NCBI GenBank assembly: GCA_019261985.1
Contig: JAFAQY010000131.1
Location: 1 to 64,000, forward strand
Direction: 5' to 3'
From: Bryobacterales bacterium
GTDB taxonomy: Bacteria; Acidobacteriota; Terriglobia; Bryobacterales; Bryobacteraceae
Length of the DNA: 64,000 nucleotides
In this document: one piece after another, positions 1-64,000 of the stretch
Layout: each line of letters starts with the position of its first letter
How positions within the stretch are numbered: the first letter of the stretch is position 1
Made by a program: the position numbers and the translations under genes
Notes under the pieces: model-generated
Databases searched by the model: none
The model's input: only the letters and a program-made list of their open reading frames with translations
Told to the model about the DNA's origin: nothing

Positions 1-1
1 G

Positions 2-79
2 CTGAGCGTCCTCGATATGTACGGAATCCACCAGGATTCCATCGGCGACAGCACCGGCAGGCTTACGGGTTTGGTGTAG
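2..79 (+). CDS. C-terminal end of a DUF1552 (HXXSHH family) protein, partial
   Basis: The second frame is open from the window edge to a TAG stop and encodes about 25 residues, including a GDSTGRL motif near the end. DUF1552 proteins of acidobacteria and planctomycetes end in a similar GDSTG segment, and the complete DUF1552 protein elsewhere in this window ends with GGSTGKL at the equivalent place. An ankyrin-repeat exoprotein gene follows 41 bases later on the same strand, a neighbour combination common for DUF1552 in acidobacteria. The function of the family is unknown. The rest of the gene lies outside the window, so the call rests on one short motif and the context. Confidence 0.6.
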   Translation: MSVLDMYGIHQDSIGDSTGRLTGLV

Positions 80-98
80 GACAAGCTTCAGCTTGTCC
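77..98. repeat. Palindromic intergenic repeat, class A (GGACAAGCTT core)
   Basis: This is a perfect hairpin, GGACAAGCTT/AGCTTGTCC around a central C. The TAG stop of the preceding partial gene shares its last base with the first G of the palindrome. The same core recurs at 20473, 30912, 36575, 40850 and 61806. It lies inside a probable two-gene transcript, so a role in mRNA stability or processing is possible; that is inference. Confidence 0.85.
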
Positions 99-120
99 CG
101 ATGGTCAGGAGAACCCAAAC

Positions 121-1950
121 ATGACGCGTGGTTTCAAAGCTTATTCCTTCACTCTTGCTCTCGCGGTTGCAGCTTTGGCCGCCACACCCAGCCCGGTCGC
201 CGACGCAGCCGCGAAAGGCGACCGTGCCTCTGTTAGATCGCTCATTCAGCAAAAGGCCGACGTGAATGCGCCCCAGCCCGACGGCGCCACCGCGGTCGAA
301 TGGGCTGCCTATCGAAACGATCTTGAGCTTGCGGATATCCTCATCGCCGCCGGCGCAAACGTGAAGCTGGCGAATCGCGATGGCGCGACTCCTCTTTCGC
401 TCGCGAGCCTGAACGGCAACGCGCCGATGATCGAGAAGCTCCTAAAAGCCGGCGCTGATCCCAACGAGCGCGGTCCTAAAGGCGAGCTTCCCCTATTATT
501 CGCATCTCGCAACGGGAACGTGGATGCGATGCGGGTGCTGTTGGATCACAAAGCCGACATCAATGCAAAAGAGACGCTGCGCGGAACGACCGCTTTGATG
601 TGGGCCGCGGAACAGGGACACGCCGCGGCGGTGAAATATCTGCTCCAGCGTGGCGCCGACCTAAGCGCGGCATCTAATCCCGATTCGAAAGGCAACACCG
701 CTTACCTCGCGCCCACTCAGTCGGACCGGTCCCGCTCGGCGTTTGCCCGCGGAGGTTTGGCGGACGCGCTCAATTCTACCGGGCAGCAAGGTCAGGGCCG
801 CGGCGGCGCGCAAGCGGCTGCGGGCGCGGGCAGAGGGCGGGGTGGCCGGGGTGCTGGCGGACGCGGCGCGGCGTCGGCTGCGGCCGGCGGAGACGCCGGG
901 GACATCGATGTGGTCGCGGCCGCCGATCAAGCCGCCGCTGATTTTGCTTTCGGCCGTACCCAGAACACCGATGGCGGCGGGTTGACGCCGTTAATCTTCG
1001 CAACGCGCGAAGCGCATTTGGATTGCGTCCAGGCTCTCGTGGACGCCGGCGCCGATGTGAATCAAACCAGCCGCTACGGCTGGACTCCGCTGCTGGTAGC
1101 CACCCAGAACCGGCATTACCAGATCGGCAAATATCTCCTGGAGCACGGCGCGAATCCCAACATTCCGAACAAAGGCGGCTGGACGCCGCTCTATCTCGCG
1201 ACCGACAATCGCAACATCGAAGGCGGCGATTATCCCGTCCGGTCCGCCGACATGGACCAGATGGAATTTATCAAGCTGCTGATCGACAAGGGAGCGGATG
1301 TGAACGCGCGCGTATGCGGCGCGAAATCTACGCCTACCAGTTGCGTCGGCGACAGCACCGAAACGCGCACCATCTTCACCATGCAATGGGTGCGCGAAGA
1401 TGGCGCCACTCCGTTCTGGCGCGCCGCGCAATCCGGCGATGTGGAGCTGATGAAACTTCTGCTCGCGCACGGCGCCGATCCAAAGATCGCCAGCGCGCAT
1501 AAGGTGACTCCGCTCGCCGTAGCCTCCGGTATTGGCTGGGTGGAAGGCATCACCTACGAGTGGTCGCCCGAAGAGAATCTCGAAGCCGTCAAAATGTGCC
1601 TCGACCTTGGCATCGACCCGAACGCAGCGGACGACGAAGGTCGCACGGCGCTGCACGGCGCGGCTCACAAGGGCCGCAATGACGTGATCAAGCTGCTGGT
1701 GGACCGCGGCGCAAATCTCCAAGCCCACGACCTCGGCAGCCGCGACACCGTCAACGGCGCAATGAAAGGCCTGACCTGGATCCCGCTCCACTACGCCGAG
1801 GGCTTAGTCCGCGTCGGCGTGCAATCCGCAATCCCGCACCCGGAAACCGCCGCTTACATAAAAAAGCTGATGACCGAAAAAGGCCTGCCGATACCGCCCG
1901 ATATCACATCCTCGATCTGCTTGACCAAAGGCATCAACGGCTGTCAGTAA
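121..1950 (+). CDS. Secreted ankyrin-repeat protein
   Basis: The 609-residue protein starts with a Sec-type signal peptide (basic start, then an alanine-rich hydrophobic stretch to about residue 25). It continues with roughly nine to ten ankyrin repeats, recognisable from recurring G-x-TPL, LL..GAD.N and A...G..... helices. A Gly/Ala/Arg-rich low-complexity linker at about residues 220-265 splits the repeats into two blocks. An AGGAGA ribosome site sits a few bases upstream of the ATG. Ankyrin repeats bind proteins and no enzymatic domain is visible. Ankyrin exoproteins next to DUF1552 genes are common in acidobacteria, so co-expression with the upstream gene is likely. Its partner is unknown. 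Confidence 0.85.
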   Translation: MTRGFKAYSFTLALAVAALAATPSPVADAAAKGDRASVRSLIQQKADVNAPQPDGATAVEWAAYRNDLELADILIAAGANVKLANRDGATPLSLASLNGNAPMIEKLLKAGADPNERGPKGELPLLFASRNGNVDAMRVLLDHKADINAKETLRGTTALMWAAEQGHAAAVKYLLQRGADLSAASNPDSKGNTAYLAPTQSDRSRSAFARGGLADALNSTGQQGQGRGGAQAAAGAGRGRGGRGAGGRGAASAAAGGDAGDIDVVAAADQAAADFAFGRTQNTDGGGLTPLIFATREAHLDCVQALVDAGADVNQTSRYGWTPLLVATQNRHYQIGKYLLEHGANPNIPNKGGWTPLYLATDNRNIEGGDYPVRSADMDQMEFIKLLIDKGADVNARVCGAKSTPTSCVGDSTETRTIFTMQWVREDGATPFWRAAQSGDVELMKLLLAHGADPKIASAHKVTPLAVASGIGWVEGITYEWSPEENLEAVKMCLDLGIDPNAADDEGRTALHGAAHKGRNDVIKLLVDRGANLQAHDLGSRDTVNGAMKGLTWIPLHYAEGLVRVGVQSAIPHPETAAYIKKLMTEKGLPIPPDITSSICLTKGINGCQ

Positions 1951-1967
1951 GCGCCCCTGAAGGGCGC
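1951..1967. terminator. GC hairpin between convergent genes
   Basis: GCGCCC/GGGCGC arms with a five-base loop begin directly after the ankyrin gene stop and end just before the stop of the convergent gene. There is no T-run, so it may act as a bidirectional transcript end or an RNA-stability hairpin rather than a classical terminator. Confidence 0.45.
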
Positions 1968-1970
1968 TGC

Positions 1971-2384
1971 CTAAGGAAGCTGCCGCAAGTGAAACGACCC
2001 ATCATCCCGGACGCGGAGGATGAAGTTTCCCTTGCGTGACGCAAGCTGGCTTCGCATTATCGCGCCCGCGATCTTAGCGACAGTCTGATTGCTACGATCG
2101 GGCTTTGTGTCGATAAACTTCACATCTTCGACGGCAATGACGTCGTAGTCGTAATGCAAGGCGTCGTCGATGAAGTCTCTTGAGTTTCGCGTGGCGATCG
2201 TCCAGCCGCCTTTCGCCAACTCCTTAATCTCGGAATCGCCGGCTCCCTGCCGGGGCAACACCACCTTAAAACCCTCGTCCTCAAGTCCGGGCTTCAGTGC
2301 GCGGAGGTGTTCGTCGAGCACAATCGTGTAATGCGCTCCCTTGGCCAATTCGACTACGTCCTGAAACGTTTGAACGGTTTCCAC
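1971..2384 (-). CDS. PIN-like (DUF5615-type) protein
   Basis: The 137-residue protein has the pattern of DUF5615 PIN-like proteins: an early LDEHL acidic motif (about residue 24), a central TRNSRDF segment with the second acidic site, and a V.E strand following. These acidic residues would form a nuclease-like metal site. The apparent start is GTG with no clear Shine-Dalgarno sequence, so the N-terminus is uncertain. It lies 40 bases downstream of the DUF5612 gene on the same strand and may be co-transcribed with it. Unlike the PIN-like gene at 27030, it has no DUF433 partner. Function could be that of an RNase toxin or a repurposed fold. Confidence 0.55.
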   Translation of the reverse strand: METVQTFQDVVELAKGAHYTIVLDEHLRALKPGLEDEGFKVVLPRQGAGDSEIKELAKGGWTIATRNSRDFIDDALHYDYDVIAVEDVKFIDTKPDRSNQTVAKIAGAIMRSQLASRKGNFILRVRDDGSFHLRQLP

Positions 2385-2424
2385 GGCTGTTCTGAGTCTA
2401 TCAAGGGTGTTGCCGCCGGCGGCG

Positions 2425-3081
2425 TTAGAATTCGCGGCGCTTCAGGCGCTCTACGGTAAATTTCGCCGTGTCTGCGACGGCCATTACCGTCATGACTCCG
2501 GCCTGAACCGGATCGGTCACCACCAAATCCGCCGCTTCGGGAACGCTGCCTGCCATATTCAAGCTGACCACCAGCAGTCCTTGCGCGCGCACCTCGCGCA
2601 CCGCCTTTTCGATATCGCCGCCCATCAGCGAGCCCGCCATCACCAAAGCCCGCACGCGTGGCAGGCGCGCCGCTGCGCGAACCGCCTTCGCTAGCGCGTC
2701 TTCCCCCACCAGCGGAATCGTATCGACGGAGATATGCTCGCCGCGGATATTGTGGCGATCGGCCTCCGTGATCGCGCCGAGCGCAACTTGGCCCACTTGC
2801 GCCCCACCGCCCATGATGATGATGCGCTTTCCGTAGACTTGCTGCATCGTGTCCACTTGCGCGACCTGCTGTACTACCGGCAAGCGTCGAAGGCTCGCAA
2901 GCATCTCGTCGACGCCGTCCGGAATCTCGATTTCGAAGTAGGTCCGGCGCGGCTCGACGATTTCGACGCTCACGATGTCGCCGCGGTGCTCCGCGATGGC
3001 TCCGGAGAGCTTGTGCAGAATCCCAGGGCCGGGGTCCGCGGTTACTTCGATTCCAATTTTGCGGGGCAAGCGGGAAAGCAA
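2425..3081 (-). CDS. ACT domain plus DUF5612 protein
   Basis: The N-terminal third reads as an ACT-type small-molecule-binding domain (KIGIEVTADPGPGILHKLSG, then an E-x-R...Y-F-E-I-E-I strand). The C-terminal part (GKRIIIMGGGAQVGQVALG, VDTIPLVGEDALA, SLNMAGSVPEAADLVVTDP) matches my recollection of DUF5612, known best from methanogenic archaea. A Gly-rich strand-loop and the conserved DPVQAGVM end suggest a ligand- or nucleotide-binding fold; no reaction is known. The frame stays open to position 3336, but that would run across the MerR promoter and coding start. I therefore chose a TTG just before the ACT domain. TTG at 3069 or GTG near 3123 are alternatives. Confidence 0.6.
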   Translation of the reverse strand: MLSRLPRKIGIEVTADPGPGILHKLSGAIAEHRGDIVSVEIVEPRRTYFEIEIPDGVDEMLASLRRLPVVQQVAQVDTMQQVYGKRIIIMGGGAQVGQVALGAITEADRHNIRGEHISVDTIPLVGEDALAKAVRAAARLPRVRALVMAGSLMGGDIEKAVREVRAQGLLVVSLNMAGSVPEAADLVVTDPVQAGVMTVMAVADTAKFTVERLKRREF

Positions 3082-3116
3082 AAAAGTGTAACACAAACGC
3101 GCCTGCGAACGCCCTA

Positions 3117-3144
3117 TTGACACCACACGCCAGTCGAGTACAAT
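3117..3144 (+). promoter_or_regulatory. Sigma-70-type promoter of the MerR gene
   Basis: TTGACA at 3117-3122 and TACAAT at 3139-3144 are separated by 16 bases, close to the housekeeping consensus, and lie about 43 bases before the ATG of the MerR-type gene. The same stretch is the upstream region of the divergent DUF5612 gene, so a regulator bound here could affect both. Confidence 0.7.
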
Positions 3145-3186
3145 CGAAAGGTCGATCCGATTCCGATAAAACGGAAACAAGACATT

Positions 3187-3720
3187 ATGTTTAAACCACG
3201 AAAGAACCGTTCCGAGTCCCAGGTCCCCGAGCGGACTTATACGTCGAGCGAAGTTTCGCAGGTGGCCAATGTAAGTCTTCGGCAACTGCAATGGTGGGAT
3301 GAGCGCAAAGTCGTCTCGCCCCGGCATGAGGGCCATCGCCGCGTATACGGCCCTGGCGAGGTGATCGAAATCACCGTGATCGCGGAACTACGAAGGAAGG
3401 GCTTCTCGCTGCAGAAGATCCGCCGCGTGCTGCGCTTCCTGCAGAAAGAAATGGGACGCCGGCTGGCGGAGGTTCTGCAGCCGAACTCCAATCTTCATCT
3501 GGTGACCGACGGCAAATCGATCTACCTTGAGGATCACCACGAGCGCATTATCGACCTTCTGAAGAACGCGCGGCAGCCTATGTTCCTGGTGTGCGTGAGC
3601 GACCAGGCGCGCAGGATCACGGAAAACGATAAGGCGGAAAAGAAGGAGACCGAGAGGAAGCCGGCGCGTATGGAGCCGGGATCGGTGCACGCGGCCGCCA
3701 AGCGCGCTCGCGTCGGATAG
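3187..3720 (+). CDS. MerR-family transcriptional regulator
   Basis: The 177-residue protein carries the MerR winged-helix DNA-binding domain at about residues 17-85: YTSSEVSQVANVSLRQLQWW, then RRVYGPGEVIEI and LRRKGFSLQKIRR. The middle (residues 100-135) could be a small dimerisation or effector segment, and the last 40 residues are a charged, Lys/Glu-rich tail. No cysteine-based metal site is visible, so the inducer is unknown. It stands alone with its own strong promoter, divergent from the DUF5612 gene. The two may be a regulator-target pair, since MerR proteins often bind between divergent genes. Confidence 0.85.
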   Translation: MFKPRKNRSESQVPERTYTSSEVSQVANVSLRQLQWWDERKVVSPRHEGHRRVYGPGEVIEITVIAELRRKGFSLQKIRRVLRFLQKEMGRRLAEVLQPNSNLHLVTDGKSIYLEDHHERIIDLLKNARQPMFLVCVSDQARRITENDKAEKKETERKPARMEPGSVHAAAKRARVG

Positions 3721-3786
3721 TTTTGGGGGCGTTGCACGCCCCCTGGCAACCCACCTGCTATACTGAAACCGGCTGGAGGAATCAGC

Positions 3787-5430
3787 ATGCGTTTTCGTCG
3801 CCCGACGTATCTCCTTGCACCCGCATTCATCGTTTTGTGTTCACTCGCCGCCGCGCTCGTGGGCGGCGGCCGCGTTTCCGCGGCGAGCTCCGACGATCGT
3901 GTTACCCAAAGCCTGAAGTCATTCACCAAGGTCTACGACGTGGTGGAGCAGAACTTCGCCGATCAGGTGAAGCCGGATAAAGCGATTTACGACGGCGCCA
4001 TTCCCGGCATGCTGCATACGCTGGATCCCCACTCGAACTTCTTCGATCCGAAAGAGTTCAGCCGGCTGCGGGAAGACCAGAGCGGTCACTACTACGGCAT
4101 CGGCATGATGGTGGGCGCGCGCGGAAACAAGACGATCGTGCAGTATCCATTCGGCGGGTCGCCGGCGTTCCGCGCAGGGTTGCGGCCGGGCGATGCCATC
4201 CTCCAGGTGAATGATACGAAAACCGATACGCTCACGATGAGCGAGGTTGCGGAGCGCCTGAAGGGTCCGCGCGGTACTCAGGTGCAAGTGGTTGTGGCCC
4301 GCGAGGGGCAGGATAAACCTCTTACCTTTAAGATCGTCCGCGATGAGATTCCGCGTTCCAGCGTGCCGTTCGCGTTCTTTATTCGTCCGGGCATCGCCTA
4401 TGCGACCATCACCGGCTTCAACGAAAACACAGCCAAAGAATTGGATGAAAAGCTGAAGAAGCTTAACGAGAAGGAGATCAAGGGCCTGATCCTGGATCTT
4501 CGCGGCAACCCCGGTGGTCTTCTTAACGAAGGTGTCGACGTTGCGAGCCACTTTTTGAAGAAGGGCGAAGCGGTGGTGAGCCATCGTGGCCGCGCGTCGC
4601 CAAACAAGGTTTATTCCGCTCGTGCGGACGGTCCGGGCAAAGATTACCCGATTGTGGTCCTGGTGAACCGGTTGACTGCATCCGCCGCCGAGATCGTCAG
4701 CGGAGCTTTGCAAGATCACGACCGTGGTTGGGTTCTGGGTGAGCCGACTTTCGGTAAGGGCCTCGTGCAAACCGTATTTCCGCTGAACGACAATACCGGC
4801 CTGGCGTTGACGACGGCGCACTACTACACCCCCAGCGGGCGATTAATCCAGCGCGATTATTCAAACATTTCGTTCCTCGATTACTACACGCACACCAATC
4901 TCGACCAGAAGAACGCGGCCGACGTGAAGATGACCGATAGCGGCCGCACGGTTTACGGCGGCGGCGGCATTACGCCCGATGAGCGATATGCGTGCGCGAG
5001 CACCAGCAACGCTCCGCCATACATTTGCAGCACGCCCGACAAGTTCGATAAATTCCAAGTCCTGGCTTTACGCGGCATGTTCGGTTTCGCGGCCAAGTAC
5101 TTCGGGCCCAAGTCCGAGGCATCGCTTCCCAAGGGCTGGGAACCGGATGAGACGATTGTCAATCAGTTCCACGGTTACCTGCTCGACAATAAGATCGATT
5201 TCTCCGAAGCCGACTTCACCTCTCACCACGATTGGATCAAAAAGGAGCTGAAGCGCGAGATGTACATCACCGCATTCAGCTTCGAGGATTCCGAGCGTGT
5301 CGCCATCGAGCAGGATCCCGAGGTCTTGAAGGGCATCGATGCAATGACTAAAGCGCGCGGTCTGGTAGAAAACGCGAAGAAACTGCTGGTTCAGCGCGTT
5401 AACGCGCAGTCCGGGCAGCGCGGCCAGTAA
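3787..5430 (+). CDS. S41-family C-terminal processing protease
   Basis: This is a 547-residue periplasmic or membrane-anchored protease of the CtpA/Prc type. It has an N-terminal signal or anchor (residues 8-25) and a PDZ domain at about 95-175 with the GLRPGDAILQVN motif. The S41 catalytic core follows, with Ser299 in LTASAAEI and Lys324 in FGKGLVQ, the Ser-Lys dyad of the family, and a conserved LDLRGNPGG strand before it. It cleaves proteins near their C-termini. A C-terminal extension of about 150 residues without a recognised domain follows the core. A GGAGGA ribosome site precedes the ATG. A 28-base perfect palindrome follows the stop. Confidence 0.92.
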   Translation: MRFRRPTYLLAPAFIVLCSLAAALVGGGRVSAASSDDRVTQSLKSFTKVYDVVEQNFADQVKPDKAIYDGAIPGMLHTLDPHSNFFDPKEFSRLREDQSGHYYGIGMMVGARGNKTIVQYPFGGSPAFRAGLRPGDAILQVNDTKTDTLTMSEVAERLKGPRGTQVQVVVAREGQDKPLTFKIVRDEIPRSSVPFAFFIRPGIAYATITGFNENTAKELDEKLKKLNEKEIKGLILDLRGNPGGLLNEGVDVASHFLKKGEAVVSHRGRASPNKVYSARADGPGKDYPIVVLVNRLTASAAEIVSGALQDHDRGWVLGEPTFGKGLVQTVFPLNDNTGLALTTAHYYTPSGRLIQRDYSNISFLDYYTHTNLDQKNAADVKMTDSGRTVYGGGGITPDERYACASTSNAPPYICSTPDKFDKFQVLALRGMFGFAAKYFGPKSEASLPKGWEPDETIVNQFHGYLLDNKIDFSEADFTSHHDWIKKELKREMYITAFSFEDSERVAIEQDPEVLKGIDAMTKARGLVENAKKLLVQRVNAQSGQRGQ

Positions 5431-5431
5431 A

Positions 5432-5459
5432 ATAGCTGTCAGCTATAGCTGACAGCTAT
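5432..5459. repeat. Perfect 28-base palindrome, AGCTGTCAGCT type
   Basis: A fully self-complementary stretch begins two bases after the protease stop codon. It is followed to about 5555 by degenerate copies of a TCAGCTA/TCAGCTT heptamer on both strands. It could fold into a transcript-end hairpin between the protease and guaA. It has a different core from the other palindrome classes in the window. Confidence 0.8.
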
Positions 5460-5559
5460 CAGCCATCAGCCGTCAGCGAAACGCGGTTAGACTGAAGCTT
5501 AGAGCTTTTATTCGCGATTTAAGCTGAAAACTGATAGCTGAAAGCTGAGAGCTTTTTAG

Positions 5560-7311
5560 TTGCCACCTCAGATAACCGTCCTTGATGCCGGTGGGCAGTA
5601 TTGCCACCTTATTGCCCGGAAGGTGCGCGATCTCGGCGTCTATGCCGAAGTCGCTCCCAGCGAAATTGCCGCATCTGAACTTACGGGGCGGAAGGGCGTA
5701 ATTATTTCGGGCGGTCCATCCAGCGTTTTCGACGCAGGCAGCCCTTCCATCGATCCGCGCCTCCTCCACGGCCGCACGCCGGTGCTCGGCATCTGCTATG
5801 GCCACCAGCTAATCGCTCATTTATTGGGCGGACAAGTCGAAAAGGGCGAGCGGGGCGAGTACGGTTTCGCTCAACTCGAGGTCGTGCACGACAGTTCGTT
5901 ATTCACAGGCATTGAGGGACCGCAGCAAGTGTGGATGAGCCACCGGGATGTGGTCGCCAGGCCGCCCACCGGCTTCGATGTGCTGGCCAGAACCGGAACG
6001 TGCGCGATTGCGGCTATGGGCTCGGCGGAAACGCTGCTCTATGCCGTCCAGTTTCATCCCGAGGTCGCGCATACGCCCAGCGGCAAACGGGTTCTGTCGA
6101 ACTTCCTTTTCAATATCTGCGGCTGCGAGCGCGACTGGAACCCCACGGCACAAATTCGCGACCTCGAGGAACAGGTACGCGCCACGGCTCGCGAGCGTGG
6201 AATTTTCTTTTTCGTCAGCGGCGGAGTGGATTCTACCGTCGCCTACACGCTTTGCTTGCGCGCGCTTGGGCCTGAGCGGGTGCGCGGCACGTACGTAGAT
6301 ACAGGACTCATGCGGGAACGTGAAACCGAGTTCGTCCGCGAGAATTTCGAGGCCTTGGGGGCGCGGGGATTCCAGGTGGAAGACGCGTCTTCGCACTTCC
6401 TTACCGGCCTTGCAGACGCAATCGACCCCGAGCACAAGCGCGAAGTAATCGGCGAAGAGTTCGTGCGGGTGCAGGAACGCATTCTCGAAACCGAGCACTT
6501 TCTGAACGGCCATTGGATTTTGGGGCAGGGCACGATTTATCCGGATACGATCGAGTCGGGCGGCACGGCGAAAGCGGACCTGATCAAAACGCACCACAAT
6601 CGCGTGCCCGGCATTCAGAAGCTCATGGGCGAGGGGAGAATCGTAGAGCCTCTATCGTCGTTCTACAAAGACGAAGTCCGCGCGATCGGGCGCGAATTGG
6701 GGTTACCCGCTACGCTGCTGGAACGCCATCCATTTCCTGGCCCCGGGCTGGCCATTCGCTGTCTTTGCAGCATGGATTCGGGGTGGCCGGAGAAATCGCC
6801 AGGCGGATGGGTGCTGCCAGTCCGCTCAGTAGGAGTGCAGGGCGACTCGCGAACGTACCGCGCGACGCTCGCCATTGACGATTTCCCGGCTACTGCCGAC
6901 GAAGCCGCGCATCTGGTGAACACGAGCGACGGCGTCAATCGCGTTATCGTTATTGCCGGCGCCACCGGTCCGGTTCGGGAAATGCGCTCCTCCGCAGCGC
7001 GGTTGAGCCGCGAACGGTTAGCGCGCCTGCGGCGCGCCGATGCTATCGTACGCCATTTATCGCACGCGTCGGGATTCGATCAGTCGGTTTGGCAATTCCC
7101 GGTGGTGCTTATTCCCTTCGGCACGCCGGACCGGCCGGATTCGGTGGTGCTGCGGCCCATCGATTCCGTGGACGGGATGACCGCCAACGCGGTTCGAATG
7201 CCGAAGGAGCTGCTGGAAGAAATCGTGCGCGAGCTTACTCGGGTGGACGGCATAGCGGGCGTGTTCTACGATTTCACGAACAAGCCGCCCGCTACCATTG
7301 AGTGGGAATAA
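5560..7311 (+). CDS. guaA: GMP synthase (glutamine-hydrolysing), long C-terminal type
   Basis: The protein converts XMP, ATP and glutamine to GMP in purine synthesis. The N-terminal class I amidotransferase has the triad Cys79 (GICYGHQ), His166 and Glu168 (FHPEV). The ATP-pyrophosphatase domain carries the SGGVDS P-loop at 220-225. At 583 residues it is longer than the roughly 525 of typical bacterial GuaA. After PFPGPGLAIR, an LPVRSVGVQGDSRTY segment comes before RRADAIV rather than after it, and a second subdomain ends in KPPATIEWE. As far as I recall, this order is that of the enlarged dimerisation domain of human-type GMP synthase. The start is TTG, directly where homology begins, with no strong ribosome site. 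Confidence 0.95.
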   Translation: MPPQITVLDAGGQYCHLIARKVRDLGVYAEVAPSEIAASELTGRKGVIISGGPSSVFDAGSPSIDPRLLHGRTPVLGICYGHQLIAHLLGGQVEKGERGEYGFAQLEVVHDSSLFTGIEGPQQVWMSHRDVVARPPTGFDVLARTGTCAIAAMGSAETLLYAVQFHPEVAHTPSGKRVLSNFLFNICGCERDWNPTAQIRDLEEQVRATARERGIFFFVSGGVDSTVAYTLCLRALGPERVRGTYVDTGLMRERETEFVRENFEALGARGFQVEDASSHFLTGLADAIDPEHKREVIGEEFVRVQERILETEHFLNGHWILGQGTIYPDTIESGGTAKADLIKTHHNRVPGIQKLMGEGRIVEPLSSFYKDEVRAIGRELGLPATLLERHPFPGPGLAIRCLCSMDSGWPEKSPGGWVLPVRSVGVQGDSRTYRATLAIDDFPATADEAAHLVNTSDGVNRVIVIAGATGPVREMRSSAARLSRERLARLRRADAIVRHLSHASGFDQSVWQFPVVLIPFGTPDRPDSVVLRPIDSVDGMTANAVRMPKELLEEIVRELTRVDGIAGVFYDFTNKPPATIEWE

Positions 7312-7312
7312 G

Positions 7313-7885
7313 CTACTGCTTTCCGCCGCCTCCCGGACCTTTACCCTTGCCGCCGCCGAATCCTCCGCGGCCTTGACTCGAAGGAGGGACCAGCTTTTGC
7401 AACCGCAGATACACGGCCATGCTGCCATAGCACTCCTGATCGTGCGCGATGTTGCCATATAACGCTGATATGCGAGGCACCGTTCCACCGAAGCTTTGCA
7501 CCGGGTCGTTGGCGTTAGCTTCGGTCGCGCCTTCGTACACCGCGTCGCACACGTCGAAGGACTTCTTCAGCGCGGAGACAAGATCGGCTTTGGACGTCAT
7601 CTGGGCCGCGCCCAGATTTTGGGCATTGCCGCTGACGCGTCCGCAACTGTTCGCCTGCGCATCGGCCACATGAGCCACCCAACCTCCGAAGTTGCGTTCC
7701 TCGGGCGTGGGCTGGAAGCTGTATCCGGTATCCGGCATCTCATCGGCGGCCCGGGTGAGCAGGTTTTTCATCTGGTTGTAAGATTGTTTCAAATCGTCCG
7801 CCATGGTGCGCGGCCCGCCTTTGGGCTGCGCGAATAAGACGCACGCGGAAATTGCCGCCAGGGCGGCAAGAGCACAGCGATTCAT
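7313..7885 (-). CDS. Secreted DinB-like protein
   Basis: The 190-residue protein has a signal peptide (to about residue 20, cleavage after FAQ) and a DinB/YfiT-like four-helix domain. The helices carry MADDLKQSYNQMKNLLTRAA, FGGWVAHVADAQ and YGNIAHDQECYGSM; histidines at these positions usually form the family's metal site. The tail is Gly/Lys-rich and disordered. DinB-fold proteins include thiol transferases and uncharacterised acidobacterial exoproteins; the substrate is unknown. A GGGAGAA site precedes the ATG. The gene converges on guaA with only one base between stops. Confidence 0.75.
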   Translation of the reverse strand: MNRCALAALAAISACVLFAQPKGGPRTMADDLKQSYNQMKNLLTRAADEMPDTGYSFQPTPEERNFGGWVAHVADAQANSCGRVSGNAQNLGAAQMTSKADLVSALKKSFDVCDAVYEGATEANANDPVQSFGGTVPRISALYGNIAHDQECYGSMAVYLRLQKLVPPSSQGRGGFGGGKGKGPGGGGKQ

Positions 7886-7964
7886 TCGGTCGTTTCTCCC
7901 CTTGTGAGAAATACAATGCTGGAGAATAAGGCGATGCGGGAGGAGGATTTGTTACGTTTGCGGC

Positions 7965-8720
7965 CTACACCGGGAGGGTGCGAACAAAGCTGGCGTTGTA
8001 CCAATGCGCCGCCACCGGCGCGAACGGTTTCAATATCTCGGTTGCTTTCGTCGCGTCTTCCTCTTCGCGGCTGTAGACAGCAACAAACGCCGCGCCGCGC
8101 TTCGCCCAACTCACATATTGATCGATTAAGTTCGCTTCCGTGTCGAAAAAACGCGACATCTCTCTCATTAGCTGACCCCAGAGTCCGGTCTGGGCGCGCA
8201 GCTCGGCAACATGATCGAGAACCTCCGAGCCCGGAGCAGCGATAACATCATGGGCGGCGAATCCAGCCTGGCGCAAAGCCTCGGCGGCCTTATCTGCTGT
8301 TTCAAGCGACCAGAACACAGCGACAACAAATTGTTTGGGATAGAAAATACCAAAGCTTATCTCGTTGCCGCGAAAAAACGAGGTTAGATCGGGGCGCGTG
8401 GGCTCGCTCACAGCCGGACGCTCGTGCGGATGCTGCTCGGGTTCTGCCGATAGGGAGACCGATCGGATCAAATCGGAGAGCTCGCCGGCTATAGTTCCGC
8501 GAAGGTCATGATCGGTGAGATCGTGCGCTGCCGAGCGCGCCATTTCCAGGTTGTTGACGCTCTCCTGCGGCATCGCCCCGAGAAGCATCGCGTCCGCGGT
8601 TTGGAGGTGTTCAACTAACAGCGAGGCCTGGGGGTCATCCGAGCGTTCCAGCCGTTGAATAAGTGTTTCTAATCGAGCCGAAGCCTCCGCCTGATGCTGT
8701 TGATTTTCCGTGTGTAACAT
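7965..8720 (-). CDS. Two-part protein with a general-stress (YflT-like) domain
   Basis: The first 100 residues are predicted helical and acidic, with no family recognised. From about residue 115 the sequence (FGIFYPKQFVVAVFWSLETA, KAAEALRQAGFAAHDVIAAP) resembles the alternating strand-helix pattern of general stress protein 17M/YflT domains. A second similar half (FFDTEANLIDQYVSWAKRG, AAFVAVYSREEEDATKATEI) follows. There is no signal peptide, so it is probably cytoplasmic. The start is firm: AGAAGGAGGG lies just upstream of the ATG. The DinB-like gene follows 79 bases downstream on the same strand. Biochemical function is unknown; a stress-linked role is only inferred from the fold resemblance. 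Confidence 0.5.
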   Translation of the reverse strand: MLHTENQQHQAEASARLETLIQRLERSDDPQASLLVEHLQTADAMLLGAMPQESVNNLEMARSAAHDLTDHDLRGTIAGELSDLIRSVSLSAEPEQHPHERPAVSEPTRPDLTSFFRGNEISFGIFYPKQFVVAVFWSLETADKAAEALRQAGFAAHDVIAAPGSEVLDHVAELRAQTGLWGQLMREMSRFFDTEANLIDQYVSWAKRGAAFVAVYSREEEDATKATEILKPFAPVAAHWYNASFVRTLPV

Positions 8721-8788
8721 GGCGATCCCTCCTTCTGTGTCCCTCTTCTGAAGGATCAGCCCCGGCGGCGCGCCGTTTCCCGGCTACT

Positions 8789-9140
8789 TAGAAACGCGCG
8801 CACAACGCAGGCTGGCGCGGTTCGGTTTTGGGATGCAATGGACAGCTTCGGTCCCGCCACCAGCTGCTGCGCGCTATTAGAAACCCGCGCACAACGCAAG
8901 CTGGCGCGGCCGGGTTTCGAGATCGACGGATGCCTTCGGTCCCCCCACCAGCCGCTGTGCGCTATCAGAAACCCGCGCACAACGCAGGCGGGCGCGGCCG
9001 GGTTTCGGGATCAATGGACGGCTTGGGTCCCGCCACCAGCCGCTGTGCGCTATTAGAAACCGCGTACAACGCAGGCTGGCGCGGCCGGGTTTTGGGATCG
9101 ATGGACGGCTTTGGTCCCGCCACCAGCCGCTGTGCGCTAT
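8789..9140. repeat. Four-copy tandem repeat, about 88 bases per unit
   Basis: Four head-to-tail copies begin at about 8789, 8878, 8966 and 9054 (unit lengths 89, 88, 88 and 87). Each starts with TAGAAAC and ends with GTGCGCTAT. Within a unit, AAACCCGCGC and GCGCGGCCGGGTTT can pair to form a hairpin. The copies differ by scattered substitutions. The last copy runs into the final codon and stop of the carboxypeptidase-regulatory-domain gene on the minus strand, so each unit carries the same ATAG that ends that gene. No protein-coding role is apparent. Confidence 0.9.
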
Positions 9141-10141
9141 TTGCCTACCATGTGCGGAACATCGACATTATTTTCCGTGCAAACGAATTCGTAAATTTCT
9201 TCGGAAGGAGCAAGCTCGGCGACGCGCTTGAACGTCCACGGTTTCGCGAGCACGCCCGGGTCTTCCACCGTCACCTCGGCTTCCAGATGGCCAAGATCGG
9301 GACGGCGGTAGCGCTCTATGACATGCAGTTTGTCGGTGTGCGGGTGGCCGTCGCGATCCAGCCAGGCACGATCGTTAAACCCGACCCGATCGATGATGAG
9401 CGTGTCGCCTTCCCATCGCCCGATAGCATGGCCTTGCCACGACGGATTCGGGTCCTTCGGATGGGCGCGCCGATCGAGGTAAATTTGCCGGAAGCCCGGC
9501 GTGGCATCGTCTTCAATATCGATCAGGTAATCCTTACTCTGCACGAGCTGCAGCAGCGGGCCCACGCGCGTAACCGGCGAGGGCTGGCAGCGAGCCTGAG
9601 GGCTTTCCTGGAGATTGTTGGCTTGCCTTTTCTTCATCAGGTCCTCGGCCCAGGGGAGGAATTCCGGCTTGCCCGGATCGGTTACAACAGGACTCCACCA
9701 CACGCCGGAAAAATCGGGCTTGCCTTCGGGGGTCCGCGGCGTAGGGCCTGACGGCGCATGATGGCGCTTTTCTGCCGCGGCGACGTTCAGGCGGTCCTCG
9801 CCCAGCGTGCTGAGCTGGGTTGTGTCTTCCAGCTGGATATCGAGCTGTGTCAGCTTCGCAGCCGCGACGGCGACGCCTTTGCGCTGAAACGGCTTCAGGC
9901 CGCCGACGTTGACGGAAATGTCGTAGGCGCCGGGCGGGAGACTCGAAAGGCTGTACGCCCCCTTTTGCGAAGCCACAGCTTTGAAGACCTTGCCGGTCGC
10001 CGTGTCCTTTGCTTGTACGGTGGCGTCTGCGACACCGCCGAGGGCATCGGTAACGACACCAGAAATTTTGCCGGATGGGTCCTGGCCGGCTGCGACGAAA
10101 GCGACGCCAATAGAAAAGAGCACCAACGCAGTTGAGCGCAT
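9137..10141 (-). CDS. Secreted protein with carboxypeptidase-regulatory domain
   Basis: The 334-residue exported protein has a signal peptide (residues 1-19), then a carboxypeptidase-regulatory-like beta-sandwich at about 22-105 (SGVVTDALGGVADATVQAKD, GAYSLSSLPPGAYDISV). The second half (TPRTPEGKPDFSGVWWSP, GHAIGRWEGDTLIIDRVGFN, RYRRPDLGHLEAEVTVEDP) is a domain seen repeatedly in acidobacterial exoproteins of unknown function. An AAGGAAA site precedes the ATG. The 3' end runs into the 88-base tandem repeat. It is probably periplasmic or cell-surface; no catalytic residues can be assigned. Confidence 0.75.
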   Translation of the reverse strand: MRSTALVLFSIGVAFVAAGQDPSGKISGVVTDALGGVADATVQAKDTATGKVFKAVASQKGAYSLSSLPPGAYDISVNVGGLKPFQRKGVAVAAAKLTQLDIQLEDTTQLSTLGEDRLNVAAAEKRHHAPSGPTPRTPEGKPDFSGVWWSPVVTDPGKPEFLPWAEDLMKKRQANNLQESPQARCQPSPVTRVGPLLQLVQSKDYLIDIEDDATPGFRQIYLDRRAHPKDPNPSWQGHAIGRWEGDTLIIDRVGFNDRAWLDRDGHPHTDKLHVIERYRRPDLGHLEAEVTVEDPGVLAKPWTFKRVAELAPSEEIYEFVCTENNVDVPHMVGK

Positions 10142-10231
10142 AAAGATCGTTTCCTTGCCTGTTTAGTTTAACCGAAAACTGGCGCGGCGCGGCTTTGCGT
10201 TAACCGGGCGGATGATACTTCGCGCGCGCAG

Positions 10232-10285
10232 GGCCGATTGGCAATCGGCCGCAGGCTGGCAGCCGGGCTGGCAGCCTGCCCCACC
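10232..10285. repeat. Palindromic repeats, class B (CGATTGGCAATCG core)
   Basis: GGCCGATTGGCAATCGGCC is followed directly by two GCAGGCTGGCAGCC-type hairpins and CCTGCCCCAC. Unlike most copies, this one lies just upstream of a start codon (10305), between two divergently transcribed secreted-protein genes. Confidence 0.8.
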
Positions 10286-10304
10286 ACGTTATTCTTGTGG
10301 TGTC

Positions 10305-11822
10305 ATGAAGCTCCTGGCCGCCCTGTTTGCAGCGCACAGCCTCTTAGCGCAAGATGTGATCGAAGGGACAGTGGTCAACAGCGTGACAGGAACGGGCCTT
10401 TCCGGGGTCATCGTCACGTTGGCCGGACGGGCGAATCGTTATGACACGAGTACCTCGGAAACGGGCCAGTTTCACCTCGGCTCGGTTCAGCCCGGGACTT
10501 ATTACGCGACTTTTCAGAAGACCGGATACTTCCCGCTGAACTCAAATGGAATCCAGGCAGTGGAGTTTGGACCTGGCAAAGACGCCCAGAGCTTGCGAAT
10601 CGAACTCGCGCCGGCGGCCACTTTGCGTGGCAGTGTGTTCGACCCGGATGGCAAGCCCGTCGCGAACGCGCAAGTAGAAGCGCGGCCGGACACGGGCAAA
10701 GTTGCGATAACGCGCGAGGATGGATCTTTTCAACTCGACGGTCTTGCTCCTGGCGCCTATACCCTCGTCGCGTGGCCACCAGAACGTAAGCCGGCGATAG
10801 GCATCGACGGCACGAGAACGAAACTCGCGGCGACGTATTACCCCTCGGGGATCGAAGCGTCCGAGGCGGTGAAAGTCAGTATCCGCGGAGGAGACAATTT
10901 ATCGGGTTTCGATTTCAGGCTACAAAATGTGCAGGTATATCGCGTGCGCGGCATCGCGCTCGATGAAAGCGGCCGGCCCGCGGCTCGCATTCATGTATAT
11001 CTCACTCGCAAGCAGGCTCAATCGCGAATGACGGTATTCTTCGCGCCTGGAGCCGGGTTTCATGTCAGCAGCCCGGCCTCGAATGAGCAGGAAGCAAGCG
11101 TCACCAGCGACGATAAAGGCAATTTCGAATTTCCCGCGGTCCGGCCGGGGGACTGGGCATTGGTGGCCGAATCGGGACAGAACCGCTACGGTCTCACCGA
11201 CATTTCCGTCGGCCGCCGTGACGTGGACGACCTGCGGGTTGAGCTCGCATCCATGTTGAACCTGAACGCGACGGCCGACTGGGGCGAAGTACCGAAAGAG
11301 AATCGAAGAGTAGCGGCTATGATCGTGGGCGAAGACGCCTTACATAAGATCTACTTCGCCTCGGGTGAAGCCGGCACACTTGTATTCCAGGAAATGCGGG
11401 CCGGACGATATCGCATTTTCGCGGGTTCTACCGGCGCCGCGTACGTTTCATCGGTGATGCTGGGCTCGATGGATGTGACCGGCCAAGTAGTAGATTTGTC
11501 CATGGTTTCGCCGCCTCTGCAGATCGTCCTCAAGCCGAATGCCGGTTTTATACGTGGGACGGTGCGGGAAGCAAACGGAGCGACAGTAATGATCGTTCCG
11601 CAGACGTTCGATGCCAGCGGCGGCGCGGAGATGATCCGGCTCGCGAAGTGCGCTGCGGATGGCGCGTTCGAAATCGGCGGCCTTCCGCCCGGCTCGTACT
11701 ACGCGGTCGCGACGATGGCCGCGCCGGAATCCGTGCCGCTCGAATCTGTAGTCTCCAGCGCAACCAGCGTGCGGGTGGAGGAGGGATCGACTGCGACGTT
11801 GGAACTCCGGCTGGTTCCGTGA
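10305..11822 (+). CDS. Secreted multi-domain carboxypeptidase-regulatory protein
   Basis: A start at MKLLAALFAA gives a clear signal peptide (to about residue 16) and 505 residues. A longer frame starting at 10212 would translate the palindromic repeat and is rejected. At least three carboxypeptidase-regulatory-like beta-sandwiches follow: IEGTVVNSVTGTGLSGVIVT, then LRGSVFDPDGKPVANAQVEA, then IRGTVREANGATVMIVPQ near the end. Each has a matching G.F.L.GL.PG.Y pattern. Such modules are common in acidobacterial TonB-related and cell-surface proteins, but no transport barrel is present here. It is probably a structural or binding exoprotein, function unknown. A class B palindrome follows its stop. 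Confidence 0.8.
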   Translation: MKLLAALFAAHSLLAQDVIEGTVVNSVTGTGLSGVIVTLAGRANRYDTSTSETGQFHLGSVQPGTYYATFQKTGYFPLNSNGIQAVEFGPGKDAQSLRIELAPAATLRGSVFDPDGKPVANAQVEARPDTGKVAITREDGSFQLDGLAPGAYTLVAWPPERKPAIGIDGTRTKLAATYYPSGIEASEAVKVSIRGGDNLSGFDFRLQNVQVYRVRGIALDESGRPAARIHVYLTRKQAQSRMTVFFAPGAGFHVSSPASNEQEASVTSDDKGNFEFPAVRPGDWALVAESGQNRYGLTDISVGRRDVDDLRVELASMLNLNATADWGEVPKENRRVAAMIVGEDALHKIYFASGEAGTLVFQEMRAGRYRIFAGSTGAAYVSSVMLGSMDVTGQVVDLSMVSPPLQIVLKPNAGFIRGTVREANGATVMIVPQTFDASGGAEMIRLAKCAADGAFEIGGLPPGSYYAVATMAAPESVPLESVVSSATSVRVEEGSTATLELRLVP

Positions 11823-11831
11823 AACCGAGTG

Positions 11832-11870
11832 GCGCGATTGGCAATCGCGCGCAGGATGGCATCCTGCCCT
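11832..11870. repeat. Palindromic repeats, class B
   Basis: GCGCGATTGGCAATCGCGC is followed by GCAGGATGGCATCCTGC. It sits between the stops of two convergent genes, a position suited to a bidirectional transcript end. Confidence 0.85.
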
Positions 11871-11878
11871 ACTTCGGC

Positions 11879-13588
11879 TTACTTAACTTCGATCGCGAAC
11901 GGCATCAGGCGCAGGATGCCGCCGTGCGCAAGCGAGCGAATCGGAAGCCGTCCTACCATCGACCGAATTCGCGTCTCAACTTCTGATTCATTAGAACGGC
12001 TGAAGAGCATCTCGAAAAGACTTCGCTTGGGCGGATACGCTACCAACGTGATCTTTTCCGAAGCCCCGATTTTGGCGCGCTGCCGGATCAATTGCACTGC
12101 CTCATCCAAACCGCCGAGCTGATCCACCAGCCCGTTCTTGTGCGCTTGCTCGCCCGTCCAAACGCGGCCTTGCGCGAGGGGTTCCACCTGGTCGTAATCG
12201 CGCTTGCGGGCGGTGGAGACGCGCTGGACGAAGCCCCGGTAGAAGACCTCAATCTCTTTTTTTAGCTTTGCGCGTTCATCGTCCGTTAAGGGCCCGTTTT
12301 CGGAATCGATGTTGGCGTAGCGCCCGCGGGTAAGAGCGTCTTTTTTGATACCGATTTTGTCGTACAATCCCTTCAGATTCACCCGGCCGAAGAACACCCC
12401 AATCGAACCAGTCAGGGTATTGGGCTCGGCGATAACCGGGTCGCCGGTCATCGCAATGAAATATCCGCCCGAGGCCGCCAAATCGGACATCGAAATCACC
12501 GTGGGCTTTTTTTGGCTCATGATTTTCGCTTCGTGCAGGATATCGTCGGAAGCGATTCCATCGCCGCCCGGCGAGTCGATGCGAAAAATCACGCCCTGAA
12601 TCGATGAGTCGTTCTCGACCTCCCGCATCCGCTTGATCATCGAGGTTTCGGTGATTCCGGTTGCGGACAGCTCATCTTCGTTGGTGGACCCACGGGTGAT
12701 GTCGCCATCTCCTACCAGAAACGCGATGCGTTTCGCGCCCGATGCAGGAGTCTGCGCGCGCGAATAGTTGCGCTCGCCGACTCTGGTGAGCTTACCCAAG
12801 GATGAGTCCAGCTTCCCGTAGACTTGGTCTTCGTAAATCAAGTCGTCTACCAAACCCGCGTCGAGCGCGCCTTTGCCGACGAACGGCCCTTGGTCGATCG
12901 CGGCGCGCACGTCCTCAGGCTTCTTTTTGCGGCCTTCCGAAATCACGGAAATAATATCTCCGAAGTACTGATCCAGGATTTCGTTGTTGACTTCCAGGGT
13001 CTCGGGGCTGGGCGAGGTGCGCGTGAACGTATCGGGCGCGTCCTTGTAGCGTCCGACGTGCTCGAATTCCATGCTGACGCCGAGCTTGTCGAGCGTGCCT
13101 TTTACGTAGATCAGCTCGGCGCGCAGCCCTTTCACGTCGAGTTCGTCCTCCGGCGACATGTAGATCTTGTCGGCAGCCGTCGCGACATAGTATTCATGCA
13201 TTCCCGCGCCTTTCAAGAAGGCGTAAACCGGTTTGCCTGATTTGCGAAAGGCGGCTATATCGGAACGCAATTGTTGCAGCTTGCCCCATCCGGCAGTGAG
13301 GTTTCGGGGTTCCAGGACCACCGCTTTCACGCGATTATCCGAGGCGGCGTCGCGCAGAACCTGCCAGGCTTCGACAATCGTGACCGGTTGTTGCTGCTGG
13401 AGAAACGGAAGCGGCAACTCGACCGGATTCTGCTCCGGGACATCTCCTTCCAGATGCAGAACCAGCACGGAATTCGACGCTACGGAAGGCCGGCTTTGGC
13501 CGACTCGAATGGCCGCGAAGGCCAGAATAACTCCAAACAGTACGGCGAAAACAAGGCCGATGAAGAATCCAAGAAAGAACTTTCCCAT
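11879..13588 (-). CDS. sppA: Signal peptide peptidase SppA, long (67K) type
   Basis: The 569-residue membrane protease has one N-terminal transmembrane anchor (about residues 4-28) and two tandem peptidase S49 (crotonase-like) halves, as in E. coli SppA. The general-base Lys lies in the first half (GRYKDAPD) and the nucleophile Ser in the second (SDLAASGGYFIA), matching the split dyad of the long family. A typical EPNTLTGSIGVF segment follows. It degrades cleaved signal peptides in the membrane. It is transcribed alone, converging on the regulatory-domain gene with a class B palindrome between them. Confidence 0.93.
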   Translation of the reverse strand: MGKFFLGFFIGLVFAVLFGVILAFAAIRVGQSRPSVASNSVLVLHLEGDVPEQNPVELPLPFLQQQQPVTIVEAWQVLRDAASDNRVKAVVLEPRNLTAGWGKLQQLRSDIAAFRKSGKPVYAFLKGAGMHEYYVATAADKIYMSPEDELDVKGLRAELIYVKGTLDKLGVSMEFEHVGRYKDAPDTFTRTSPSPETLEVNNEILDQYFGDIISVISEGRKKKPEDVRAAIDQGPFVGKGALDAGLVDDLIYEDQVYGKLDSSLGKLTRVGERNYSRAQTPASGAKRIAFLVGDGDITRGSTNEDELSATGITETSMIKRMREVENDSSIQGVIFRIDSPGGDGIASDDILHEAKIMSQKKPTVISMSDLAASGGYFIAMTGDPVIAEPNTLTGSIGVFFGRVNLKGLYDKIGIKKDALTRGRYANIDSENGPLTDDERAKLKKEIEVFYRGFVQRVSTARKRDYDQVEPLAQGRVWTGEQAHKNGLVDQLGGLDEAVQLIRQRAKIGASEKITLVAYPPKRSLFEMLFSRSNESEVETRIRSMVGRLPIRSLAHGGILRLMPFAIEVK

Positions 13589-13689
13589 ATGCCGGCGATT
13601 TCAGGATAACAGTGGGCTGGAGGCGGCAGGCGGGGTGGAGGATCTGACTCTCATCGGATGCGCCCTGTCCGGATCAATGCACCGCGGGG

Positions 13690-14238
13690 GTGTCCGTACC
13701 TGAACATGCGGTAGACCAGGCGCGCGAGGTGATCGGCGGCGCGCAATCAAAACTGGGGCGCGTGCCAGCAGCCGGCTTGCCCCGTTTCGGCTCCTCCGGC
13801 TTGGTACCCGGTTCGGCTCTAGCCCTCCAGAGTTTTCATATGTTCCTGGATGGCTTGGTCACATTCCCGGATGCGCCGTTGATAGTCTCGATACAGATCG
13901 CGCTGCTGCCGGAGCACGAATAACAAATCCGGCCGCCAATTGTCCTCCAAGCTCTTCGCGATTTCCACTCTATTGGCTTTTATGCGAGGGTCAGCCAGGT
14001 CCGCCAACTTGTACCGGTCACGCTCCCCCTCCAGGACAGCGTCCAGGTTAGCCATGCCGGTCACTCCGCCAAGGTCGCTAACCACGTGGGCAATCTGCAC
14101 ATTCATCCCGGTCGGCGCTTCCTGCAACCTCAGGATCATAGCCAGTGGCTGATGAAGCTGCACACCTATGGACAGCTGAACAATTCCTTCTTGCCCCGGA
14201 AGAAATCTGCATTTTGCGGACCTACTGGGAATGGGCAA
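13690..14238 (-). pseudogene. Decayed IS110-family transposase
   Basis: On the minus strand, a 139-codon stretch reads as the middle of an IS110 transposase: VVSDLGGVTGMANLDAVLEG, AKSLEDNWRPDLLFVLRQQR, LYRDYQRRIRECDQAI. After its stop, a shifted frame continues with KRGKPAAGTRPSFD. A third frame gives HLARLVYRMFRYG, resembling the IS110 C-terminus. The N-terminal DEDD catalytic domain is absent, and the C-terminal helix-hairpin-helix part has been deleted between the last two pieces. No ends or target duplication could be recognised. It is non-functional; the name rests on pattern resemblance. Confidence 0.65.
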
Positions 14239-14317
14239 ACGGAGAACGCGTCGGAGTACAAATCCTTGGCTAGTACTATGCGGTGTTGAGGGCGCACTGT
14301 GGGTTGAAGAAGGAAGA

Positions 14318-14387
14318 GGCGGACTGAAGTCCGCCGCAGGCTAAAGCCGGGCTGCCAGCCTGCGGCGGCCTTTAGCCCGCATGGCCG
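14318..14387. repeat. Palindromic repeats, class C (GGCGG...CCGCC / TTTAGCC)
   Basis: GGCGGACTGAAGTCCGCC is followed by GCAGGCTAAAGCC, GGGCTGCCAGCC and GGCCTTTAGCCCGC words that pair with each other. It lies between the IS110 scar and the glycosyltransferase gene, outside any gene. Confidence 0.75.
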
Positions 14388-14476
14388 GGATTACATCGCT
14401 GCTAAGATGAATTTTCCCGCAAGGAGGCGCAATTTTCTGGCGCAAAGGCCTTTCTCGACATTTTCTCGATAGCCGG

Positions 14477-16177
14477 ATGTGGCGAGGATTGTTATCGCTC
14501 GGAGGGGTTTTGCGGCCGCCCCAGGTTCGTCGCGCGTCCGCGAGCCGTTACTTATCGAGTGCGGCCACCGTTGAGCAGTGGGGCGAAATCCTTCGACAGG
14601 TGATGGCGGCGCAGCCGAAATCCACGCCCGGAAGTCCGCGAATCAGCGTGATTACTCCGGCATGGAACACACAGGTTGCCTGGTTTGCGCAGGCAGCCAT
14701 CTCACTGCTCGAACAATCCTGCGCTGAATGGGAATGGTGTGTCGTCGACGACGCTTCCACGCGCACTGATTTTCATGCGCTTCTGGCGGTTCTCGAATCC
14801 ACGGGCCGAGTTAAATTCCGTAAACTCCTTCGAAATAGCGGCATCAGTACGGCGAGTAACGAAGGACTAGCGATGGCTTCCGCCGAATACGCGTGTTTGT
14901 TGGATCATGACGATTTGCTGGCTCCGGATGCGCTTGCGAAATGTCTACAAGCGCTGGATAGCGGCCTCGACGCGGTTTACACCGACGAGGATAAAGTGGA
15001 CGAAGACGGCATCCGCAACCAGCCTTTCTACAAGCCCGACTGGTCGCCGGAATATTTTCGCGGTGTCATGTATGTGGGTCACCTGCTGTGCGTGCGCCGT
15101 GAAACGGCGCTCGATATCGGCGGATTCGATGCGCGGTTTGATGGCGTTCAGGATTTCGAATTCTTACTCCGTTATTCGGAGCGAAGCTCGCGCATCGGCC
15201 ACCTGGCCGAAATCCTGTACCATTGGCGCGCTGTTCCGGGCAGCATTGCCGCCTCCCAGGACGCGAAGGGCGACGTCGGAGAGCTCCAGAAGCGGGCTGT
15301 AACGGAGCATTTGCGGCGTTTGAATATTGCAGCGGTCGTAGAGCCAGGGCCCGCCACTCACACATTGCAAATACTACCCGTGTCTCCGGACTTCGAACCA
15401 CGGGTCTCCATTGTCATCGCGGTGGATGCCCCAGATCGCTTTGATAAATGCCTGGCGAGCATTGCCGCCAAAAGCGCCTACGAGAACTTTGAGATCGTCT
15501 GTGTCGGTAAGGACGGTGGAGGCGCGTGCGCCGAACGGCACACGAAGACGCGCACTTTAAAGAGCGTCCTCTTGCCCGGTCGATTTGATTTGCCTCGCGC
15601 GGCCAACTTCGGCGCTGAGCATGCGACGGGCGATTTTTTGATGTTCATGAGCCCCGCTCTCGAAGTGATCACGGAGAATTGGATTGATTGCATGCTCTTT
15701 TACGCTCGGCAAAAGGACGTGGGCGCGGTAGGAGGATTGGTGGCGTATCCCGATGGCGCCCTGGAACACGCCGGAATTGTCCTGGGTTGCCGCGGGACCG
15801 CCGGCCGCCTCCTCCATAAAGCGCCAGCGGATTCTACCGGGTACTTTGGCGTCATATGTTGCGCGCGTGAGGTGTCCGCCGTTGCTTCAGGCTGCATGAT
15901 GATCAGGCGCGAAATGTTCTCCGAGGCCGGAAAGTTCGCGGAGGATTATTCGAGCGCGTATCACGATGTCGATTTGTGTCTTAAACTACGGTCCTTGGGC
16001 CTGCGGAACATCTACACGCCGCGGGCGCGCTTCCTCTACGGGGGACAGCAGTGGCGCGATCGCCATTCCCGCGACGGAAGCCTGTTCTTAAAACGCTGGG
16101 GAAAAACGGCCGCGTTATCGGACTCCTACTACAACCGAAACTTGAACCTGGACCGGTGCGACTACACTTTCGAGTAG
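14477..16177 (+). CDS. Glycosyltransferase family 2, two GT-A domains
   Basis: The 566-residue protein has two GT2 domains in tandem. The first (about 55-290) has ISVITPAWN, WCVVDDAST, the DxD-like LLDHDDLL, and an acceptor-site VQDFEFLLRYS ending in YHWRAVPGS. The second (about 315-560) starts PRVSIVIAVDAP and is more degenerate. Its DxD-equivalent is FLMFMSPALE, so it may be inactive or substrate-binding only; it retains a DVDLCLKL acceptor motif. It presumably adds sugars to a surface polysaccharide or glycan, donor and acceptor unknown. There is no clear ribosome site before the ATG and no polysaccharide operon around it. Confidence 0.85.
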   Translation: MWRGLLSLGGVLRPPQVRRASASRYLSSAATVEQWGEILRQVMAAQPKSTPGSPRISVITPAWNTQVAWFAQAAISLLEQSCAEWEWCVVDDASTRTDFHALLAVLESTGRVKFRKLLRNSGISTASNEGLAMASAEYACLLDHDDLLAPDALAKCLQALDSGLDAVYTDEDKVDEDGIRNQPFYKPDWSPEYFRGVMYVGHLLCVRRETALDIGGFDARFDGVQDFEFLLRYSERSSRIGHLAEILYHWRAVPGSIAASQDAKGDVGELQKRAVTEHLRRLNIAAVVEPGPATHTLQILPVSPDFEPRVSIVIAVDAPDRFDKCLASIAAKSAYENFEIVCVGKDGGGACAERHTKTRTLKSVLLPGRFDLPRAANFGAEHATGDFLMFMSPALEVITENWIDCMLFYARQKDVGAVGGLVAYPDGALEHAGIVLGCRGTAGRLLHKAPADSTGYFGVICCAREVSAVASGCMMIRREMFSEAGKFAEDYSSAYHDVDLCLKLRSLGLRNIYTPRARFLYGGQQWRDRHSRDGSLFLKRWGKTAALSDSYYNRNLNLDRCDYTFE

Positions 16178-16260
16178 TTGGCGTACAGCCAGTTGTGGGG
16201 CAGGCTTAGCGGGCTTTAGCCCGCCCAGAAAAATTTGAGCGGCGGTTATTAGCCGCCGCT
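16178..16260. repeat. Palindromic repeats, class C
   Basis: Directly after the glycosyltransferase stop come TTGGCGTACAG, TGTGGGGCAGGCTT, GCGGGCTTTAGCCCGC and GCGGCGGTTATTAGCCGCCGC. The TTGGCGTACAG lead and the TGTGGGGCA word recur at 23838, showing that this is an extended repeat unit. Confidence 0.85.
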
Positions 16261-16436
16261 CTTGAAGAGATCGGATCGGGGCATCCGAGGTCCTCCGCAA
16301 CCCCGGCCGCCTTTGTTCTCTTCCCTCCGAATCAGCCGGCAGGGATGCCGATAATACGCAACCACTCTCGGTGCCGCAACGAATCTCAGCTTGGCTAAAC
16401 CGCTAGCCGCGCCATCCAATGGCGATGCCGAAATGA

Positions 16437-16456
16437 GGCAGACTTCTTGGTCTGCC
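16437..16456. repeat. GGCAGACNNNNNNGTCTGCC hairpin
   Basis: A 20-base inverted repeat with seven-base arms lies downstream of the broken small gene. It may be a further class of the intergenic palindromes. Confidence 0.6.
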
Positions 16457-16471
16457 GGTACTCCAGCTTAA

Positions 16472-16644
16472 TTACCGATCCGCCTGCGTGGCCTGAACAA
16501 CCGCATATCCCCAGGCGCCTGGCAGCCCGCCCTCGTTATAAACCGAAAACGGGCTGTGCGCGGTCACTCTGGTTTGTCCATGGCCGCCGCGGGGCTCAGC
16601 GTCAGGGCGGCGGAAAACAGCAGCGCATTTATTTTGTTTTTCAT
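16472..16644 (-). pseudogene. Small secreted protein gene, apparently frameshifted
   Basis: An ATG preceded by GGAAAGGA opens a 26-codon frame with a good signal peptide (MKNKINALLFSAALTLSPAA) that stops soon after. A neighbouring frame continues with TRVTAHSPFSVYNEGGLPGA to a stop at 16472, which reads like a plausible mature sequence. Together they suggest a roughly 60-residue exported protein broken by a single indel. No family is recognised, and a chance ORF cannot be excluded. Confidence 0.35.
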
Positions 16645-16808
16645 TCGTTTTGTCCTTTCCGTCTCTTCCGTCCCTGCGGAACGAACTTGGAATTGCACGT
16701 CGTAGGCCAACAGGTATGTACCTGAAAACATGTGAGGACATCCGCCGCGATTAACCGGATGGTTAGCGGCGCATTAACCGACCGGTTTATGCAACACTTG
16801 ATCTCTGG

Positions 16809-18188
16809 ATGTCGGTCGATACTACATTGATGCGCGCTTGCTCGGCGCTCTTCCTGTTCCGTTCGCTTGCGGCCGCAACTGCGTCGAGCGAGGATGAGCG
16901 GCAGGCCGCCCGTATTGAAGAGCAGATCTTACGGCTGTTCGGAGATTTGGCCGGCGGAGAGGACATCTCCGGGTTTATCCTGCTCGCGAAAGGCGAACAC
17001 GCCCTAGCCACTTTGGCGAAGGAGCGGCGCGCGGATGTGAAACTCGTCGAGCGCGCCTGCCGCGACGGCGCAGTCGAAGGCGCCGCGCCGCTGTTCGTTC
17101 ACGGCGCGATTGAGGGAATGATCATTGTGGACCTCCCGAGCCAAATCCTGGCCGCGCTCGCCACGCTTGCCTCCGCGGCTCTTGAGAGCGTGCGAGATAT
17201 CGAAACGCTCCAGGTTCGCAATGCGCTGCTCGAAGAACGGGTGGAATCCGGGATTTTAGGTTCCAGCCCGGCGATTCAGCGGCTGGTGCAAATGATCGAT
17301 CGTTTGGCGCCGCTGGATACGACGGTGCTGGTTTTGGGCGAAAGCGGCACCGGGAAAGAACTGGTCGCCCGGGCGCTGCATGATAAAAGCGCGCGCCGGC
17401 AAGCGCCGTTTGTCGCCATTAACTGCGCCGCGCTTACACCGGCGCTGCTCGAGAGTGAGCTTTTCGGCCATGAGAAAGGCGCGTTTACCGACGCCGCCAC
17501 GCAAAAGAAGGGTAAGCTCGAAATCGCCGATGGTGGAACTGTTTTCCTGGATGAAGTGGGCGAGCTCGCGCCCGAACTCCAAGCCAAGCTGTTGCGCGTC
17601 CTTCAGCAGCGGGAATTCGAGCGCGTCGGCGGCACCAAAACGCTGCGGTTGGATGTTCGTTTGATCGCGGCGACGAATCGGGACCTTTCCGCCGAGGTTC
17701 GCCGGGGCGCGTTCCGCGAAGACCTGTTTCACCGGCTGAACGTGGTCGCGCTGCGGACGCCTCCGCTGCGGGACCGCCGTGAAGACATTGCTCTGCTTGG
17801 CCGCCATTTCGTAGCTCGAGCCGCGGCGCGTTGCGGACGGCGCGTGGACGGCATTTCGCCGGAGGCGGAGCATTGCCTTGCGGCGTACGCCTGGCCCGGG
17901 AACGTTCGGGAATTGGAAAATGCGATCGAACGCGCCGTGGTTTTGGGAGAGTCGAATCGAATCCTCCCAGAGGATCTTCCGGAATCGGTGCTAGAAGCGG
18001 CGCCCGCTCCGGACCTTTCAAGCGCATACCAGACCTCGGTGGGCGGAGCTAAGCGCGAAGCGATTCTGCGCGCCTGGAATGAGTCCGAAGGCGATTACAA
18101 AGCAGCCGCAAAGCGCCTCGGTTTACACCCCAACTCGCTTTTGCGTCTGGTGCGCAACCTAGGCTTGCGAGAGGTGCTCAAGAGCTGA
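16809..18188 (+). CDS. Sigma-54-type AAA+ transcriptional activator
   Basis: The 459-residue bacterial enhancer-binding-like protein has an N-terminal GAF-like sensor region (about 1-140). An AAA+ domain follows, with Walker A GESGTGKE at 177-184, Walker B TVFLDEV, and the [15 protein letters not shown] and [12 protein letters not shown] segments. A Fis-type helix-turn-helix lies at the C-terminus ([20 protein letters not shown]). The loop that touches sigma-54 reads GAFTDA (224-229) instead of GAFTGA. There is no receiver domain, so the signal is probably sensed by the N-terminal domain. It overlaps the convergent STAS gene by 30 bases at the 3' end. Target genes are unknown. Confidence 0.88.
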
Positions 18189-18506
18189 TTTCTCGTCCTG
18201 ACAAATAGCGAACAGGCCGTCGAGGCGGGTGATATCGAGGACCTCCTGCACGCGCCGGTTGACGCCGGCGAGCGCCACCTTTAGCCCGCGGCGCGTCACG
18301 GAGGTGTGAATGGTCAGCAGTTCTCCCACTCCCGCGCTATCCATGTCGGGCACCGCCGATAAATCCAGGATCAACCCGGAGGTCGTTTTGGCTGCTATCA
18401 GCTTGTCGATGCGCGTCTTCAACTGCTGCAGAGCGGGACTCAGCACCAATCTTCCATCCAACCGGATTACGGCGACCGTTCCTGCATGGCGAGCGGTTAA
18501 GACCAC
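18159..18506 (-). CDS. STAS-domain protein (anti-sigma factor antagonist type)
   Basis: The 115-residue single-domain protein has the STAS fold signature: an early [12 protein letters not shown] strand and the [10 protein letters not shown] motif with Ser at the site phosphorylated in SpoIIAA-type antagonists. Such proteins bind anti-sigma kinases and release a sigma factor, or act in stressosome-like partner switching. No kinase partner is adjacent. The GTG start lies four bases after the stop of the MPN-like membrane protein gene, so the two form an operon. Confidence 0.85.
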
Positions 18507-18510
18507 TCGC

Positions 18511-19353
18511 CTAGAATAACGCGCGGACCTTGAGGCTCGCCCATGAGGGCGCAGACGGTTTTACGGTGAGCACCACGTTTACATCGCCCTCGCCGCTGCG
18601 AATGTAATTCACTCCGGATTGATCCGGCAGCACTGCAATGACCGTCTGAATCGCGCCTTCAGAAATCTTGAGTTCGCCGCTACGGCCCGATTTCCAGGAG
18701 ATATTCAGGACATTTCCTTGTTCGCGCACCGAAAGCCCGGTATTTACTGAGCCTTGGAAATACGCCAATGCTGCCAGGGGCGCAGCCGCAATAAAGACGA
18801 TGCCCGCCGCGAGGCCGGCTTTGCCCCGCTTCCGTCCGAGGCGCGGCACTTGAACCTCTTGATAGCTGCGGACGGATTGCAGCGAGCCATTGAAGTCGCG
18901 GACGAAGAAGCCTGCTTTTGCGCCCGAGATGACCAAAGCCACGGAAGCGCCGTAACTCTCAAATAGATTGATATTCGATTCGGTGAGAAAGACCTCGCCG
19001 CGACTGCGCAAAAAATAAATACCGATTGGATGTTGCTCTCCCGATTCTTTATTGGCCAGGCGCACTGTATTGTTCTCGGCTCGGCCATAAAGGAGGCCAA
19101 AGGTCTCGATACGGGCGGGGTCGCGTTGGAATTGCTTCCAAAAATCGCCGGTGTATTCGATACGGAGGGGACTCTGCGGGGGAGACCAGTGGTTCAAGCA
19201 AGATAGTGCGAGCGCGAATGGAAATCTCTCATTGACGGAGCGATCAGGCCGCGCTAACTCAGTGTTTTCTGGGTCATAGCTGCGTCCGCGCCGGGCCCTA
19301 ATTGGTGGCTTCCGGTTCGCGAAAGTTCGTGTAAACGCAAAGCGGTGATTCAC
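18511..19353 (-). CDS. Degenerate MPN/JAB-like protein with one membrane segment
   Basis: From about residue 62 (PLRIEY) the sequence follows the layout of acidobacterial MPN/JAB-domain proteins: FGLLYGRAENNTVRLA, IGIYFLRSRGEVFLTESNIN, VALVISGAKAGFFVRDFNGS. The HxH zinc ligands and distal Asp of active JAMM proteases are replaced (YFLRSRGE, TESNIN), so it is probably not a metalloprotease. A transmembrane helix lies at about 183-202, and a beta-rich tail follows. The first 50-60 residues look non-coding and overlap the upstream region of the divergent VWFA gene; a TTG at 19197 is a plausible true start. It is coupled to the STAS gene. Confidence 0.55.
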   Translation of the reverse strand: MNHRFAFTRTFANRKPPIRARRGRSYDPENTELARPDRSVNERFPFALALSCLNHWSPPQSPLRIEYTGDFWKQFQRDPARIETFGLLYGRAENNTVRLANKESGEQHPIGIYFLRSRGEVFLTESNINLFESYGASVALVISGAKAGFFVRDFNGSLQSVRSYQEVQVPRLGRKRGKAGLAAGIVFIAAAPLAALAYFQGSVNTGLSVREQGNVLNISWKSGRSGELKISEGAIQTVIAVLPDQSGVNYIRSGEGDVNVVLTVKPSAPSWASLKVRALF

Positions 19354-19366
19354 GTCTCTCTGAACG

Positions 19367-20473
19367 ATGGCGTCTCGGCGTGATGTGCTCCGTTTGGCCG
19401 CGGCGGCGATCCCCGCCCGCCATCTTTTCGGCTGGCAGGATCAGGCGGCGCAAGCGCCGCCAGACGTTAAATTTTCAACCAATGTCAACGTGGTGAACGT
19501 GTTTGCGACCGTTCACGATAAGCAGGGGAAGATCGTCAAGAATCTGTTAAAGGATGATTTCACGCTGGAAGAGGAAGGCCGGCCTCAGGTCATCAAATAT
19601 TTCGCGCAACAGAGCGATCTGCCGTTGACCTTGGGGCTGCTGGTGGATACCAGCGGAAGCCAGCGCCGGGTGTTGGAGCCGGAGCGGCGGGCCAGCTATA
19701 AATTTCTGGAACAGGTCCTGCGGGAAGATCGCGACAAGGCTTTCGTGATCCACTTTGACCGTCAGGTGGAATTGCTCCAGGATCTGACCTCATCCAAAAA
19801 GGACCTCGAACGCGCGCTGGAGGACCTGGAAACGCCCGGTCCACAGTTGAACCGTCGCGGCCAGGGCGGAGGAGGTTATCCCCAGGGCGGCGGTTATCCG
19901 CAAGGGCGCGGGCGGGGTGGCGCGGGCACGACGCTGTACGATTCGATTTTGCTCGCCTGTGACGAGATCACGCGTAAGGAGCAAGGCCGCAAGGCGCTGA
20001 TCCTGCTCACGGACGGAGTGGATAACGGCAGCAAGGTCACGCTTTCGAGCGCCGTGGAATCCGCGCAGCGCGCCGACACTCTGGTCTATTCCATCCGTTT
20101 TTTTGATCCTAACGCGTATGGCAACCAGGGCGGCGGGTTCGGCGGTCCCGGCACGGGGCGCAGGCGGGGCGGCTTTGGCGGTCCGTTCCCCGGCGGGGGC
20201 GGAGGCGGCGGATACCCCACTTCAAACCGCACCGCGGACGGCAAAAAAGTTTTGGAGCGCATCTCCGAGGAAACAGGCGGCGGCTACGCCGAAGTTTCCG
20301 GTAACGAGACGCTCGACAAGATCTATGCCCGCTTCGAAGACGAGTTGCGCAGCCAGTACAATCTTGGCTACACCTCGGACCAGCCCGGCTCGGGATACCG
20401 GTCCATTAAGGTTGCGTGCAAGATCAAGAACCTCGCGGTTCAAGCGCGGCAGGGTTACTACGCGCGCCAGTAG
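19367..20473 (+). CDS. Acidobacterial VWFA-related protein
   Basis: The 368-residue protein matches the acidobacterial VWFA family (TIGR03436 type). A Tat-like start (SRRDVLRLAAAA) is followed by a beta domain with VFATVHDKQGKIVKNLLKDD. A von Willebrand A domain then has the MIDAS motif DTSGS (about residue 94), the Thr of GAGTTLYDS, and LTDGVDNGS. Two Gly/Arg/Pro-rich low-complexity insertions lie at about 160-185 and 250-285. It is probably exported and binds a metal-dependent protein ligand. The stop codon is TAG formed at the edge of a class A palindrome. Confidence 0.9.
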   Translation: MASRRDVLRLAAAAIPARHLFGWQDQAAQAPPDVKFSTNVNVVNVFATVHDKQGKIVKNLLKDDFTLEEEGRPQVIKYFAQQSDLPLTLGLLVDTSGSQRRVLEPERRASYKFLEQVLREDRDKAFVIHFDRQVELLQDLTSSKKDLERALEDLETPGPQLNRRGQGGGGYPQGGGYPQGRGRGGAGTTLYDSILLACDEITRKEQGRKALILLTDGVDNGSKVTLSSAVESAQRADTLVYSIRFFDPNAYGNQGGGFGGPGTGRRRGGFGGPFPGGGGGGGYPTSNRTADGKKVLERISEETGGGYAEVSGNETLDKIYARFEDELRSQYNLGYTSDQPGSGYRSIKVACKIKNLAVQARQGYYARQ

Positions 20474-20492
20474 GACGAGCTTCAGCTTGTCC
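20473..20492. repeat. Palindromic repeat, class A
   Basis: GGACGAGCTTCAGCTTGTCC; its first base completes the TAG stop of the VWFA gene. It carries one mismatch between arms (G at position 5). Confidence 0.85.
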
Positions 20493-20633
20493 CTTCCCAC
20501 TATCGAAACGGTGAGATCGCTACCCTTTTGATTTGCCCCCTTTGAACTGTTTCGCCCAAAATCCTGGAAGAATCGTATTTTTTTCCTGGTTACTCACGTG
20601 TAGCGTACAATCGCAAGGAGCGAGGAGGACTTA

Positions 20634-21887
20634 ATGTCCCTGGGACTGGACAATTTAAAGCACATTGTGGTGCTGATGATGGAGAATCGTTCGTTCGATC
20701 ACATGCTCGGAGCGTTAAAAGGTGAAGACGCGCGCATCAACGGCCTCACGGGTAACGAATCCAATCTGGACACGGAGAATGAGCCTGCCAGGGTGCAGCC
20801 CAACGCCGAATGGCAAAGCCAGCTAGACCCGGATCCGAACCATCATTTCCCGGCGGTGCAAAAGCAATTGTTTTATCCGGCAATGGGCCCGCCCGCCGCT
20901 CCGAATATGCAGGGGTTTGTCCAGAGCTATTTTGACATGCAGCGGGATGTGAATCACTCGCGCAAAATCATGTACTATTTCACGCCGGAAAAGCTTCCGG
21001 TATTGACGACGCTGGCGCGCAGCTTCGCGGTGTTTAACGGCTGGTTCGCGTCTATTCCGGGGCCGACGATCTGCAACCGGGCTTTCGCGCATTATGGGAC
21101 GTCGTTCGGCAGCGTGACTATGGATCCGTTCGAAATCAAGAAGCCGATTGCGAGCATCTACGACCGTATGCTCAACGCCGGGCGGACCACGAAATTGTAT
21201 TACTTCGATCAAGCCAGCTCGACCATGGAGGTCGTGAATCTTTTGAGCAATCAGCCGAAAGTGTTCGGGACGTACGACCAGTTTTTGAGCGATTGCAAGC
21301 TGGGCTCATTGCCGGATTACAGCTTCATTGAGCCGAACTACACCGATCACGAAGGCGACGGCGGCGGCGAGCTGCTCGCGTCGGACCAGCACCCCGATCA
21401 TGACGTGCAGGAAGGCGAGGTTTTCATCGCCGCCGTCTATAATGCGATCCGCCAGAACCCCGATGTTTGGAAGAGCACCGCGCTGCTGGTGGTTTACGAC
21501 GAGCACGGCGGCATCTATGACCACGTGGCTCCTCCTTCGTGCACGCCGGACGGGTTTACGGAAGGATCGAACAACGATCCTTTCATCGCTCCGGTGGCGG
21601 ACACCGGGACAGGCTATACGTTTGCGTTTGACCGGCTAGGCATTCGGGTTCCGGCGGTTTTGATTTCACCTTGGATACGGAAGTCGACGGTGGTGCCGGG
21701 TTCCGAAGATCCGGCGAATGGACGGATCTTCGATCATGCATCGATTCCGCGCACAGTGACCGACCACTTTATAGATCCCGCTTTCGCGCAGCGTTCCTGG
21801 CGGGAAAAGTCGGCCGGTACGTTCCTCGATTTATTGTCCGATACCATGCGCCCGGATTCGGATTGCCCGGTATTTCAAGTGAGCTAG
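20634..21887 (+). CDS. Phosphoesterase-family protein (phospholipase C / acid phosphatase type)
   Basis: The 417-residue protein belongs to the phosphoesterase family of bacterial phospholipases C and AcpA-like phosphatases. It carries HIVVLMMENRSFDHMLG at the N-terminus (nucleophile and metal region), SFIEPNYTDHEGDGGG, HPDHDVQEGE, and the VVYDEHGGIYDHVAPP metal-binding segment. There is no signal peptide or Tat motif, although most relatives are exported. GGAGG lies eight bases before the ATG. It is followed after seven bases by a small gene and then an outer-membrane barrel gene, so the three appear to be one operon. The substrate, phospholipid or phosphate ester, is unknown. Confidence 0.85.
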   Translation: MSLGLDNLKHIVVLMMENRSFDHMLGALKGEDARINGLTGNESNLDTENEPARVQPNAEWQSQLDPDPNHHFPAVQKQLFYPAMGPPAAPNMQGFVQSYFDMQRDVNHSRKIMYYFTPEKLPVLTTLARSFAVFNGWFASIPGPTICNRAFAHYGTSFGSVTMDPFEIKKPIASIYDRMLNAGRTTKLYYFDQASSTMEVVNLLSNQPKVFGTYDQFLSDCKLGSLPDYSFIEPNYTDHEGDGGGELLASDQHPDHDVQEGEVFIAAVYNAIRQNPDVWKSTALLVVYDEHGGIYDHVAPPSCTPDGFTEGSNNDPFIAPVADTGTGYTFAFDRLGIRVPAVLISPWIRKSTVVPGSEDPANGRIFDHASIPRTVTDHFIDPAFAQRSWREKSAGTFLDLLSDTMRPDSDCPVFQVS

Positions 21888-21894
21888 GAGACCA

Positions 21895-22152
21895 ATGGGT
21901 ACACCATCAAATGTGATTCGCGTTCCGCGGGCGCCGAAGACTTCCTACAATCCGCAACGGCCCCTGGTGAAGAACACGCTTTTGCTGAATCAGGTGCGGC
22001 ATTTTCGAGAGGTGGAGAAGACGCTTCCGCCGGAAATGCGATCGGGAATCGACTTCGAATCGATCAAGACCGAGGGCGATGCGGCCGAGTACGTGCGCAG
22101 AATCACGGCAGTGCTGCACCCGCAAGGCGCGAAGGTAAAGAAGGCAACATGA
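21895..22152 (+). CDS. Small basic protein of unknown function
   Basis: The 85-residue protein has an AGGAGA ribosome site seven bases after the phosphoesterase stop. The gene overlaps the next start by four bases (ATGA), so it is a genuine member of the operon. The N-terminus is basic and proline-rich, and the middle is helical (LLLNQVRHFREVEKTLPPEM). No signal peptide or known domain is visible. By position it could be a partner of the phosphoesterase; that is inference. Confidence 0.65.
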   Translation: MGTPSNVIRVPRAPKTSYNPQRPLVKNTLLLNQVRHFREVEKTLPPEMRSGIDFESIKTEGDAAEYVRRITAVLHPQGAKVKKAT

Positions 22153-23546
22153 AATCAGCCGCTTTATTTGTCTTTTGCTTGGTTCCGGCGTGCTTGCACG
22201 CGCAGGAAAGCGCGCTCGCCGCCGATTTTCGCGGCGAAAGCGAGCGTTTCAAAGATAGTTGCGCGAGCGGCTTCAGCTTCGGAAAAATCGCTAGCTGCGC
22301 CGACTTGCTGGCCACGGACCATCCTCTGCATGTCGCCCTCGGCAGCCTGGCTCCGCAAAACGGTTTCGGGAGCGGACTCGCATTCGTCAGCCATTTGACC
22401 CCGAACGAAAGCTGGCGCCTGAGCTGGAGCGTGGATGCGGTAGCGACCAGCAACGCATCCTGGCGCGCGGGCGGATACCTGACCGCGGTCCTGGTGCGCC
22501 ATCCCAAAATCGTAGTGCAGCCGGGCGGGCCGGGATCTTCAGGCGGATCGGAACCGTCCATCCAAGAGTTTCCGGTTTTCCACGCCTATGCGCAAGGCAT
22601 TTCGCTGAACACGCTCACGTTTTTCGGGCTCGGGCCGAATACGGTAGATACGGCCCGATCGTACTACGGAATGACTCAGACAATAACTGGCGTGAACGCG
22701 GTTTGGCCGGTTTTACAGAAGTTGAATATGTCGCTGTATGGCGAAGCGAACGGGCGTTTCGTAAATCTTCGCGGAAGTTATGGCAATTCCAGCCCGTCGA
22801 TTGAGCAGCTCTACAATAACGCGACTGCGCCCGGGCTCGCGGGCCAACCGGCGTTCGCGCAATTCGGAGAGGGGATTCGGGCCCGCCCGGTATTCGCGGC
22901 CGATTATGTGCGACTGAACTATTTCTTCAATTACCAGCAGTACGTGGCCAGCGGCTCGATTTATTCCTTTCAGCGTTTCACGACAGATCTGGGCCATCAA
23001 ATCGCGCTGTATCGGAAAACCCGGCTGCCGTATACGCGAGACTACAACGGACCGAATGACTGTTCCTCCGATCCCAGCGTTCACAAGTGTCCATCGCCGA
23101 CGCGCGACCTGCAGGGAAGTATTGGCTTCCGATTTATATACAGCCAATCCATGACCGCGGCCAATCACGTAGTGCCGTTTTACTTTCAGCAGACGCTTGG
23201 CGGCTCGGATATAAACGGGACGCCGTTTCTCGCCAGCTATCAGGATTATCGCTTCCGCGCGCCGAACCTGATGTTGCTGCGCGGCAGCTTCGAGCATTCA
23301 TTGCCCGGAAAACTCTCGCCGCTCGGCGTAGCATTCAATGCAGACTTTGGGAAGGTCGCGCTTTCCCGAAGCGCTTTAAGCTCCACTCCATTCCTGCATA
23401 GTTACTCCACCGGCCTGACTTTGCGCGCGGGCGGCTTCCCCGAGGTCTGGCTGCTTTACGCATGGGGCGGGCACGAGGGCGTGCACACGATCGGCGCGAT
23501 GAACACATCGCTGCTGGGCGGGTCGGCGCGACCGTCATTGTATTGA
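22149..23546 (+). CDS. Outer-membrane beta-barrel, Omp85/BamA-like
   Basis: The 465-residue protein has a signal peptide (to about residue 19) and then alternating amphipathic strands throughout. The C-terminal half (FYFQQTLGGSDINGTPFLAS, DYRFRAPNLMLLRGSFEHSL, GVAFNADFGKVAL) resembles the Omp85 barrel end, where LRGF-like and YRF motifs precede the last strands. No POTRA domains are present. It is translationally coupled to the small protein upstream. A role as a channel or lipid/protein export barrel is inferred; the family assignment is by pattern only. Confidence 0.6.
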   Translation: MKSAALFVFCLVPACLHAQESALAADFRGESERFKDSCASGFSFGKIASCADLLATDHPLHVALGSLAPQNGFGSGLAFVSHLTPNESWRLSWSVDAVATSNASWRAGGYLTAVLVRHPKIVVQPGGPGSSGGSEPSIQEFPVFHAYAQGISLNTLTFFGLGPNTVDTARSYYGMTQTITGVNAVWPVLQKLNMSLYGEANGRFVNLRGSYGNSSPSIEQLYNNATAPGLAGQPAFAQFGEGIRARPVFAADYVRLNYFFNYQQYVASGSIYSFQRFTTDLGHQIALYRKTRLPYTRDYNGPNDCSSDPSVHKCPSPTRDLQGSIGFRFIYSQSMTAANHVVPFYFQQTLGGSDINGTPFLASYQDYRFRAPNLMLLRGSFEHSLPGKLSPLGVAFNADFGKVALSRSALSSTPFLHSYSTGLTLRAGGFPEVWLLYAWGGHEGVHTIGAMNTSLLGGSARPSLY

Positions 23547-23582
23547 TCGTGTGAACGCGTGAAGTTATCATCAGGTGATAAC

Positions 23583-23774
23583 ATGGTCCGCACTCAAATC
23601 AGCCTGGACGAAAAGGGGTACGCGCTGGCGAAAAAAGAGGCGAGAAAGCTCGGTGTCTCCGTCAGCGAGTTGATCCGGCGTTCGCCGTGGATGCGTTACG
23701 TAGGGATGGTGGAATCCGGCGATCCGAACTCCAGCCTCAATATAGATCAGATCGTATACGGTCACAAGGATTGA
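23583..23774 (+). CDS. Ribbon-helix-helix antitoxin-like protein
   Basis: The 63-residue protein has a short DNA-binding strand (RTQISLDEKGYALAKKEA) and a helix with GVSVSELIRRS, typical of VapB/CopG-type antitoxins. An AGGTGAT site lies seven bases before the chosen ATG; an upstream in-frame start at 23559 lacks one. The C-terminal half would bind a PIN-domain toxin, but the following toxin gene is truncated. It may survive as an orphan regulator. Confidence 0.7.
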   Translation: MVRTQISLDEKGYALAKKEARKLGVSVSELIRRSPWMRYVGMVESGDPNSSLNIDQIVYGHKD

Positions 23775-23823
23775 GTCCTACATCGACACTTCGACGTTTA
23801 TTGCAGCGATCGACCGGTCCTAG
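23770..23823 (+). pseudogene. Remnant of a VapC-type PIN toxin
   Basis: A shifted frame overlapping the antitoxin stop reads IESYIDTSTFIAAIDRS and then meets TAG. This resembles the first strand of VapC toxins (DTS-x-I/L-A, with the first catalytic Asp). All remaining active-site residues are missing, and a class C palindrome array starts about 15 bases later. The short length makes the call tentative, but position, overlap and motif agree. Confidence 0.45.
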
Positions 23824-23837
23824 AGCTTGATTGCAGA

Positions 23838-23895
23838 TTTGGCGTACAGACGCTGTGGGGCATGCTTTAGCCTGCGGCGGGCTTCAACCCGCCCA
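23838..23895. repeat. Palindromic repeats, class C
   Basis: TTGGCGTACAG, TGTGGGGCATGCTTTAGCC, GGCGGGCTTCAACCCGCC; same order of words as at 16185. It lies between the broken toxin gene and the 3' end of recA. Confidence 0.85.
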
Positions 23896-23936
23896 CGCGG
23901 TCGCGTGAAGTTCTGCAACAAGCACTACTGAGGCGA

Positions 23937-24995
23937 CTAGCCCCGCGCTCGGGAGGCCGGGACCGCCTGCGGTCCAGCCGCTGGGGCGGGCGCCGGCTCG
24001 GCGCGAACCATCCCTAACGCCTTGCGAAGCTCCTGGTCGACCTTCTTCATCACGTCGGGATTGTCTTTTAAGAACTGCTTCGCGTTCTCGCGGCCCTGGC
24101 CGATACGCTCGCCTTTGTAGCTATACCAGGCGCCGCTCTTCTCAATCAAGTTCTGCGCTGCGCCGAGATCGACCAGGTCGCCTTCTTTTGAGATGCCTTC
24201 GCCGTAGATGATGTCGAATTCGGCTTCGCGGAACGGGGGCGCCATCTTGTTCTTCACGACCTTGATCTTCGTCCGGTTGCCGATCACCGTTTCCCCGTCC
24301 TTGATGGCGCTGATGCGGCGGATATCGGCGCGAACGCTCGCGTAAAATTTCAGCGCCCGGCCGCCCGTGGTCGTTTCCGGATTCCCGAACATCACGCCGA
24401 TTTTTTCTCGAATCTGATTGATGAAAATCAGACACGTATTCGATTTGGAAACGATGCCGGTGAGCTTGCGCATGGCCTGCGACATCAACCGAGCGTGCAC
24501 GCCCATGAAGCTGTCGCCCATTTCGCCGTCGAGCTCCGCCTTCGGCACCAGCGCCGCCACCGAATCCACCACCAGAACATCGATGGAGCCGGAGGTAATC
24601 AACGCATTGGTGATTTCAAGCGCCTGCTCGCCGTAATCGGGCTGGGAAACCAGCAGATTGTCCACATCCACGCCCAGCTTGCGCGCGTAAGCCGGATCCA
24701 GCGCGTGTTCCACGTCGATGTAAGCGCCCATCCCGCCCTGCTTCTGCGCCTCCGCGACGACTTGCAGCGCAACCGTTGTCTTACCGGACGACTCCGGCCC
24801 GAAGATCTCCGAAATGCGCCCGCGCGGGAAACCGCCGATGCCGAGCGCATAATCCACCGAAATCGACCCCGTGGACACGGCGGGCGCCGCGGCCACGGCC
24901 TGCGAGCCCAACCGAATGATGGACCCTTTGCCGAACTGTTTTTCGATCTGGCCCAGCGTGGCGCCCAAAGCTCTGGCGCGCTCTTTTTCGTCCAT
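23937..24995 (-). CDS. recA: Recombinase RecA
   Basis: This is a 352-residue RecA, the ATP-dependent strand-exchange protein of homologous recombination and SOS induction. The Walker [10 protein letters not shown], the [20 protein letters not shown] segment, DNA-binding loops L1 ([20 protein letters not shown]) and L2 ([20 protein letters not shown]), and the C-terminal domain ending in an acidic to Ala/Pro-rich tail are all present. The start at MDEKERA is favoured over an upstream frame to 25121, because a TATAAT box lies only about 31 bases before this ATG. It is a single gene; no LexA-type operator was recognised. Confidence 0.97.
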
Positions 24996-25026
24996 GTGAG
25001 GAGATCCTTCCCAGGGGAGAGACCCC

Positions 25027-25032
25027 ATTATA
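25027..25032 (-). promoter_or_regulatory. Probable -10 box of recA
   Basis: TATAAT on the minus strand lies about 31 bases before the recA ATG, predicting a leader of about 25 bases that includes GGGAAGGA. A TGGACA element lies 20 bases further upstream, a longer spacing than usual, so the -35 is uncertain. Confidence 0.5.
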
Positions 25033-25245
25033 GCGCCGCACCTTCGTGCCTCTGTCCAAGGTTTTCGGCGGGCAGCGCCGAAAGCTGGCTCCTGCGGGAG
25101 GCGCAATACGATCTTGCACAAATCCGGGTGTCACGCATTGATCTTATGCGGCTGGAAATCGCTTAACCAAAAAAATGTTACGCCTGCGCCGGAAATTTGC
25201 CAGCGTCACGAAGACCCCGCTAGCCTTTGCCAGCAAGGAGGCATA

Positions 25246-25395
25246 TCACAAGATTGGTCCCAGCGCAGCGATAATACTCGTCACAGCCGAGACCACGACC
25301 CCTACGGCTTGAGCCGCGCTTGAGACTGCCCCTTCGATCTCCCTAAGTATGTCCGATAAGTTCGCTTTGGTTGTGGTATCCGTACTGTGCATCAT
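25246..25395 (-). CDS. Possible small hydrophobic protein overlapping the WWWY-repeat gene
   Basis: A 49-codon frame starts inside the last 53 bases of the repeat-protein gene, in a different frame. It has a charged N-terminal half (TDTTTKANLSDILREIEG) and a hydrophobic C-terminal half (AVGVVVSAVTSIIAALGPIL). The composition is protein-like and unlike a random frame. There is no good ribosome site. It may be a translationally coupled small membrane-active peptide, or the original C-terminus of the repeat protein displaced by a frameshift. Confidence 0.35.
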   Translation of the reverse strand: MMHSTDTTTKANLSDILREIEGAVSSAAQAVGVVVSAVTSIIAALGPIL

Positions 25396-26458
25396 TTCGT
25401 GCGGCGACAGCCCTCCAGTTGGCGGCAATCGCCGAGGAATTTGTTGTCTGATCCCACGTGTAGGTAGAGCCTGATTGGGGCGCCGAAGGCACCTGACCGC
25501 CGGCGCTGAACGAATAACCGTTCCCGTTCGCGTCGAGCACCACGATCGAGACCCCGAATGTCTGAGCGGGTGCCGTAATAATCGGAACATCTCCGCGGTT
25601 GGTGTAGGACCCCCAGAAATGACAGGTTCCGTTCGATTGAAGGGTCAGGTTCAGCGTGTAGGCGCACTCAGTGGCACCGCTGCTGGTGGTGCCGGACCCC
25701 GTCCCGAAATTCCACGTTATCTCGGGGGGGGGCACCACGACCGGCGACAGCACTGTCAGGCGCGCTTTGTTCGCATTCAGGTTTGCTGCCACCTGGTCGG
25801 CCGGGCTTTCGGGATACCACCACCAAGTCTGATCCGCGGGGGCCATGATCACGGCATACTTCAAGTTGTTGCTCGTGTCGAGGAAGGGGCTGATCGCGGT
25901 GAGCCGGGCCTTGTTCGCATTCAGGTTTGCGGCTACCTGGTCGGCAGGGCTGTCGGGATACCACCACCAAGTTTGATCAGCGGGGGCCATGATCACCGCG
26001 TACTTCAAGTTGTTGCCCGTATCCAGGAAGGGGCTGATCGCGGTGAGCCGGGCCTTGTTCGCATTCAGGTTTGCGGCTACCTGGTCGGCAGGGCTGTCGG
26101 GATACCACCACCAAGTTTGATCAGCAGGAACCATGATCACCGCGTACTTCAACTGGTGGTCTGTATCAATGTAGGCGCTAATATCTGTGAGCCGCGCCTT
26201 ATTCGCATTCAGGTATTGCGTCACCTGAGCGCCGGTAACGCCGGTGTACCACCACCAGGCTTGATTTGCAGGAGCCATGATGAGGGCAAACTTCACGGTG
26301 TTGTCGATATCAACGTACGCACGGATACTGGTGAGCATCGCCTTGTTGTTAGTCACCAGTTGGCCGATTTGGTCACTCAGAACGCTGGGGTACCACCACC
26401 AGGTCTGATTGGCAGGCGCCATGATAGTAGCAAATTCTAGCTGCAACAGACTAGCCAT
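25343..26458 (-). CDS. Protein with five 48-residue WWWY repeats
   Basis: The 371-residue protein has five tandem repeats (residues 7-245) at an exact 48-residue spacing. Each has Y/FA-x-IM-x-PA-[ND]-QxWWWY, a variable region, and NANKARLT..S.....D. The tryptophans fall at 20, 68, 116, 164 and 212. The layout recalls the bacterial tandem-repeat domain of polyglycine-hydrolase-like proteins (BTRD1), but this is from memory. The C-terminal 125 residues (ECAYTLNLTLQSNGTCHFWG, SFSAGGQVPSAPQSGSTYTW) look like a beta-sandwich without a recognised family. There is no signal peptide. AAAGGAGG lies eight bases before the ATG. Function is unknown; carbohydrate or peptide binding through stacked tryptophans is a guess. 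Confidence 0.65.
   Translation of the reverse strand: MASLLQLEFATIMAPANQTWWWYPSVLSDQIGQLVTNNKAMLTSIRAYVDIDNTVKFALIMAPANQAWWWYTGVTGAQVTQYLNANKARLTDISAYIDTDHQLKYAVIMVPADQTWWWYPDSPADQVAANLNANKARLTAISPFLDTGNNLKYAVIMAPADQTWWWYPDSPADQVAANLNANKARLTAISPFLDTSNNLKYAVIMAPADQTWWWYPESPADQVAANLNANKARLTVLSPVVVPPPEITWNFGTGSGTTSSGATECAYTLNLTLQSNGTCHFWGSYTNRGDVPIITAPAQTFGVSIVVLDANGNGYSFSAGGQVPSAPQSGSTYTWDQTTNSSAIAANWRAVAARNDAQYGYHNQSELIGHT
25724..26440 (-). repeat. Coding tandem repeat, five units of 144 bases
   Basis: The units encode the WWWY repeats. Units three and four (in reading order) are almost identical at DNA level and unit five nearly so, while the first two are diverged. This indicates recent unit duplication in the middle of the array and a gene that can change length by recombination. 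Confidence 0.85.
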
Positions 26459-26784
26459 CTTCTCTGCCTCCTTTGTGACGAATCATTATACACGGACATG
26501 GAATCAAAAACCCGCACCGTCTTGCGGTCACACATTTTCGAATTACCTTACGGCGGACCCTTCCTTGATGAAGTGATGCAGATCGTTCGTCTCGGAATGG
26601 GTCCTTTATGCAGCCCAACAAATGTCAACTGCAATGTTTCCGCCCGGCTCTTCCTTGTGACCTAACGCCGATCCGCTTTGTGGAAGCGCGGTCGACGGCC
26701 TCCCATCCGCGCCGCCTCTGCCCTTCTCCGCGTGAGGTCGCCGCCGACCCGTGCTAAAAAGCTACGATGAAAAGAGAATAGAAC
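26459..26784. other. 326-base intergenic region between divergent genes
   Basis: On the minus strand a perfect TATAAT at 26485-26490 sits about 27 bases before the repeat-protein ATG and is its likely -10. No convincing -35 was found. The rest holds no recognised gene. The end is the upstream region of the DUF433 gene. Confidence 0.5.
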
Positions 26785-27030
26785 ATGGCGAGTCTTGATT
26801 GGTCGCAATGCCCCGCGGTGGAAAGCATCCCTGGCAAGGTCAGCGGCGCATGGGTTCTTAAAGGTACCCGCATGCCGGTATCCGCCATTTTTGAAAACAT
26901 CGAAGCGGGAGCCAGCATCGACGATATTATGCAGTGGTTTGACGGCCTCGACCGTGAACAGGTCAAAGCCGTGATCGAGTTTGCCGCCCGCAGCCTCGAC
27001 AAACCCCCGGCTTACGCCCCAGCGCCGTAA
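26785..27030 (+). CDS. DUF433 protein, probable antitoxin
   Basis: The 81-residue protein shows the DUF433 pattern: PGKVSGAWVLKGTRMPVSAI, IEAGASIDDIM and FDGLDREQVKAVIEFA, a winged-helix-like DNA-binding fold. DUF433 genes usually precede a PIN-like DUF5615 gene. Here the TAA stop overlaps the next ATG by one base (TAATG), a tight coupling typical of a toxin-antitoxin pair. It may repress its own operon. Confidence 0.8.
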   Translation: MASLDWSQCPAVESIPGKVSGAWVLKGTRMPVSAIFENIEAGASIDDIMQWFDGLDREQVKAVIEFAARSLDKPPAYAPAP

Positions 27031-27350
27031 TGCGGGTTTTATTCGATCAGGCGATACCTGTTCCAATCCGCGCGTTTCTGGAAGGCCATACGGTCAGGAC
27101 CGCCGCGCAGGAAACATGGGACCGGCTGCGGAATGGCGAATTGCTCAGCGTCGCCGAAAGTGCCGATTTTGACGTATTTCTCACCACTGATAAAAACATC
27201 CGCTATCAGCAGAACCTTGTCGGCCGGAAAATCGCGATCGTTGTGTTGAGTAAGCAGCAATGGCCGGAAGTACGGGCGCATGTTGAGCGGGTTTTCGCGG
27301 CGGTCAACGCGGCCACTCCCGGCAGCTATACCGAAGTCGAAATCCCGTAA
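27030..27350 (+). CDS. DUF5615 PIN-like protein, probable toxin
   Basis: The 106-residue protein carries FDQAIPVPIRAFLEGHTVRT at the N-terminus, ADFDVFLTTDKNIRYQQNL in the middle and IAIVVLSKQQWPEV near the end. This is the DUF5615 PIN-like layout with acidic residues at positions 6 and about 45-54 for a metal site. It is paired with the DUF433 gene. Nuclease activity is inferred from the fold. It appears intact, unlike the VapC remnant at 23770. Confidence 0.78.
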   Translation: MRVLFDQAIPVPIRAFLEGHTVRTAAQETWDRLRNGELLSVAESADFDVFLTTDKNIRYQQNLVGRKIAIVVLSKQQWPEVRAHVERVFAAVNAATPGSYTEVEIP

Positions 27351-27431
27351 GTCTACCCGCGGTCAGGCGTCAGGCAGCCGCTTTCTATCCACAATCTGCT
27401 TTCACACCTGTCTTTGGGACAACGATCGCTT

Positions 27432-28319
27432 CTACTTAACTGCGCCCCCGATCCCGACGCGGATCCGGGGCGATCGCAAAGCCTTGGGACCTTTATTATC
27501 ATTGTCGGCCCGCACCGCCGGAGCTATTGGTCCCGGCCCGCACTGGTTGCGTAGCTCGTTGGGGTCGCCTGCCGGCCCCGGGACTAGTGTGTTGTCGATG
27601 CAGGGGATTGCGCTTAGATATTCGTAGATGGCCTTGATGTCATAGTCGGTCATATGCGAAAACGTTACCCACGGCATGATTTGGAGAAGACTACCATCCG
27701 GGATGTTGTTGAAGGTGGTTCCGGGGATGACTCCGGTGGGAATGCAAATTGGCGTTTCACCTTCATTAATTGCTTGGATTTGGGCTGGTGTGCAGTTCGG
27801 ATGGACATGATCGTAATCATGACCGTTCTTGATGATGTCGCTAAACTCTGCAAGCGTGTGGCCGCCTTCCGCCCGTCCAGTGTAGTCCGGTGTCAGATTT
27901 CGCGTGATGATGGCTGGACCCGCGTACCCTTTAGGCCCAGTTGGAGTCCCGACTGCGCCGAAGTTCGTGCCCCCATTCAGATAGACACTCGGATCGAGCT
28001 TCTCCAACTGGCCAAAGTACGGGTTGCCGTCCGGGAGGTAGGGGTAAATGAAGAGTGAGTCCGGCGTGCCGCTGCTATGGCAACCATTGCAGTCGCCAAC
28101 AGCGTTGACCAGATAGCTGCCGAGTCCCACCAAATTGGGGTCCTTTCCCGCCAGATTCAGCGGAACGGGTGCGATCGCGAAGCCTTTCGTGACGAGTTGC
28201 TGGATCGCCTCGTCGTTGTTCTGCGCTTGCAGAGCCAGCGGAAGGCTCAACATCCCCACAACCCCGATTACAACCGCAGCCACTACTGCGGCGCCCTTAG
28301 CAAAATGTACCGATCCCAT
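27432..28319 (-). CDS. Exported c-type cytochrome
   Basis: The 295-residue protein has a signal peptide (hydrophobic 9-32, cleavage after LQAQ) and one haem-binding site, C77-N-G-C80-H81, preceded by LVGLGSYLVNAVGD, the usual lead of alcohol-dehydrogenase-associated cytochromes. A Met ligand may be in IMPWVTFSHMTDYD. It would carry electrons from periplasmic dehydrogenases, such as the PQQ enzymes elsewhere in the window, but it is not next to one. An AAGGAGAA site precedes the ATG. It is followed by 81 bases without a gene before the PIN-like gene, which converges on it. Confidence 0.85.
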   Translation of the reverse strand: MGSVHFAKGAAVVAAVVIGVVGMLSLPLALQAQNNDEAIQQLVTKGFAIAPVPLNLAGKDPNLVGLGSYLVNAVGDCNGCHSSGTPDSLFIYPYLPDGNPYFGQLEKLDPSVYLNGGTNFGAVGTPTGPKGYAGPAIITRNLTPDYTGRAEGGHTLAEFSDIIKNGHDYDHVHPNCTPAQIQAINEGETPICIPTGVIPGTTFNNIPDGSLLQIMPWVTFSHMTDYDIKAIYEYLSAIPCIDNTLVPGPAGDPNELRNQCGPGPIAPAVRADNDNKGPKALRSPRIRVGIGGAVK

Positions 28320-28677
28320 TTGCGTTTCTCCTTGTCCTTTCGACGGACGACCGTCGTCGCTAAATCGTATGCTGAGACGATGGAGGACCGAGCCCGCCGG
28401 AATTCACGGGCACGCCTTATTAGGGGTAAACAAGAGGTCTTAAAGAATACCACACTGGGGCACATCCGGCGGGACATGTTCTCACGACCGGGTGCTGTGA
28501 GATTTTTCAACCCGACCCCGGAGTTTTTAACAACATCGATCGTGTCTAGAACCGTGCCGAGCCGCTCTCCATCTTTAACGCGCATCCACTTTCGCCACTC
28601 GCGTTGCAGTTTTTCGGCCGATACGTTATAAAAGACATGAATCGAGGCCGGCATCGAAGCTGAAGGAGGGATGTAAA
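28320..28677. other. 358-base intergenic region between divergent genes
   Basis: The region holds the leaders of the cytochrome c gene (minus) and the TPR lipoprotein gene (plus). A TTATAAA stretch near 28625 could be part of the latter's promoter; no matching -35 stands out. No coding or RNA gene was recognised. Confidence 0.4.
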
Positions 28678-30909
28678 ATGCGGTTGCGAGCTTCCATTGC
28701 GCTACTTTCGGGCCTTGCTTTTACTGCATGTTCCAGTACTCCCGCCCAGAAGGAAGCGAAATTCCTGAAAACGGGCACGGGTTACTTCGACAAAAAGGAT
28801 TATTCCCGCGCGGCGATCGAGTTCATGAATGCGGCGAAGGTCGCCCCCATGGATGCCGAGCCTGCGTACCAGCTTGGCTTGACCTATCTCCAGCTCCGGG
28901 ATTACGAGAAAGCCATTTTGTCCTTCCAGCAGGCGCTGCAACTTAATCCGCAGCACAGTGGAGCGCAATTGAAGATGGCCGAGATGATGGCGAGCACGAC
29001 GGATAAGACGACGCTCGAGGATGCCAAGCAGCGGCTGGACACAATCATCGGGGCCTCGCCCGGCAACTCCGAAGCGATTAATGCTCTTTCTATTACCGAG
29101 GCCCGCCTGGGCGATTCGGATCAGGCGATTCGGGTGCTGGAAGACGCGCTTCAGAATGCTCCCGCCGACTTGCGGTCCTCGGTAACACTCGCGCGGCTCA
29201 AACTGTCGCAAAAGGACCCTGACGCCGCGGAAAAGGTCTTAAAGGATGCCGTTCAGCAGGCTCCGAAATCGGTGGAAGCAGCTTTGGCGCTGGCGCAATT
29301 CTATGTGTCGATCAACAAGCCGGATGAAGCCGAAGCCGAGGCGCGCCGCGCTGTAGGACTCGATCCGAAAAATGGAGCCGCGCTGCTCACCCTGGGCTAT
29401 GTTCAAATGGTCCAAAAACGCCTCGACCAAGCGGAAGAAACTTACCGCCAAATTTCCGCGCTTCCGGATAAACAGTACAGGTCTCTGCACGCGGTTTACT
29501 TACTTCGAACGGGCAAAAGCGATGCGGGCATCCAGGAATTGCAACGTTTGTGGAAGGCGGATACCAAGGACCGGAATCTTCGCACGCAGTTGGTAGCGGC
29601 TTACGTCAGCGTGAATAAGCCAGGCGAGGCAGAGAAACTTCTCTCCGACGCGATTAAGGCTCAGCCGAACGATTCGCTGGCTTTAACACAGCGCGCGGAG
29701 ATCTATCTTCGAGCGGGCAAGTACACGCAAGCCGAGAAAGATCTTCAGCAGGTTGCGAGCACGCAATCCCAATCCGCGTCCGTGCACTATGCCTTGGCGC
29801 GCGTGCGAGCGGCCAGCGGCTCCAATGTCGGGCAACGGCAGGAACTTGAGAATGCGCTCCGGCTGGATCCGAATATGCTCGCGGCGCGGATCGATCTGGT
29901 TCAAGCATTGATTGCGGACAAACAGGCGAAGACAGGCTTGGATGTGGCGAATCAAACACCCGAAGCGCAAAGGAATAATCCCGGTTTTATCGCGGTCCAC
30001 GCCGCGGCGTTGATGGCGAACCAGGATCAAGAAGGGGCGCGGAAGGAAATCGCGCGCGGGCTGGCGATTGCCAAGACCCCGCTCCTGCTGATGCAGGATG
30101 CCACTTTAAAGTTAATCGAAAAAGACTACGCTGGCGCTCGCGCGCCCATCGACGAACTCCTCAAGGCACAGCCGGATAATATCAATGCGTGGAGCTTGCT
30201 CGTGCAGACATACGCGGCGGAGAAGCAGTTGCCCAAGGCTGTGGCGCGTTTGCGGGAGGGCGTGCAAGAGAATCCGAAGTCGGCGAGGCTGCAATTCCTA
30301 TTGGCGCAAACGCTGCTTGCATCCGGCAACCGGAAGGAGGCTCGGCCGGCGCTTGCGGCCGCCGCCGCGGCAGATCCCAATATGCCGGGAGTTCGCATCG
30401 CGCAAGTGCGACTCGAGATCGCGGATGGGAAGCCCGATTCCGCCCAGCAGATGTTGAACGACATGATTGCGAAAGACCCTAAAGATGCGCTCGCGCGGAT
30501 GATGCTCGCGGAAGTAGAGGCTAAGGCTGGCAATCAGGCGGGCGCCAATGCTCAATATCGCGCGATTGTCGATACGGATCCGAACAATATCCCCGCTTTG
30601 AACGATCTCGCCTGGTCGTTCGCGAACGACAACCCCGATGAGGGATTGAAGTATGCCCAGCAAGCCGCCAAGCTGGCGCCGGAAAATCCGTCCGTTCAGG
30701 ACACGCTCGGCTGGCTGTACTACCGCAAGGGCGTCTACGATTCCGCGGTAAGCCACTTGAAAGCGGCGGTTGCGGCCGAAGGCACGCCGCAACGGAAATA
30801 TCATCTCGGTCTTGCGCTTACCAAGGCGGGCGATCAGGATGCCGGCCGAAAAATGGTCCGGGCGGCGCTGGATTCAGACCCGAATCTGGCTAAGACTGAG
30901 GGGAATTAG
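28678..30909 (+). CDS. TPR-repeat lipoprotein
   Basis: The 743-residue protein has a lipoprotein signal peptide with lipobox LAFTAC (Cys18) and about 18-20 tetratricopeptide repeats from residue 30 to the end (Y..G......A...F..A....P pattern). It resembles the long TPR lipoproteins linked with exopolysaccharide or PEP-CTERM-like export (PrsT type), but no such cluster surrounds it. It is probably anchored in the outer or inner membrane facing the periplasm as a protein scaffold. GAAGGAGGG precedes the ATG. The stop TAG is followed at once by the TAG edge of a class A palindrome. Confidence 0.85.
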   Translation: MRLRASIALLSGLAFTACSSTPAQKEAKFLKTGTGYFDKKDYSRAAIEFMNAAKVAPMDAEPAYQLGLTYLQLRDYEKAILSFQQALQLNPQHSGAQLKMAEMMASTTDKTTLEDAKQRLDTIIGASPGNSEAINALSITEARLGDSDQAIRVLEDALQNAPADLRSSVTLARLKLSQKDPDAAEKVLKDAVQQAPKSVEAALALAQFYVSINKPDEAEAEARRAVGLDPKNGAALLTLGYVQMVQKRLDQAEETYRQISALPDKQYRSLHAVYLLRTGKSDAGIQELQRLWKADTKDRNLRTQLVAAYVSVNKPGEAEKLLSDAIKAQPNDSLALTQRAEIYLRAGKYTQAEKDLQQVASTQSQSASVHYALARVRAASGSNVGQRQELENALRLDPNMLAARIDLVQALIADKQAKTGLDVANQTPEAQRNNPGFIAVHAAALMANQDQEGARKEIARGLAIAKTPLLLMQDATLKLIEKDYAGARAPIDELLKAQPDNINAWSLLVQTYAAEKQLPKAVARLREGVQENPKSARLQFLLAQTLLASGNRKEARPALAAAAAADPNMPGVRIAQVRLEIADGKPDSAQQMLNDMIAKDPKDALARMMLAEVEAKAGNQAGANAQYRAIVDTDPNNIPALNDLAWSFANDNPDEGLKYAQQAAKLAPENPSVQDTLGWLYYRKGVYDSAVSHLKAAVAAEGTPQRKYHLGLALTKAGDQDAGRKMVRAALDSDPNLAKTEGN

Positions 30910-30910
30910 T

Positions 30911-30955
30911 AGGACAAGCTTCAGCTTGTCCCTGGGCAAGCTAAAGCTTGCCCTA
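30911..30955. repeat. Two palindromes, class A, between convergent stops
   Basis: GGACAAGCTTCAGCTTGTCC and GGGCAAGCTAAAGCTTGCCC stand back to back. The left edge carries TAG just after the TPR gene stop. The right edge, on the minus strand, supplies the TAG stop of the paraoxonase-like gene. It probably ends transcripts from both sides. Confidence 0.88.
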
Positions 30956-32041
30956 CTTGCTTCTGATTTTCACAAGGCGGTCGCCCTGGAACGCTCCGAT
31001 GTAGATGGAATTGCCCACCTGCAAGGCGACCGAAACACCGGAAATCAACCCGCCCTTCCCTTGTGAATCGAACACGCTCTGCGCGGTCATATTCGCGGGA
31101 TCGATATCGGCCACTTCGAACGCCTGAATGCAAGGCGTCCCGCTTCCGCTGGGGCATTCGCCGCGCGCGCTCTTCACGCCAGCCGCAAGCATATGGCCGT
31201 TCGCGGTCCAGGTGATGTTATCGGGCATGAAGTCGAGTTTCACCACCCCTACATCTTTGCTCTGCCGCAAATCGTACTTGTGAACTTCCTTCGCAGTCCA
31301 TGCGTTGAAGTACATGTGGCGGCCGTCTGCGCCGGCAAGAACTCCGTTCGGATAACCAGCGTGCGTACCCGGTAGTTCGCCCTCTTCTTTGACTGGAGAC
31401 CACTGCGAAACGTACCCACTCGGCGAGCCCGCGAATAAATCCGAGGTATCTCCCTGGCTCCTGAGCGCGGTGGGATGCGTGGCAATGAAGCTGCCATCGG
31501 GTAGTGCGGCGGCATCGTTAAAATCCCTGATGCTTACCGCGCAGCCGCGCCATATAAGGGACCAACTCCCGCCCGACTGCTTCAGCTCAAACATTTCAAT
31601 TGACTCCCGCGCGCCGTGATTCACCACGTAGAGCTGCATCGCGCCGCTATTCCGCTTCGAAAGCGAGATGCCATGGGGAATCATCCTGTCGGCGATGAAG
31701 CCGGGGCAGGCGGGATCGCCCCATTTCGTGTCGCGGCCTTCTGTAATCGAAAGCTTGCTGAATTTTTTGGCGGCGATATCGAACAGGACCAAGCCGGCCT
31801 CCGGCCCCGGCGCTGTTTTCCCGTTTGCGCCGCGCGTGCTCACCATCTGACTGACGATCAGGTATTTGCCGTCCGGAGTCAGCTCAAGGTCTTCAGGCGA
31901 TCGCGTCCCGCAGAGGATTTCGATATCGCCATGGACGCCGCACTCCATGAGGGGCGGCGCCGGAGGTCCGCCTTTCGATTGAGCCAGCGCCACGGAAGCG
32001 GCCACGCCAAAAGCGGCGAGCAACGGCAGAATCGGCTTCAT
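30953..32041 (-). CDS. Exported paraoxonase/SMP-30-like beta-propeller
   Basis: The 362-residue protein has a signal peptide (to about residue 20) and a six-bladed propeller of the arylesterase/SMP-30 kind: SPEDLELTPDGKYLIVSQ, MIPHGISLSKRNS with the conserved PHG, LYVVNHGARESIEMFEL, and FMPDNITWTANGHMLAA. Asn and Asp residues in these blades bind calcium in relatives that act as lactonases or esterases. The substrate is unknown. AGGAGG in the nine-base gap after accD drives its translation, so it is co-transcribed with accD, an unexpected partner for an exported protein. Confidence 0.7.
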   Translation of the reverse strand: MKPILPLLAAFGVAASVALAQSKGGPPAPPLMECGVHGDIEILCGTRSPEDLELTPDGKYLIVSQMVSTRGANGKTAPGPEAGLVLFDIAAKKFSKLSITEGRDTKWGDPACPGFIADRMIPHGISLSKRNSGAMQLYVVNHGARESIEMFELKQSGGSWSLIWRGCAVSIRDFNDAAALPDGSFIATHPTALRSQGDTSDLFAGSPSGYVSQWSPVKEEGELPGTHAGYPNGVLAGADGRHMYFNAWTAKEVHKYDLRQSKDVGVVKLDFMPDNITWTANGHMLAAGVKSARGECPSGSGTPCIQAFEVADIDPANMTAQSVFDSQGKGGLISGVSVALQVGNSIYIGAFQGDRLVKIRSK

Positions 32042-32050
32042 GAGTCCTCC

Positions 32051-32896
32051 TTAATCGCAAAAGAATTTCAGAGCGCGCGCGATATAGGATTTTAACTCCG
32101 TGCGATTCACTACGGCGTCTAGAAACCCATGTTCCAGCAGGAACTCGCTGCGCTGGAATCCGTGGGGCAGTTTCTGGCGGATGGTTTGTTCGATCACGCG
32201 AGGACCGGCGAACCCGATCAGCGCGCCCGGTTCGGCGATGTTCAGATCTCCGAGCATCGCGAAACTCGCGGTCACGCCGCCTGTTGTGGGGTCGGTGAGC
32301 ACGCTGACATAAGGAACTTTCGCGTCATCCAGCCGCATCAACGCCGCCGAAATCTTCGCCAGCTGCATAAGGCTAATCGCGCCTTCCTGCATCCGCGCTC
32401 CGCCGCTTGCCGAGATGATAATGAGTGGCGCCCGATTCGCAATAGATCTCTCGATTGCGCGCGTGATTTTTTCGCCGACAACCGCTCCCATGCTGCCGCC
32501 GATGAACTTCAGCTCCATCGCGCAAATGTTGACCTGGCGTGCTTCCAATCTCCCGGAAGCGGAGATGAGCGCGTCCGACAGCTTCGTAGCGCTTTGCATC
32601 GCCTGCAGACGGGCGGAATATTTTTTCGAGTCTTCGAAATTAAGCGGGTCCGTTGAAATCAGCGCCGCGTCGTGCTCTTGAAATTCGGCGTCGAACAGCA
32701 TTGCGAGGCGGGCGCGGGCGTCGATCCGGAAATGATGGCCGCACTTCGGACAGCACTGAAAATTGTCCTCTAGCGCTTTTTTCCAAATTATTTGCGAGCA
32801 GCTCTCGCATTTCTGCCAGAGGCCTTCGGTGCGAACGCGGCGATACTCGCTATCTGGCGCATTCGCTCCTGATTTTTGCCGGGTGAACCACGCCAT
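32051..32896 (-). CDS. accD: Acetyl-CoA carboxylase carboxyltransferase subunit beta
   Basis: The 281-residue AccD, with AccA, transfers the carboxyl group from biotin to acetyl-CoA in fatty acid synthesis. The N-terminal zinc ribbon has Cys30, Cys33, Cys49 and Cys52. The crotonase-like domain has GGSMGAVVGEKI, ISASGGARMQEG and DPTTGGVTASFAMLGD. The start at MAWFTRQK is preferred to a GTG six codons upstream, since this is where the family begins. accA is not in the window. It is followed nine bases later by the propeller gene. Confidence 0.95.
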   Translation of the reverse strand: MAWFTRQKSGANAPDSEYRRVRTEGLWQKCESCSQIIWKKALEDNFQCCPKCGHHFRIDARARLAMLFDAEFQEHDAALISTDPLNFEDSKKYSARLQAMQSATKLSDALISASGRLEARQVNICAMELKFIGGSMGAVVGEKITRAIERSIANRAPLIIISASGGARMQEGAISLMQLAKISAALMRLDDAKVPYVSVLTDPTTGGVTASFAMLGDLNIAEPGALIGFAGPRVIEQTIRQKLPHGFQRSEFLLEHGFLDAVVNRTELKSYIARALKFFCD

Positions 32897-32922
32897 CGCG
32901 AACACTTGAACCACGGTAGCAT

Positions 32923-33033
32923 GTGGGGCCGGTTGCTAACCGGCGCGCGATTGCCAATCGCGCTATTCAGGTTTGCTGGAAAGGTCGGCAGGCGGGTTTG
33001 GCAACCCGCCGCCGGTTAGCAACCCGGCCCCAC
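32923..33033. repeat. Nested palindromes, class B
   Basis: GGGGCCGGTTGCTAACCGGC, GCGCGATTGCCAATCGCGC and GGCGGGTTTGGCAACCCGCC are followed by GCCGGTTAGCAACCCGGCC. The outermost words are complementary, so the whole 110 bases can fold into one branched structure. It lies between the accD start and the end of the BACON protein gene on the minus strand. Confidence 0.85.
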
Positions 33034-33041
33034 AACCCGCG

Positions 33042-36000
33042 CTACTGCACCGCGATCGTGGTTACCTGGGTCGTGGATGTGCCGTTGATGCTGATCGTCA
33101 CCGGCACCGCGTTCCCAGTAACGCCGTTCGGCACCACGATGTTCATCTGCAACACTCCTGTCACCAGGCCCGGAGCCGCGCCTGCGAATTGCACGGTGGC
33201 AGGCACGCCCCCGACGGTGGCCGTCGCGCCCGAGATCGTGAGCAGGTCCGCCGATGTTTTCGGCACCGGCGTAACGCTTCCGGTGACGCCCGGAGGATTG
33301 GTATGGCCGCCTCCGGTTCCGAACACCGAAATCACACTGCCCTGTGGAGCGGGCTGGATGCCGGCACCCGACACGCCGTTATACGTCCCGTTTTGATTAA
33401 TGGCCGAAAGCTGACCCGTCCCCTGCTGGTTGGAAGTGAAGAGCCCGGGGCTTTGAGCCGCGACAGCTAGCGGGATTGCCGCCGACTGCACGTTGTTGAA
33501 TGAGACGACCACGTTGGTACTGAGCTGCCCGCCGATTTCCCAAGGAGCGATGACATTGATTTGAGTGGCGGAAACGTATATCGGAGTTCCGGGAACCCCA
33601 CCGAACAGCACCTGCACTCCGGCGAGTGTTGGATCCACTCCGCCGCTCGCGTTCAGCGCAAAGCTGACCCCTGTGGCCGGCCCAAGCTGCAAGCCTTTAA
33701 TCGTGATCAGCTCTCCCGGCGCGATATAGGTGGCAACGTAACTGGCCGCGTTCTGCACTGTGGTCGGCTGCGGCGCCGCCTGCGCGGTAACCACCAACTG
33801 AACTGGGATCGCGATCGGGCTCGCCAATACTCCTGGAGCGGAGATCGAGATCGATCCGTTATATGTCCCCACGGCCAAGCCTTGCGTATTTACGGAGACG
33901 TTGATGTCTTTCGAGCCTGTGCTTCCGGTGGTTGAGCCGGAAGATGGAATATCGGTCGAAAGCCAGCTGCCGCCGGAGGTTGTCGTTGTGCCAACGGTAA
34001 ACGCAACCGGTCCGCCCGTGCTTGTCAGGGTAATTTTCTGCGACGCCGGCGTCGCGCCATTGATCTGATACGCAAAGTTCAGTGAACTGACGGAGGCCGT
34101 GACCGTTTGCGCCGGGCCGACATTGAGCGTGACCGGAATCGTCAACGAGGGCTGCGAGGCGCCGACCAGTGTCAACAAGATCTGCGCAGTGTACTGGCCT
34201 TGCGATAGAGTGTTGGCGGCGATGCTGACCTGAATCGGCCCGCTCGCCGACCCGCTGGCCGGCGAAATCTGCAACCAGTTGTTGCCCGTGGAGTACTGAA
34301 TTGATGACGTGAAGCTCGCCGTGCCGCCGGTGCTGGCCAGAGTGAGGGTTTGCGCGGCGGGAAGCGGCCCTCCTTGTGCCTCCGCGAACGTGAGCGATGT
34401 CGGCGAAACCGCCACGCTCACATTGGAGGTCAGGGTCAGCGTCACAGGAACCGTGAGCTGATAATTCGGAATCGTAGAAGACGAAATCTGGATGGTCCCG
34501 TTATAGACTCCCGGATTGGTCAGCACGCCCGGTGAAATGGTGACGGTGAGCGGCGCGGGAGCATTGCCGGTGTTGGGGCTCACCGCAAGCCATGCTCCGC
34601 CCGTCGATGACGTTACTAAAGCCTGAAAATCGGGAAGGCTGCTCAGGCTCGTGCTGGTAAGCGAGATGGTGCGCGTGAATGGTTGCGCGCCCACCTGAGC
34701 AGTCTCCAGGCCGAATCCGGCCGGCATATTCACCACTAGCTCAGGTTTATTGGCGGCGCTCACCGCGGCTGTGACGTTGATGGTCAAATTCGTCGTGCCG
34801 GTGGACGACGTGTAACTAAGCGTGACCGCGCCGGAACACAAGCCGGCGCCCATGCCCGAGATGCCTGGAGCAGTAATTGTCACGGTTGCCGGAGTAGCGG
34901 CTCCAGACGCTGTTGCGGCGAGCCAGTTCGCGGGGCAATTTGCGGCGGCGGTAACGCTAGGGGTCACCGTGAATGAAATCGGCTGCCCGGTGCTTACAAC
35001 ACTCACGAGCTGCGCGCCAGGGAGCGATTGGCCCGTCTCGTAGCTGAATAATAAAGCCTGCGGTCCCGCCTGCAATACGGATGCGGCAGTCAAATTGAGC
35101 GTCACGGCGATCGTTTGCGTGTAGGTGTCGCCGTTCGTAGGTGTGATCTTAATCGTTCCCGTCGAACTGCCGAGTGGCTGGCCGGCAGGATTGACCCGAA
35201 TAGTAAGGGTTGCGGCGGTCGTGCTGGTGCCGGATGTCGAGAAATTCGTTCCAGTTGTGGCCGTAAGCCAAGCCGAATCCGAAGCGAAAGCGAACCCTTG
35301 TTTACTGCCATCGGATGCGGTTACTTGTACCGTCTGGTCGGACGGCGGAGTGGTCGCGCCGAACTGGGCGCTATATGCCAGCGAATTGGCGGAAAGTTGT
35401 ATCAGCGGATGCGCGGCCGCAATCAATGTAATGGGAACCGCGACCCCTCCAGGGTTAAAGACCACACTTGCGGTGTAGGTGGCGGGCGTGAGATTGGCCT
35501 CCGCGGGTTTCGGTATCAGCATCACAGAGCCTGGCGTGCTTCCTCCGAATGCGCTCAGTTGAAGCCAGGCGACATTCGGGGTGAGCGCAGCGGTGAAAGT
35601 CGTCGTCCCGCTGCTGGAAGTGACGTTCAATTGAAGCGGACCGGGATCGGGTGTGCCGGTCTGCCACAAAATCGGCGCTGGGTTGCTCGGAGAGGTGGTG
35701 AGGGTCGCGCTCGCATTAACCGTTAGCGTGACCGGGATCTGCACTGAATCCCCGCTGGTGGAACTTTGAACGATGATGGACCCGGTGTAAGTGCCCGCGG
35801 TTAAGCCCTGGGGATTCGTGAACACTTGAAAACCTGCGTCGCCCGACGTGCCGCTGGTGGCGCTGAGCTCAAGCCAATTTCCACCAGTCTGCGTCTGCGG
35901 GGTGATCGAGTAGGTAAGCACCGCGCCGCTGCTTGCGATCTGCACGGTGGAGCTCGATGGCGTCGCAGTGCCGGAGCCTTGCTGGGCACTGAAGGAAAGA

Positions 36001-36437
36001 GTCGAGGGATTCGCGGAGAGCGCGGACGCGCCGCTTACGCTTACCGTCACGTTTACCGTCTGTTGTAGCGCGCTCTGCCCGCTAACGGTGACCGTAAGAG
36101 TTCCCGAGTAGGGCGCTCCTTGAATCAGTCCTTGTGTGTTCACGCGAACCGGCAATACAGAGGGTGTCGAATTGAAATTGAGCGTGGATGGGGTGACAAT
36201 CCAATTCTGATTCGCAGTGATCACGGCAGTGCCGGTCGCGCCCGAATTCCAACTGATGTACAAATTCTGCGGCTGGCTGATTCCGTTGGCGGGAACGCCG
36301 TTGAAGGCGAGCGCGACGGGCGATGTAGGAGGGTTCGTCGCCACGGTGAGTGTCGTCTGTGCCCGGAGTGTGTCGAAACAACCCAGCGCGGCCACGATCG
36401 CAATTATTGTCAAGGTAAGATTTTTCAACTGATTCAT
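33042..36437 (-). CDS. Giant secreted BACON-repeat protein with Solibacter-type C-terminal domain
   Basis: The 1131-residue exported protein has a signal peptide (to about residue 26), then about eight BACON-like beta-sandwich modules, each with an [NAS]WL..SP..G..P signature and TLTVN-type strands. The last 240 residues (VQNAASYVATYIAPGELITI, VLFGGVPGTPIYVSATQINV, VISVFGTGGGHTNPPGV, AGAAPGLVTGVLQMNIVVP) match the Solibacter uncharacterised C-terminal domain (TIGR03437). That family is strongly diagnostic of this lineage. It is probably a surface or adhesin-like protein; ligand unknown. The gene is flanked by class B repeats downstream and a class A array upstream. Confidence 0.9.
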   Translation of the reverse strand: MNQLKNLTLTIIAIVAALGCFDTLRAQTTLTVATNPPTSPVALAFNGVPANGISQPQNLYISWNSGATGTAVITANQNWIVTPSTLNFNSTPSVLPVRVNTQGLIQGAPYSGTLTVTVSGQSALQQTVNVTVSVSGASALSANPSTLSFSAQQGSGTATPSSSTVQIASSGAVLTYSITPQTQTGGNWLELSATSGTSGDAGFQVFTNPQGLTAGTYTGSIIVQSSTSGDSVQIPVTLTVNASATLTTSPSNPAPILWQTGTPDPGPLQLNVTSSSGTTTFTAALTPNVAWLQLSAFGGSTPGSVMLIPKPAEANLTPATYTASVVFNPGGVAVPITLIAAAHPLIQLSANSLAYSAQFGATTPPSDQTVQVTASDGSKQGFAFASDSAWLTATTGTNFSTSGTSTTAATLTIRVNPAGQPLGSSTGTIKITPTNGDTYTQTIAVTLNLTAASVLQAGPQALLFSYETGQSLPGAQLVSVVSTGQPISFTVTPSVTAAANCPANWLAATASGAATPATVTITAPGISGMGAGLCSGAVTLSYTSSTGTTNLTINVTAAVSAANKPELVVNMPAGFGLETAQVGAQPFTRTISLTSTSLSSLPDFQALVTSSTGGAWLAVSPNTGNAPAPLTVTISPGVLTNPGVYNGTIQISSSTIPNYQLTVPVTLTLTSNVSVAVSPTSLTFAEAQGGPLPAAQTLTLASTGGTASFTSSIQYSTGNNWLQISPASGSASGPIQVSIAANTLSQGQYTAQILLTLVGASQPSLTIPVTLNVGPAQTVTASVSSLNFAYQINGATPASQKITLTSTGGPVAFTVGTTTTSGGSWLSTDIPSSGSTTGSTGSKDINVSVNTQGLAVGTYNGSISISAPGVLASPIAIPVQLVVTAQAAPQPTTVQNAASYVATYIAPGELITIKGLQLGPATGVSFALNASGGVDPTLAGVQVLFGGVPGTPIYVSATQINVIAPWEIGGQLSTNVVVSFNNVQSAAIPLAVAAQSPGLFTSNQQGTGQLSAINQNGTYNGVSGAGIQPAPQGSVISVFGTGGGHTNPPGVTGSVTPVPKTSADLLTISGATATVGGVPATVQFAGAAPGLVTGVLQMNIVVPNGVTGNAVPVTISINGTSTTQVTTIAVQ

Positions 36438-36528
36438 GAGGGGAACTACTTTCCTTCCGTACGCCGGTATGCAATCAGTTATCCAAGAATCGTTTCAAAC
36501 AAAATAGGTGTACATGTTTTAATCCAGC

Positions 36529-36643
36529 AAAACAAGCTTTAGCCTGTCCTCGGAAGTAGAACAAGCTTAAGTAGGACAAGCTTTAGCTTGTCCTTTCGGA
36601 TGTAGAACAAGCTCAAATCGGACAAGCTGAAGCTCGTCCTACT
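36529..36643. repeat. Array of degenerate class A palindromes in a divergent intergenic region
   Basis: One complete GGACAAGCTTTAGCTTGTCC copy (about 36574-36593) lies among partial or mutated copies (ACAAGCTTTAGCCTGTCC, GGACAAGCTGAAGCTCGTCC and single half-sites). Here the repeats precede both the BACON gene and the ABC ATPase gene, unlike the usual position after stops. They may sit in the leader of either transcript. Confidence 0.8.
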
Positions 36644-36663
36644 CGCTTAAGATAAAAGCAGCG

Positions 36664-37392
36664 ATGTCCAGCGATGACGATGCTGCCATCCGTGTGGTCA
36701 ACCTCACGAAAACGTACCGCTCTGGCGACGCGGACCTTACGGTTTTTTCGCGCCTGAATTTCGAAGTCGCGCGGGGGGAAAAGCTCGCGCTGGTAGGCGA
36801 ATCGGGCGCGGGTAAAAGTACGTTGATGCACCTGCTGGGAGGTCTGGACAGGCCGACGGAGGGTGCGATATACTTCGGGCAGAACGACATTTGCACGCTT
36901 TCCGCCGCTGATTTAGCAGCGTTCAGGAACCGGGAGGTTGGATTTGTATGGCAGATTCAATCGCTTCTGGCCGAATTCACGGCGCTGGAGAATGTAATGA
37001 TGCCGTTGCTGATTCGGGGGCAGGCCAGAGAAACGGCGGAGCCTCTGGCGATGGCGAGGTTGAATGAAGTTGGTTTGCGGAGCCGCGCATCGCATCGCGC
37101 GGGAGAGCTTTCGGGCGGCGAACAACAGCGCGTGGCGCTGGCGCGTGCCTTGGTGGGCGATCCCGGTATCCTGCTCGCAGACGAGCCCACCGGCAACCTG
37201 GATTTCCGCACCGGGGAAATGATCATGGGCCTGCTGGAGGATCTTCACACCGCCCGCCGGCTTACCTCTGTTCACGTCACCCACAATTTGAATTTCGCCC
37301 GGCGCGCGGATCGCGCGCTGGCGCTGGAGCGCGGCCAATTAGTTCCCGTAGACTTCGCGGAGTCCGCGATGTGGGAGTCGCCGCATGTTTGA
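36664..37392 (+). CDS. ABC transporter ATPase, LolD/MacB-like, without permease
   Basis: The 242-residue nucleotide-binding subunit has Walker [11 protein letters not shown]-loop [18 protein letters not shown], signature [15 protein letters not shown], Walker [13 protein letters not shown] and H-loop HVTHN. The Q-loop/ALENV layout is that of LolD/FtsE-type ATPases, which work with membrane permeases. None is nearby. Instead its last eight bases overlap the start of a Clp_N-domain gene. It may serve a distant permease, or act with the following Clp proteins; the latter is speculation. Confidence 0.88.
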
Positions 37393-38359
37393 GAGATATA
37401 CCGAAAAGGCCCGCCGTTCCATCTTCTTCGCGCGCTATGAAGCCAGCACTTTCGGAAGTCCCGAGATCGGAACCGAGCATTTGCTGCTAGGGTTGTTGCG
37501 GGAAGATCCAGCGTTGCTCGGCGCGAAGCCGCCGCTTGAACCGATTCGTAAATGGATCGTAGATCACGGCGGGGCGCGCGGCGAAACTATACCCACCTCG
37601 ATGGATTTGCCCTTGAACCAGGAGTGCAAGCGTGCGCTGATGTTGGGGGCCGATGAGGCCACTAAAATGGGCCACACACGGGTCGAGACGGGTCACCTGC
37701 TGCTCGGCATTGTGGATCAGGAAAGCTGCGGCGGCGCGACGGCCTTAAGGGAATTCGGATTTATCGCGGATGCGTTGCGGGCCGCGGTTGCATCCAACCC
37801 TGTGGGGGCGGCTCTTCCGGATTTCCCGGCCGCGTCAAGGGCCGATTCGCCGGGTGGTCACCTCCAAAAGGCGCTGCTCGACAAAGCCGGGGCACATTGG
37901 GGCTCCGCTTCTGCGCTGTGGTCCTCTGAGAATCGAGAGGCCCGAAACATGTACTTGAGCGCCCAAGGTGAAGCCCGCAAGTTAAACAGTCCATGCGTTG
38001 AAACCAGGCATCTTTTGCTCGCACTGGTTCAAGGTATTGCTGTCAAAACCTGCTTTGGACTCGATCCGGCGGCGTTTCGTCAGCACATCAAGCCCGAGCC
38101 GGCGCGCCGCGAACATGTATCTGCGATGCCGCCTACAGATGAATTGAAGCGGGCTCTGGCCTTTGCAGCGGAAGAGGCGGAGAGGTTGGGACACAAGGAC
38201 CTTGGGCCCGAACACTTGGTGCTCGGATTGCTTCGCGAGGAAGCGAGTGAAGCGTCGGAAATCTTGCGGGCAAACGGTTTAAGTTTGGATCAGGCGCGCC
38301 GCGCGGTGGCGGCGTTCCGGGATCCGCGTCTCGAGTCAGAAGGAAGTGATTATGTTTGA
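37385..38359 (+). CDS. Stand-alone double Clp_N-domain protein
   Basis: The 324 residues consist of two double Clp N-terminal repeats (about 1-140 and 160-315) and no AAA+ ATPase. Repeated markers are [36 protein letters not shown] and GPEHLVLGLLREE. The N-terminus ([20 protein letters not shown]) is nearly identical to that of the downstream ClpC, so it arose by duplication of the clpC 5' part. Clp_N domains bind adaptors and substrates. A free copy could sequester or deliver substrates to ClpC, or bind phospho-arginine proteins. It overlaps both neighbours by eight bases. Confidence 0.85.
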   Translation: MFERYTEKARRSIFFARYEASTFGSPEIGTEHLLLGLLREDPALLGAKPPLEPIRKWIVDHGGARGETIPTSMDLPLNQECKRALMLGADEATKMGHTRVETGHLLLGIVDQESCGGATALREFGFIADALRAAVASNPVGAALPDFPAASRADSPGGHLQKALLDKAGAHWGSASALWSSENREARNMYLSAQGEARKLNSPCVETRHLLLALVQGIAVKTCFGLDPAAFRQHIKPEPARREHVSAMPPTDELKRALAFAAEEAERLGHKDLGPEHLVLGLLREEASEASEILRANGLSLDQARRAVAAFRDPRLESEGSDYV

Positions 38360-40850
38360 ACGTTATACAGAGAAGGCTCGCAGGGTAATTTTTTTCGCCC
38401 GTTATGAAGCCAGCCAGTTTGGCAGCCCGTGCATCGAAACCGAACACCTGCTGCTGGGCTTGCTCCGGGAGGACAAATCTCTCGCAAACCGATTTTTGCG
38501 CTCCAACGCATCGGTGGAATCGATTCGCAAGCAAATCGAAGCTCATACCACCATGCGGGAAAAGGTTTCTACGTCCGTCGACCTGCCGCTGAGCCATGAG
38601 TGCAAGCGCGTGCTTGCCTATGGCGCCGAGGAGGCGGAGCGGCTTAATCACAAACATATCGGCACGGAACATCTTTTGCTTGGCTTGTTGCGAGAAGAAA
38701 AGTGCTTCGCCGCCGATATACTGCATGAGCGCGGCTTGCGTCTGTCGCAAGTGCGCGAGGATATCGCCCGCCAGAGCTCCGAAAAAATGTCATCCAATCG
38801 CCCCAAGGAAAGTTCTTTGTTGAGTGAGTTCAGCCGCGACCTCACCCAGGCCGCGACCGATGGCCTGCTGGATCCCCTGGTTGGCCGCGATTACGAACTT
38901 GAGCGCGTGGTGCAGATCCTGTGCCGCCGCACCAAGAACAACCCCGTGTTGATCGGCGAGCCGGGTGTTGGTAAAACCGCGATCGTGGAGGGATTGGCCC
39001 AGCGAATCGCGGACGGAGACGTCCCTTCGTTCCTCTCCGACAAACGCATCCTGGCGCTGGATCTTTCGTTGATCGTCGCCGGCACCAAATATCGCGGGCA
39101 ATTTGAAGAGCGGCTGAAGACCATCATGAAGGAACTGATGGAGAACCAGAACGCCGTGATCTTCATTGATGAGCTGCACACGTTAGTGGGCGCCGGGTCG
39201 GCGGAAGGCTCGCTGGATGCGGCGAATATTTTGAAGCCCGCGCTTTCGCGCGGTGAGATCCAGTGCATCGGCGCGACCACTCCCGCGGAATACCGCAAAT
39301 CTATTGAAAAAGACCGGTCGCTCGAGCGCCGCTTCCAGGCCGTCAAAGTGCCGCCGCCAAATGAAGCGGACGCGATCCGCGTTCTGTTCGGAATCAAGGA
39401 ACGCTACGAAAAATTCCATGCAGTCGCGTACACGGATGAGAGTTTGGAGAATGCCGTCCACACCTCGGTTCGCTTTATTCCAGACCGCTTCCTGCCCGAT
39501 AAGGCCATCGACCTGATCGATGAAGCGGGCGCGCGCGTAAAATTGCGGCAGACCACGTTGCCGGGTGAAGTGGCCGACGTGCAGAAGCGCATAAAATTCA
39601 TCGTGCACCGGATGGAAAATGCCATCGCCAACCACGAGTTCGAGAAGGCGCGCTTCTATTCCGACGAAGAACGCAAGGAGCGCGAGAATCTGCGCCAGCT
39701 TCGCGATAAGTACAATCTGGACGACACGTCCACGGGCGTGGTCACGAAAGACGACATCGAAGAAGTGGTCGCGCGCTGGACTGGCGTGCCGATGACGGCG
39801 ATAAAAGAAGAAGAAGTATCCAAGCTTCTTCGCATTGAAGAAGAATTGCACCGGCGCGTTATCAGCCAGGAGAAGGCAATTTCCGCGCTGGCTCGAGCGA
39901 TCCGCCGGTCGCGCGCCGGCTTGAAATCGCCGAAGCGCCCCGCTGGGTCGTTCCTGTTTCTTGGGCCGACGGGCGTGGGCAAGACTGAAGTTGCACGCGC
40001 TCTGGCGGAATTCCTGTTCGGCAGCGAGAAATCGCTAATTCGCTTCGATATGTCCGAATTCATGGAGAAGCACTCGGTATCGAAGCTGATCGGCTCGCCT
40101 CCCGGATACGTCGGATACGAAGAGGGCGGACAGCTTACCGAACGCGTAAAGCGCGCGCCCTACTCCATCATTCTTTTGGACGAAATCGAGAAAGCGCACC
40201 CGGATGTCTACAACATCCTGCTGCAGGTGTTCGAAGACGGCCAGTTAACCGACGGCCTCGGCAACACGGTCGATTTCAAGAACACCATCATCATCATGAC
40301 CTCGAACCTCGGCGCGCGATTCTTGGAAAAGAAATCGCCCATGGGCTTCCACGCGCCGGGCTCCGGGCTGCCTCAAAAAGTCGAGGATCAGGTAATGGGC
40401 GAGGTCAAGAAGGCCTTCAATCCTGAGTTCCTCAACCGCCTGGACGAGGTGATCCTGTTTACGTCCCTCAACGATGAGGACCTGCTCAAGATCATCGAGC
40501 TTCTTACGGCGCAGATCAATCAAAATCTGGGCGCGAAGCAAATTAAAATTCGCCTTGCGACGGACGCGGCCAGGCACATTCTGGAGAAGACCTGCACGGA
40601 TCGCAGCTACGGCGCGCGCCCGCTGCGGCGAGCGCTTCAGAAGTACATCGAAGATCCGCTGAGCGAGGCGCTGATTCAAGGGTCGCTCGCGCGGCCTGCC
40701 GAATTCGAAGTCTACCTCGGCGAGGGCGGCCTTTACTGCCGCCAAGTATCGCAAGTCCCGCAAGAACAGCCGGTGTCGGCGGGCGGGGAACCAATCGCGG
40801 AGGAAGAAGCGCCTCCCGCGCCCGGAATGCCGCTCTACATGTTTGAGTAG
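38352..40850 (+). CDS. clpC: ATP-dependent unfoldase ClpC
   Basis: The 832-residue Hsp100 has a double Clp_N domain (1-145), D1 AAA+ (Walker [23 protein letters not shown]) and a short UVR/M-domain (about residues 420-455). The D2 AAA+ carries [14 protein letters not shown] and [13 protein letters not shown], and the C-terminal D2-small domain follows. It unfolds proteins for ClpP; the ClpP-docking loop appears as MGF (SPMGFHAP). AAGGAAG lies just upstream of the ATG within the preceding gene. The protein ends in MFE, encoded by the same ATGTTTGAG that begins the gene. The TAG stop is at the edge of a class A palindrome. Confidence 0.95.
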
Positions 40851-40873
40851 GACAAGCTTAAGCTTGTCCTACT
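40846..40873. repeat. Perfect 28-base palindrome, class A
   Basis: AGTAGGACAAGCTT and its exact complement. It contains the clpC TAG stop and ends six bases before the next start codon on the same strand. It is the most perfect class A copy here. Confidence 0.9.
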
Positions 40874-40879
40874 GTAATC

Positions 40880-41725
40880 ATGTCCACAGTCTCAACATGC
40901 CCAGCTTGCGGATCCGGCGTCCCGCCCGCGGCAAGCATTTGTGGCCGCTGCGCGCATCCAGTTGCCGCGCCCCCACTCAACCCGGAACCCAAGCCTCAAC
41001 CTGATTGGATCAAGCGCCTCGGTCCGTTCGGCGCAATCGCTGCCGCCGCGCTCAAATTCAAGACGGCGATTCTGCTGGTTCTGGCCAAAGCGAAATTTCT
41101 GATCTTCGGGCTGGCGAAGCTGAAGACATTACTGTCGATGCTCGCCACCATCGGCGTGTATTGGACCATTTATGGCTGGAGATTCGCAGCGGGTTTCGTT
41201 ATCGGAATCTATATTCACGAAATGGGTCACGTGTGGATGCTGCGGCAATACGGCTTGCGCGCGAGCGCGCCGATGTTCATTCCCGGCTTCGGGGCGTTCG
41301 TGAGTTTGTACGACAGCCCGGCTGACGCTTCACAAGACGCGCGGATCGGCCTGGCAGGACCATTGTGGGGCGCCGGCGCGGCTGTCGCTTTCCTTTTGCC
41401 CGGCGTTGCCGGAGCAGGCGGAGTTTGGTTCGCCATCGCGCATGCCACGGCGTACATCAACCTTTTCAATCTCACGCCCGTATGGATGCTCGACGGAGGG
41501 CGAGCTTTCGGCGCCTTGGACTATCGCCAGAGGCTGATGTGGCTAGGTTTGGCGGCCGTGCTTTGGTATATGAGCGGCTCGGGATTATTTCTACTCTTGC
41601 TACTGGGTGCCGCATACCGCGTGTTCTGGAAGAAAGACCACGCGATCGCGGCGGATCAGGGTGCAATGTTTCAGTTCGCGGGACTAATGATTTTATTCGG
41701 TGCGATACTGATGATGCGGAATTGA
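40880..41725 (+). CDS. Zinc-ribbon site-2-type membrane metalloprotease
   Basis: The 281-residue protein has an N-terminal zinc ribbon (Cys7, Cys10, Cys21, Cys24), a linker, then five to six membrane segments with the zinc site HEMGH (in IYIHEMGHVWMLRQYG) and the third ligand in FNLTPVWMLDGGRAF. These are the hallmarks of the S2P/M50 family, which cleaves membrane-embedded proteins such as anti-sigma factors. No PDZ domain is present. It lies 29 bases after clpC, separated by the palindrome, and a read-through transcript is plausible. Confidence 0.88.
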   Translation: MSTVSTCPACGSGVPPAASICGRCAHPVAAPPLNPEPKPQPDWIKRLGPFGAIAAAALKFKTAILLVLAKAKFLIFGLAKLKTLLSMLATIGVYWTIYGWRFAAGFVIGIYIHEMGHVWMLRQYGLRASAPMFIPGFGAFVSLYDSPADASQDARIGLAGPLWGAGAAVAFLLPGVAGAGGVWFAIAHATAYINLFNLTPVWMLDGGRAFGALDYRQRLMWLGLAAVLWYMSGSGLFLLLLLGAAYRVFWKKDHAIAADQGAMFQFAGLMILFGAILMMRN

Positions 41726-41729
41726 TCGT

Positions 41730-42332
41730 ATGCCGACCGTGTTTACTGAACTTGTCGTTCTTCCCCCTCCGGAGATCCCTCCGCGCAAAAAATGGACGCG
41801 CGGCGAGTGCGAATTCCTGGATTCACTCGGATTCTGGGAGAGCAAGCATTTCGAATTGATTGATGGAGAGCTAATTAACAAGATAGGCAAAAACCGCCCT
41901 CATGTGTTCGTGACCAAAGCTATTCACCTTTGGCTTATCGACATTTTCGGTTTTGAGAGAGTTGAACAAGAAAACCCTATAGACGTCGCGCCTGAAGATA
42001 ATCCGGCCAGCGAACCAGAACCCGATCTTGTCGTCTTGCGGGAACCCAGCGAACATTATAGGGAGAACCCGAAACCGCAAGACATCCTATTGGCGATAGA
42101 GGTGGCGGATTCGACGCTGGATTTCGATCTCTCAAAGAAAGCACGGCTTTACGCGCGCGCCGGCATCCCAGATTATTGGGTGTTCGATATCAAAAAGCGC
42201 CGCGTGATTGTGCATCGCGAGCCCGCGGGCGATAATTACCGCTCAATCGTTGAGTACCGCGAGCATGAAAGCGTCACCCCGCTCGCCGCATCTCAGGCCG
42301 CATTTCAAGTCGCGACTGCCTTCGGCGAGTAA
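41730..42332 (+). CDS. Uma2-family endonuclease-like protein
   Basis: The 200-residue DUF820/Uma2 protein of the PD-(D/E)XK fold has FELIDGELINKIGKN, SEPEPDLVVLRE (catalytic Asp region), ILLAIEVADSTLDFD and KARLYARAGIPDYWVFDIKK. Substrate and role are unknown; such genes are abundant and scattered in soil and cyanobacterial genomes. It starts four bases after the protease gene stop and its stop abuts that of the convergent response regulator. Confidence 0.9.
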   Translation: MPTVFTELVVLPPPEIPPRKKWTRGECEFLDSLGFWESKHFELIDGELINKIGKNRPHVFVTKAIHLWLIDIFGFERVEQENPIDVAPEDNPASEPEPDLVVLREPSEHYRENPKPQDILLAIEVADSTLDFDLSKKARLYARAGIPDYWVFDIKKRRVIVHREPAGDNYRSIVEYREHESVTPLAASQAAFQVATAFGE

Positions 42333-43694
42333 CTACTCCTTCGCCGCGATTCCCAGAGCCTTCATCTTGCGATATAGATGGCTCCGCTCCAGCCCAACTA
42401 AATCGGCTGCCCGGGTAATGTTGCCTTTCGCCTCTTCCAGCTTGCGGAGAATATAATCGCGCTCAGCGGCTTCGCGCACTTCGTGCAAGCTGCCGAAGCG
42501 CTCGATCGGCCGGTCGAACCCGCGGCGGGCGCGATCGAGCGGAATGTGGCGCAGCTCAATGCGCGATTGCGGATTCATGATCACGATGCGCTCCATTAGA
42601 TTTCTCAATTCGCGTACGTTGCCGGGCCAGGAATAGTCTTCAAGGGCGCGCGAAGCCTCTTCGGACAACTGCTTTGGCTTGCGGCCGTAGGCTGTCGTGA
42701 ACTCTTTCAGGAAGTGATCCGCTAGAAGCCGCACGTCTTCAATCCGTTCGCGCAACGGCGGCACGTGGAAGGGAATCACGTTCAGCCGGTAAAACAAATC
42801 TTCGCGGAAATTGCCGCGCTCGATTTCTTCTTCCAGGTTCTTGTTGGTGGATGCGATCACGCGCACGTCGACCTGAACCCATTCGGAAGCTCCCACCGGC
42901 TCGAAGCGGTGCTCGTCCAGAGCGCGCAAAACTTTGGCCTGGGTCTTCAGCGACATGTCGCCCACTTCGTCAAGGAATAAGCTCCCGCCGTCAGCCTTCT
43001 GAAATTTGCCCGTCTTTTCGTCAAGCGCGCCGGGCAGGCTGCCCTTGCGATGCCCGAACAATTCGCTTTCGATCGCGTACTCGGGAATTGCGGCGCAGTT
43101 GACTTCGATGAACGGCTCGCTGGAGCGCTGGCTGGCGGCATGGATCGCGTGGGCGATTAATTCTTTTCCGGTCCCGCTTTCGCCGTAAATCAAAACTCGC
43201 CCGTTGGTCGCCGACATCAGCGCCAACTGCTGGCGCAAAGCCCTCATGGGGACACTTTCACCGATGATGCTGGGCTTGGCGCCATTTGACTCCTTCATCC
43301 GCGCCAGTTCGAGCTGCAAGCGCTTCTGCTGGAGAGCGTTCTTGATGACGACGGTCACCTTCTCGATGGTCAGCGGCTTCTCCAAAAAATCGAACGCGCC
43401 GAGCTTGGTGGCTTTTACCGCGGTCTCGATTGTGCCGTGCCCGGAAATGATGATCACCTCCGGCCGGTGCTCGAAAGGGATCTCCTGGATACGAGCCAGC
43501 GTCTCCATTCCATCGAGCCCAGGCAGCCACACGTCGAGCAGCACAATCTCGAAATTTCTCCGCGCCAACGCTTCCATGCAAGCTTCGCCGCTTTCAACGG
43601 CTGCGCAAACGCAGCCCTCGTCTTCGAGCACTCCTGTTAGAGAGTCCCGGATGCCGGGTTCGTCATCTACGATGAGCACACGCGTGTTGTTCAC
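42333..43694 (-). CDS. NtrX-like response regulator with altered sigma-54 contact motif
   Basis: The 453-residue protein has a receiver domain with phospho-acceptor Asp54 and Lys106. Its AAA+ domain has Walker A GESGTGKE at 171-178 and Walker B LFLDEV at 239-244, and the C-terminal Fis-type helix-turn-helix is NITRAADLVGLERSHLYRKM. The GAFTGA loop is replaced by GSLPGA (218-223), so canonical sigma-54 remodelling is doubtful. GTG at 43694 is chosen because GAAGGAG lies upstream and the receiver domain begins there; the frame is open further. It is encoded 28 bases after its partner kinase. Confidence 0.9.
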   Translation of the reverse strand: MNNTRVLIVDDEPGIRDSLTGVLEDEGCVCAAVESGEACMEALARRNFEIVLLDVWLPGLDGMETLARIQEIPFEHRPEVIIISGHGTIETAVKATKLGAFDFLEKPLTIEKVTVVIKNALQQKRLQLELARMKESNGAKPSIIGESVPMRALRQQLALMSATNGRVLIYGESGTGKELIAHAIHAASQRSSEPFIEVNCAAIPEYAIESELFGHRKGSLPGALDEKTGKFQKADGGSLFLDEVGDMSLKTQAKVLRALDEHRFEPVGASEWVQVDVRVIASTNKNLEEEIERGNFREDLFYRLNVIPFHVPPLRERIEDVRLLADHFLKEFTTAYGRKPKQLSEEASRALEDYSWPGNVRELRNLMERIVIMNPQSRIELRHIPLDRARRGFDRPIERFGSLHEVREAAERDYILRKLEEAKGNITRAADLVGLERSHLYRKMKALGIAAKE

Positions 43695-43722
43695 GCGCGT
43701 GAAGGCTCCTTCGGGTTTGCAG

Positions 43723-45783
43723 TCACGCGCGAGCCTCCAACTCCACAACGGTCGCGACGGGAACTTCGATGTAAAAACGCGCGCCGGCGGGGCGGTTATC
43801 TTCCACGCGAACGCGCGCCCCATGCTCGGAGAGGATCTGGCTCACGATGGCCAAGCCTAAACCTGTGCCGCGGCCCTTGGTGGAGAAATAGGGCAGGAAC
43901 AATTTCTCCTTATCGCCGGCCGAGATTCCGCTGCCCGTATCGGCCACCAGCAGCTCGACCGTTTCGGCGGAGGTAGCGCGCGTGGCCACCAGCAAACGTT
44001 TAACGAGGGAGTCGCGCATCGCTTCGGCGGCGTTATCGACCAAATTCACAATTACGCGCTGGAACTGCTCCGGATCGATGTTCACCAGCGGCAAGTCGCC
44101 GGCTAAATCCGTTCGCAGATCGATGCCCTCCAGCCTTCCCGAAAACACATTCAGCGCATGCCGGACGATTTCGTTCAGATCGCGTGGGACCGGCTGCGCG
44201 CTGGGGAAACGCGAGAATTGCGAGAATTCGTCCGCCAGCGTCTTCACCGACTCCACCTCACGCGAAATTGTGGAGGCGCATTCGTGCAGGATGCGCTGGG
44301 ATTCCGGCGTATACGCCCTCCGTTCCAGAATGCGCGCGATTCTCTCGGCGGAGAGCGAGATGGGCGTCAGAGGATTCTTCAGCTCATGCGCGATCCGCCG
44401 CGCGACCTCATGCCAGGCTTCGGCCTTTTGCGCGCGCAAAATTTCGCTGGTATCCTCCAGCACTAGAACGAACCCTCTTCTATCCGCGGCCGGATGTTGC
44501 CGGGTAGAAAGCGCCGAGACGGTTAGCGCCAGGTGGCGCACATGTCCATCCGCCTCGATATCCAACTGAGTGGCCGCCAGGCCCGTGCGCTGGGCCCGCT
44601 TCATCAGGTACCGGATCTCGCGCAGATCTTCCGGTGGGAAGAGGTCTTCCAGCCTGCGCGCTACACTGACACGGTCCGAAGGAAACAAGCCCTGTAAAGC
44701 GCGGTTGACACGCTGAATCGAACCATCGCCGGCGAGCGAGATTACGCCCGTAGGGATACTTTCGAGGATCGCCTCCGTGAACTGGCGCCGGCTCTCCAGC
44801 TCGCGGCTGTTCGCTTCGAGGGCCTGCATCATTTCGTTGAATGCGCGGACGAGCGTGGCCAGCTCGTCCGTGGCATTCGCCGATACACGATGACTGAGAT
44901 TTCCCTTACGAATCTGGCCCGCCGCCTCGAGCAGCGCCGAAATCGGTATGCTGATCTGGCGGGCGAGCACCAGCACGATCCAGGTAGAGACAAACAGGAT
45001 AAATAGCGCGATCAACAGCAGAAACAAAGTGTACAGGTGGCGGTAGGCCTGCTTGTTGGCTGAGAGTTGATCGTACTCTCGCACGAATGTTTGGATCGCG
45101 CTCTGCTTTGCGGCGAGATCGATCCGCGGTCTTAGCCGTACAATTAGCGTTTCTCCGCCGGCAAGCTGCGCGCGCGCGGTGAATATCTGCCCGGCTATTG
45201 CGCCATTGGGTTGGCGATCGGCGCACAGGATGCGTCCAACGCTCTTCGCATCCTCCACGCGTAACTCGGCTATGCGGTTATCGGCACAGACTTGCGTGGG
45301 ATCGGCGCTGCCGTCGAGCATGCCGGGCTGCAGCGCCAGCCAATTTGCCAGTGACTGCGCCCGCCCCTGCACTTCGTCTCCCAAAGCCACGGCGGTATCG
45401 ACCAGTTCAATCTTGATCCCTTCGCCCGGGCGGCTGAACCATTTATCGACGTTCCGGTTCAGAATCACGTAGCTGAACCCGAACATGAACATGACCGGCA
45501 GCAGGCTCAACGCTAGCGCGCCGAAAACGAGCTTCGATTTTATCCGCGAGCCCTCGCGCGCTCGTTGCCGCTCAAGATACAGCTTGAAGATGGTCTTGAA
45601 CAGCATGAAGCCGAGCGTCACAGTCAGGAGGAAAATCAGCGTGGAGATTCCCCAGAAAGTGACGGTTTGGCTAGGGTTCGAAGGCGCCAGGCCGCCGAAA
45701 TCAAAGGAGACCTGCCAATCCTCCAGCGCGATCAGAATGACGAGCAGCGTTATCCCGCCCGCGATAATGTACCGCTTCCGCAC
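43723..45783 (-). CDS. NtrY-like membrane sensor histidine kinase
   Basis: The 686-residue kinase has at least three N-terminal membrane segments (about 5-20, 40-65, 90-110), a periplasmic region, and a further segment at 250-275. HAMP, PAS (FTEAILESIPTGVISLAGDG), HisKA with the phospho-acceptor in RRIAHELKNPLTPI, and HATPase (VNLVDNAAEAM, DTGSGI, GRGTGLGLAIV) follow. The architecture is that of NtrY. It phosphorylates the downstream NtrX-like regulator. The natural stimulus is unknown; NtrYX systems answer nitrogen, redox or envelope signals. Confidence 0.93.
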   Translation of the reverse strand: MRKRYIIAGGITLLVILIALEDWQVSFDFGGLAPSNPSQTVTFWGISTLIFLLTVTLGFMLFKTIFKLYLERQRAREGSRIKSKLVFGALALSLLPVMFMFGFSYVILNRNVDKWFSRPGEGIKIELVDTAVALGDEVQGRAQSLANWLALQPGMLDGSADPTQVCADNRIAELRVEDAKSVGRILCADRQPNGAIAGQIFTARAQLAGGETLIVRLRPRIDLAAKQSAIQTFVREYDQLSANKQAYRHLYTLFLLLIALFILFVSTWIVLVLARQISIPISALLEAAGQIRKGNLSHRVSANATDELATLVRAFNEMMQALEANSRELESRRQFTEAILESIPTGVISLAGDGSIQRVNRALQGLFPSDRVSVARRLEDLFPPEDLREIRYLMKRAQRTGLAATQLDIEADGHVRHLALTVSALSTRQHPAADRRGFVLVLEDTSEILRAQKAEAWHEVARRIAHELKNPLTPISLSAERIARILERRAYTPESQRILHECASTISREVESVKTLADEFSQFSRFPSAQPVPRDLNEIVRHALNVFSGRLEGIDLRTDLAGDLPLVNIDPEQFQRVIVNLVDNAAEAMRDSLVKRLLVATRATSAETVELLVADTGSGISAGDKEKLFLPYFSTKGRGTGLGLAIVSQILSEHGARVRVEDNRPAGARFYIEVPVATVVELEARA

Positions 45784-45807
45784 GGTATTCTCAATTATAA
45801 GTCGCAG

Positions 45808-46329
45808 TTATTTGCGGACTTTTAGGTGGGCGCGAATGTCCTGGGCGGGAAATAGCCAAGCTACATGGCGCTCATACCATTCGAGATTGCGCCGCGCAAG
45901 CCAGCGGCCCACCCCGTCCAGCAGGAAGTTCTTGCCAAATGTCAGCTCCACCCGTTTGATCGTGAAGCTAACGTCAGATCCGGTGAAGGTGGCGAAATCT
46001 TTGCCGGTGAAGTATTCGAAACTTCGCCCGGCAAGATGCCTTACGTGCGTGGGATCGGTGTACGAATTATGCGAGCTGAAATGCGGAGTGGCGATCAGCA
46101 CATCCGCGCTATTGCGCGCGACGCGATGCACCTCCGCCATTGTCCGCGCGATATCGCGCACATGTTCGACGATGTGGGACATATGAATCCGCTCGAAGGC
46201 ATCGCTTTCGAGCGGCCAGGGAAAATCGTCGAGGTTCCAGACGATATCGGCGGCGGAGCGCGGCGAGCAGTCGATTCCGATGGCGCCCGGCTCCGCCTTG
46301 CGAGTTCCGCAGCCGACATCCAGGACCAC
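45808..46329 (-). CDS. SAM-dependent methyltransferase (class I)
   Basis: The 173-residue protein begins almost at the SAM-binding motif I (LDVGCGTRK), with IGIDCSPRSAADIVWNLDDF as motif II region and HIVEHVRDIARTMAEVHRVA after it. The GTG start lies one base after the stop of the SIMPL gene, without a clear ribosome site. The N-terminus is shorter than usual, so translation may be coupled or the gene slightly truncated. Substrate unknown. It precedes the ntrY-like gene by 24 bases, so the three genes may form one transcript. Confidence 0.75.
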   Translation of the reverse strand: MVLDVGCGTRKAEPGAIGIDCSPRSAADIVWNLDDFPWPLESDAFERIHMSHIVEHVRDIARTMAEVHRVARNSADVLIATPHFSSHNSYTDPTHVRHLAGRSFEYFTGKDFATFTGSDVSFTIKRVELTFGKNFLLDGVGRWLARRNLEWYERHVAWLFPAQDIRAHLKVRK

Positions 46330-46330
46330 G

Positions 46331-47551
46331 TCAATACAACTGGAACTGCACCGATAAGGAGCAGGTGTTCACAGTGGTGGTGTTTATTCCGTAACCGCCG
46401 TTCGGGACTGTGGAGACCCAGTAGGTTCCCGTTCCTACAACACCGACGACGGGGACCGGGAGACGGTTTGCGGGGTACGCGGTTACCGTCGCAGCGCCCG
46501 CGCCATTTGAAAGCGTTACAATGCCGCCGATCGTCGTCCCGGCTGCGGCAGCGAGCTTTTGTGCCTGGACGGTCGCATCCGCAACCAAGGCGGATTCCGA
46601 ACAAGGCGGCTGTGATTGTGTCGACGCCTGGACGCCTCCCAGACCAAAAGACAGCGCCTGACCAGGGTGTTGCTTCGCGATACTCTGTTGCGCCGCCAGC
46701 AATTGCGCGACAGTATTTTGGATTTTGGCTAGAGGCGTCGTGAGTGTGAAAGACCAAATAAGGTACTGGGATTGGATGGTCCCATTCGCGCCATAGTTGT
46801 AACCGGTGTATACGTTGGAGAACGTGGCTCCGCCGATTCCGGCAGCGGCGAGTTCCGCGTTGACGTCGTCTAAGCCGGCTGTCATGTCCGTGGTCAAAAT
46901 AATGGACGATGCAATCTCATCCGGTGGAGCAGTCGTACTGCGCGATGCCGTGATCGCGATAACGTGAGGCCCGGCATTGCCGGAATAGCCGAGCATAAAC
47001 GTGGCTGTTAATGCGCAGCCTCCCGTTCCATCCGATATTGAGCCGGCAAGGCCCGTGATGCGGCCGAGCGGAAGGCCAGCCGCCGTGGCCCTTCGTTGCG
47101 CGTTTGCCGTAGCATCGCCCATCAAACCCGAGAAATCGCAATTCTGCGATTGCCCGGAATTTCGAGTGTTCTGTACCGAAAAAGATAAAGAGATGCCGGT
47201 ATTTCTGTTGAGCGACTCTTGCAGAGAGGTCAGGGACGCAGTGGTGGTTTTCAGGCTCGCTAGCGGAACCGTTATCTGGAAAATCCATTGCAATTGAGGC
47301 GCCCGCACAGGGACCGCCTGGTAGTTGACGGCCACGAGCTCGGATGCGGATATACCCGATCCTGCGAGCGATTGAATCACCTGATCCAGGCCTTGATCCG
47401 TCCCGGAATTAACCGTCACGTTGAGTACTGCCTGGTCCGGCCCCGAGTTGGTGTTCCGTGACGCCGTTACCGTGACCGTGTTCTGGCTCACTTGGGCGCA
47501 AACAGCCATGCATGACAACACCGCGAGAGCGGCGATCTTTAGATTGAACAT
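46331..47551 (-). CDS. Exported protein with two SIMPL (DUF541) domains
   Basis: The 406-residue protein starts at MFNLKIAALAVLS, which begins a signal peptide cleaved after CAQ. Two tandem SIMPL-like domains follow, each with a VTVTASRNT or VIAITASRST strand, D-AVLNV, a helix with LAG-GI-A, and DATANAQ/A..AG...G toward the end. SIMPL domains occur in periplasmic and outer membrane proteins of unclear function. A longer frame upstream translates a fragment of a PQQ gene and is rejected. A damaged paralogue lies directly upstream; this copy looks intact. Confidence 0.7.
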   Translation of the reverse strand: MFNLKIAALAVLSCMAVCAQVSQNTVTVTASRNTNSGPDQAVLNVTVNSGTDQGLDQVIQSLAGSGISASELVAVNYQAVPVRAPQLQWIFQITVPLASLKTTTASLTSLQESLNRNTGISLSFSVQNTRNSGQSQNCDFSGLMGDATANAQRRATAAGLPLGRITGLAGSISDGTGGCALTATFMLGYSGNAGPHVIAITASRSTTAPPDEIASSIILTTDMTAGLDDVNAELAAAGIGGATFSNVYTGYNYGANGTIQSQYLIWSFTLTTPLAKIQNTVAQLLAAQQSIAKQHPGQALSFGLGGVQASTQSQPPCSESALVADATVQAQKLAAAAGTTIGGIVTLSNGAGAATVTAYPANRLPVPVVGVVGTGTYWVSTVPNGGYGINTTTVNTCSLSVQFQLY

Positions 47552-47567
47552 TGTGGAGAGCTTTATC

Positions 47568-47742
47568 TTACTCCAACAGCCCGAACGTGACAATCGCCTG
47601 CCCCGCCGCATTAGCGACGTACTGTTTGTGATCGAACATGTAGATCATCGGCGAAGCTTTCCAAACCGAGTTGGTTGGGAATTGCCACGCAGTTTTCCAT
47701 CGCTTGCGTCGACAGCCGTGAAGTTGCCGCTGCTCTCTTTTG
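47568..47742 (-). pseudogene. Duplicated 3' end of a PQQ-dehydrogenase gene
   Basis: This segment matches the last 58 or so codons of the intact PQQ gene at 48705. Readable parts are SGNFTAVDASDGKL, then after a one-base deletion QFPTNSVWKASP and QYVANAAGQAIV, ending at the same TAA context. It is not expressed as a protein and marks the edge of a tandem duplication. Confidence 0.85.
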
Positions 47743-47760
47743 AAAGAATTTCACAGTGAG

Positions 47761-48688
47761 CTAGTACATTTGGAACTGCACCGACAAAGTGCAGTTGTTT
47801 ACGGGCGGGGTGTTTAAGACCACCGTCCCCAGCCTTCCACCGGCAGTCGGGTTCGCGAACGCCGCGTTAGACGAATTCGCAGCCCCGCCGTCTGACATTG
47901 CGACGATGGCGCCTGAGGACACGGCGGCCGCGGCAGCGAGTTTCTGCGCCTGTGCGTTCGCGTCGGCAATTAAAGCCGGTTCTGAACACGGCGGCTGGGA
48001 TTGGGCCGATGTCTGGGCGTTTCCCAGGGAGAAAGAAAGAGTCTGCGCCGGATTCTGCTTCGCGAAGCTCTTTTCAGCAGCGATCAGTTGTGACACCGTG
48101 TCCTTGAACGTGGCCAGCGGCGTTGTAACCGTGAATAACCATTGCAGATAAGTGGACTGGCCATTGGAGTTCGGAAGCTGGGTGGTATAGACGTTCGAAA
48201 AGATAGCACCACTTACCCCGGCCGCCGCGAGTTCCGCGGTTACGTCGTCCAGCCCGGAGCTTGGGTCCGTGGTTAGATAGATAAACATCACGATCTGATC
48301 CGGAGTCGAAGCCGTGCTGCGCGATGCGGCGATTGAAACTATATGAGGCCCCGAATTACCCGAATAGCCAAGCATGAACGTCACAGTAATCCCACAACCC
48401 CCAACTCCGTTTGAAGTTGAGCCGGCAATGCCGGTAATCCTGCCGAGCGGAAGCCCCGCGGCTGCGGCTTTCTGTTGAGCGCTGGCAGTCGCATCCGCAA
48501 TCAAGCGCCGCGATCACATCGGACAACTCCTGATCGACGCCGGCCGTAACCGCCACATTGAAAACTGCTTGATCCGGCGCGGAACTGGTATTCCGTGACG
48601 CCGTTACCGTGACCGTGTTCTGGCTCACTTGAGCGCAAATAGCCGTGCATGACAACACCGCGAGAGCGGCGATCCTTAGCTTGAACAT
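47761..48688 (-). pseudogene. SIMPL-domain gene paralogue with internal deletion
   Basis: The 5' part (MFKLRIAALAVLSCTAICAQ, then VTVTASRNTSSAPDQAVFNV) matches the intact neighbour. At about codon 62 the sequence jumps, out of frame, to IADATASAQQKAAAAGLPLG, which corresponds to codon ~143 of the neighbour, and continues to a normal end. About 80 codons are lost and the frame is broken. The 3' part alone could still be translated from an internal ATG but would lack a signal peptide. Confidence 0.85.
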
Positions 48689-48704
48689 TGTGGAGAGCTT
48701 TATT

Positions 48705-50447
48705 TTACTCCGGCAACCCGAATGCGACAATCGCCTGCCCGGCCGCGATGGCGACGTACTGTTTGTTATCGAACATGTACGTCATAGGCGAGGCTTTCCA
48801 AACCGAGTTGGTCGGGAATTGCCATAGCAGCTTTCCATTGCTCGCGTCGACGGCCATGAAATTCCCGCTGTTTTCGCCGAAGAAGACGATGCCCGAAGCG
48901 GTGGAAAGCGCGCCGGCGGATGCCGTCGCTTGTCCGCTCACCTGAGGCACTTCCCATTTGATTTCGCCGGTCTGAATATCGAGAGCGCGCAAAAATTTCT
49001 CGAAGGTTTCGCCGGGCGCGGGGCGCGCCGCGCCGCCCATGTAGCCCTTGCCGGCTTCCCAGTCGCCCTTGCGGATCGAGAAGACGTTGCAGCGCTCGAG
49101 CACGTTGAAATAGTACAGACCCGTGCTCGGGTTGAACGAAGTCGAGAACCAGTTCGTCCCACCCTGGAAGCCGGGGCACACGTACGTATCGCCGTTCGCT
49201 TGCACCGGTAGCGTTTTCAAAATAGGGCGCCCATCCGCGCCCACCCCCTCGGCCCAATTCAGCTTTTTCAAAAATGGTTTCGCCAGCAGCACTTTTCCAT
49301 TCGTCCGGTCCAGCACATAAAAGAACCCGTTGCGATTGGCTTGAAGCAGAAGCTTACGCGGCTGGCCTTGCCAGTTCGTGTCCACCAGCACCGGAGGCTC
49401 CTCGGCGTCCCAATCGTGCACGTCGTGCGGCGTGAACTGGTAATACCATTTCAATTTCCCGGTCTTGGCGTCCAGCGCCACAATCGAATCGGTATATAGG
49501 TTGTCGCCTTCCCGATCGCTCCCGTCGAAATCCGGCCCCGGATTACCCACCGGCCAATAAACAGTATCGAGCTGAGGATCGTAAGTCCCGGTGATCCACG
49601 TTGCTCCGGAGCGGTGCTCGAGATTCTTGCCTTTCCACGTCTCCGAACCCGGTTCTCCGGCCGCGGGCACGGTCCAAAATCGCCACACCTCTTTTCCCGT
49701 GGCCTGCTCGTATGCCGCGACAAAACCGCGCACGCCCTCATCGCCGCCGGCTGTTCCTGAAATCACCAGATTGCCGGCCGTCAGCGGCGCGGAGGTTCCG
49801 TTGTAATTCAAGCGCCAGTCGGCCATCTCGGTTTCCCACAGCAGTTCGCCGTTGAACCGGTTCATCGAAATCATGTGCGCGTTGTCGGTGAGCATGAACA
49901 CGCGATCGCCAGCGGTGGCGACGCCGCGATTGAACCCGCCCGCCGCATTGCCAGTGAGACCTTTCGTCCGCGGGCGCTGATAATGCCACACCACGCGGCC
50001 GCTACCGGCGTCGAGTGCCCAGCATTCATTCGCGCTTGAGACGTACATCAAGCCGTCTACAACGACAGGCGTATTTTCGACCGTAGTCACATTGGGGAGC
50101 GGAAAAATCCATTTCGTTGCCAGGCGGCCGGCGTTGTTTTTATTGATTTGCGTGAGCTTGCTGTAGCGGTTGCCGCTGGGATCTCCGTGATATGTCGGCC
50201 AGTCCGCTTGCGACGTGACCACGCGGTAGCGTCCGCCTTCCGCCTTGCGCAGCAGGACGACTTTCTTGTCGTCCGTGCGTAGCTGGAGCTCCTGCGTCCC
50301 TTCGTTTAGCACCTGTCCTTCCAGCGTTTTTCCGTCCGTGGTCTGCACGCTCTTTCGAACGGCTTGCGGAGGCTGCGCCGTCGAAACCTGTGCGCCCGCC
50401 AGTCCCGCGACCAACCAAAAAGCAGCTACGAATTGGATTTCTCGCAT
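48705..50447 (-). CDS. PQQ-binding beta-propeller dehydrogenase
   Basis: The 580-residue protein has a signal peptide (to about residue 19), a short N-terminal domain with RTDDKKVVLLRK, then an eight-bladed quinoprotein propeller from about residue 80 (WPTYHGDPSGNRYSKLTQIN) to the end, with repeated W-motif blades (ALDAGSGRVVWHY, ALDAKTGKLKWYYQ). Likely catalytic and cofactor residues lie in AAGEPGSETW (Glu), NPGPDFDGSD (Asn) and HDVHDWDAEEP (Asp). It would oxidise alcohols or sugars in the periplasm. There is no cytochrome domain, so an external acceptor such as the cytochrome at 27432 is needed. It is the parent of the duplicated fragment. Confidence 0.88.
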   Translation of the reverse strand: MREIQFVAAFWLVAGLAGAQVSTAQPPQAVRKSVQTTDGKTLEGQVLNEGTQELQLRTDDKKVVLLRKAEGGRYRVVTSQADWPTYHGDPSGNRYSKLTQINKNNAGRLATKWIFPLPNVTTVENTPVVVDGLMYVSSANECWALDAGSGRVVWHYQRPRTKGLTGNAAGGFNRGVATAGDRVFMLTDNAHMISMNRFNGELLWETEMADWRLNYNGTSAPLTAGNLVISGTAGGDEGVRGFVAAYEQATGKEVWRFWTVPAAGEPGSETWKGKNLEHRSGATWITGTYDPQLDTVYWPVGNPGPDFDGSDREGDNLYTDSIVALDAKTGKLKWYYQFTPHDVHDWDAEEPPVLVDTNWQGQPRKLLLQANRNGFFYVLDRTNGKVLLAKPFLKKLNWAEGVGADGRPILKTLPVQANGDTYVCPGFQGGTNWFSTSFNPSTGLYYFNVLERCNVFSIRKGDWEAGKGYMGGAARPAPGETFEKFLRALDIQTGEIKWEVPQVSGQATASAGALSTASGIVFFGENSGNFMAVDASNGKLLWQFPTNSVWKASPMTYMFDNKQYVAIAAGQAIVAFGLPE

Positions 50448-50702
50448 GTCTAGAAAGATATCATCACATCAACTCGGGCGTGATCCGCCGGTTTCTGAAG
50501 AAAGTGCCGGTTGTTCGCAGCAAGTATCGGAAAATCGTTCTTTCCGTCCGGGGCGGAGTAATGATCAGCCAATTTTCCGCTAAAAGACCCGATAATCCTT
50601 CCACTTGCCTCTAATCCTGGCGGACTTCCTATGTATTAACCGCTATACTCAGTGACGTCTGTTCGCCGTGCATGAGACGAAGACGAAAGCATTGGAGGTA
50701 AT

Positions 50703-52355
50703 ATGGCTACATACGTTCCGCTCCCCGGCAGCCGCCGCGTGCCGCTGCTCAATTCCCGTCCGGCTGGACCCGTAAACCTGAAGGAAACGGCAAGTCTTAC
50801 GATTCGGGTTCGCTCCGGCGGGGATATGGCGGCTTTACGCAAACTTGTATACGAGCAAGCCGCCCTGCCGCCCGAAAAGCGGCAGTATCTCACCCGCGAA
50901 GATCTCGCCAAACAGCAAGGCGCAAGACCCGCGGATTTGGACCTCATTGAACAGGTCGCGCAGAAGCACGACCTAATGGTTGTTTACCGGAGCGAGGCCG
51001 AACGTTCCATCGTCCTCAAAGGCCAGCTCGGCGATCTGCTTGACGCTTTTCCCGCGGACGTGCAGATGTTCCATCATTCCAGCGGAACGTATCGCGGGCG
51101 GCACGGCGAGATCCAAATTCCGCAGAGCTTGGAAGGGATCGTCACCGGAATTTTCGGCTACGACACTCGCCCGAAGCATCGCGCGCCGCACCGCCGCAAG
51201 CTCCTCGCCGCGGCCGGCCCGGGCGGCGGTAACGGCGTGGCTGCGACGGATTTCGCCAAGCGCTACAATTTCCCCACGCAGTTTCAGGGCGCGAAGCTCG
51301 ACGGCACCGGCCAAACCATCGCCATTGTCGAGTTGGGTGGAGGCTTCCGTACCAGCGACCTCAAGGTCTTTTTCCAGGAGATCGGCGTGCCGCTGCCGAG
51401 CGTAACATCGGTATCGGTCGATCGCGCCGGAAACGCGCCGACAACCGCCGATTCCGCGGACGGCGAAGTGATGCTCGATATCGAAGTCGCCGGAGCGGTG
51501 GCGCCCAAGGCGAATTTCGCCGTTTACTTTGCGCCTAATAACGGAGACCAGGGGTTCATTGACGCCATCAACGCAGCGGTTCACGACGCGCAGCGCAAGC
51601 CCAGCGTGATCTCGATTAGCTGGGGCGGGCCGGAAGACACCACCGATCAGCAAGGCGTGAATAATTTCCACGACATCTTCACCGCCGCTGCCGCGATGGG
51701 CGTAACCATTTGCGTTGCGGCGGGCGATCATGGCACTGCGGATATGGATGCCTCCAGTTGGGATCAAAAAATTCACGTCGATCACCCCTCGGTCGACGAC
51801 CTGGTGCTTTCCTGCGGAGGCACGCAAGTCGACGCCGGCGGCAATGACGTGGTTTGGAACGATGGCACTCCGTTCGATACCAGCGTTCCGGGCGGCGGAG
51901 GCTGGGCCGGCGGAGGTGGGGTCAGCGTGATGTTCCCGGTTCCGTCGTATCAGGCGAATGCGAAGGTGCCCGTCTCCCTCGATACAGGAAAGCCCGGACG
52001 CGGAGTGCCGGATATCGCCATGAGCGCGACCAACTATTTCACCCGGGTGGACCGCTCGGAAGGCGCATCCGGTGGAACCAGCGCCGTGGCTCCGCTGATG
52101 TCTGCGCTGGTCGCGCTGCTGAATCAGGCGATCAAGAAGAACGTGGGTTTCCTGAATCCACTGCTATACGCCAACGTCGCCAACGGCGTCACTCATGACG
52201 TCACGCAGGGCACCAACGCGATTACCAATACCGTAAAGGGCTATAATGCCGGACCGGGTTGGGATGCGTGCACCGGTTTGGGGACGCCGGATGGAACCGC
52301 AATCCTGAATGTGATGCACGGGCAGTCGACGTCGAAAACGGCGAGCAAGCCCTGA
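50703..52355 (+). CDS. Sedolisin (S53) protease with pro-domain
   Basis: The 550-residue kumamolisin-like acid protease has a pro-kumamolisin activation domain (about 30-165) and then a catalytic domain. Glu and Asp lie in GEVMLDIEVAG, the oxyanion Asp in AAGDHG, and the nucleophile Ser in GASGGTSAVAPLM. The calcium site is near the C-terminus (GYNAGPGWDACTGLGTPDG). Most relatives are secreted, but no signal peptide is visible at this start. TGGAGGTA precedes the ATG, and TATACT at 50644 could be its -10. It would digest proteins at low pH, in keeping with an acidic soil habitat. Confidence 0.92.
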   Translation: MATYVPLPGSRRVPLLNSRPAGPVNLKETASLTIRVRSGGDMAALRKLVYEQAALPPEKRQYLTREDLAKQQGARPADLDLIEQVAQKHDLMVVYRSEAERSIVLKGQLGDLLDAFPADVQMFHHSSGTYRGRHGEIQIPQSLEGIVTGIFGYDTRPKHRAPHRRKLLAAAGPGGGNGVAATDFAKRYNFPTQFQGAKLDGTGQTIAIVELGGGFRTSDLKVFFQEIGVPLPSVTSVSVDRAGNAPTTADSADGEVMLDIEVAGAVAPKANFAVYFAPNNGDQGFIDAINAAVHDAQRKPSVISISWGGPEDTTDQQGVNNFHDIFTAAAAMGVTICVAAGDHGTADMDASSWDQKIHVDHPSVDDLVLSCGGTQVDAGGNDVVWNDGTPFDTSVPGGGGWAGGGGVSVMFPVPSYQANAKVPVSLDTGKPGRGVPDIAMSATNYFTRVDRSEGASGGTSAVAPLMSALVALLNQAIKKNVGFLNPLLYANVANGVTHDVTQGTNAITNTVKGYNAGPGWDACTGLGTPDGTAILNVMHGQSTSKTASKP

Positions 52356-52364
52356 GGCGCTGAA

Positions 52365-52478
52365 TGTGGGGCAGGTTGCCAACCTGCGGCGGGTTGCTAT
52401 GCTAACCCGCCTGGTCGGGTGTTGTTTAAAGTCCACCAGCGCGATTGGCAATCGCGCGCAGGATAGCATCCTGCCCCA
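52365..52478. repeat. Nested palindromes, class B
   Basis: TGTGGGGCAGGTTGCCAACC, GGCGGGTTGCTATGCTAACC and GCGCGATTGGCAATCGCGC, then GCAGGATAGCATCCTGCCCC. The outer words pair over about 110 bases as in the copy at 32923. It lies between the protease stop and the DUF1552 start on the same strand. Confidence 0.85.
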
Positions 52479-52533
52479 TAAGCCCACGCAATCGCCCGTT
52501 TCCGGTACCATGTACTTGGGAGGAGCCACCAAA

Positions 52534-53853
52534 ATGGCCGGAAGACCGCTGCCCCGCCGCACGATCCTGAGAGGACTCGGCGCATCTTTAACGCTGCCGT
52601 TCCTAGACGCCATGCTTCCCCCGATGCGGGCCGCGGTGAAGCCAGTCCACCGCTTCCAGGCCTTCTACACGCCTAACGGCATGGCGATGGAATATTGGAC
52701 TCCGAAGGGCGAAGGCTTAAACTTCGAACTCGCGCCAGTTATGGAACCGCTCGCGCCGTTCAAGGACAAGCTGCTGATCTTTTCCGGCATCAAAGCAAGT
52801 TGGAATTACATTCACGCCGGCGCTTCTGGATCCTTTCTCACCGGCACTCCGCGCGGCGGCCACAATGAAATCGAAATCATCGCCGACGTTTCCATCGATC
52901 AGATGCTGGGGCAGCACTTCGCGAATGAGACTCAATTGGCGACCCTCGAAATCTGCATGGACATGCCGGCGAACGCCGGCGCTTGCACGGGAAACTTGAG
53001 CTGCGCGTATCTCGACACGCTGTGCTGGCGCAGTCCGACTCAGCCGCTGCCGATGGATTGGAACCCGCGGACGGTTTTCGAAAAGCTGTTCGGCGATAGC
53101 GGCAGCACGGATCGCGCCGCGCGCGAGCGCCGGCTGCACCAGCATAAAAGCATCCTCGACTCGGTGAACGAAAAACTCGGCGATCTCAAGCGGGAATTAG
53201 GGCCGAATGACCAGGGCAAAGTCGACGAATATACGGATGCGGTCCGCGACGTCGAACGCCGTATTCAGATGGCGGAAAAACAGAGCAACATCGAGCTTCC
53301 CAGGTTGGATCAGCCGCTCGGCGCGCCGCCCGTTTTCGAAGATCACCTGGCGCTGATGATGGATCTGAAGCTGCTGGCCTTGCAATCCGATCTTACGCGC
53401 GTAGTGTCCTTCATGATTAGCAAGGAGCAGAGTCCCCGGCCGTATCCGCAGATCGGAGTTCCGGAGGCGCATCATCCTCTGTCGCATCACAACAACATTC
53501 CGGAGCTGGTTGAGAAGATGTCCAAGATCAATCGCTACCATGCGGAGTTGTTCTCGAAATACCTGGCGAAGCTCGCCGCGACGCCGGATGGAGATGGCTC
53601 GCTGCTGGATCACATGACGATCCTGTACGGCGCGGGTATCTCGAACAGCAACGGGCACTCGGGTGAAAATCTGCCGCAAATGCTGGTCGGCGGCGGCAGC
53701 GGAACATGGAAGGGCGGCCGCCATTTGAAATTCACCGACAAGCCGTCGCAAGCGAACTTGCTGATGACCATCATGGACAAGATGGCCTACCCAGTGGAGA
53801 AAGTCGGCGGGAGCACCGGAAAACTACCGATCGATACATTGTCCGGCGTGTGA
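52534..53853 (+). CDS. DUF1552 (HXXSHH) protein with Tat-like signal
   Basis: The 439-residue protein starts with PRRTILRGLGASLTLPFL, a twin-arginine-type export signal. The family motif H-x-x-S-H-H is present (EAHHPLSHHNN), together with QAFYTPNGMAMEYWTP and ILYGAGISNSNGHS. DUF1552 belongs to a superfamily with DUF1501 and sulfatase-like proteins; no reaction has been shown. It is commonly linked with planctomycete/acidobacterial cytochrome-type proteins (DUF1587/1592), absent here. GGGAGGAG lies ten bases before the ATG, deciding the start; upstream frame would translate the palindrome. Two PQQ genes are close. Confidence 0.88.
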   Translation: MAGRPLPRRTILRGLGASLTLPFLDAMLPPMRAAVKPVHRFQAFYTPNGMAMEYWTPKGEGLNFELAPVMEPLAPFKDKLLIFSGIKASWNYIHAGASGSFLTGTPRGGHNEIEIIADVSIDQMLGQHFANETQLATLEICMDMPANAGACTGNLSCAYLDTLCWRSPTQPLPMDWNPRTVFEKLFGDSGSTDRAARERRLHQHKSILDSVNEKLGDLKRELGPNDQGKVDEYTDAVRDVERRIQMAEKQSNIELPRLDQPLGAPPVFEDHLALMMDLKLLALQSDLTRVVSFMISKEQSPRPYPQIGVPEAHHPLSHHNNIPELVEKMSKINRYHAELFSKYLAKLAATPDGDGSLLDHMTILYGAGISNSNGHSGENLPQMLVGGGSGTWKGGRHLKFTDKPSQANLLMTIMDKMAYPVEKVGGSTGKLPIDTLSGV

Positions 53854-53861
53854 ACTGCAAA

Positions 53862-53930
53862 AGTTTGCCTGCAGCCACTGTGGGGCAGGCTTAAGCCAGG
53901 CTTAAGCCCTGCGGCGGCTTCAGCCCGCCT
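53862..53930. repeat. Palindromic repeats, class C
   Basis: TGTGGGGCAGGCTTAAGCC, AGGCTTAAGCCCTGC and GGCGGCTTCAGCCCGCC, following the DUF1552 stop. The lead TTTGCCTGCAGCCAC is a diverged version of the TTGGCGTACAG lead at 16185 and 23838. Confidence 0.8.
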
Positions 53931-53974
53931 ATCTGCCGCCTACGCCTTATCAAATACCGAGTCACAATTGAGGG

Positions 53975-56143
53975 ATGCCACACAATACTCGTCTAACGCT
54001 AGCGCTGGCGATCTTCGCAGCATGCGATGTGCTGCTGGTTTCGCGGCTTGTAGGCCAGCAGCGCCCGGCCGGACCTTACACCGCCGCTCAGGCATCCGCT
54101 GGCCGAGTTGCGTATCAGACCAATTGCGCCGGCTGCCACGCAGCCGATCTTTCGGGACGCGAAGGTCCGCAGCTTGCGGGCGCAAGCTTTTTCAATCAAT
54201 GGGGCGATAGAACCGCGGGCGAGCTGATCGCGTTCATGCGCGCGACCATGCCTCCCGGCGCCGGAGGTTCGCTGCCGGATCAGACCTACGTGGATGTGGC
54301 TGCGTTCATTCTAGACGCGAACAGCGCGCGTCCCGGGGATCGGGCTCTGGCAGCGGATTCCAACGTCTCGATACGGTCCGTCGCGTCGGGGCAGCGCGCA
54401 GCTTTCTTGCAGCCGGGGGCGCCGGCTCCTGCCGCGAAGCAAGGCAAGCAGGAAACTCCGGCTCGTCAGGCGCCGCGCGGGATCACGCTGGCCGGTCAAG
54501 TTAAGAATTATATTCCGGTCACCGATGCGATGCTGCGCAATCCCGATCCGGCCGATTGGCTGATGATCCGCCGCGACTACAGGGCGAACTATTACAGTCC
54601 CCTGAATCAGATCACCGCGCAGAACGTGGGCAATCTCCGTTTGGTATGGAGTTGGGCGATGCAGGAGGGAGCGAGCAACGGGAACCAACCAGCGCCGATC
54701 GTGCACAACGGCGTCCTTTACGTGAACAACGCCGGCATGGTTCTTCAGGCGCTGGATGCTCGTACGGGTGAACTGATTTGGGAGAACCGCTACGGCACGA
54801 ATCCGGCGGCTCCGGCAATGCGCGGGATTGCCATCTACGACGACAAAATTTTCGTCGCCACGGTAGAGGCGCATTTGATGGCCTTCGATGCGCGCAATGG
54901 CAGGTTGGTTTGGGATACGACTATCGGCGATCGCTCAAAGGGCGAGTATGCCAACTCCAGCGGGCCGATCGCCGTGAATGGCAAGCTGATTGTCGGGATG
55001 GGGCGCGATTCGTGCGCGACGTACCGCGAAGAGAAATGTTTTATAAGCGCCTATGACGCGAAGACGGGAAAAGAACTGTGGCGCTTCCGGACGGTAGCGC
55101 TGGAAGGCGAGCCGGGTGGCGACACGTGGGGAGGGTTGCCGAACATCTTTCGCGCGGGCGTCGAGACGTGGATCACCGGCAGTTATGACCCGGATTTGAA
55201 TCTGACCTACTGGGGCACCGCGCAAGCCAAGCCGTGGATGCGCGTAAGCCGCGGATCGGGAAATGGCGCGACGCTGTATGCGAATTCAACCTTGGCGTTA
55301 AATCCGGACACCGGCAAGCTGGTGTGGTATCACAGCCACGCTCCCGGCGAGACGCTCGACTTAGACGAAGTTTTCGAGCGCGTATTGATCGATGATCAGG
55401 GGCAGAAACTTGTGTTGAGCGCCGGTAAAACGGGTATTTTGTGGAAGCTCGACCGCGGGACCGGAAAGTATTTGGGGCATCGCGAAATGGTGTTCCAGAA
55501 TGTTTACGACTCGATCGATCCGGTAACGGGCGAGCCGCATTATCGCAACGATATCGTCGAGCAGCGCGCCGGCGAGTGGGTATCGGCCTGCCCTTCCACC
55601 GAGGGTGGCAAAAACTGGCCGTCCATGAGCTATTTCGCGCCGGGGAACCGTCTGATCATTCCATTGAGTCAAAGCTGCTTGGATATGAATGGCCAGGCGA
55701 TTGAGAAAATGCCTGGCGGCGGCAGCGGCAATGGCGCGCTGCGGAGGTTCTTTGAGATGCCGGGCACGAACGGGAACGTCGGCAAGCTGGCGGCCTATGA
55801 TGTGCGGACCATGCGCGAGCTGTGGAAGTATGAACAGCGCGCGCCTTTTCTGACCGGAGTGGTTTCGACCGCGGGAGGCGTAGCGTTCGCGGGCGATCTG
55901 AATCGCATGTTCCGGGCCTTCGACGTTTCGACCGGCAAGATTTTGTGGGAGACTCGGCTGCCGGCCGCGGTGCAGGGCTTTCCTTTGATGTTTTCAGTGG
56001 ATGGCAAGCAGTATCTGGCCGTCACCACAGCGAATGGCGGAGGAAGTCCTCGCAATGTGCCGGCAGTGGTCGCGGCGGAGCTGCGCTACCCGGCGTCGGG
56101 CAATGGGCTGTATGTCTTTGCGCTGGGGGAGAGGAAGTATTAG
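53975..56143 (+). CDS. Cytochrome c-PQQ dehydrogenase fusion
   Basis: The 722-residue exported quinohaemoprotein has a signal peptide (about 7-28), then a cytochrome c domain with haem site C51-A-G-C54-H55 and a probable Met ligand in RATMPPG. A Pro/Ala linker (about 140-170) leads to a PQQ propeller ([68 protein letters not shown]). Having the haem domain before the propeller is the reverse of most quinohaemoprotein alcohol dehydrogenases. The usual Asp region reads [11 protein letters not shown]. It probably passes electrons from an organic substrate, identity unknown, to the respiratory chain. Confidence 0.87.
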
Positions 56144-56153
56144 TACGCTTGAG

Positions 56154-56169
56154 CCGCCCGAAAGGGCGG
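56154..56169. terminator. CCGCCC-GAAA-GGGCGG hairpin
   Basis: A six-base-pair GC stem with a GAAA tetraloop starts ten bases after the stop of the quinohaemoprotein gene, between convergent genes. There is no T-run, so it is a weak intrinsic terminator or a 3' stabilising hairpin. Confidence 0.5.
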
Positions 56170-56228
56170 TGCTGGAAAACCCGAAGAGCACGGTTGCATT
56201 CCCACCGGCTCCCCCGATAAAGGGCGAC

Positions 56229-58001
56229 TTACTGTGCGTACAGGCTGCTCATGCGGAACGTGCGATAGAACGGCGTCTGCGCTTGGATCTCATAGCCTAT
56301 ACTTCCGTTGCCGTCCACCTCCACGGATTGGCTGAACTGCCCTTGCGCGGTGTTGATAAATCCCAAATCGAAGTGCATGTTGCCGTCGGCTAGCCGCTGC
56401 GCCGAGCCGACAGCGAGCGAGAACGCTCCCAGATCGGCATTCAATACGGGCGTGGCGATACGGTTCTGTTCATCGATTTTTAATACCTGTCCGCGGCTAT
56501 GAGCCGATGGGTCGGACGCATATCGCATATTTCCGTTGTCAAAAACGTCCAGCAGGGTGACATCGGCCGCTTCGAAATTTGCATCGTGTTGGTGCGAAAA
56601 CCACGGGTACGGATCGGAGGAATTTATCGTAAAATCCCCCCCGAGGCCAAGCCGCCACAGAACGTTTCCCGTGCCTGCGCCATTGCTGTAATCGATCTTC
56701 ACAATCCAGTTCTGATGGCGGCTTGAATAAAGAATATTCCCATCGGCCGTGAACTGAAGCGCGTTGCCGTGGAGCCAGTCGTTCGCCGTCGGCGCAAGAT
56801 AAACGGGAGGACAGCCGGCGGTTGTGGGCGAGCAGGTTTCTCCAAGCAGCGCCATCCGGTGCGGGTCAAGATGATCGAATGCATCCCATGTCCAAATCAC
56901 CTGCAGGTTTTTGTCGAGCGCGATGATCATGTCTCCGATCACGTCTACCGGTCCGGAACCTTGCACATCCGTCAGAATCTGTTCAACCGCGCCTAGCGTC
57001 AGGATGGTGCCGTCGGGCAGTTTTTCAGCTTCGTGGTGAAACGCGCTGATCTGACGCTTATTCATGGCCTGAAGCTGTTGGTTGACGCGCGCCGCGTTGG
57101 TCTCCCGTACGGTGTATCCCGCCAAGTCGAATTCGCGAAGCACCTGATGAGCGACGTCCTTCGTCGAATCCTCGTAAATACCCAGGAAGGTGCCTCCCGG
57201 CACCGGCCGCGTTAAGAAAGAAACATCGCCGGAAGGGTAGTACCAAAGAACGTTTCCATTCAGGTCGGTCGCCACGGCAGGTTCAAATAAACCGCTTTGG
57301 AGCAGCACGCCTTGCGAAGCGCCGGATGGGGCGTTCGACACCGTATAAGGAGCGAGTTGTAGAGGAAGAGTCCCGGTTTTGAATGACATCGGCGGACCCT
57401 CTCGAACGCGCGATCCGGCGTCTACGTTGTGGCGTAAATGGTAGGAAGTGTTTGGCTGCAAACCGGCAATATAGAAATTCGTGGTGAGGCCGCTGTGACA
57501 CGTTTTAAAAGGCGTTGCCTGATAATCGCCACTGGGAGCTTGATATTCCACTCGCATCCGCGCGCCGGTGCCGCAGTCCGGTGCGCTGTAAAGAAAAACT
57601 AATGGATGCGCCGTCGGTGTAATCACCGGGGATCGCGTGGCGAGTGGAGTCACTTGAAAAACAGAGGTCTGCGCGGCCGTTTCGCCTGTCGAAAGATTGA
57701 GCGCTGTCGCTTCGATTTCATAGGTACCCTCGTGGATGCTCGGAGCCCATAACAGATCTGTCCTCGGGGAGAAATCGCGGATCGTCTGATAATCCTGGCC
57801 GATTAGATGCACGCGATAGCGATACCAAACCTGAGGTGCAGGCGCGGACCCGGCGGGATCGACGCCGGTGACCTGCGCCGTAATCCCAACGGGAGTCCCC
57901 ACCGGAACCTGAGATGCTGTCGCTGTAAGCGTCACCGACATTTGACCCAAAACGGAGGTGGCGAGAATGAAAGACACAACCAACAGCAGTCGAGTTTTCA
58001 T
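56229..58001 (-). CDS. Arylsulfotransferase-like exported protein
   Basis: The start at MKTRLLLVVSFILATSV is marked by AAGGAGGAGCC just upstream; the longer open frame lacks such a site. The 590 residues comprise a signal peptide, an N-terminal beta domain (VSFQ-like strands to about 200), and a propeller with HHEAEKLPDGTILTLG, DWLHGNALQFTADGNILYSS and RHQNWIVKIDY, the motifs of arylsulfate sulfotransferases (ASST). ASST moves sulfate between phenols through a catalytic His. Disulfide and maturation genes (dsb) are not adjacent. The substrate is unknown and catalysis is unproven. Confidence 0.8.
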   Translation of the reverse strand: MKTRLLLVVSFILATSVLGQMSVTLTATASQVPVGTPVGITAQVTGVDPAGSAPAPQVWYRYRVHLIGQDYQTIRDFSPRTDLLWAPSIHEGTYEIEATALNLSTGETAAQTSVFQVTPLATRSPVITPTAHPLVFLYSAPDCGTGARMRVEYQAPSGDYQATPFKTCHSGLTTNFYIAGLQPNTSYHLRHNVDAGSRVREGPPMSFKTGTLPLQLAPYTVSNAPSGASQGVLLQSGLFEPAVATDLNGNVLWYYPSGDVSFLTRPVPGGTFLGIYEDSTKDVAHQVLREFDLAGYTVRETNAARVNQQLQAMNKRQISAFHHEAEKLPDGTILTLGAVEQILTDVQGSGPVDVIGDMIIALDKNLQVIWTWDAFDHLDPHRMALLGETCSPTTAGCPPVYLAPTANDWLHGNALQFTADGNILYSSRHQNWIVKIDYSNGAGTGNVLWRLGLGGDFTINSSDPYPWFSHQHDANFEAADVTLLDVFDNGNMRYASDPSAHSRGQVLKIDEQNRIATPVLNADLGAFSLAVGSAQRLADGNMHFDLGFINTAQGQFSQSVEVDGNGSIGYEIQAQTPFYRTFRMSSLYAQ

Positions 58002-58507
58002 GGCTCCTCCTTTTTGATCACCATAACGCTGCGTTCTTGCTAGCGATGACGTTTGAAGAGCAAATTCCGTTCCATTACGTAAATTCAACATAATGTTGTC
58101 CCGTTTTTTTGGAGACTCTAACCAATAGATGAGAACTGGTAACAACAGCGTTAGGTGAGCAATTTTGTAAGTTTGATACTTTTGGACTTTTGTTTCGATA
58201 TAGATCGAATAAAAACCATTGCCGGCCGGAGTGTATACCGGGTTTCAGCCCAGGCGCCGCTAAAGCCCACTTCACCTGACATCGATCACTGCTTACCGGG
58301 CGGATCGCGGGCTTACCCGATACCATCATTTTTGGCCTGCCATCTCCGCTACAATAATTCCAATCGGCCGTGTCCTCGTGCGAAACGGTCGTGCGTGGGC
58401 TTCGTTGACCGCAAGAATCGGTAGTAACCTACCAGAGACCGCGCTCAACGCAGCGCCGCGGGGGCGGTTTTTGGCGAATTTAGGATCCCGCGGCGTCCTG
58501 TGCGCTA
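58002..58507. other. 506-base intergenic region between divergent genes
   Basis: It holds the leader of the arylsulfotransferase-like gene (minus), an AT-richer stretch at about 58130-58215 that may carry divergent promoters, and the leader of the transglutaminase gene. No palindromic repeats of classes A-C, RNA gene or coding frame with support was seen. Confidence 0.45.
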
Positions 58508-61500
58508 ATGCCCGTACGAGTCGCCCTCACTCACAAAACGACTTACACTTACGACCGGTTAGTCCGCCTTTCGCCGCAGATCGTCCGTTTGCGGCCGGCT
58601 CCGCATTGCCGGACGAATGTCCTGGCCTATTCGCTGAAGGTCGAGCCGAAGCCGCACTTTCTCAATTGGCAACAAGACCCCCACAGTAATTTCCTGGCGC
58701 GCGTGGTTTTCCCGGAGCGCGTGCCTTTCTTCTCCGTCAGCGTGGACTTGCTTGCCGAAATGAAGGTCATTAATCCGTTCGACTTCTTCCTCGAGCCGCA
58801 GGCGGAGAAGTTTCCATTCAAATACGACGGTTGGCTGGGGCGCGAACTGGCTCCCTTCCTCGAAACCGGGCCGCCGGGGCCGCGGTTGTCGAGTTATTTG
58901 AAAGATATCGATGTAAGCGAACGGGGCACGATGGATTTTCTGGTGCAGCTCAATCAAACGCTGCAAAACAAAATCCGATATTTGATCCGCATGGAACCCG
59001 GAGTTCAGTCGAGCGAAGAGACATTAACTCTGGCAAGCGGTTCTTGCCGCGACACGGCATGGCTGCTGGTCGATATTCTCCGCAATTTGGGCCTTGCCGC
59101 GCGGTTTGTCTCCGGTTATTTGATTCAGTTGAAGCCTGATAACAAGCCCCTTGACGGACCCGCGGGCCCCGAGCGCGACTTCACCGATCTTCACGCCTGG
59201 ACGGAAGTTTATCTGCCCGGCGCGGGCTGGATCGGCCTGGATCCTACATCGGGCCTACTTGCGGGCGAAGGCCACCTCCCGCTGGCGGCCACGCCCGATC
59301 CCGCTTCGGCCGCTCCGGTAAGCGGACGTGTGGATGAATGCGAAGTGCGGTTTGCGCATGAGATGTCGATCGTGCGCATCCACGAAGACCCTCGCGTGAC
59401 CCTACCCTATACCGATCGACAATGGCAACACATAGACGCGCTCGGCGAGCGAATCGACCAAGATATTTCGCGCCACGATATACGGCTGACAATGGGCGGT
59501 GAGCCAACCTTCATCTCCATCGACAACATGGACGGCGAAGAATGGAACACGGCCGCGCTGGGCCCGGAAAAACGATTGCTGGCTGAGCGGCTTCTCGATC
59601 GATTGCGGGAGCGATTCGCTCCGGGCGGACTGCTGCACTACGGCGAGGGGAAATGGTATCCCGGCGAGCCGTTGCCGCGGTGGGCGCTGACTTGTTACTG
59701 GCGCGCGGATAGCGTGCCGTTATGGCTTGACCGGTCGCTGCTGGCGCGGGCCGGCGATAAGAGCAATTTTGGAGCTCTGGATGCCCGCCACTTCGCGGAA
59801 ACGCTGGCGCGTCGCTTGCGCCTTGACCCGGAGAACGTAAATCCGGCGTTTGAAGATCCTCTTTATCATTTGCAGAAAGAGCGGCAGTTGCCCGTGAATG
59901 TCGATCCCGTCGACAATCGCCTGAATAATGCGGAGGATCGCGAGCGGTTGCGGCGCGTTTTCGAGCGGGGGCTGGAGACGCCTTCTGGAATGGTGTTGCC
60001 GCTGCAACGTGGATGGGGCTTGAATGGGCCTGAGTGGCAAACCGGATTGTGGATGCTGCGCGGGCAGCATCTCTATCTAATACCCGGCGACTCGCCCCTC
60101 GGCTTGCGCTTGCCGCTTCCTAGTCTTCCGTGGGTGTCGCCGGAGGAGGCGCCGCAGTTTTATCCCGTAGACCCGATGGTCAATCGCGGTTCGCTGCCCG
60201 CGCCCGTGCGGCATCTTCCGATGGATCTTCCCGCGCTGCAATCGCGCGGCCGTCGCGAGCGCGATCGTAAGCCGCGGACGGGCGAATCCGCGCCTTGGAT
60301 TGTGCGCACGGCTTTGTGCGTCGAGCCGCGTGACGGCCGCCTGCATATATTCATGCCGCCGCTCGAGAATGCGGAAGATTACATCGATCTGCTCGCGGCC
60401 ATCGAAGACACGGCCGGGCATCTCGAAATCCCGGTGGTGATCGAAGGCTACACGCCTCCCTGCGATCCGCGATTGAAACAGATCAAAGTCACGCCCGATC
60501 CAGGCGTGATCGAGGTGAACATTCATCCGTCGCAGAACTGGTGCGAACTGGTCGCGAATACGACGGCCTTGTATGAAGACGCGAGGCAGGTGCGGCTGGG
60601 CGCCGAGAAGTTTATGCTGGATGGCCGCCACACCGGGACCGGGGGCGGCAATCATTTTGTGCTGGGAGCAGCCACTCCGTCCGACAGCCCCTTCCTGCGG
60701 CGGCCGGATTTGTTGCGCAGCATGATCGGGTACTGGTTGAATCACCCGTCGCTGTCCTATGTGTTCTCGACCATCTTCATCGGCCCAACATCGCAAGCGC
60801 CGCGCGTGGACGAAACTCGGGCCGACAGTCTCTACGAGTTGGAGATCGCATTCGGGCAGATTCCCGATCCAGATACCGGCAATTGTCCGCCATGGCTGGT
60901 GGATCGCATTTTCCGTCACATCCTGACCGACGTTGCAGGCAATACACATCGCGCCGAATTTTGCGTCGACAAGCTTTATTCGCCGGATTCAGCGTCAGGC
61001 CGGCTGGGCCTGCTGGAACTGCGCGGCTTCGAAATGCCGCCGCATGCGCGGATGAGCCTGACGCAACAATTGCTGGTGCGCGGGTTAATCGCGTGGTTTT
61101 GGCGGCAACCATATCGATGCCCGCCTATCCACTGGGGCACGCGGCTGCACGATCAGTTCATGCTGCCGCATTTTACGGCGCGCGATTTTCGCGACGTTTT
61201 GGACGATTTGAGCGGCGCGGGATACGCCTTCGATGCCGAATGGTTCGCGCCGCATTTCGAGTTCCGGTATCCCGTCTTCGGCGCGGCGCATCACTCCGGA
61301 ATCGATATCGAAATCCGCCAGGCCACGGAGCCTTGGTACGTGCTGGGCGAAGAAGGCAGCGCGGGCGGCACTACCCGGTACGTCGATTCTTCCGTGGAGC
61401 GCGTGCAGGTAAAGGTCAACGGGTTGACGGGTGACCGCTATGTGGTGACATGCAACGGCCGGCGGGCGCCATTACATGCAACCGGGCAGCACGATGAGTG

Positions 61501-61837
61501 GGTTGCCGGAGTCCGCTACCGCGCATGGCAGCCGCCGTCGTGCCTGCATCCCACCATTCCCGTTCACACGCCACTGGTGTTCGATATTGTCGATACGTGG
61601 ACCGGCCGCTCCGTCGGTGGCTGTACATATCACGTCGCGCATCCGGCCGGACGCAATTTCGTCACGTTTCCGGTGAATGCGAACGAAGCCGAAGCACGCC
61701 GCGGCGCGCGCTTCTTCCCGCATGGCCACACGCCGGGCCCAATGGAAGTACCTCGAAGAGAGGAGAATCCCGAGTTCCCGCTGACACTGGATTTGAGAAG
61801 AAGTAGGACAAGCTTTAGCTTGTCCGGGACAAGCTGA
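58508..61837 (+). CDS. Transglutaminase-DUF2126 fusion protein
   Basis: The 1109-residue protein has an N-terminal bacterial transglutaminase region (THKTTYTYDRLVRLSPQIVR) and a transglutaminase-like catalytic core with Cys in GSCRDTAW, His in DLHAWTEV and Asp in IGLDPTSG. DUF2126 runs from about 330 to the end (MGGEPTFISIDNMDGEEWN, GWGLNGPEWQTGLWMLRGQH, LLELRGFEMPPHARMSLTQQ). Relatives cluster with ATP-grasp and alpha-E genes thought to act on peptides or proteins; none are present here. There is no signal peptide. The last residues are encoded by a class A palindrome, whose second half gives the TGA stop. Confidence 0.9.
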   Translation: MPVRVALTHKTTYTYDRLVRLSPQIVRLRPAPHCRTNVLAYSLKVEPKPHFLNWQQDPHSNFLARVVFPERVPFFSVSVDLLAEMKVINPFDFFLEPQAEKFPFKYDGWLGRELAPFLETGPPGPRLSSYLKDIDVSERGTMDFLVQLNQTLQNKIRYLIRMEPGVQSSEETLTLASGSCRDTAWLLVDILRNLGLAARFVSGYLIQLKPDNKPLDGPAGPERDFTDLHAWTEVYLPGAGWIGLDPTSGLLAGEGHLPLAATPDPASAAPVSGRVDECEVRFAHEMSIVRIHEDPRVTLPYTDRQWQHIDALGERIDQDISRHDIRLTMGGEPTFISIDNMDGEEWNTAALGPEKRLLAERLLDRLRERFAPGGLLHYGEGKWYPGEPLPRWALTCYWRADSVPLWLDRSLLARAGDKSNFGALDARHFAETLARRLRLDPENVNPAFEDPLYHLQKERQLPVNVDPVDNRLNNAEDRERLRRVFERGLETPSGMVLPLQRGWGLNGPEWQTGLWMLRGQHLYLIPGDSPLGLRLPLPSLPWVSPEEAPQFYPVDPMVNRGSLPAPVRHLPMDLPALQSRGRRERDRKPRTGESAPWIVRTALCVEPRDGRLHIFMPPLENAEDYIDLLAAIEDTAGHLEIPVVIEGYTPPCDPRLKQIKVTPDPGVIEVNIHPSQNWCELVANTTALYEDARQVRLGAEKFMLDGRHTGTGGGNHFVLGAATPSDSPFLRRPDLLRSMIGYWLNHPSLSYVFSTIFIGPTSQAPRVDETRADSLYELEIAFGQIPDPDTGNCPPWLVDRIFRHILTDVAGNTHRAEFCVDKLYSPDSASGRLGLLELRGFEMPPHARMSLTQQLLVRGLIAWFWRQPYRCPPIHWGTRLHDQFMLPHFTARDFRDVLDDLSGAGYAFDAEWFAPHFEFRYPVFGAAHHSGIDIEIRQATEPWYVLGEEGSAGGTTRYVDSSVERVQVKVNGLTGDRYVVTCNGRRAPLHATGQHDEWVAGVRYRAWQPPSCLHPTIPVHTPLVFDIVDTWTGRSVGGCTYHVAHPAGRNFVTFPVNANEAEARRGARFFPHGHTPGPMEVPRREENPEFPLTLDLRRSRTSFSLSGTS

Positions 61838-61848
61838 AACTTGTCCTA
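61803..61848. repeat. Two palindromes, class A, between convergent genes
   Basis: GGACAAGCTTTAGCTTGTCC and GGACAAGCTGAAACTTGTCC. The left copy is read through by the DUF2126 gene, which stops inside the second copy. The right edge gives the TAG stop of malQ on the opposite strand. Confidence 0.88.
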
Positions 61849-63906
61849 CCGCCCCGCGCGCTTGACCTCGGCGCGGAACTTTTCCGCGATCCCGGCCATC
61901 TCCTCCACGCTCACCTTCATCTTCCGCCGCCAGTTCGGATATTGCCAGGTGCTTGCGGGCAGGTTTTGCTGGTTCGTCTCACCGGTCAAATCTTCCTGAT
62001 TGACAATCGCCACGGCGCAGCGCGTGGAAAGCACGAATCCGAGCGGATCGTTCTCGAAACCAGCATTGGCAAGCGCATCGCGAAGCCGCCGGATTTCGAG
62101 TTCGCGCGCGGCACACTGCTCCTGATAAGCTTTTTCGTCGATCAAACCCGCTTCGCGCCGGGCTTGGATATCCCGGCCCGTGAAAAAGCCGGCGGGCGTG
62201 GGTAAATCGTGTGTTGTGGTGGATACGGCGGTCTGCGGCGGATACTCCCACGGAGAGCGAAAGCCGCCGCCGTTTCGCTCGAACCAAAGCAATCTGTAGC
62301 CGAGTATTCCTTCGGCAGCGAGGGCGTGGCGAATCTCCTCCTCCACCGTTCCCAAATCCTCGCCGATCACGACAAAACCATTACGCACGCTTTCGAGCGC
62401 GAGTACGCCGAGCCATTCTTCGGCACGGTCTCGAACGTAGGCTCCATCGGCGGTTTCGAGCTGTTCCGGAATCCAATACAAACGAAAGAAGCGCATCACG
62501 TGATCCAGGCGCAGCGCGCCGCCGTGCCTTGCGCAATGCCGGATGATCTGCGCGAATAGTTCGTATCCGTTGGCGCGGTGAGCCTGGGAGTTGGGAGGAG
62601 GGAAGCCCCAATCCTGACCGTTGGGCGCGAAGTCGTCGGGTGGCGCCCCGACCCGGCAACCTGTGATGAAGTATTCACGGCCGGCCCAGAGGTCCCCGCC
62701 GAGGCGATCCGTCGCGAGCGCGAAATCGTGATATAAGCCGATCTTCATTCCACGCGAGAGCGCGTGCGCTTGCGCTTCGGCAAGCTGCTGGTCGAGCACC
62801 CATTGCAGAAACTTGAAGAACAGCACGCGCTTGGCCTGTTGCCGCGCAAACTCGGCGACCTCGGACGAGCGCGGGTCCTGGTATTGCGCGGGCCATTGCG
62901 TCCACACCCAGACGTTCGCGTCGCGCCGGTGCATCTCCTCATCCAGCGCGCAGTAAACTGCCCAGGCCTGGAGCATATCGCCTTCCGCGTTTATGTACGC
63001 GTCGAACTCCGGCGAGCCGCCCGCGGCAAGAAAGCCTTCGAAGGCGCCCGCGAGCGCGGTCGTTTTCACTTGCGCCACACGCTCATATTCGACAAATTCG
63101 CTCGCCCGGAGCGCCTCGATTTCTTCGAACAGCGATGGATCGTTCCGGTATCCCGGCGCCCGCTCGACATCGATATAGAGAAAATTCCGGTACAGCAAAC
63201 TGAGCGGCGAATATGGGCTGGTATTGAACGGTTGGCGATTGGCGATCGCATGCAAGGGATTCAGCGCGATGAATTCGGCTCCCGCGGGCGCGAAAGCGTC
63301 GATGACGGTCTTCACATCGGTGATATCGCCGGCGCCCCAATTGCGGCCCGAACGCAATCCGAACAAACTCACGGCCAGCCCCGCCATTCGCGATCCGGCT
63401 TCATGCGCCCGTTTCGGGCAGACGATGAATCGTGTCTCGCCGAAAACTTGAAGGTCCGGCGGATTCATCCAATACACACGCAAGCGATGATAGCCCAGCC
63501 GCAGCGGCTTCGGCATCGGGACGCGCTTCTCCACGAACTCCCCCGTGCGCCGCGTTTCGGCAAGCTGGGGCAGCCAAAACCAGAAATGCTGAAGCTCGCC
63601 GCCTTCCCACTCGATCTCAAATTTTACGGACGAGCCATCGCGAGCCGCGGGAAGGCGAAATGGAAACTCGGGAGTGTCGTCGCGAACAACCATAACCGGA
63701 TCGAACGGCGAAGACCACTCTCGAACGGATTGCTCGTGCAAATAGCGCTCGATCTGTTCGGACGATTCCGTTGGGACGCCGTGTGCGGCGAGGATCAGCT
63801 CCAAACACCTCTTGGAAACGGCGATTTTCCGGCCTAAGACGTCGATGTATTCCGGTTGGATGCCGTGGTGCGCGGCGGCTTTGGCGAGAGCGTCCCGGAG
63901 GTCCAA
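61846..63906 (-). CDS. malQ: 4-alpha-glucanotransferase (GH77, amylomaltase)
   Basis: The 686-residue enzyme transfers alpha-1,4-glucan segments between maltodextrins. The GH77 signature residues are visible: nucleophile Asp in ALRLDHVMRF, acid/base Glu in VIGEDLG, and transition-state Asp in TTTHDLPTPAGFF. SPYSPLSLLYRNFLYID and GETNQQNLPAS are also typical. An N-terminal domain of about 160 residues precedes the barrel, as in the E. coli-length MalQ. The start is TTG with no obvious ribosome site. The upstream neighbour is outside the window, so its glycogen or maltose pathway context cannot be judged. Confidence 0.93.
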   Translation of the reverse strand: MDLRDALAKAAAHHGIQPEYIDVLGRKIAVSKRCLELILAAHGVPTESSEQIERYLHEQSVREWSSPFDPVMVVRDDTPEFPFRLPAARDGSSVKFEIEWEGGELQHFWFWLPQLAETRRTGEFVEKRVPMPKPLRLGYHRLRVYWMNPPDLQVFGETRFIVCPKRAHEAGSRMAGLAVSLFGLRSGRNWGAGDITDVKTVIDAFAPAGAEFIALNPLHAIANRQPFNTSPYSPLSLLYRNFLYIDVERAPGYRNDPSLFEEIEALRASEFVEYERVAQVKTTALAGAFEGFLAAGGSPEFDAYINAEGDMLQAWAVYCALDEEMHRRDANVWVWTQWPAQYQDPRSSEVAEFARQQAKRVLFFKFLQWVLDQQLAEAQAHALSRGMKIGLYHDFALATDRLGGDLWAGREYFITGCRVGAPPDDFAPNGQDWGFPPPNSQAHRANGYELFAQIIRHCARHGGALRLDHVMRFFRLYWIPEQLETADGAYVRDRAEEWLGVLALESVRNGFVVIGEDLGTVEEEIRHALAAEGILGYRLLWFERNGGGFRSPWEYPPQTAVSTTTHDLPTPAGFFTGRDIQARREAGLIDEKAYQEQCAARELEIRRLRDALANAGFENDPLGFVLSTRCAVAIVNQEDLTGETNQQNLPASTWQYPNWRRKMKVSVEEMAGIAEKFRAEVKRAGR

Positions 63907-64000
63907 CTATTCAGTTTAGAGGCAGAAGGCACCGCGGGCTGCTCCCCCCTACGGAATGGCCGCCAATCCCCGCACATGCAAATGGCAGAATTGCGACGGC

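Follow-up and report, generated by a model that had tools for sequence, protein, structure and literature searches.

The first 64,000 nucleotides of contig JAFAQY010000131.1 (GenBank assembly GCA_019261985.1, from a Bryobacterales bacterium), the whole stretch analysed here and called the window below, carry a gene for a protein in which the motif WWWY returns five times at a fixed interval. The locus raises the question of which family this protein belongs to, how its repeat units were copied, and what such a repeat region might do when fused to a second domain that no family search recognises.

The gene, its surroundings and its family

The coordinates proposed for this gene in the first-pass annotation (Table 1) are correct and give a protein of 371 residues; the strand, which had not been stated, is minus. 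The start is certain, since only eight codons separate the preceding stop from the ATG and none of the eight is ATG, GTG or TTG. With the start fixed in this way, the predicted lack of a signal peptide was borne out as far as inspection by eye can tell, and the strong ribosome site claimed for the gene is present. The TATAAT motif exists too, but it does not hold up as a sign of good expression: a sigma-70 consensus scan of positions 24900-27400 returned 0 promoter-like sites, while shuffled sequences gave a mean of 1.1. We conclude that this is a real, well-formed gene and that it encodes a divergent BTRD1 protein with a new variant of architecture.

Table 1. Features of the WWWY-repeat gene, in window coordinates
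Feature	Position	Strand	Basis
Whole gene, 371 aa, stop codon included	25343..26458	minus	ORF analysis
Unit 1, residues 7-54	26297..26440	minus	unit alignment
Unit 2, residues 55-102; top-scoring unit under the relatives-only model	26153..26296	minus	unit alignment and profile
Unit 3, residues 103-150; 95.8% DNA identity to unit 4	26009..26152	minus	unit alignment
Unit 4, residues 151-198	25865..26008	minus	unit alignment
Unit 5, residues 199-241	25736..25864	minus	unit alignment
C-terminal domain, residues 243-371, orphan, about 125 aa; holds both of the protein's only two cysteines	25346..25732	minus	family searches
Ribosome-binding site AAAGGAGG, 8 nt 5' of the ATG	26467..26474	minus	sequence inspection
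TATAAT, without a -35 element acceptable to the consensus scan	26485..26490	minus	sequence and sigma-70 consensus scan

The surroundings contain several other features. A 49-aa ORF (25246-25395, minus) starts with ATGATG (MMHSTD...), has a hydrophobic end and overlaps the end of the repeat gene in another frame; it has a codon score close to zero and a single, weak match (E 0.057) among 22 genus siblings, and it could be a small, coupled gene or have no significance. The genome has two recA genes, at 23940-25001 of the window and at G000:C97:12283-13293 (G000 being this same genome), whose proteins are 70% identical; within the genus, at least two recA matches, some of them fragments, occur in 18 of 23 genomes searched, a count to which this genome belongs. 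On the plus strand, positions 26785-27350 hold a gene for a DUF433 protein and then a 106-aa ORF without a Pfam match, which resembles its usual toxin-like partner. Further away lie a G+C-rich tandem unit of 88 bp (8783-9141, 4.1 copies, 87% matches) and two short tandem repeats with similar motifs, ACAAGCTT.. at 36532-36640 and GGACAAGCTG..CTTGTCC at 61806-61846, which are perhaps a dispersed palindromic element.

The repeat had been said to recall BTRD1 (PF17660), which Pfam describes as 'Polyglycine hydrolase-like, structural repeat', and the profile search proposed at that time gave a divided answer. Residues 1-120 reach 23.7 bits against a cut-off of 23, but PF17660 is not listed for the whole protein even up to E 10, and nothing in Pfam or NCBIfam matches the whole protein above a cut-off. 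A match to the Ada3 family (7.1e-5, under its cut-off) was judged a compositional artefact of the repeats. At genome level, a phylum-wide search with PF17660 at E <= 0.01 hit 13 of 396 genomes (11 of them over the cut-off) and had no match in this genome, where even a search at E <= 10 returned three other weak places and not the gene itself. Searches with PF17660 may therefore overlook similar genes.

As a test independent of the Pfam model, we built a second model on 12 units drawn from three proteins that other genomes encode (L016, L067 and L068); it contains no sequence of the window. With default options this relatives-only model matches all five units in register at 162.6 bits, while 1000 shuffles that preserve WWWY reach at most 42.3 bits; with filters and bias correction off, the values are 185.6 and 77.1 bits. 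L067 and L068, which carry beta-lactamase partners, also fall under the PF17660 cut-off of 23 (22.1 and 19.9 bits), so the Pfam model is simply narrow. Together with the score of residues 1-120, these matches uphold the BTRD1 identity. No known family with a described role matched the protein clearly over its full length, and the open-licence literature searched gave no function for the BTRD1 repeat; in the available text of PMC8078820, PF17660 appears as a row in a table of modelled repeat families.

An enzyme domain scores over its cut-off in eight of the 11 BTRD1 relatives scanned: PF13354 in L016 and L067, PF00144 in L007, L024 and L068, and PF01551 in L008, L009 and L010, with L006 just short of the last (28.5 against a cut-off of 28.7). 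L011 and L033, whose ORFs sit about 1 kb apart on one contig, have no Pfam family besides BTRD1 at E <= 0.001; a BTRD1 protein without an enzyme is thus not unique to this locus. The order of the domains is also exchanged among relatives, as the M23 peptidase match precedes the repeats in L006 (where it is just under its cut-off), L008 and L009 and follows them in L010. Signal peptides were seen by eye in L006, L008, L009, L010, L011, L016, L024, L067 and L068; L007 seems to be without one, so the lack of export has a parallel as well.

The relatives-only model counts five units in our protein and in L010, L016, L067 and L068, and in the remaining four listed ORFs, whose units are more divergent, it picked up just 1 to 3 of them. 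The phase in which the units begin differs. In L016, L067 and L068 the first unit begins close to the WWW core, at model position 12-14, and an additional strand of the F-A-x-x-M type follows the last unit, while our protein begins with the strand and its repeat region closes with unit 5. By eye, L007 and L024 are core-first and L010, with its M23 partner, is strand-first, which provides a precedent for the shift.

The link to a solved structure runs through polyglycine hydrolase (PDB 7tpu). A profile of four repeat regions searched against PDB sequences has 7tpu as its first match, at a weak E of 0.089. The tie is firmer through L007, a PF17660 carrier (207 bits, with PF00144) that matches 7tpu nearly end to end (residues 10-621, E 1.3e-106). 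According to the available text of PMC9912923, the N-domain of this enzyme (Fvan-cmp) consists of five 44-aa structural repeats of EHEE type plus loops of 5-6 residues, which form a barrel; by analogy, the five units studied here probably close into one alpha/beta ring. Single-sequence AlphaFold models are of low confidence (mean pLDDT 39.2 for the whole protein and 44.6 for residues 1-246), and the strands and helix that recur in most of their units, in agreement with the 7tpu unit, carry no evidential weight at pLDDT < 45.

Copying of the units and occurrence of the gene

The motif WWWY stands at residues 20, 68, 116, 164 and 212, with a spacing of exactly 48, and a 144-bp tandem array underlies it in the DNA, which confirms the positions and the exact units read at first sight. 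Pairwise comparison of the 144 nt of each unit gives DNA identities of 95.8% for units 3/4, 75.7% for 3/5, 77.1% for 4/5 and 52-70% for the remaining seven pairs. For the same three pairs, over the first 41 residues, dS is 0.08, 1.08 and 0.82 and dN is 0.01, 0.09 and 0.08; dN is lower than dS in all nine pairs for which dS could be computed (nine of ten, the 1/4 pair excepted). Since dN is low throughout units 3-5 and dS is low for 3/4 alone, the protein sequence common to units 3-5 is under selection and only units 3 and 4 were copied recently. The recent expansion that had been proposed for units 3-5 thus stands for the 3/4 pair but not for unit 5, which is old at silent sites (dS 0.8-1.1).

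Units 3 and 4 have six differences, in two clusters that flank an exact run of 101 nt, and a run of this length has a probability of 0.0037 if differences are scattered uniformly. A conversion tract therefore fits no less well than a duplication, a hint that gene conversion took the place of a duplication or followed one.

Comparison with the relatives addresses the older history of the units. Over about 34 residues, the mean identity between units is 58.8% in our protein, 45.1% in L016, 33.5% in L067 and 44.4% in L068. All five units are nearest to a unit of their own protein when compared with the 15 units of these relatives, unit 2 only narrowly (56 against 53%); the same holds for five of five units in L016 and for none of five in either L067 or L068. 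Because L016 behaves in this way too, the measure alone also reflects distance from the relatives, or else L016 was amplified too. In a unit tree of 36 alignment columns and three relatives only, our units form a clade of their own with support of 99 and 98 under two models. They do not match the relatives' units position by position in any rotation (28-39%). The same-position arrangement is the best rotation for L016/L067 (41.7%) and L016/L068 (40.5%), and another rotation is slightly better for L067/L068 (44.7 against 42.4%). A constraint grouping the same-position units of all four proteins was rejected (AU 1.3e-5); it also breaks up the L016 units, so the rejection is not specific to our protein. 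Evidence particular to our protein comes from the support for its clade and from the absence of a better rotation. These patterns in the sequences suggest that the units may have been re-amplified independently or homogenised, two processes that are indistinguishable here.

The protein had no match in 100 other genomes. The unit profile matched one of 237 family genomes, namely its own, and none of the 236 others; completeness is 90% or more and contamination 5% or less in 148 of the 237. In the class sample, three of 298 other genomes matched: two with five units each (G651 and G662) and a doubtful one (G536), dropped as a match of 25 positions with a stop inside. In the phylum sample, two of 395 other genomes matched, G472 and the doubtful G202, and the latter was dropped on account of stops inside. 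Neither the gene nor either of its flanking stretches was found in 17 sibling recA loci, which reached 1.5 kb upstream of recA. The genomes searched thus show it as a solitary gene, gained or remade within its own lineage.

Three pattern searches of viral contigs (1, 47 and 89 stretches matched) confirmed no relative, and three viral loci hold no WWWY repeat protein among their ORFs of at least 150 aa. The whole protein had no match in plasmid and phage records, unit 2 joined to the sequence of a later unit had none in plasmid records, and defence-system models gave none for the protein up to E 1. The one candidate from genome contigs (L005, 45% over 33 residues) was judged a chance match, being built on an 8-residue pattern with stops on both sides and a longer ORF on the opposite strand.

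Possible roles of the protein

The C-terminal domain had been described as an unrecognised beta-rich domain, and the first adjective is the one that survives. No family was found for residues 243-371 in PHROGs or NCBIfam, nor for residues 247-371 in Pfam; phage and plasmid records gave no match to residues 243-371 at E <= 10, and PDB sequences nothing better than E 0.87. The fusion of BTRD1 to an unrecognised second domain is accordingly real within the libraries searched. The beta-rich character, on the other hand, goes back to composition (T, G, S, A and N) and to a model of very low confidence (pLDDT 39), and is not supported. Of 395 other genomes, 38 gave matches to the domain at E <= 0.05, the best (8.9e-5) with stops inside. 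We compared the domain by tblastn with loci from 29 of these 38 genomes, and many of the best 14 matches have stops or align without its pattern. Two stop-free matches, L039 (E 7e-4) and L040 (E 8e-4), retain a W-D and an N-W; they were nevertheless judged chance matches, since L039 belongs among the outer-membrane beta-barrel proteins (PF25183) and L040 looks by eye like a close copy of L039. A very remote relation is conceivable.

Our tentative preference, which stops a little short of calling it probable, is that the protein is a stand-alone, non-catalytic binding or adaptor protein. The five units would close into a single alpha/beta ring like that of 7tpu. The chain begins with the strand that ends the repeat regions of its nearest relatives, so the N-terminal strand would be the one to close the ring. 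The WWWY strand, recurring in each of the five units, would provide the packing of the core and present repeated stacking sites, and the ring together with the C-terminal domain would bind a glycan or protein ligand. As there is no signal peptide, the site of action would most likely be the cytoplasm, or the protein might leave by another route. Copying of units onto each other, whether through duplication or through gene conversion, would keep the ring symmetrical.

Several observations lead us to this binding or adaptor role: the BTRD1 units themselves, their ties to the five-repeat barrel of 7tpu (weak by profile, firmer through L007), the lack of any enzyme family in our searches, the enzyme-free BTRD1 proteins L011 and L033, dN below dS among the units, and the separate clade that the units form (99/98). 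The available text of PMC9912923 suggests substrate positioning, exo-site binding, protein-protein interaction, chaperoning and anchoring as roles for such rings, and interaction and anchoring would fit an adaptor. Other observations speak against it. The whole protein is not listed for PF17660, both AlphaFold means are below 45, and the occurrence in a single genome also fits a short-lived gene. Moreover, since a recognised enzyme is present in eight of the 11 relatives, the repeat itself may do no more than hold or position such an enzyme.

In a second reading, which we consider unlikely, activity would reside in the C-terminal domain, as a so far undescribed enzyme or effector that the ring only carries or places, a part that BTRD1 may also play for beta-lactamase-like and M23 peptidase domains in other proteins. 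It would agree with the relatives, where BTRD1 is constant and the partner is exchanged (PF00144, PF13354, PF01551). However, the domain has no family, no phage or plasmid match and no good PDB match, hence no catalytic residues can be named, and its composition would be more like that of a binding beta-domain.

We also think it improbable that this is a young or decaying gene without a settled use, that is, a secreted hydrolase that has lost its signal peptide and enzyme and is kept for a while by recombination of its repeats. The presence of the unit in one of 237 family genomes and its absence beside recA in the 17 sibling recA loci would be expected of such a gene, and disruption is not rare among fresh beta-propellers (PMC9218822, available text). 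Against this, the gene has no stop or frameshift, its five complete units are in exact phase, its ribosome site is strong and dN is lower than dS between units. Simple truncation of L016, L067 or L068 does not produce this protein, since their repeats start elsewhere; a strand-first protein of the L010 kind could give rise to it by losing its partner.

Finally, we regard a convergent WWWY repeat without kinship to BTRD1 as very improbable indeed: the whole protein passes no Pfam threshold and the PF17660 search of its own genome (E <= 10) gave three weak places elsewhere, but residues 1-120 exceed the cut-off, the independent model separates the protein widely from its WWWY-preserving shuffles (162.6 against at most 42.3 bits), and L067 and L068, with their beta-lactamase partners, are likewise below the Pfam cut-off.

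Comparison with known repeat proteins

Compared with BTRD1 in general, the protein has in alignment the same unit length, the F-A-x-I-M strand, the WWWY or aromatic strand, the helix, the N-x-A-R-L strand and the five units; it differs in that the stretch ahead of WWWY is one to four residues shorter than in the four aligned units of L016, in that its units are more alike one another and in that it starts strand-first. The proteins most like it are L016 (same phylum) and L067 and L068 (same class), which have five units of WWWY type and are 28-34% identical to its repeat region. In contrast to it, they carry signal peptides (by inspection) and serine beta-lactamase-like domains and are core-first. 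L011 and L033 (about 430 aa) share with it BTRD1 without a recognised enzyme, but they have signal peptides by inspection, no aromatic triplets and, by eye, other C-terminal parts.

The likeness to 7tpu lies in the five repeats of each and in 7tpu being the top, though weak, PDB match of the profile. The available text of PMC9912923 describes 7tpu as a protease secreted by a fungus, with a C-domain of beta-lactamase-like type, limited sequence conservation among its repeats and an N-domain of unknown function; the N-domain fold is said there to be present across all kingdoms without a known function, and the predicted relatives discussed have no sequence conservation between repeats. Our protein, by contrast, has clearly alike repeats, no signal peptide by inspection and no Pfam match to a beta-lactamase-like domain with a nucleophilic serine. 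Nor was any enzyme domain recognised in it to which the Gly-Gly cleavage of polyglycine hydrolases could be assigned. An enzyme-free version with repeats so alike would be a simple object for testing binding by the ring and assembly from one unit.

The beta-propellers offer a comparison of another kind. According to the available text of PMC9218822, they alone among closed folds keep being re-amplified, the cut-off for recent amplification is a median internal identity over 60%, and a non-trivial number of freshly amplified propellers are disrupted. The best claim of the present protein to interest is that it might be a closed fold, besides the beta-propeller, that is still rebuilt from single units, and it would test the claim that only beta-propellers do so. 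What can be offered for re-amplification is that the units seem to derive from one another rather than from the corresponding units of relatives, that their start phase is shifted and that DNA identity between units 3 and 4 is 96%. We hold it possible, with clear reserve, that single units are still giving rise by amplification to this fold, which would be the second closed, globular one of the kind. It shares with recently amplified beta-propellers a probably closed repeat fold and units that are closest to one another; it differs in the fold itself and in its median internal identity (26 of 48 residues over ten pairs, about 54-55%), which is below the 60% cut-off. The likeness is therefore one of process and not of family.
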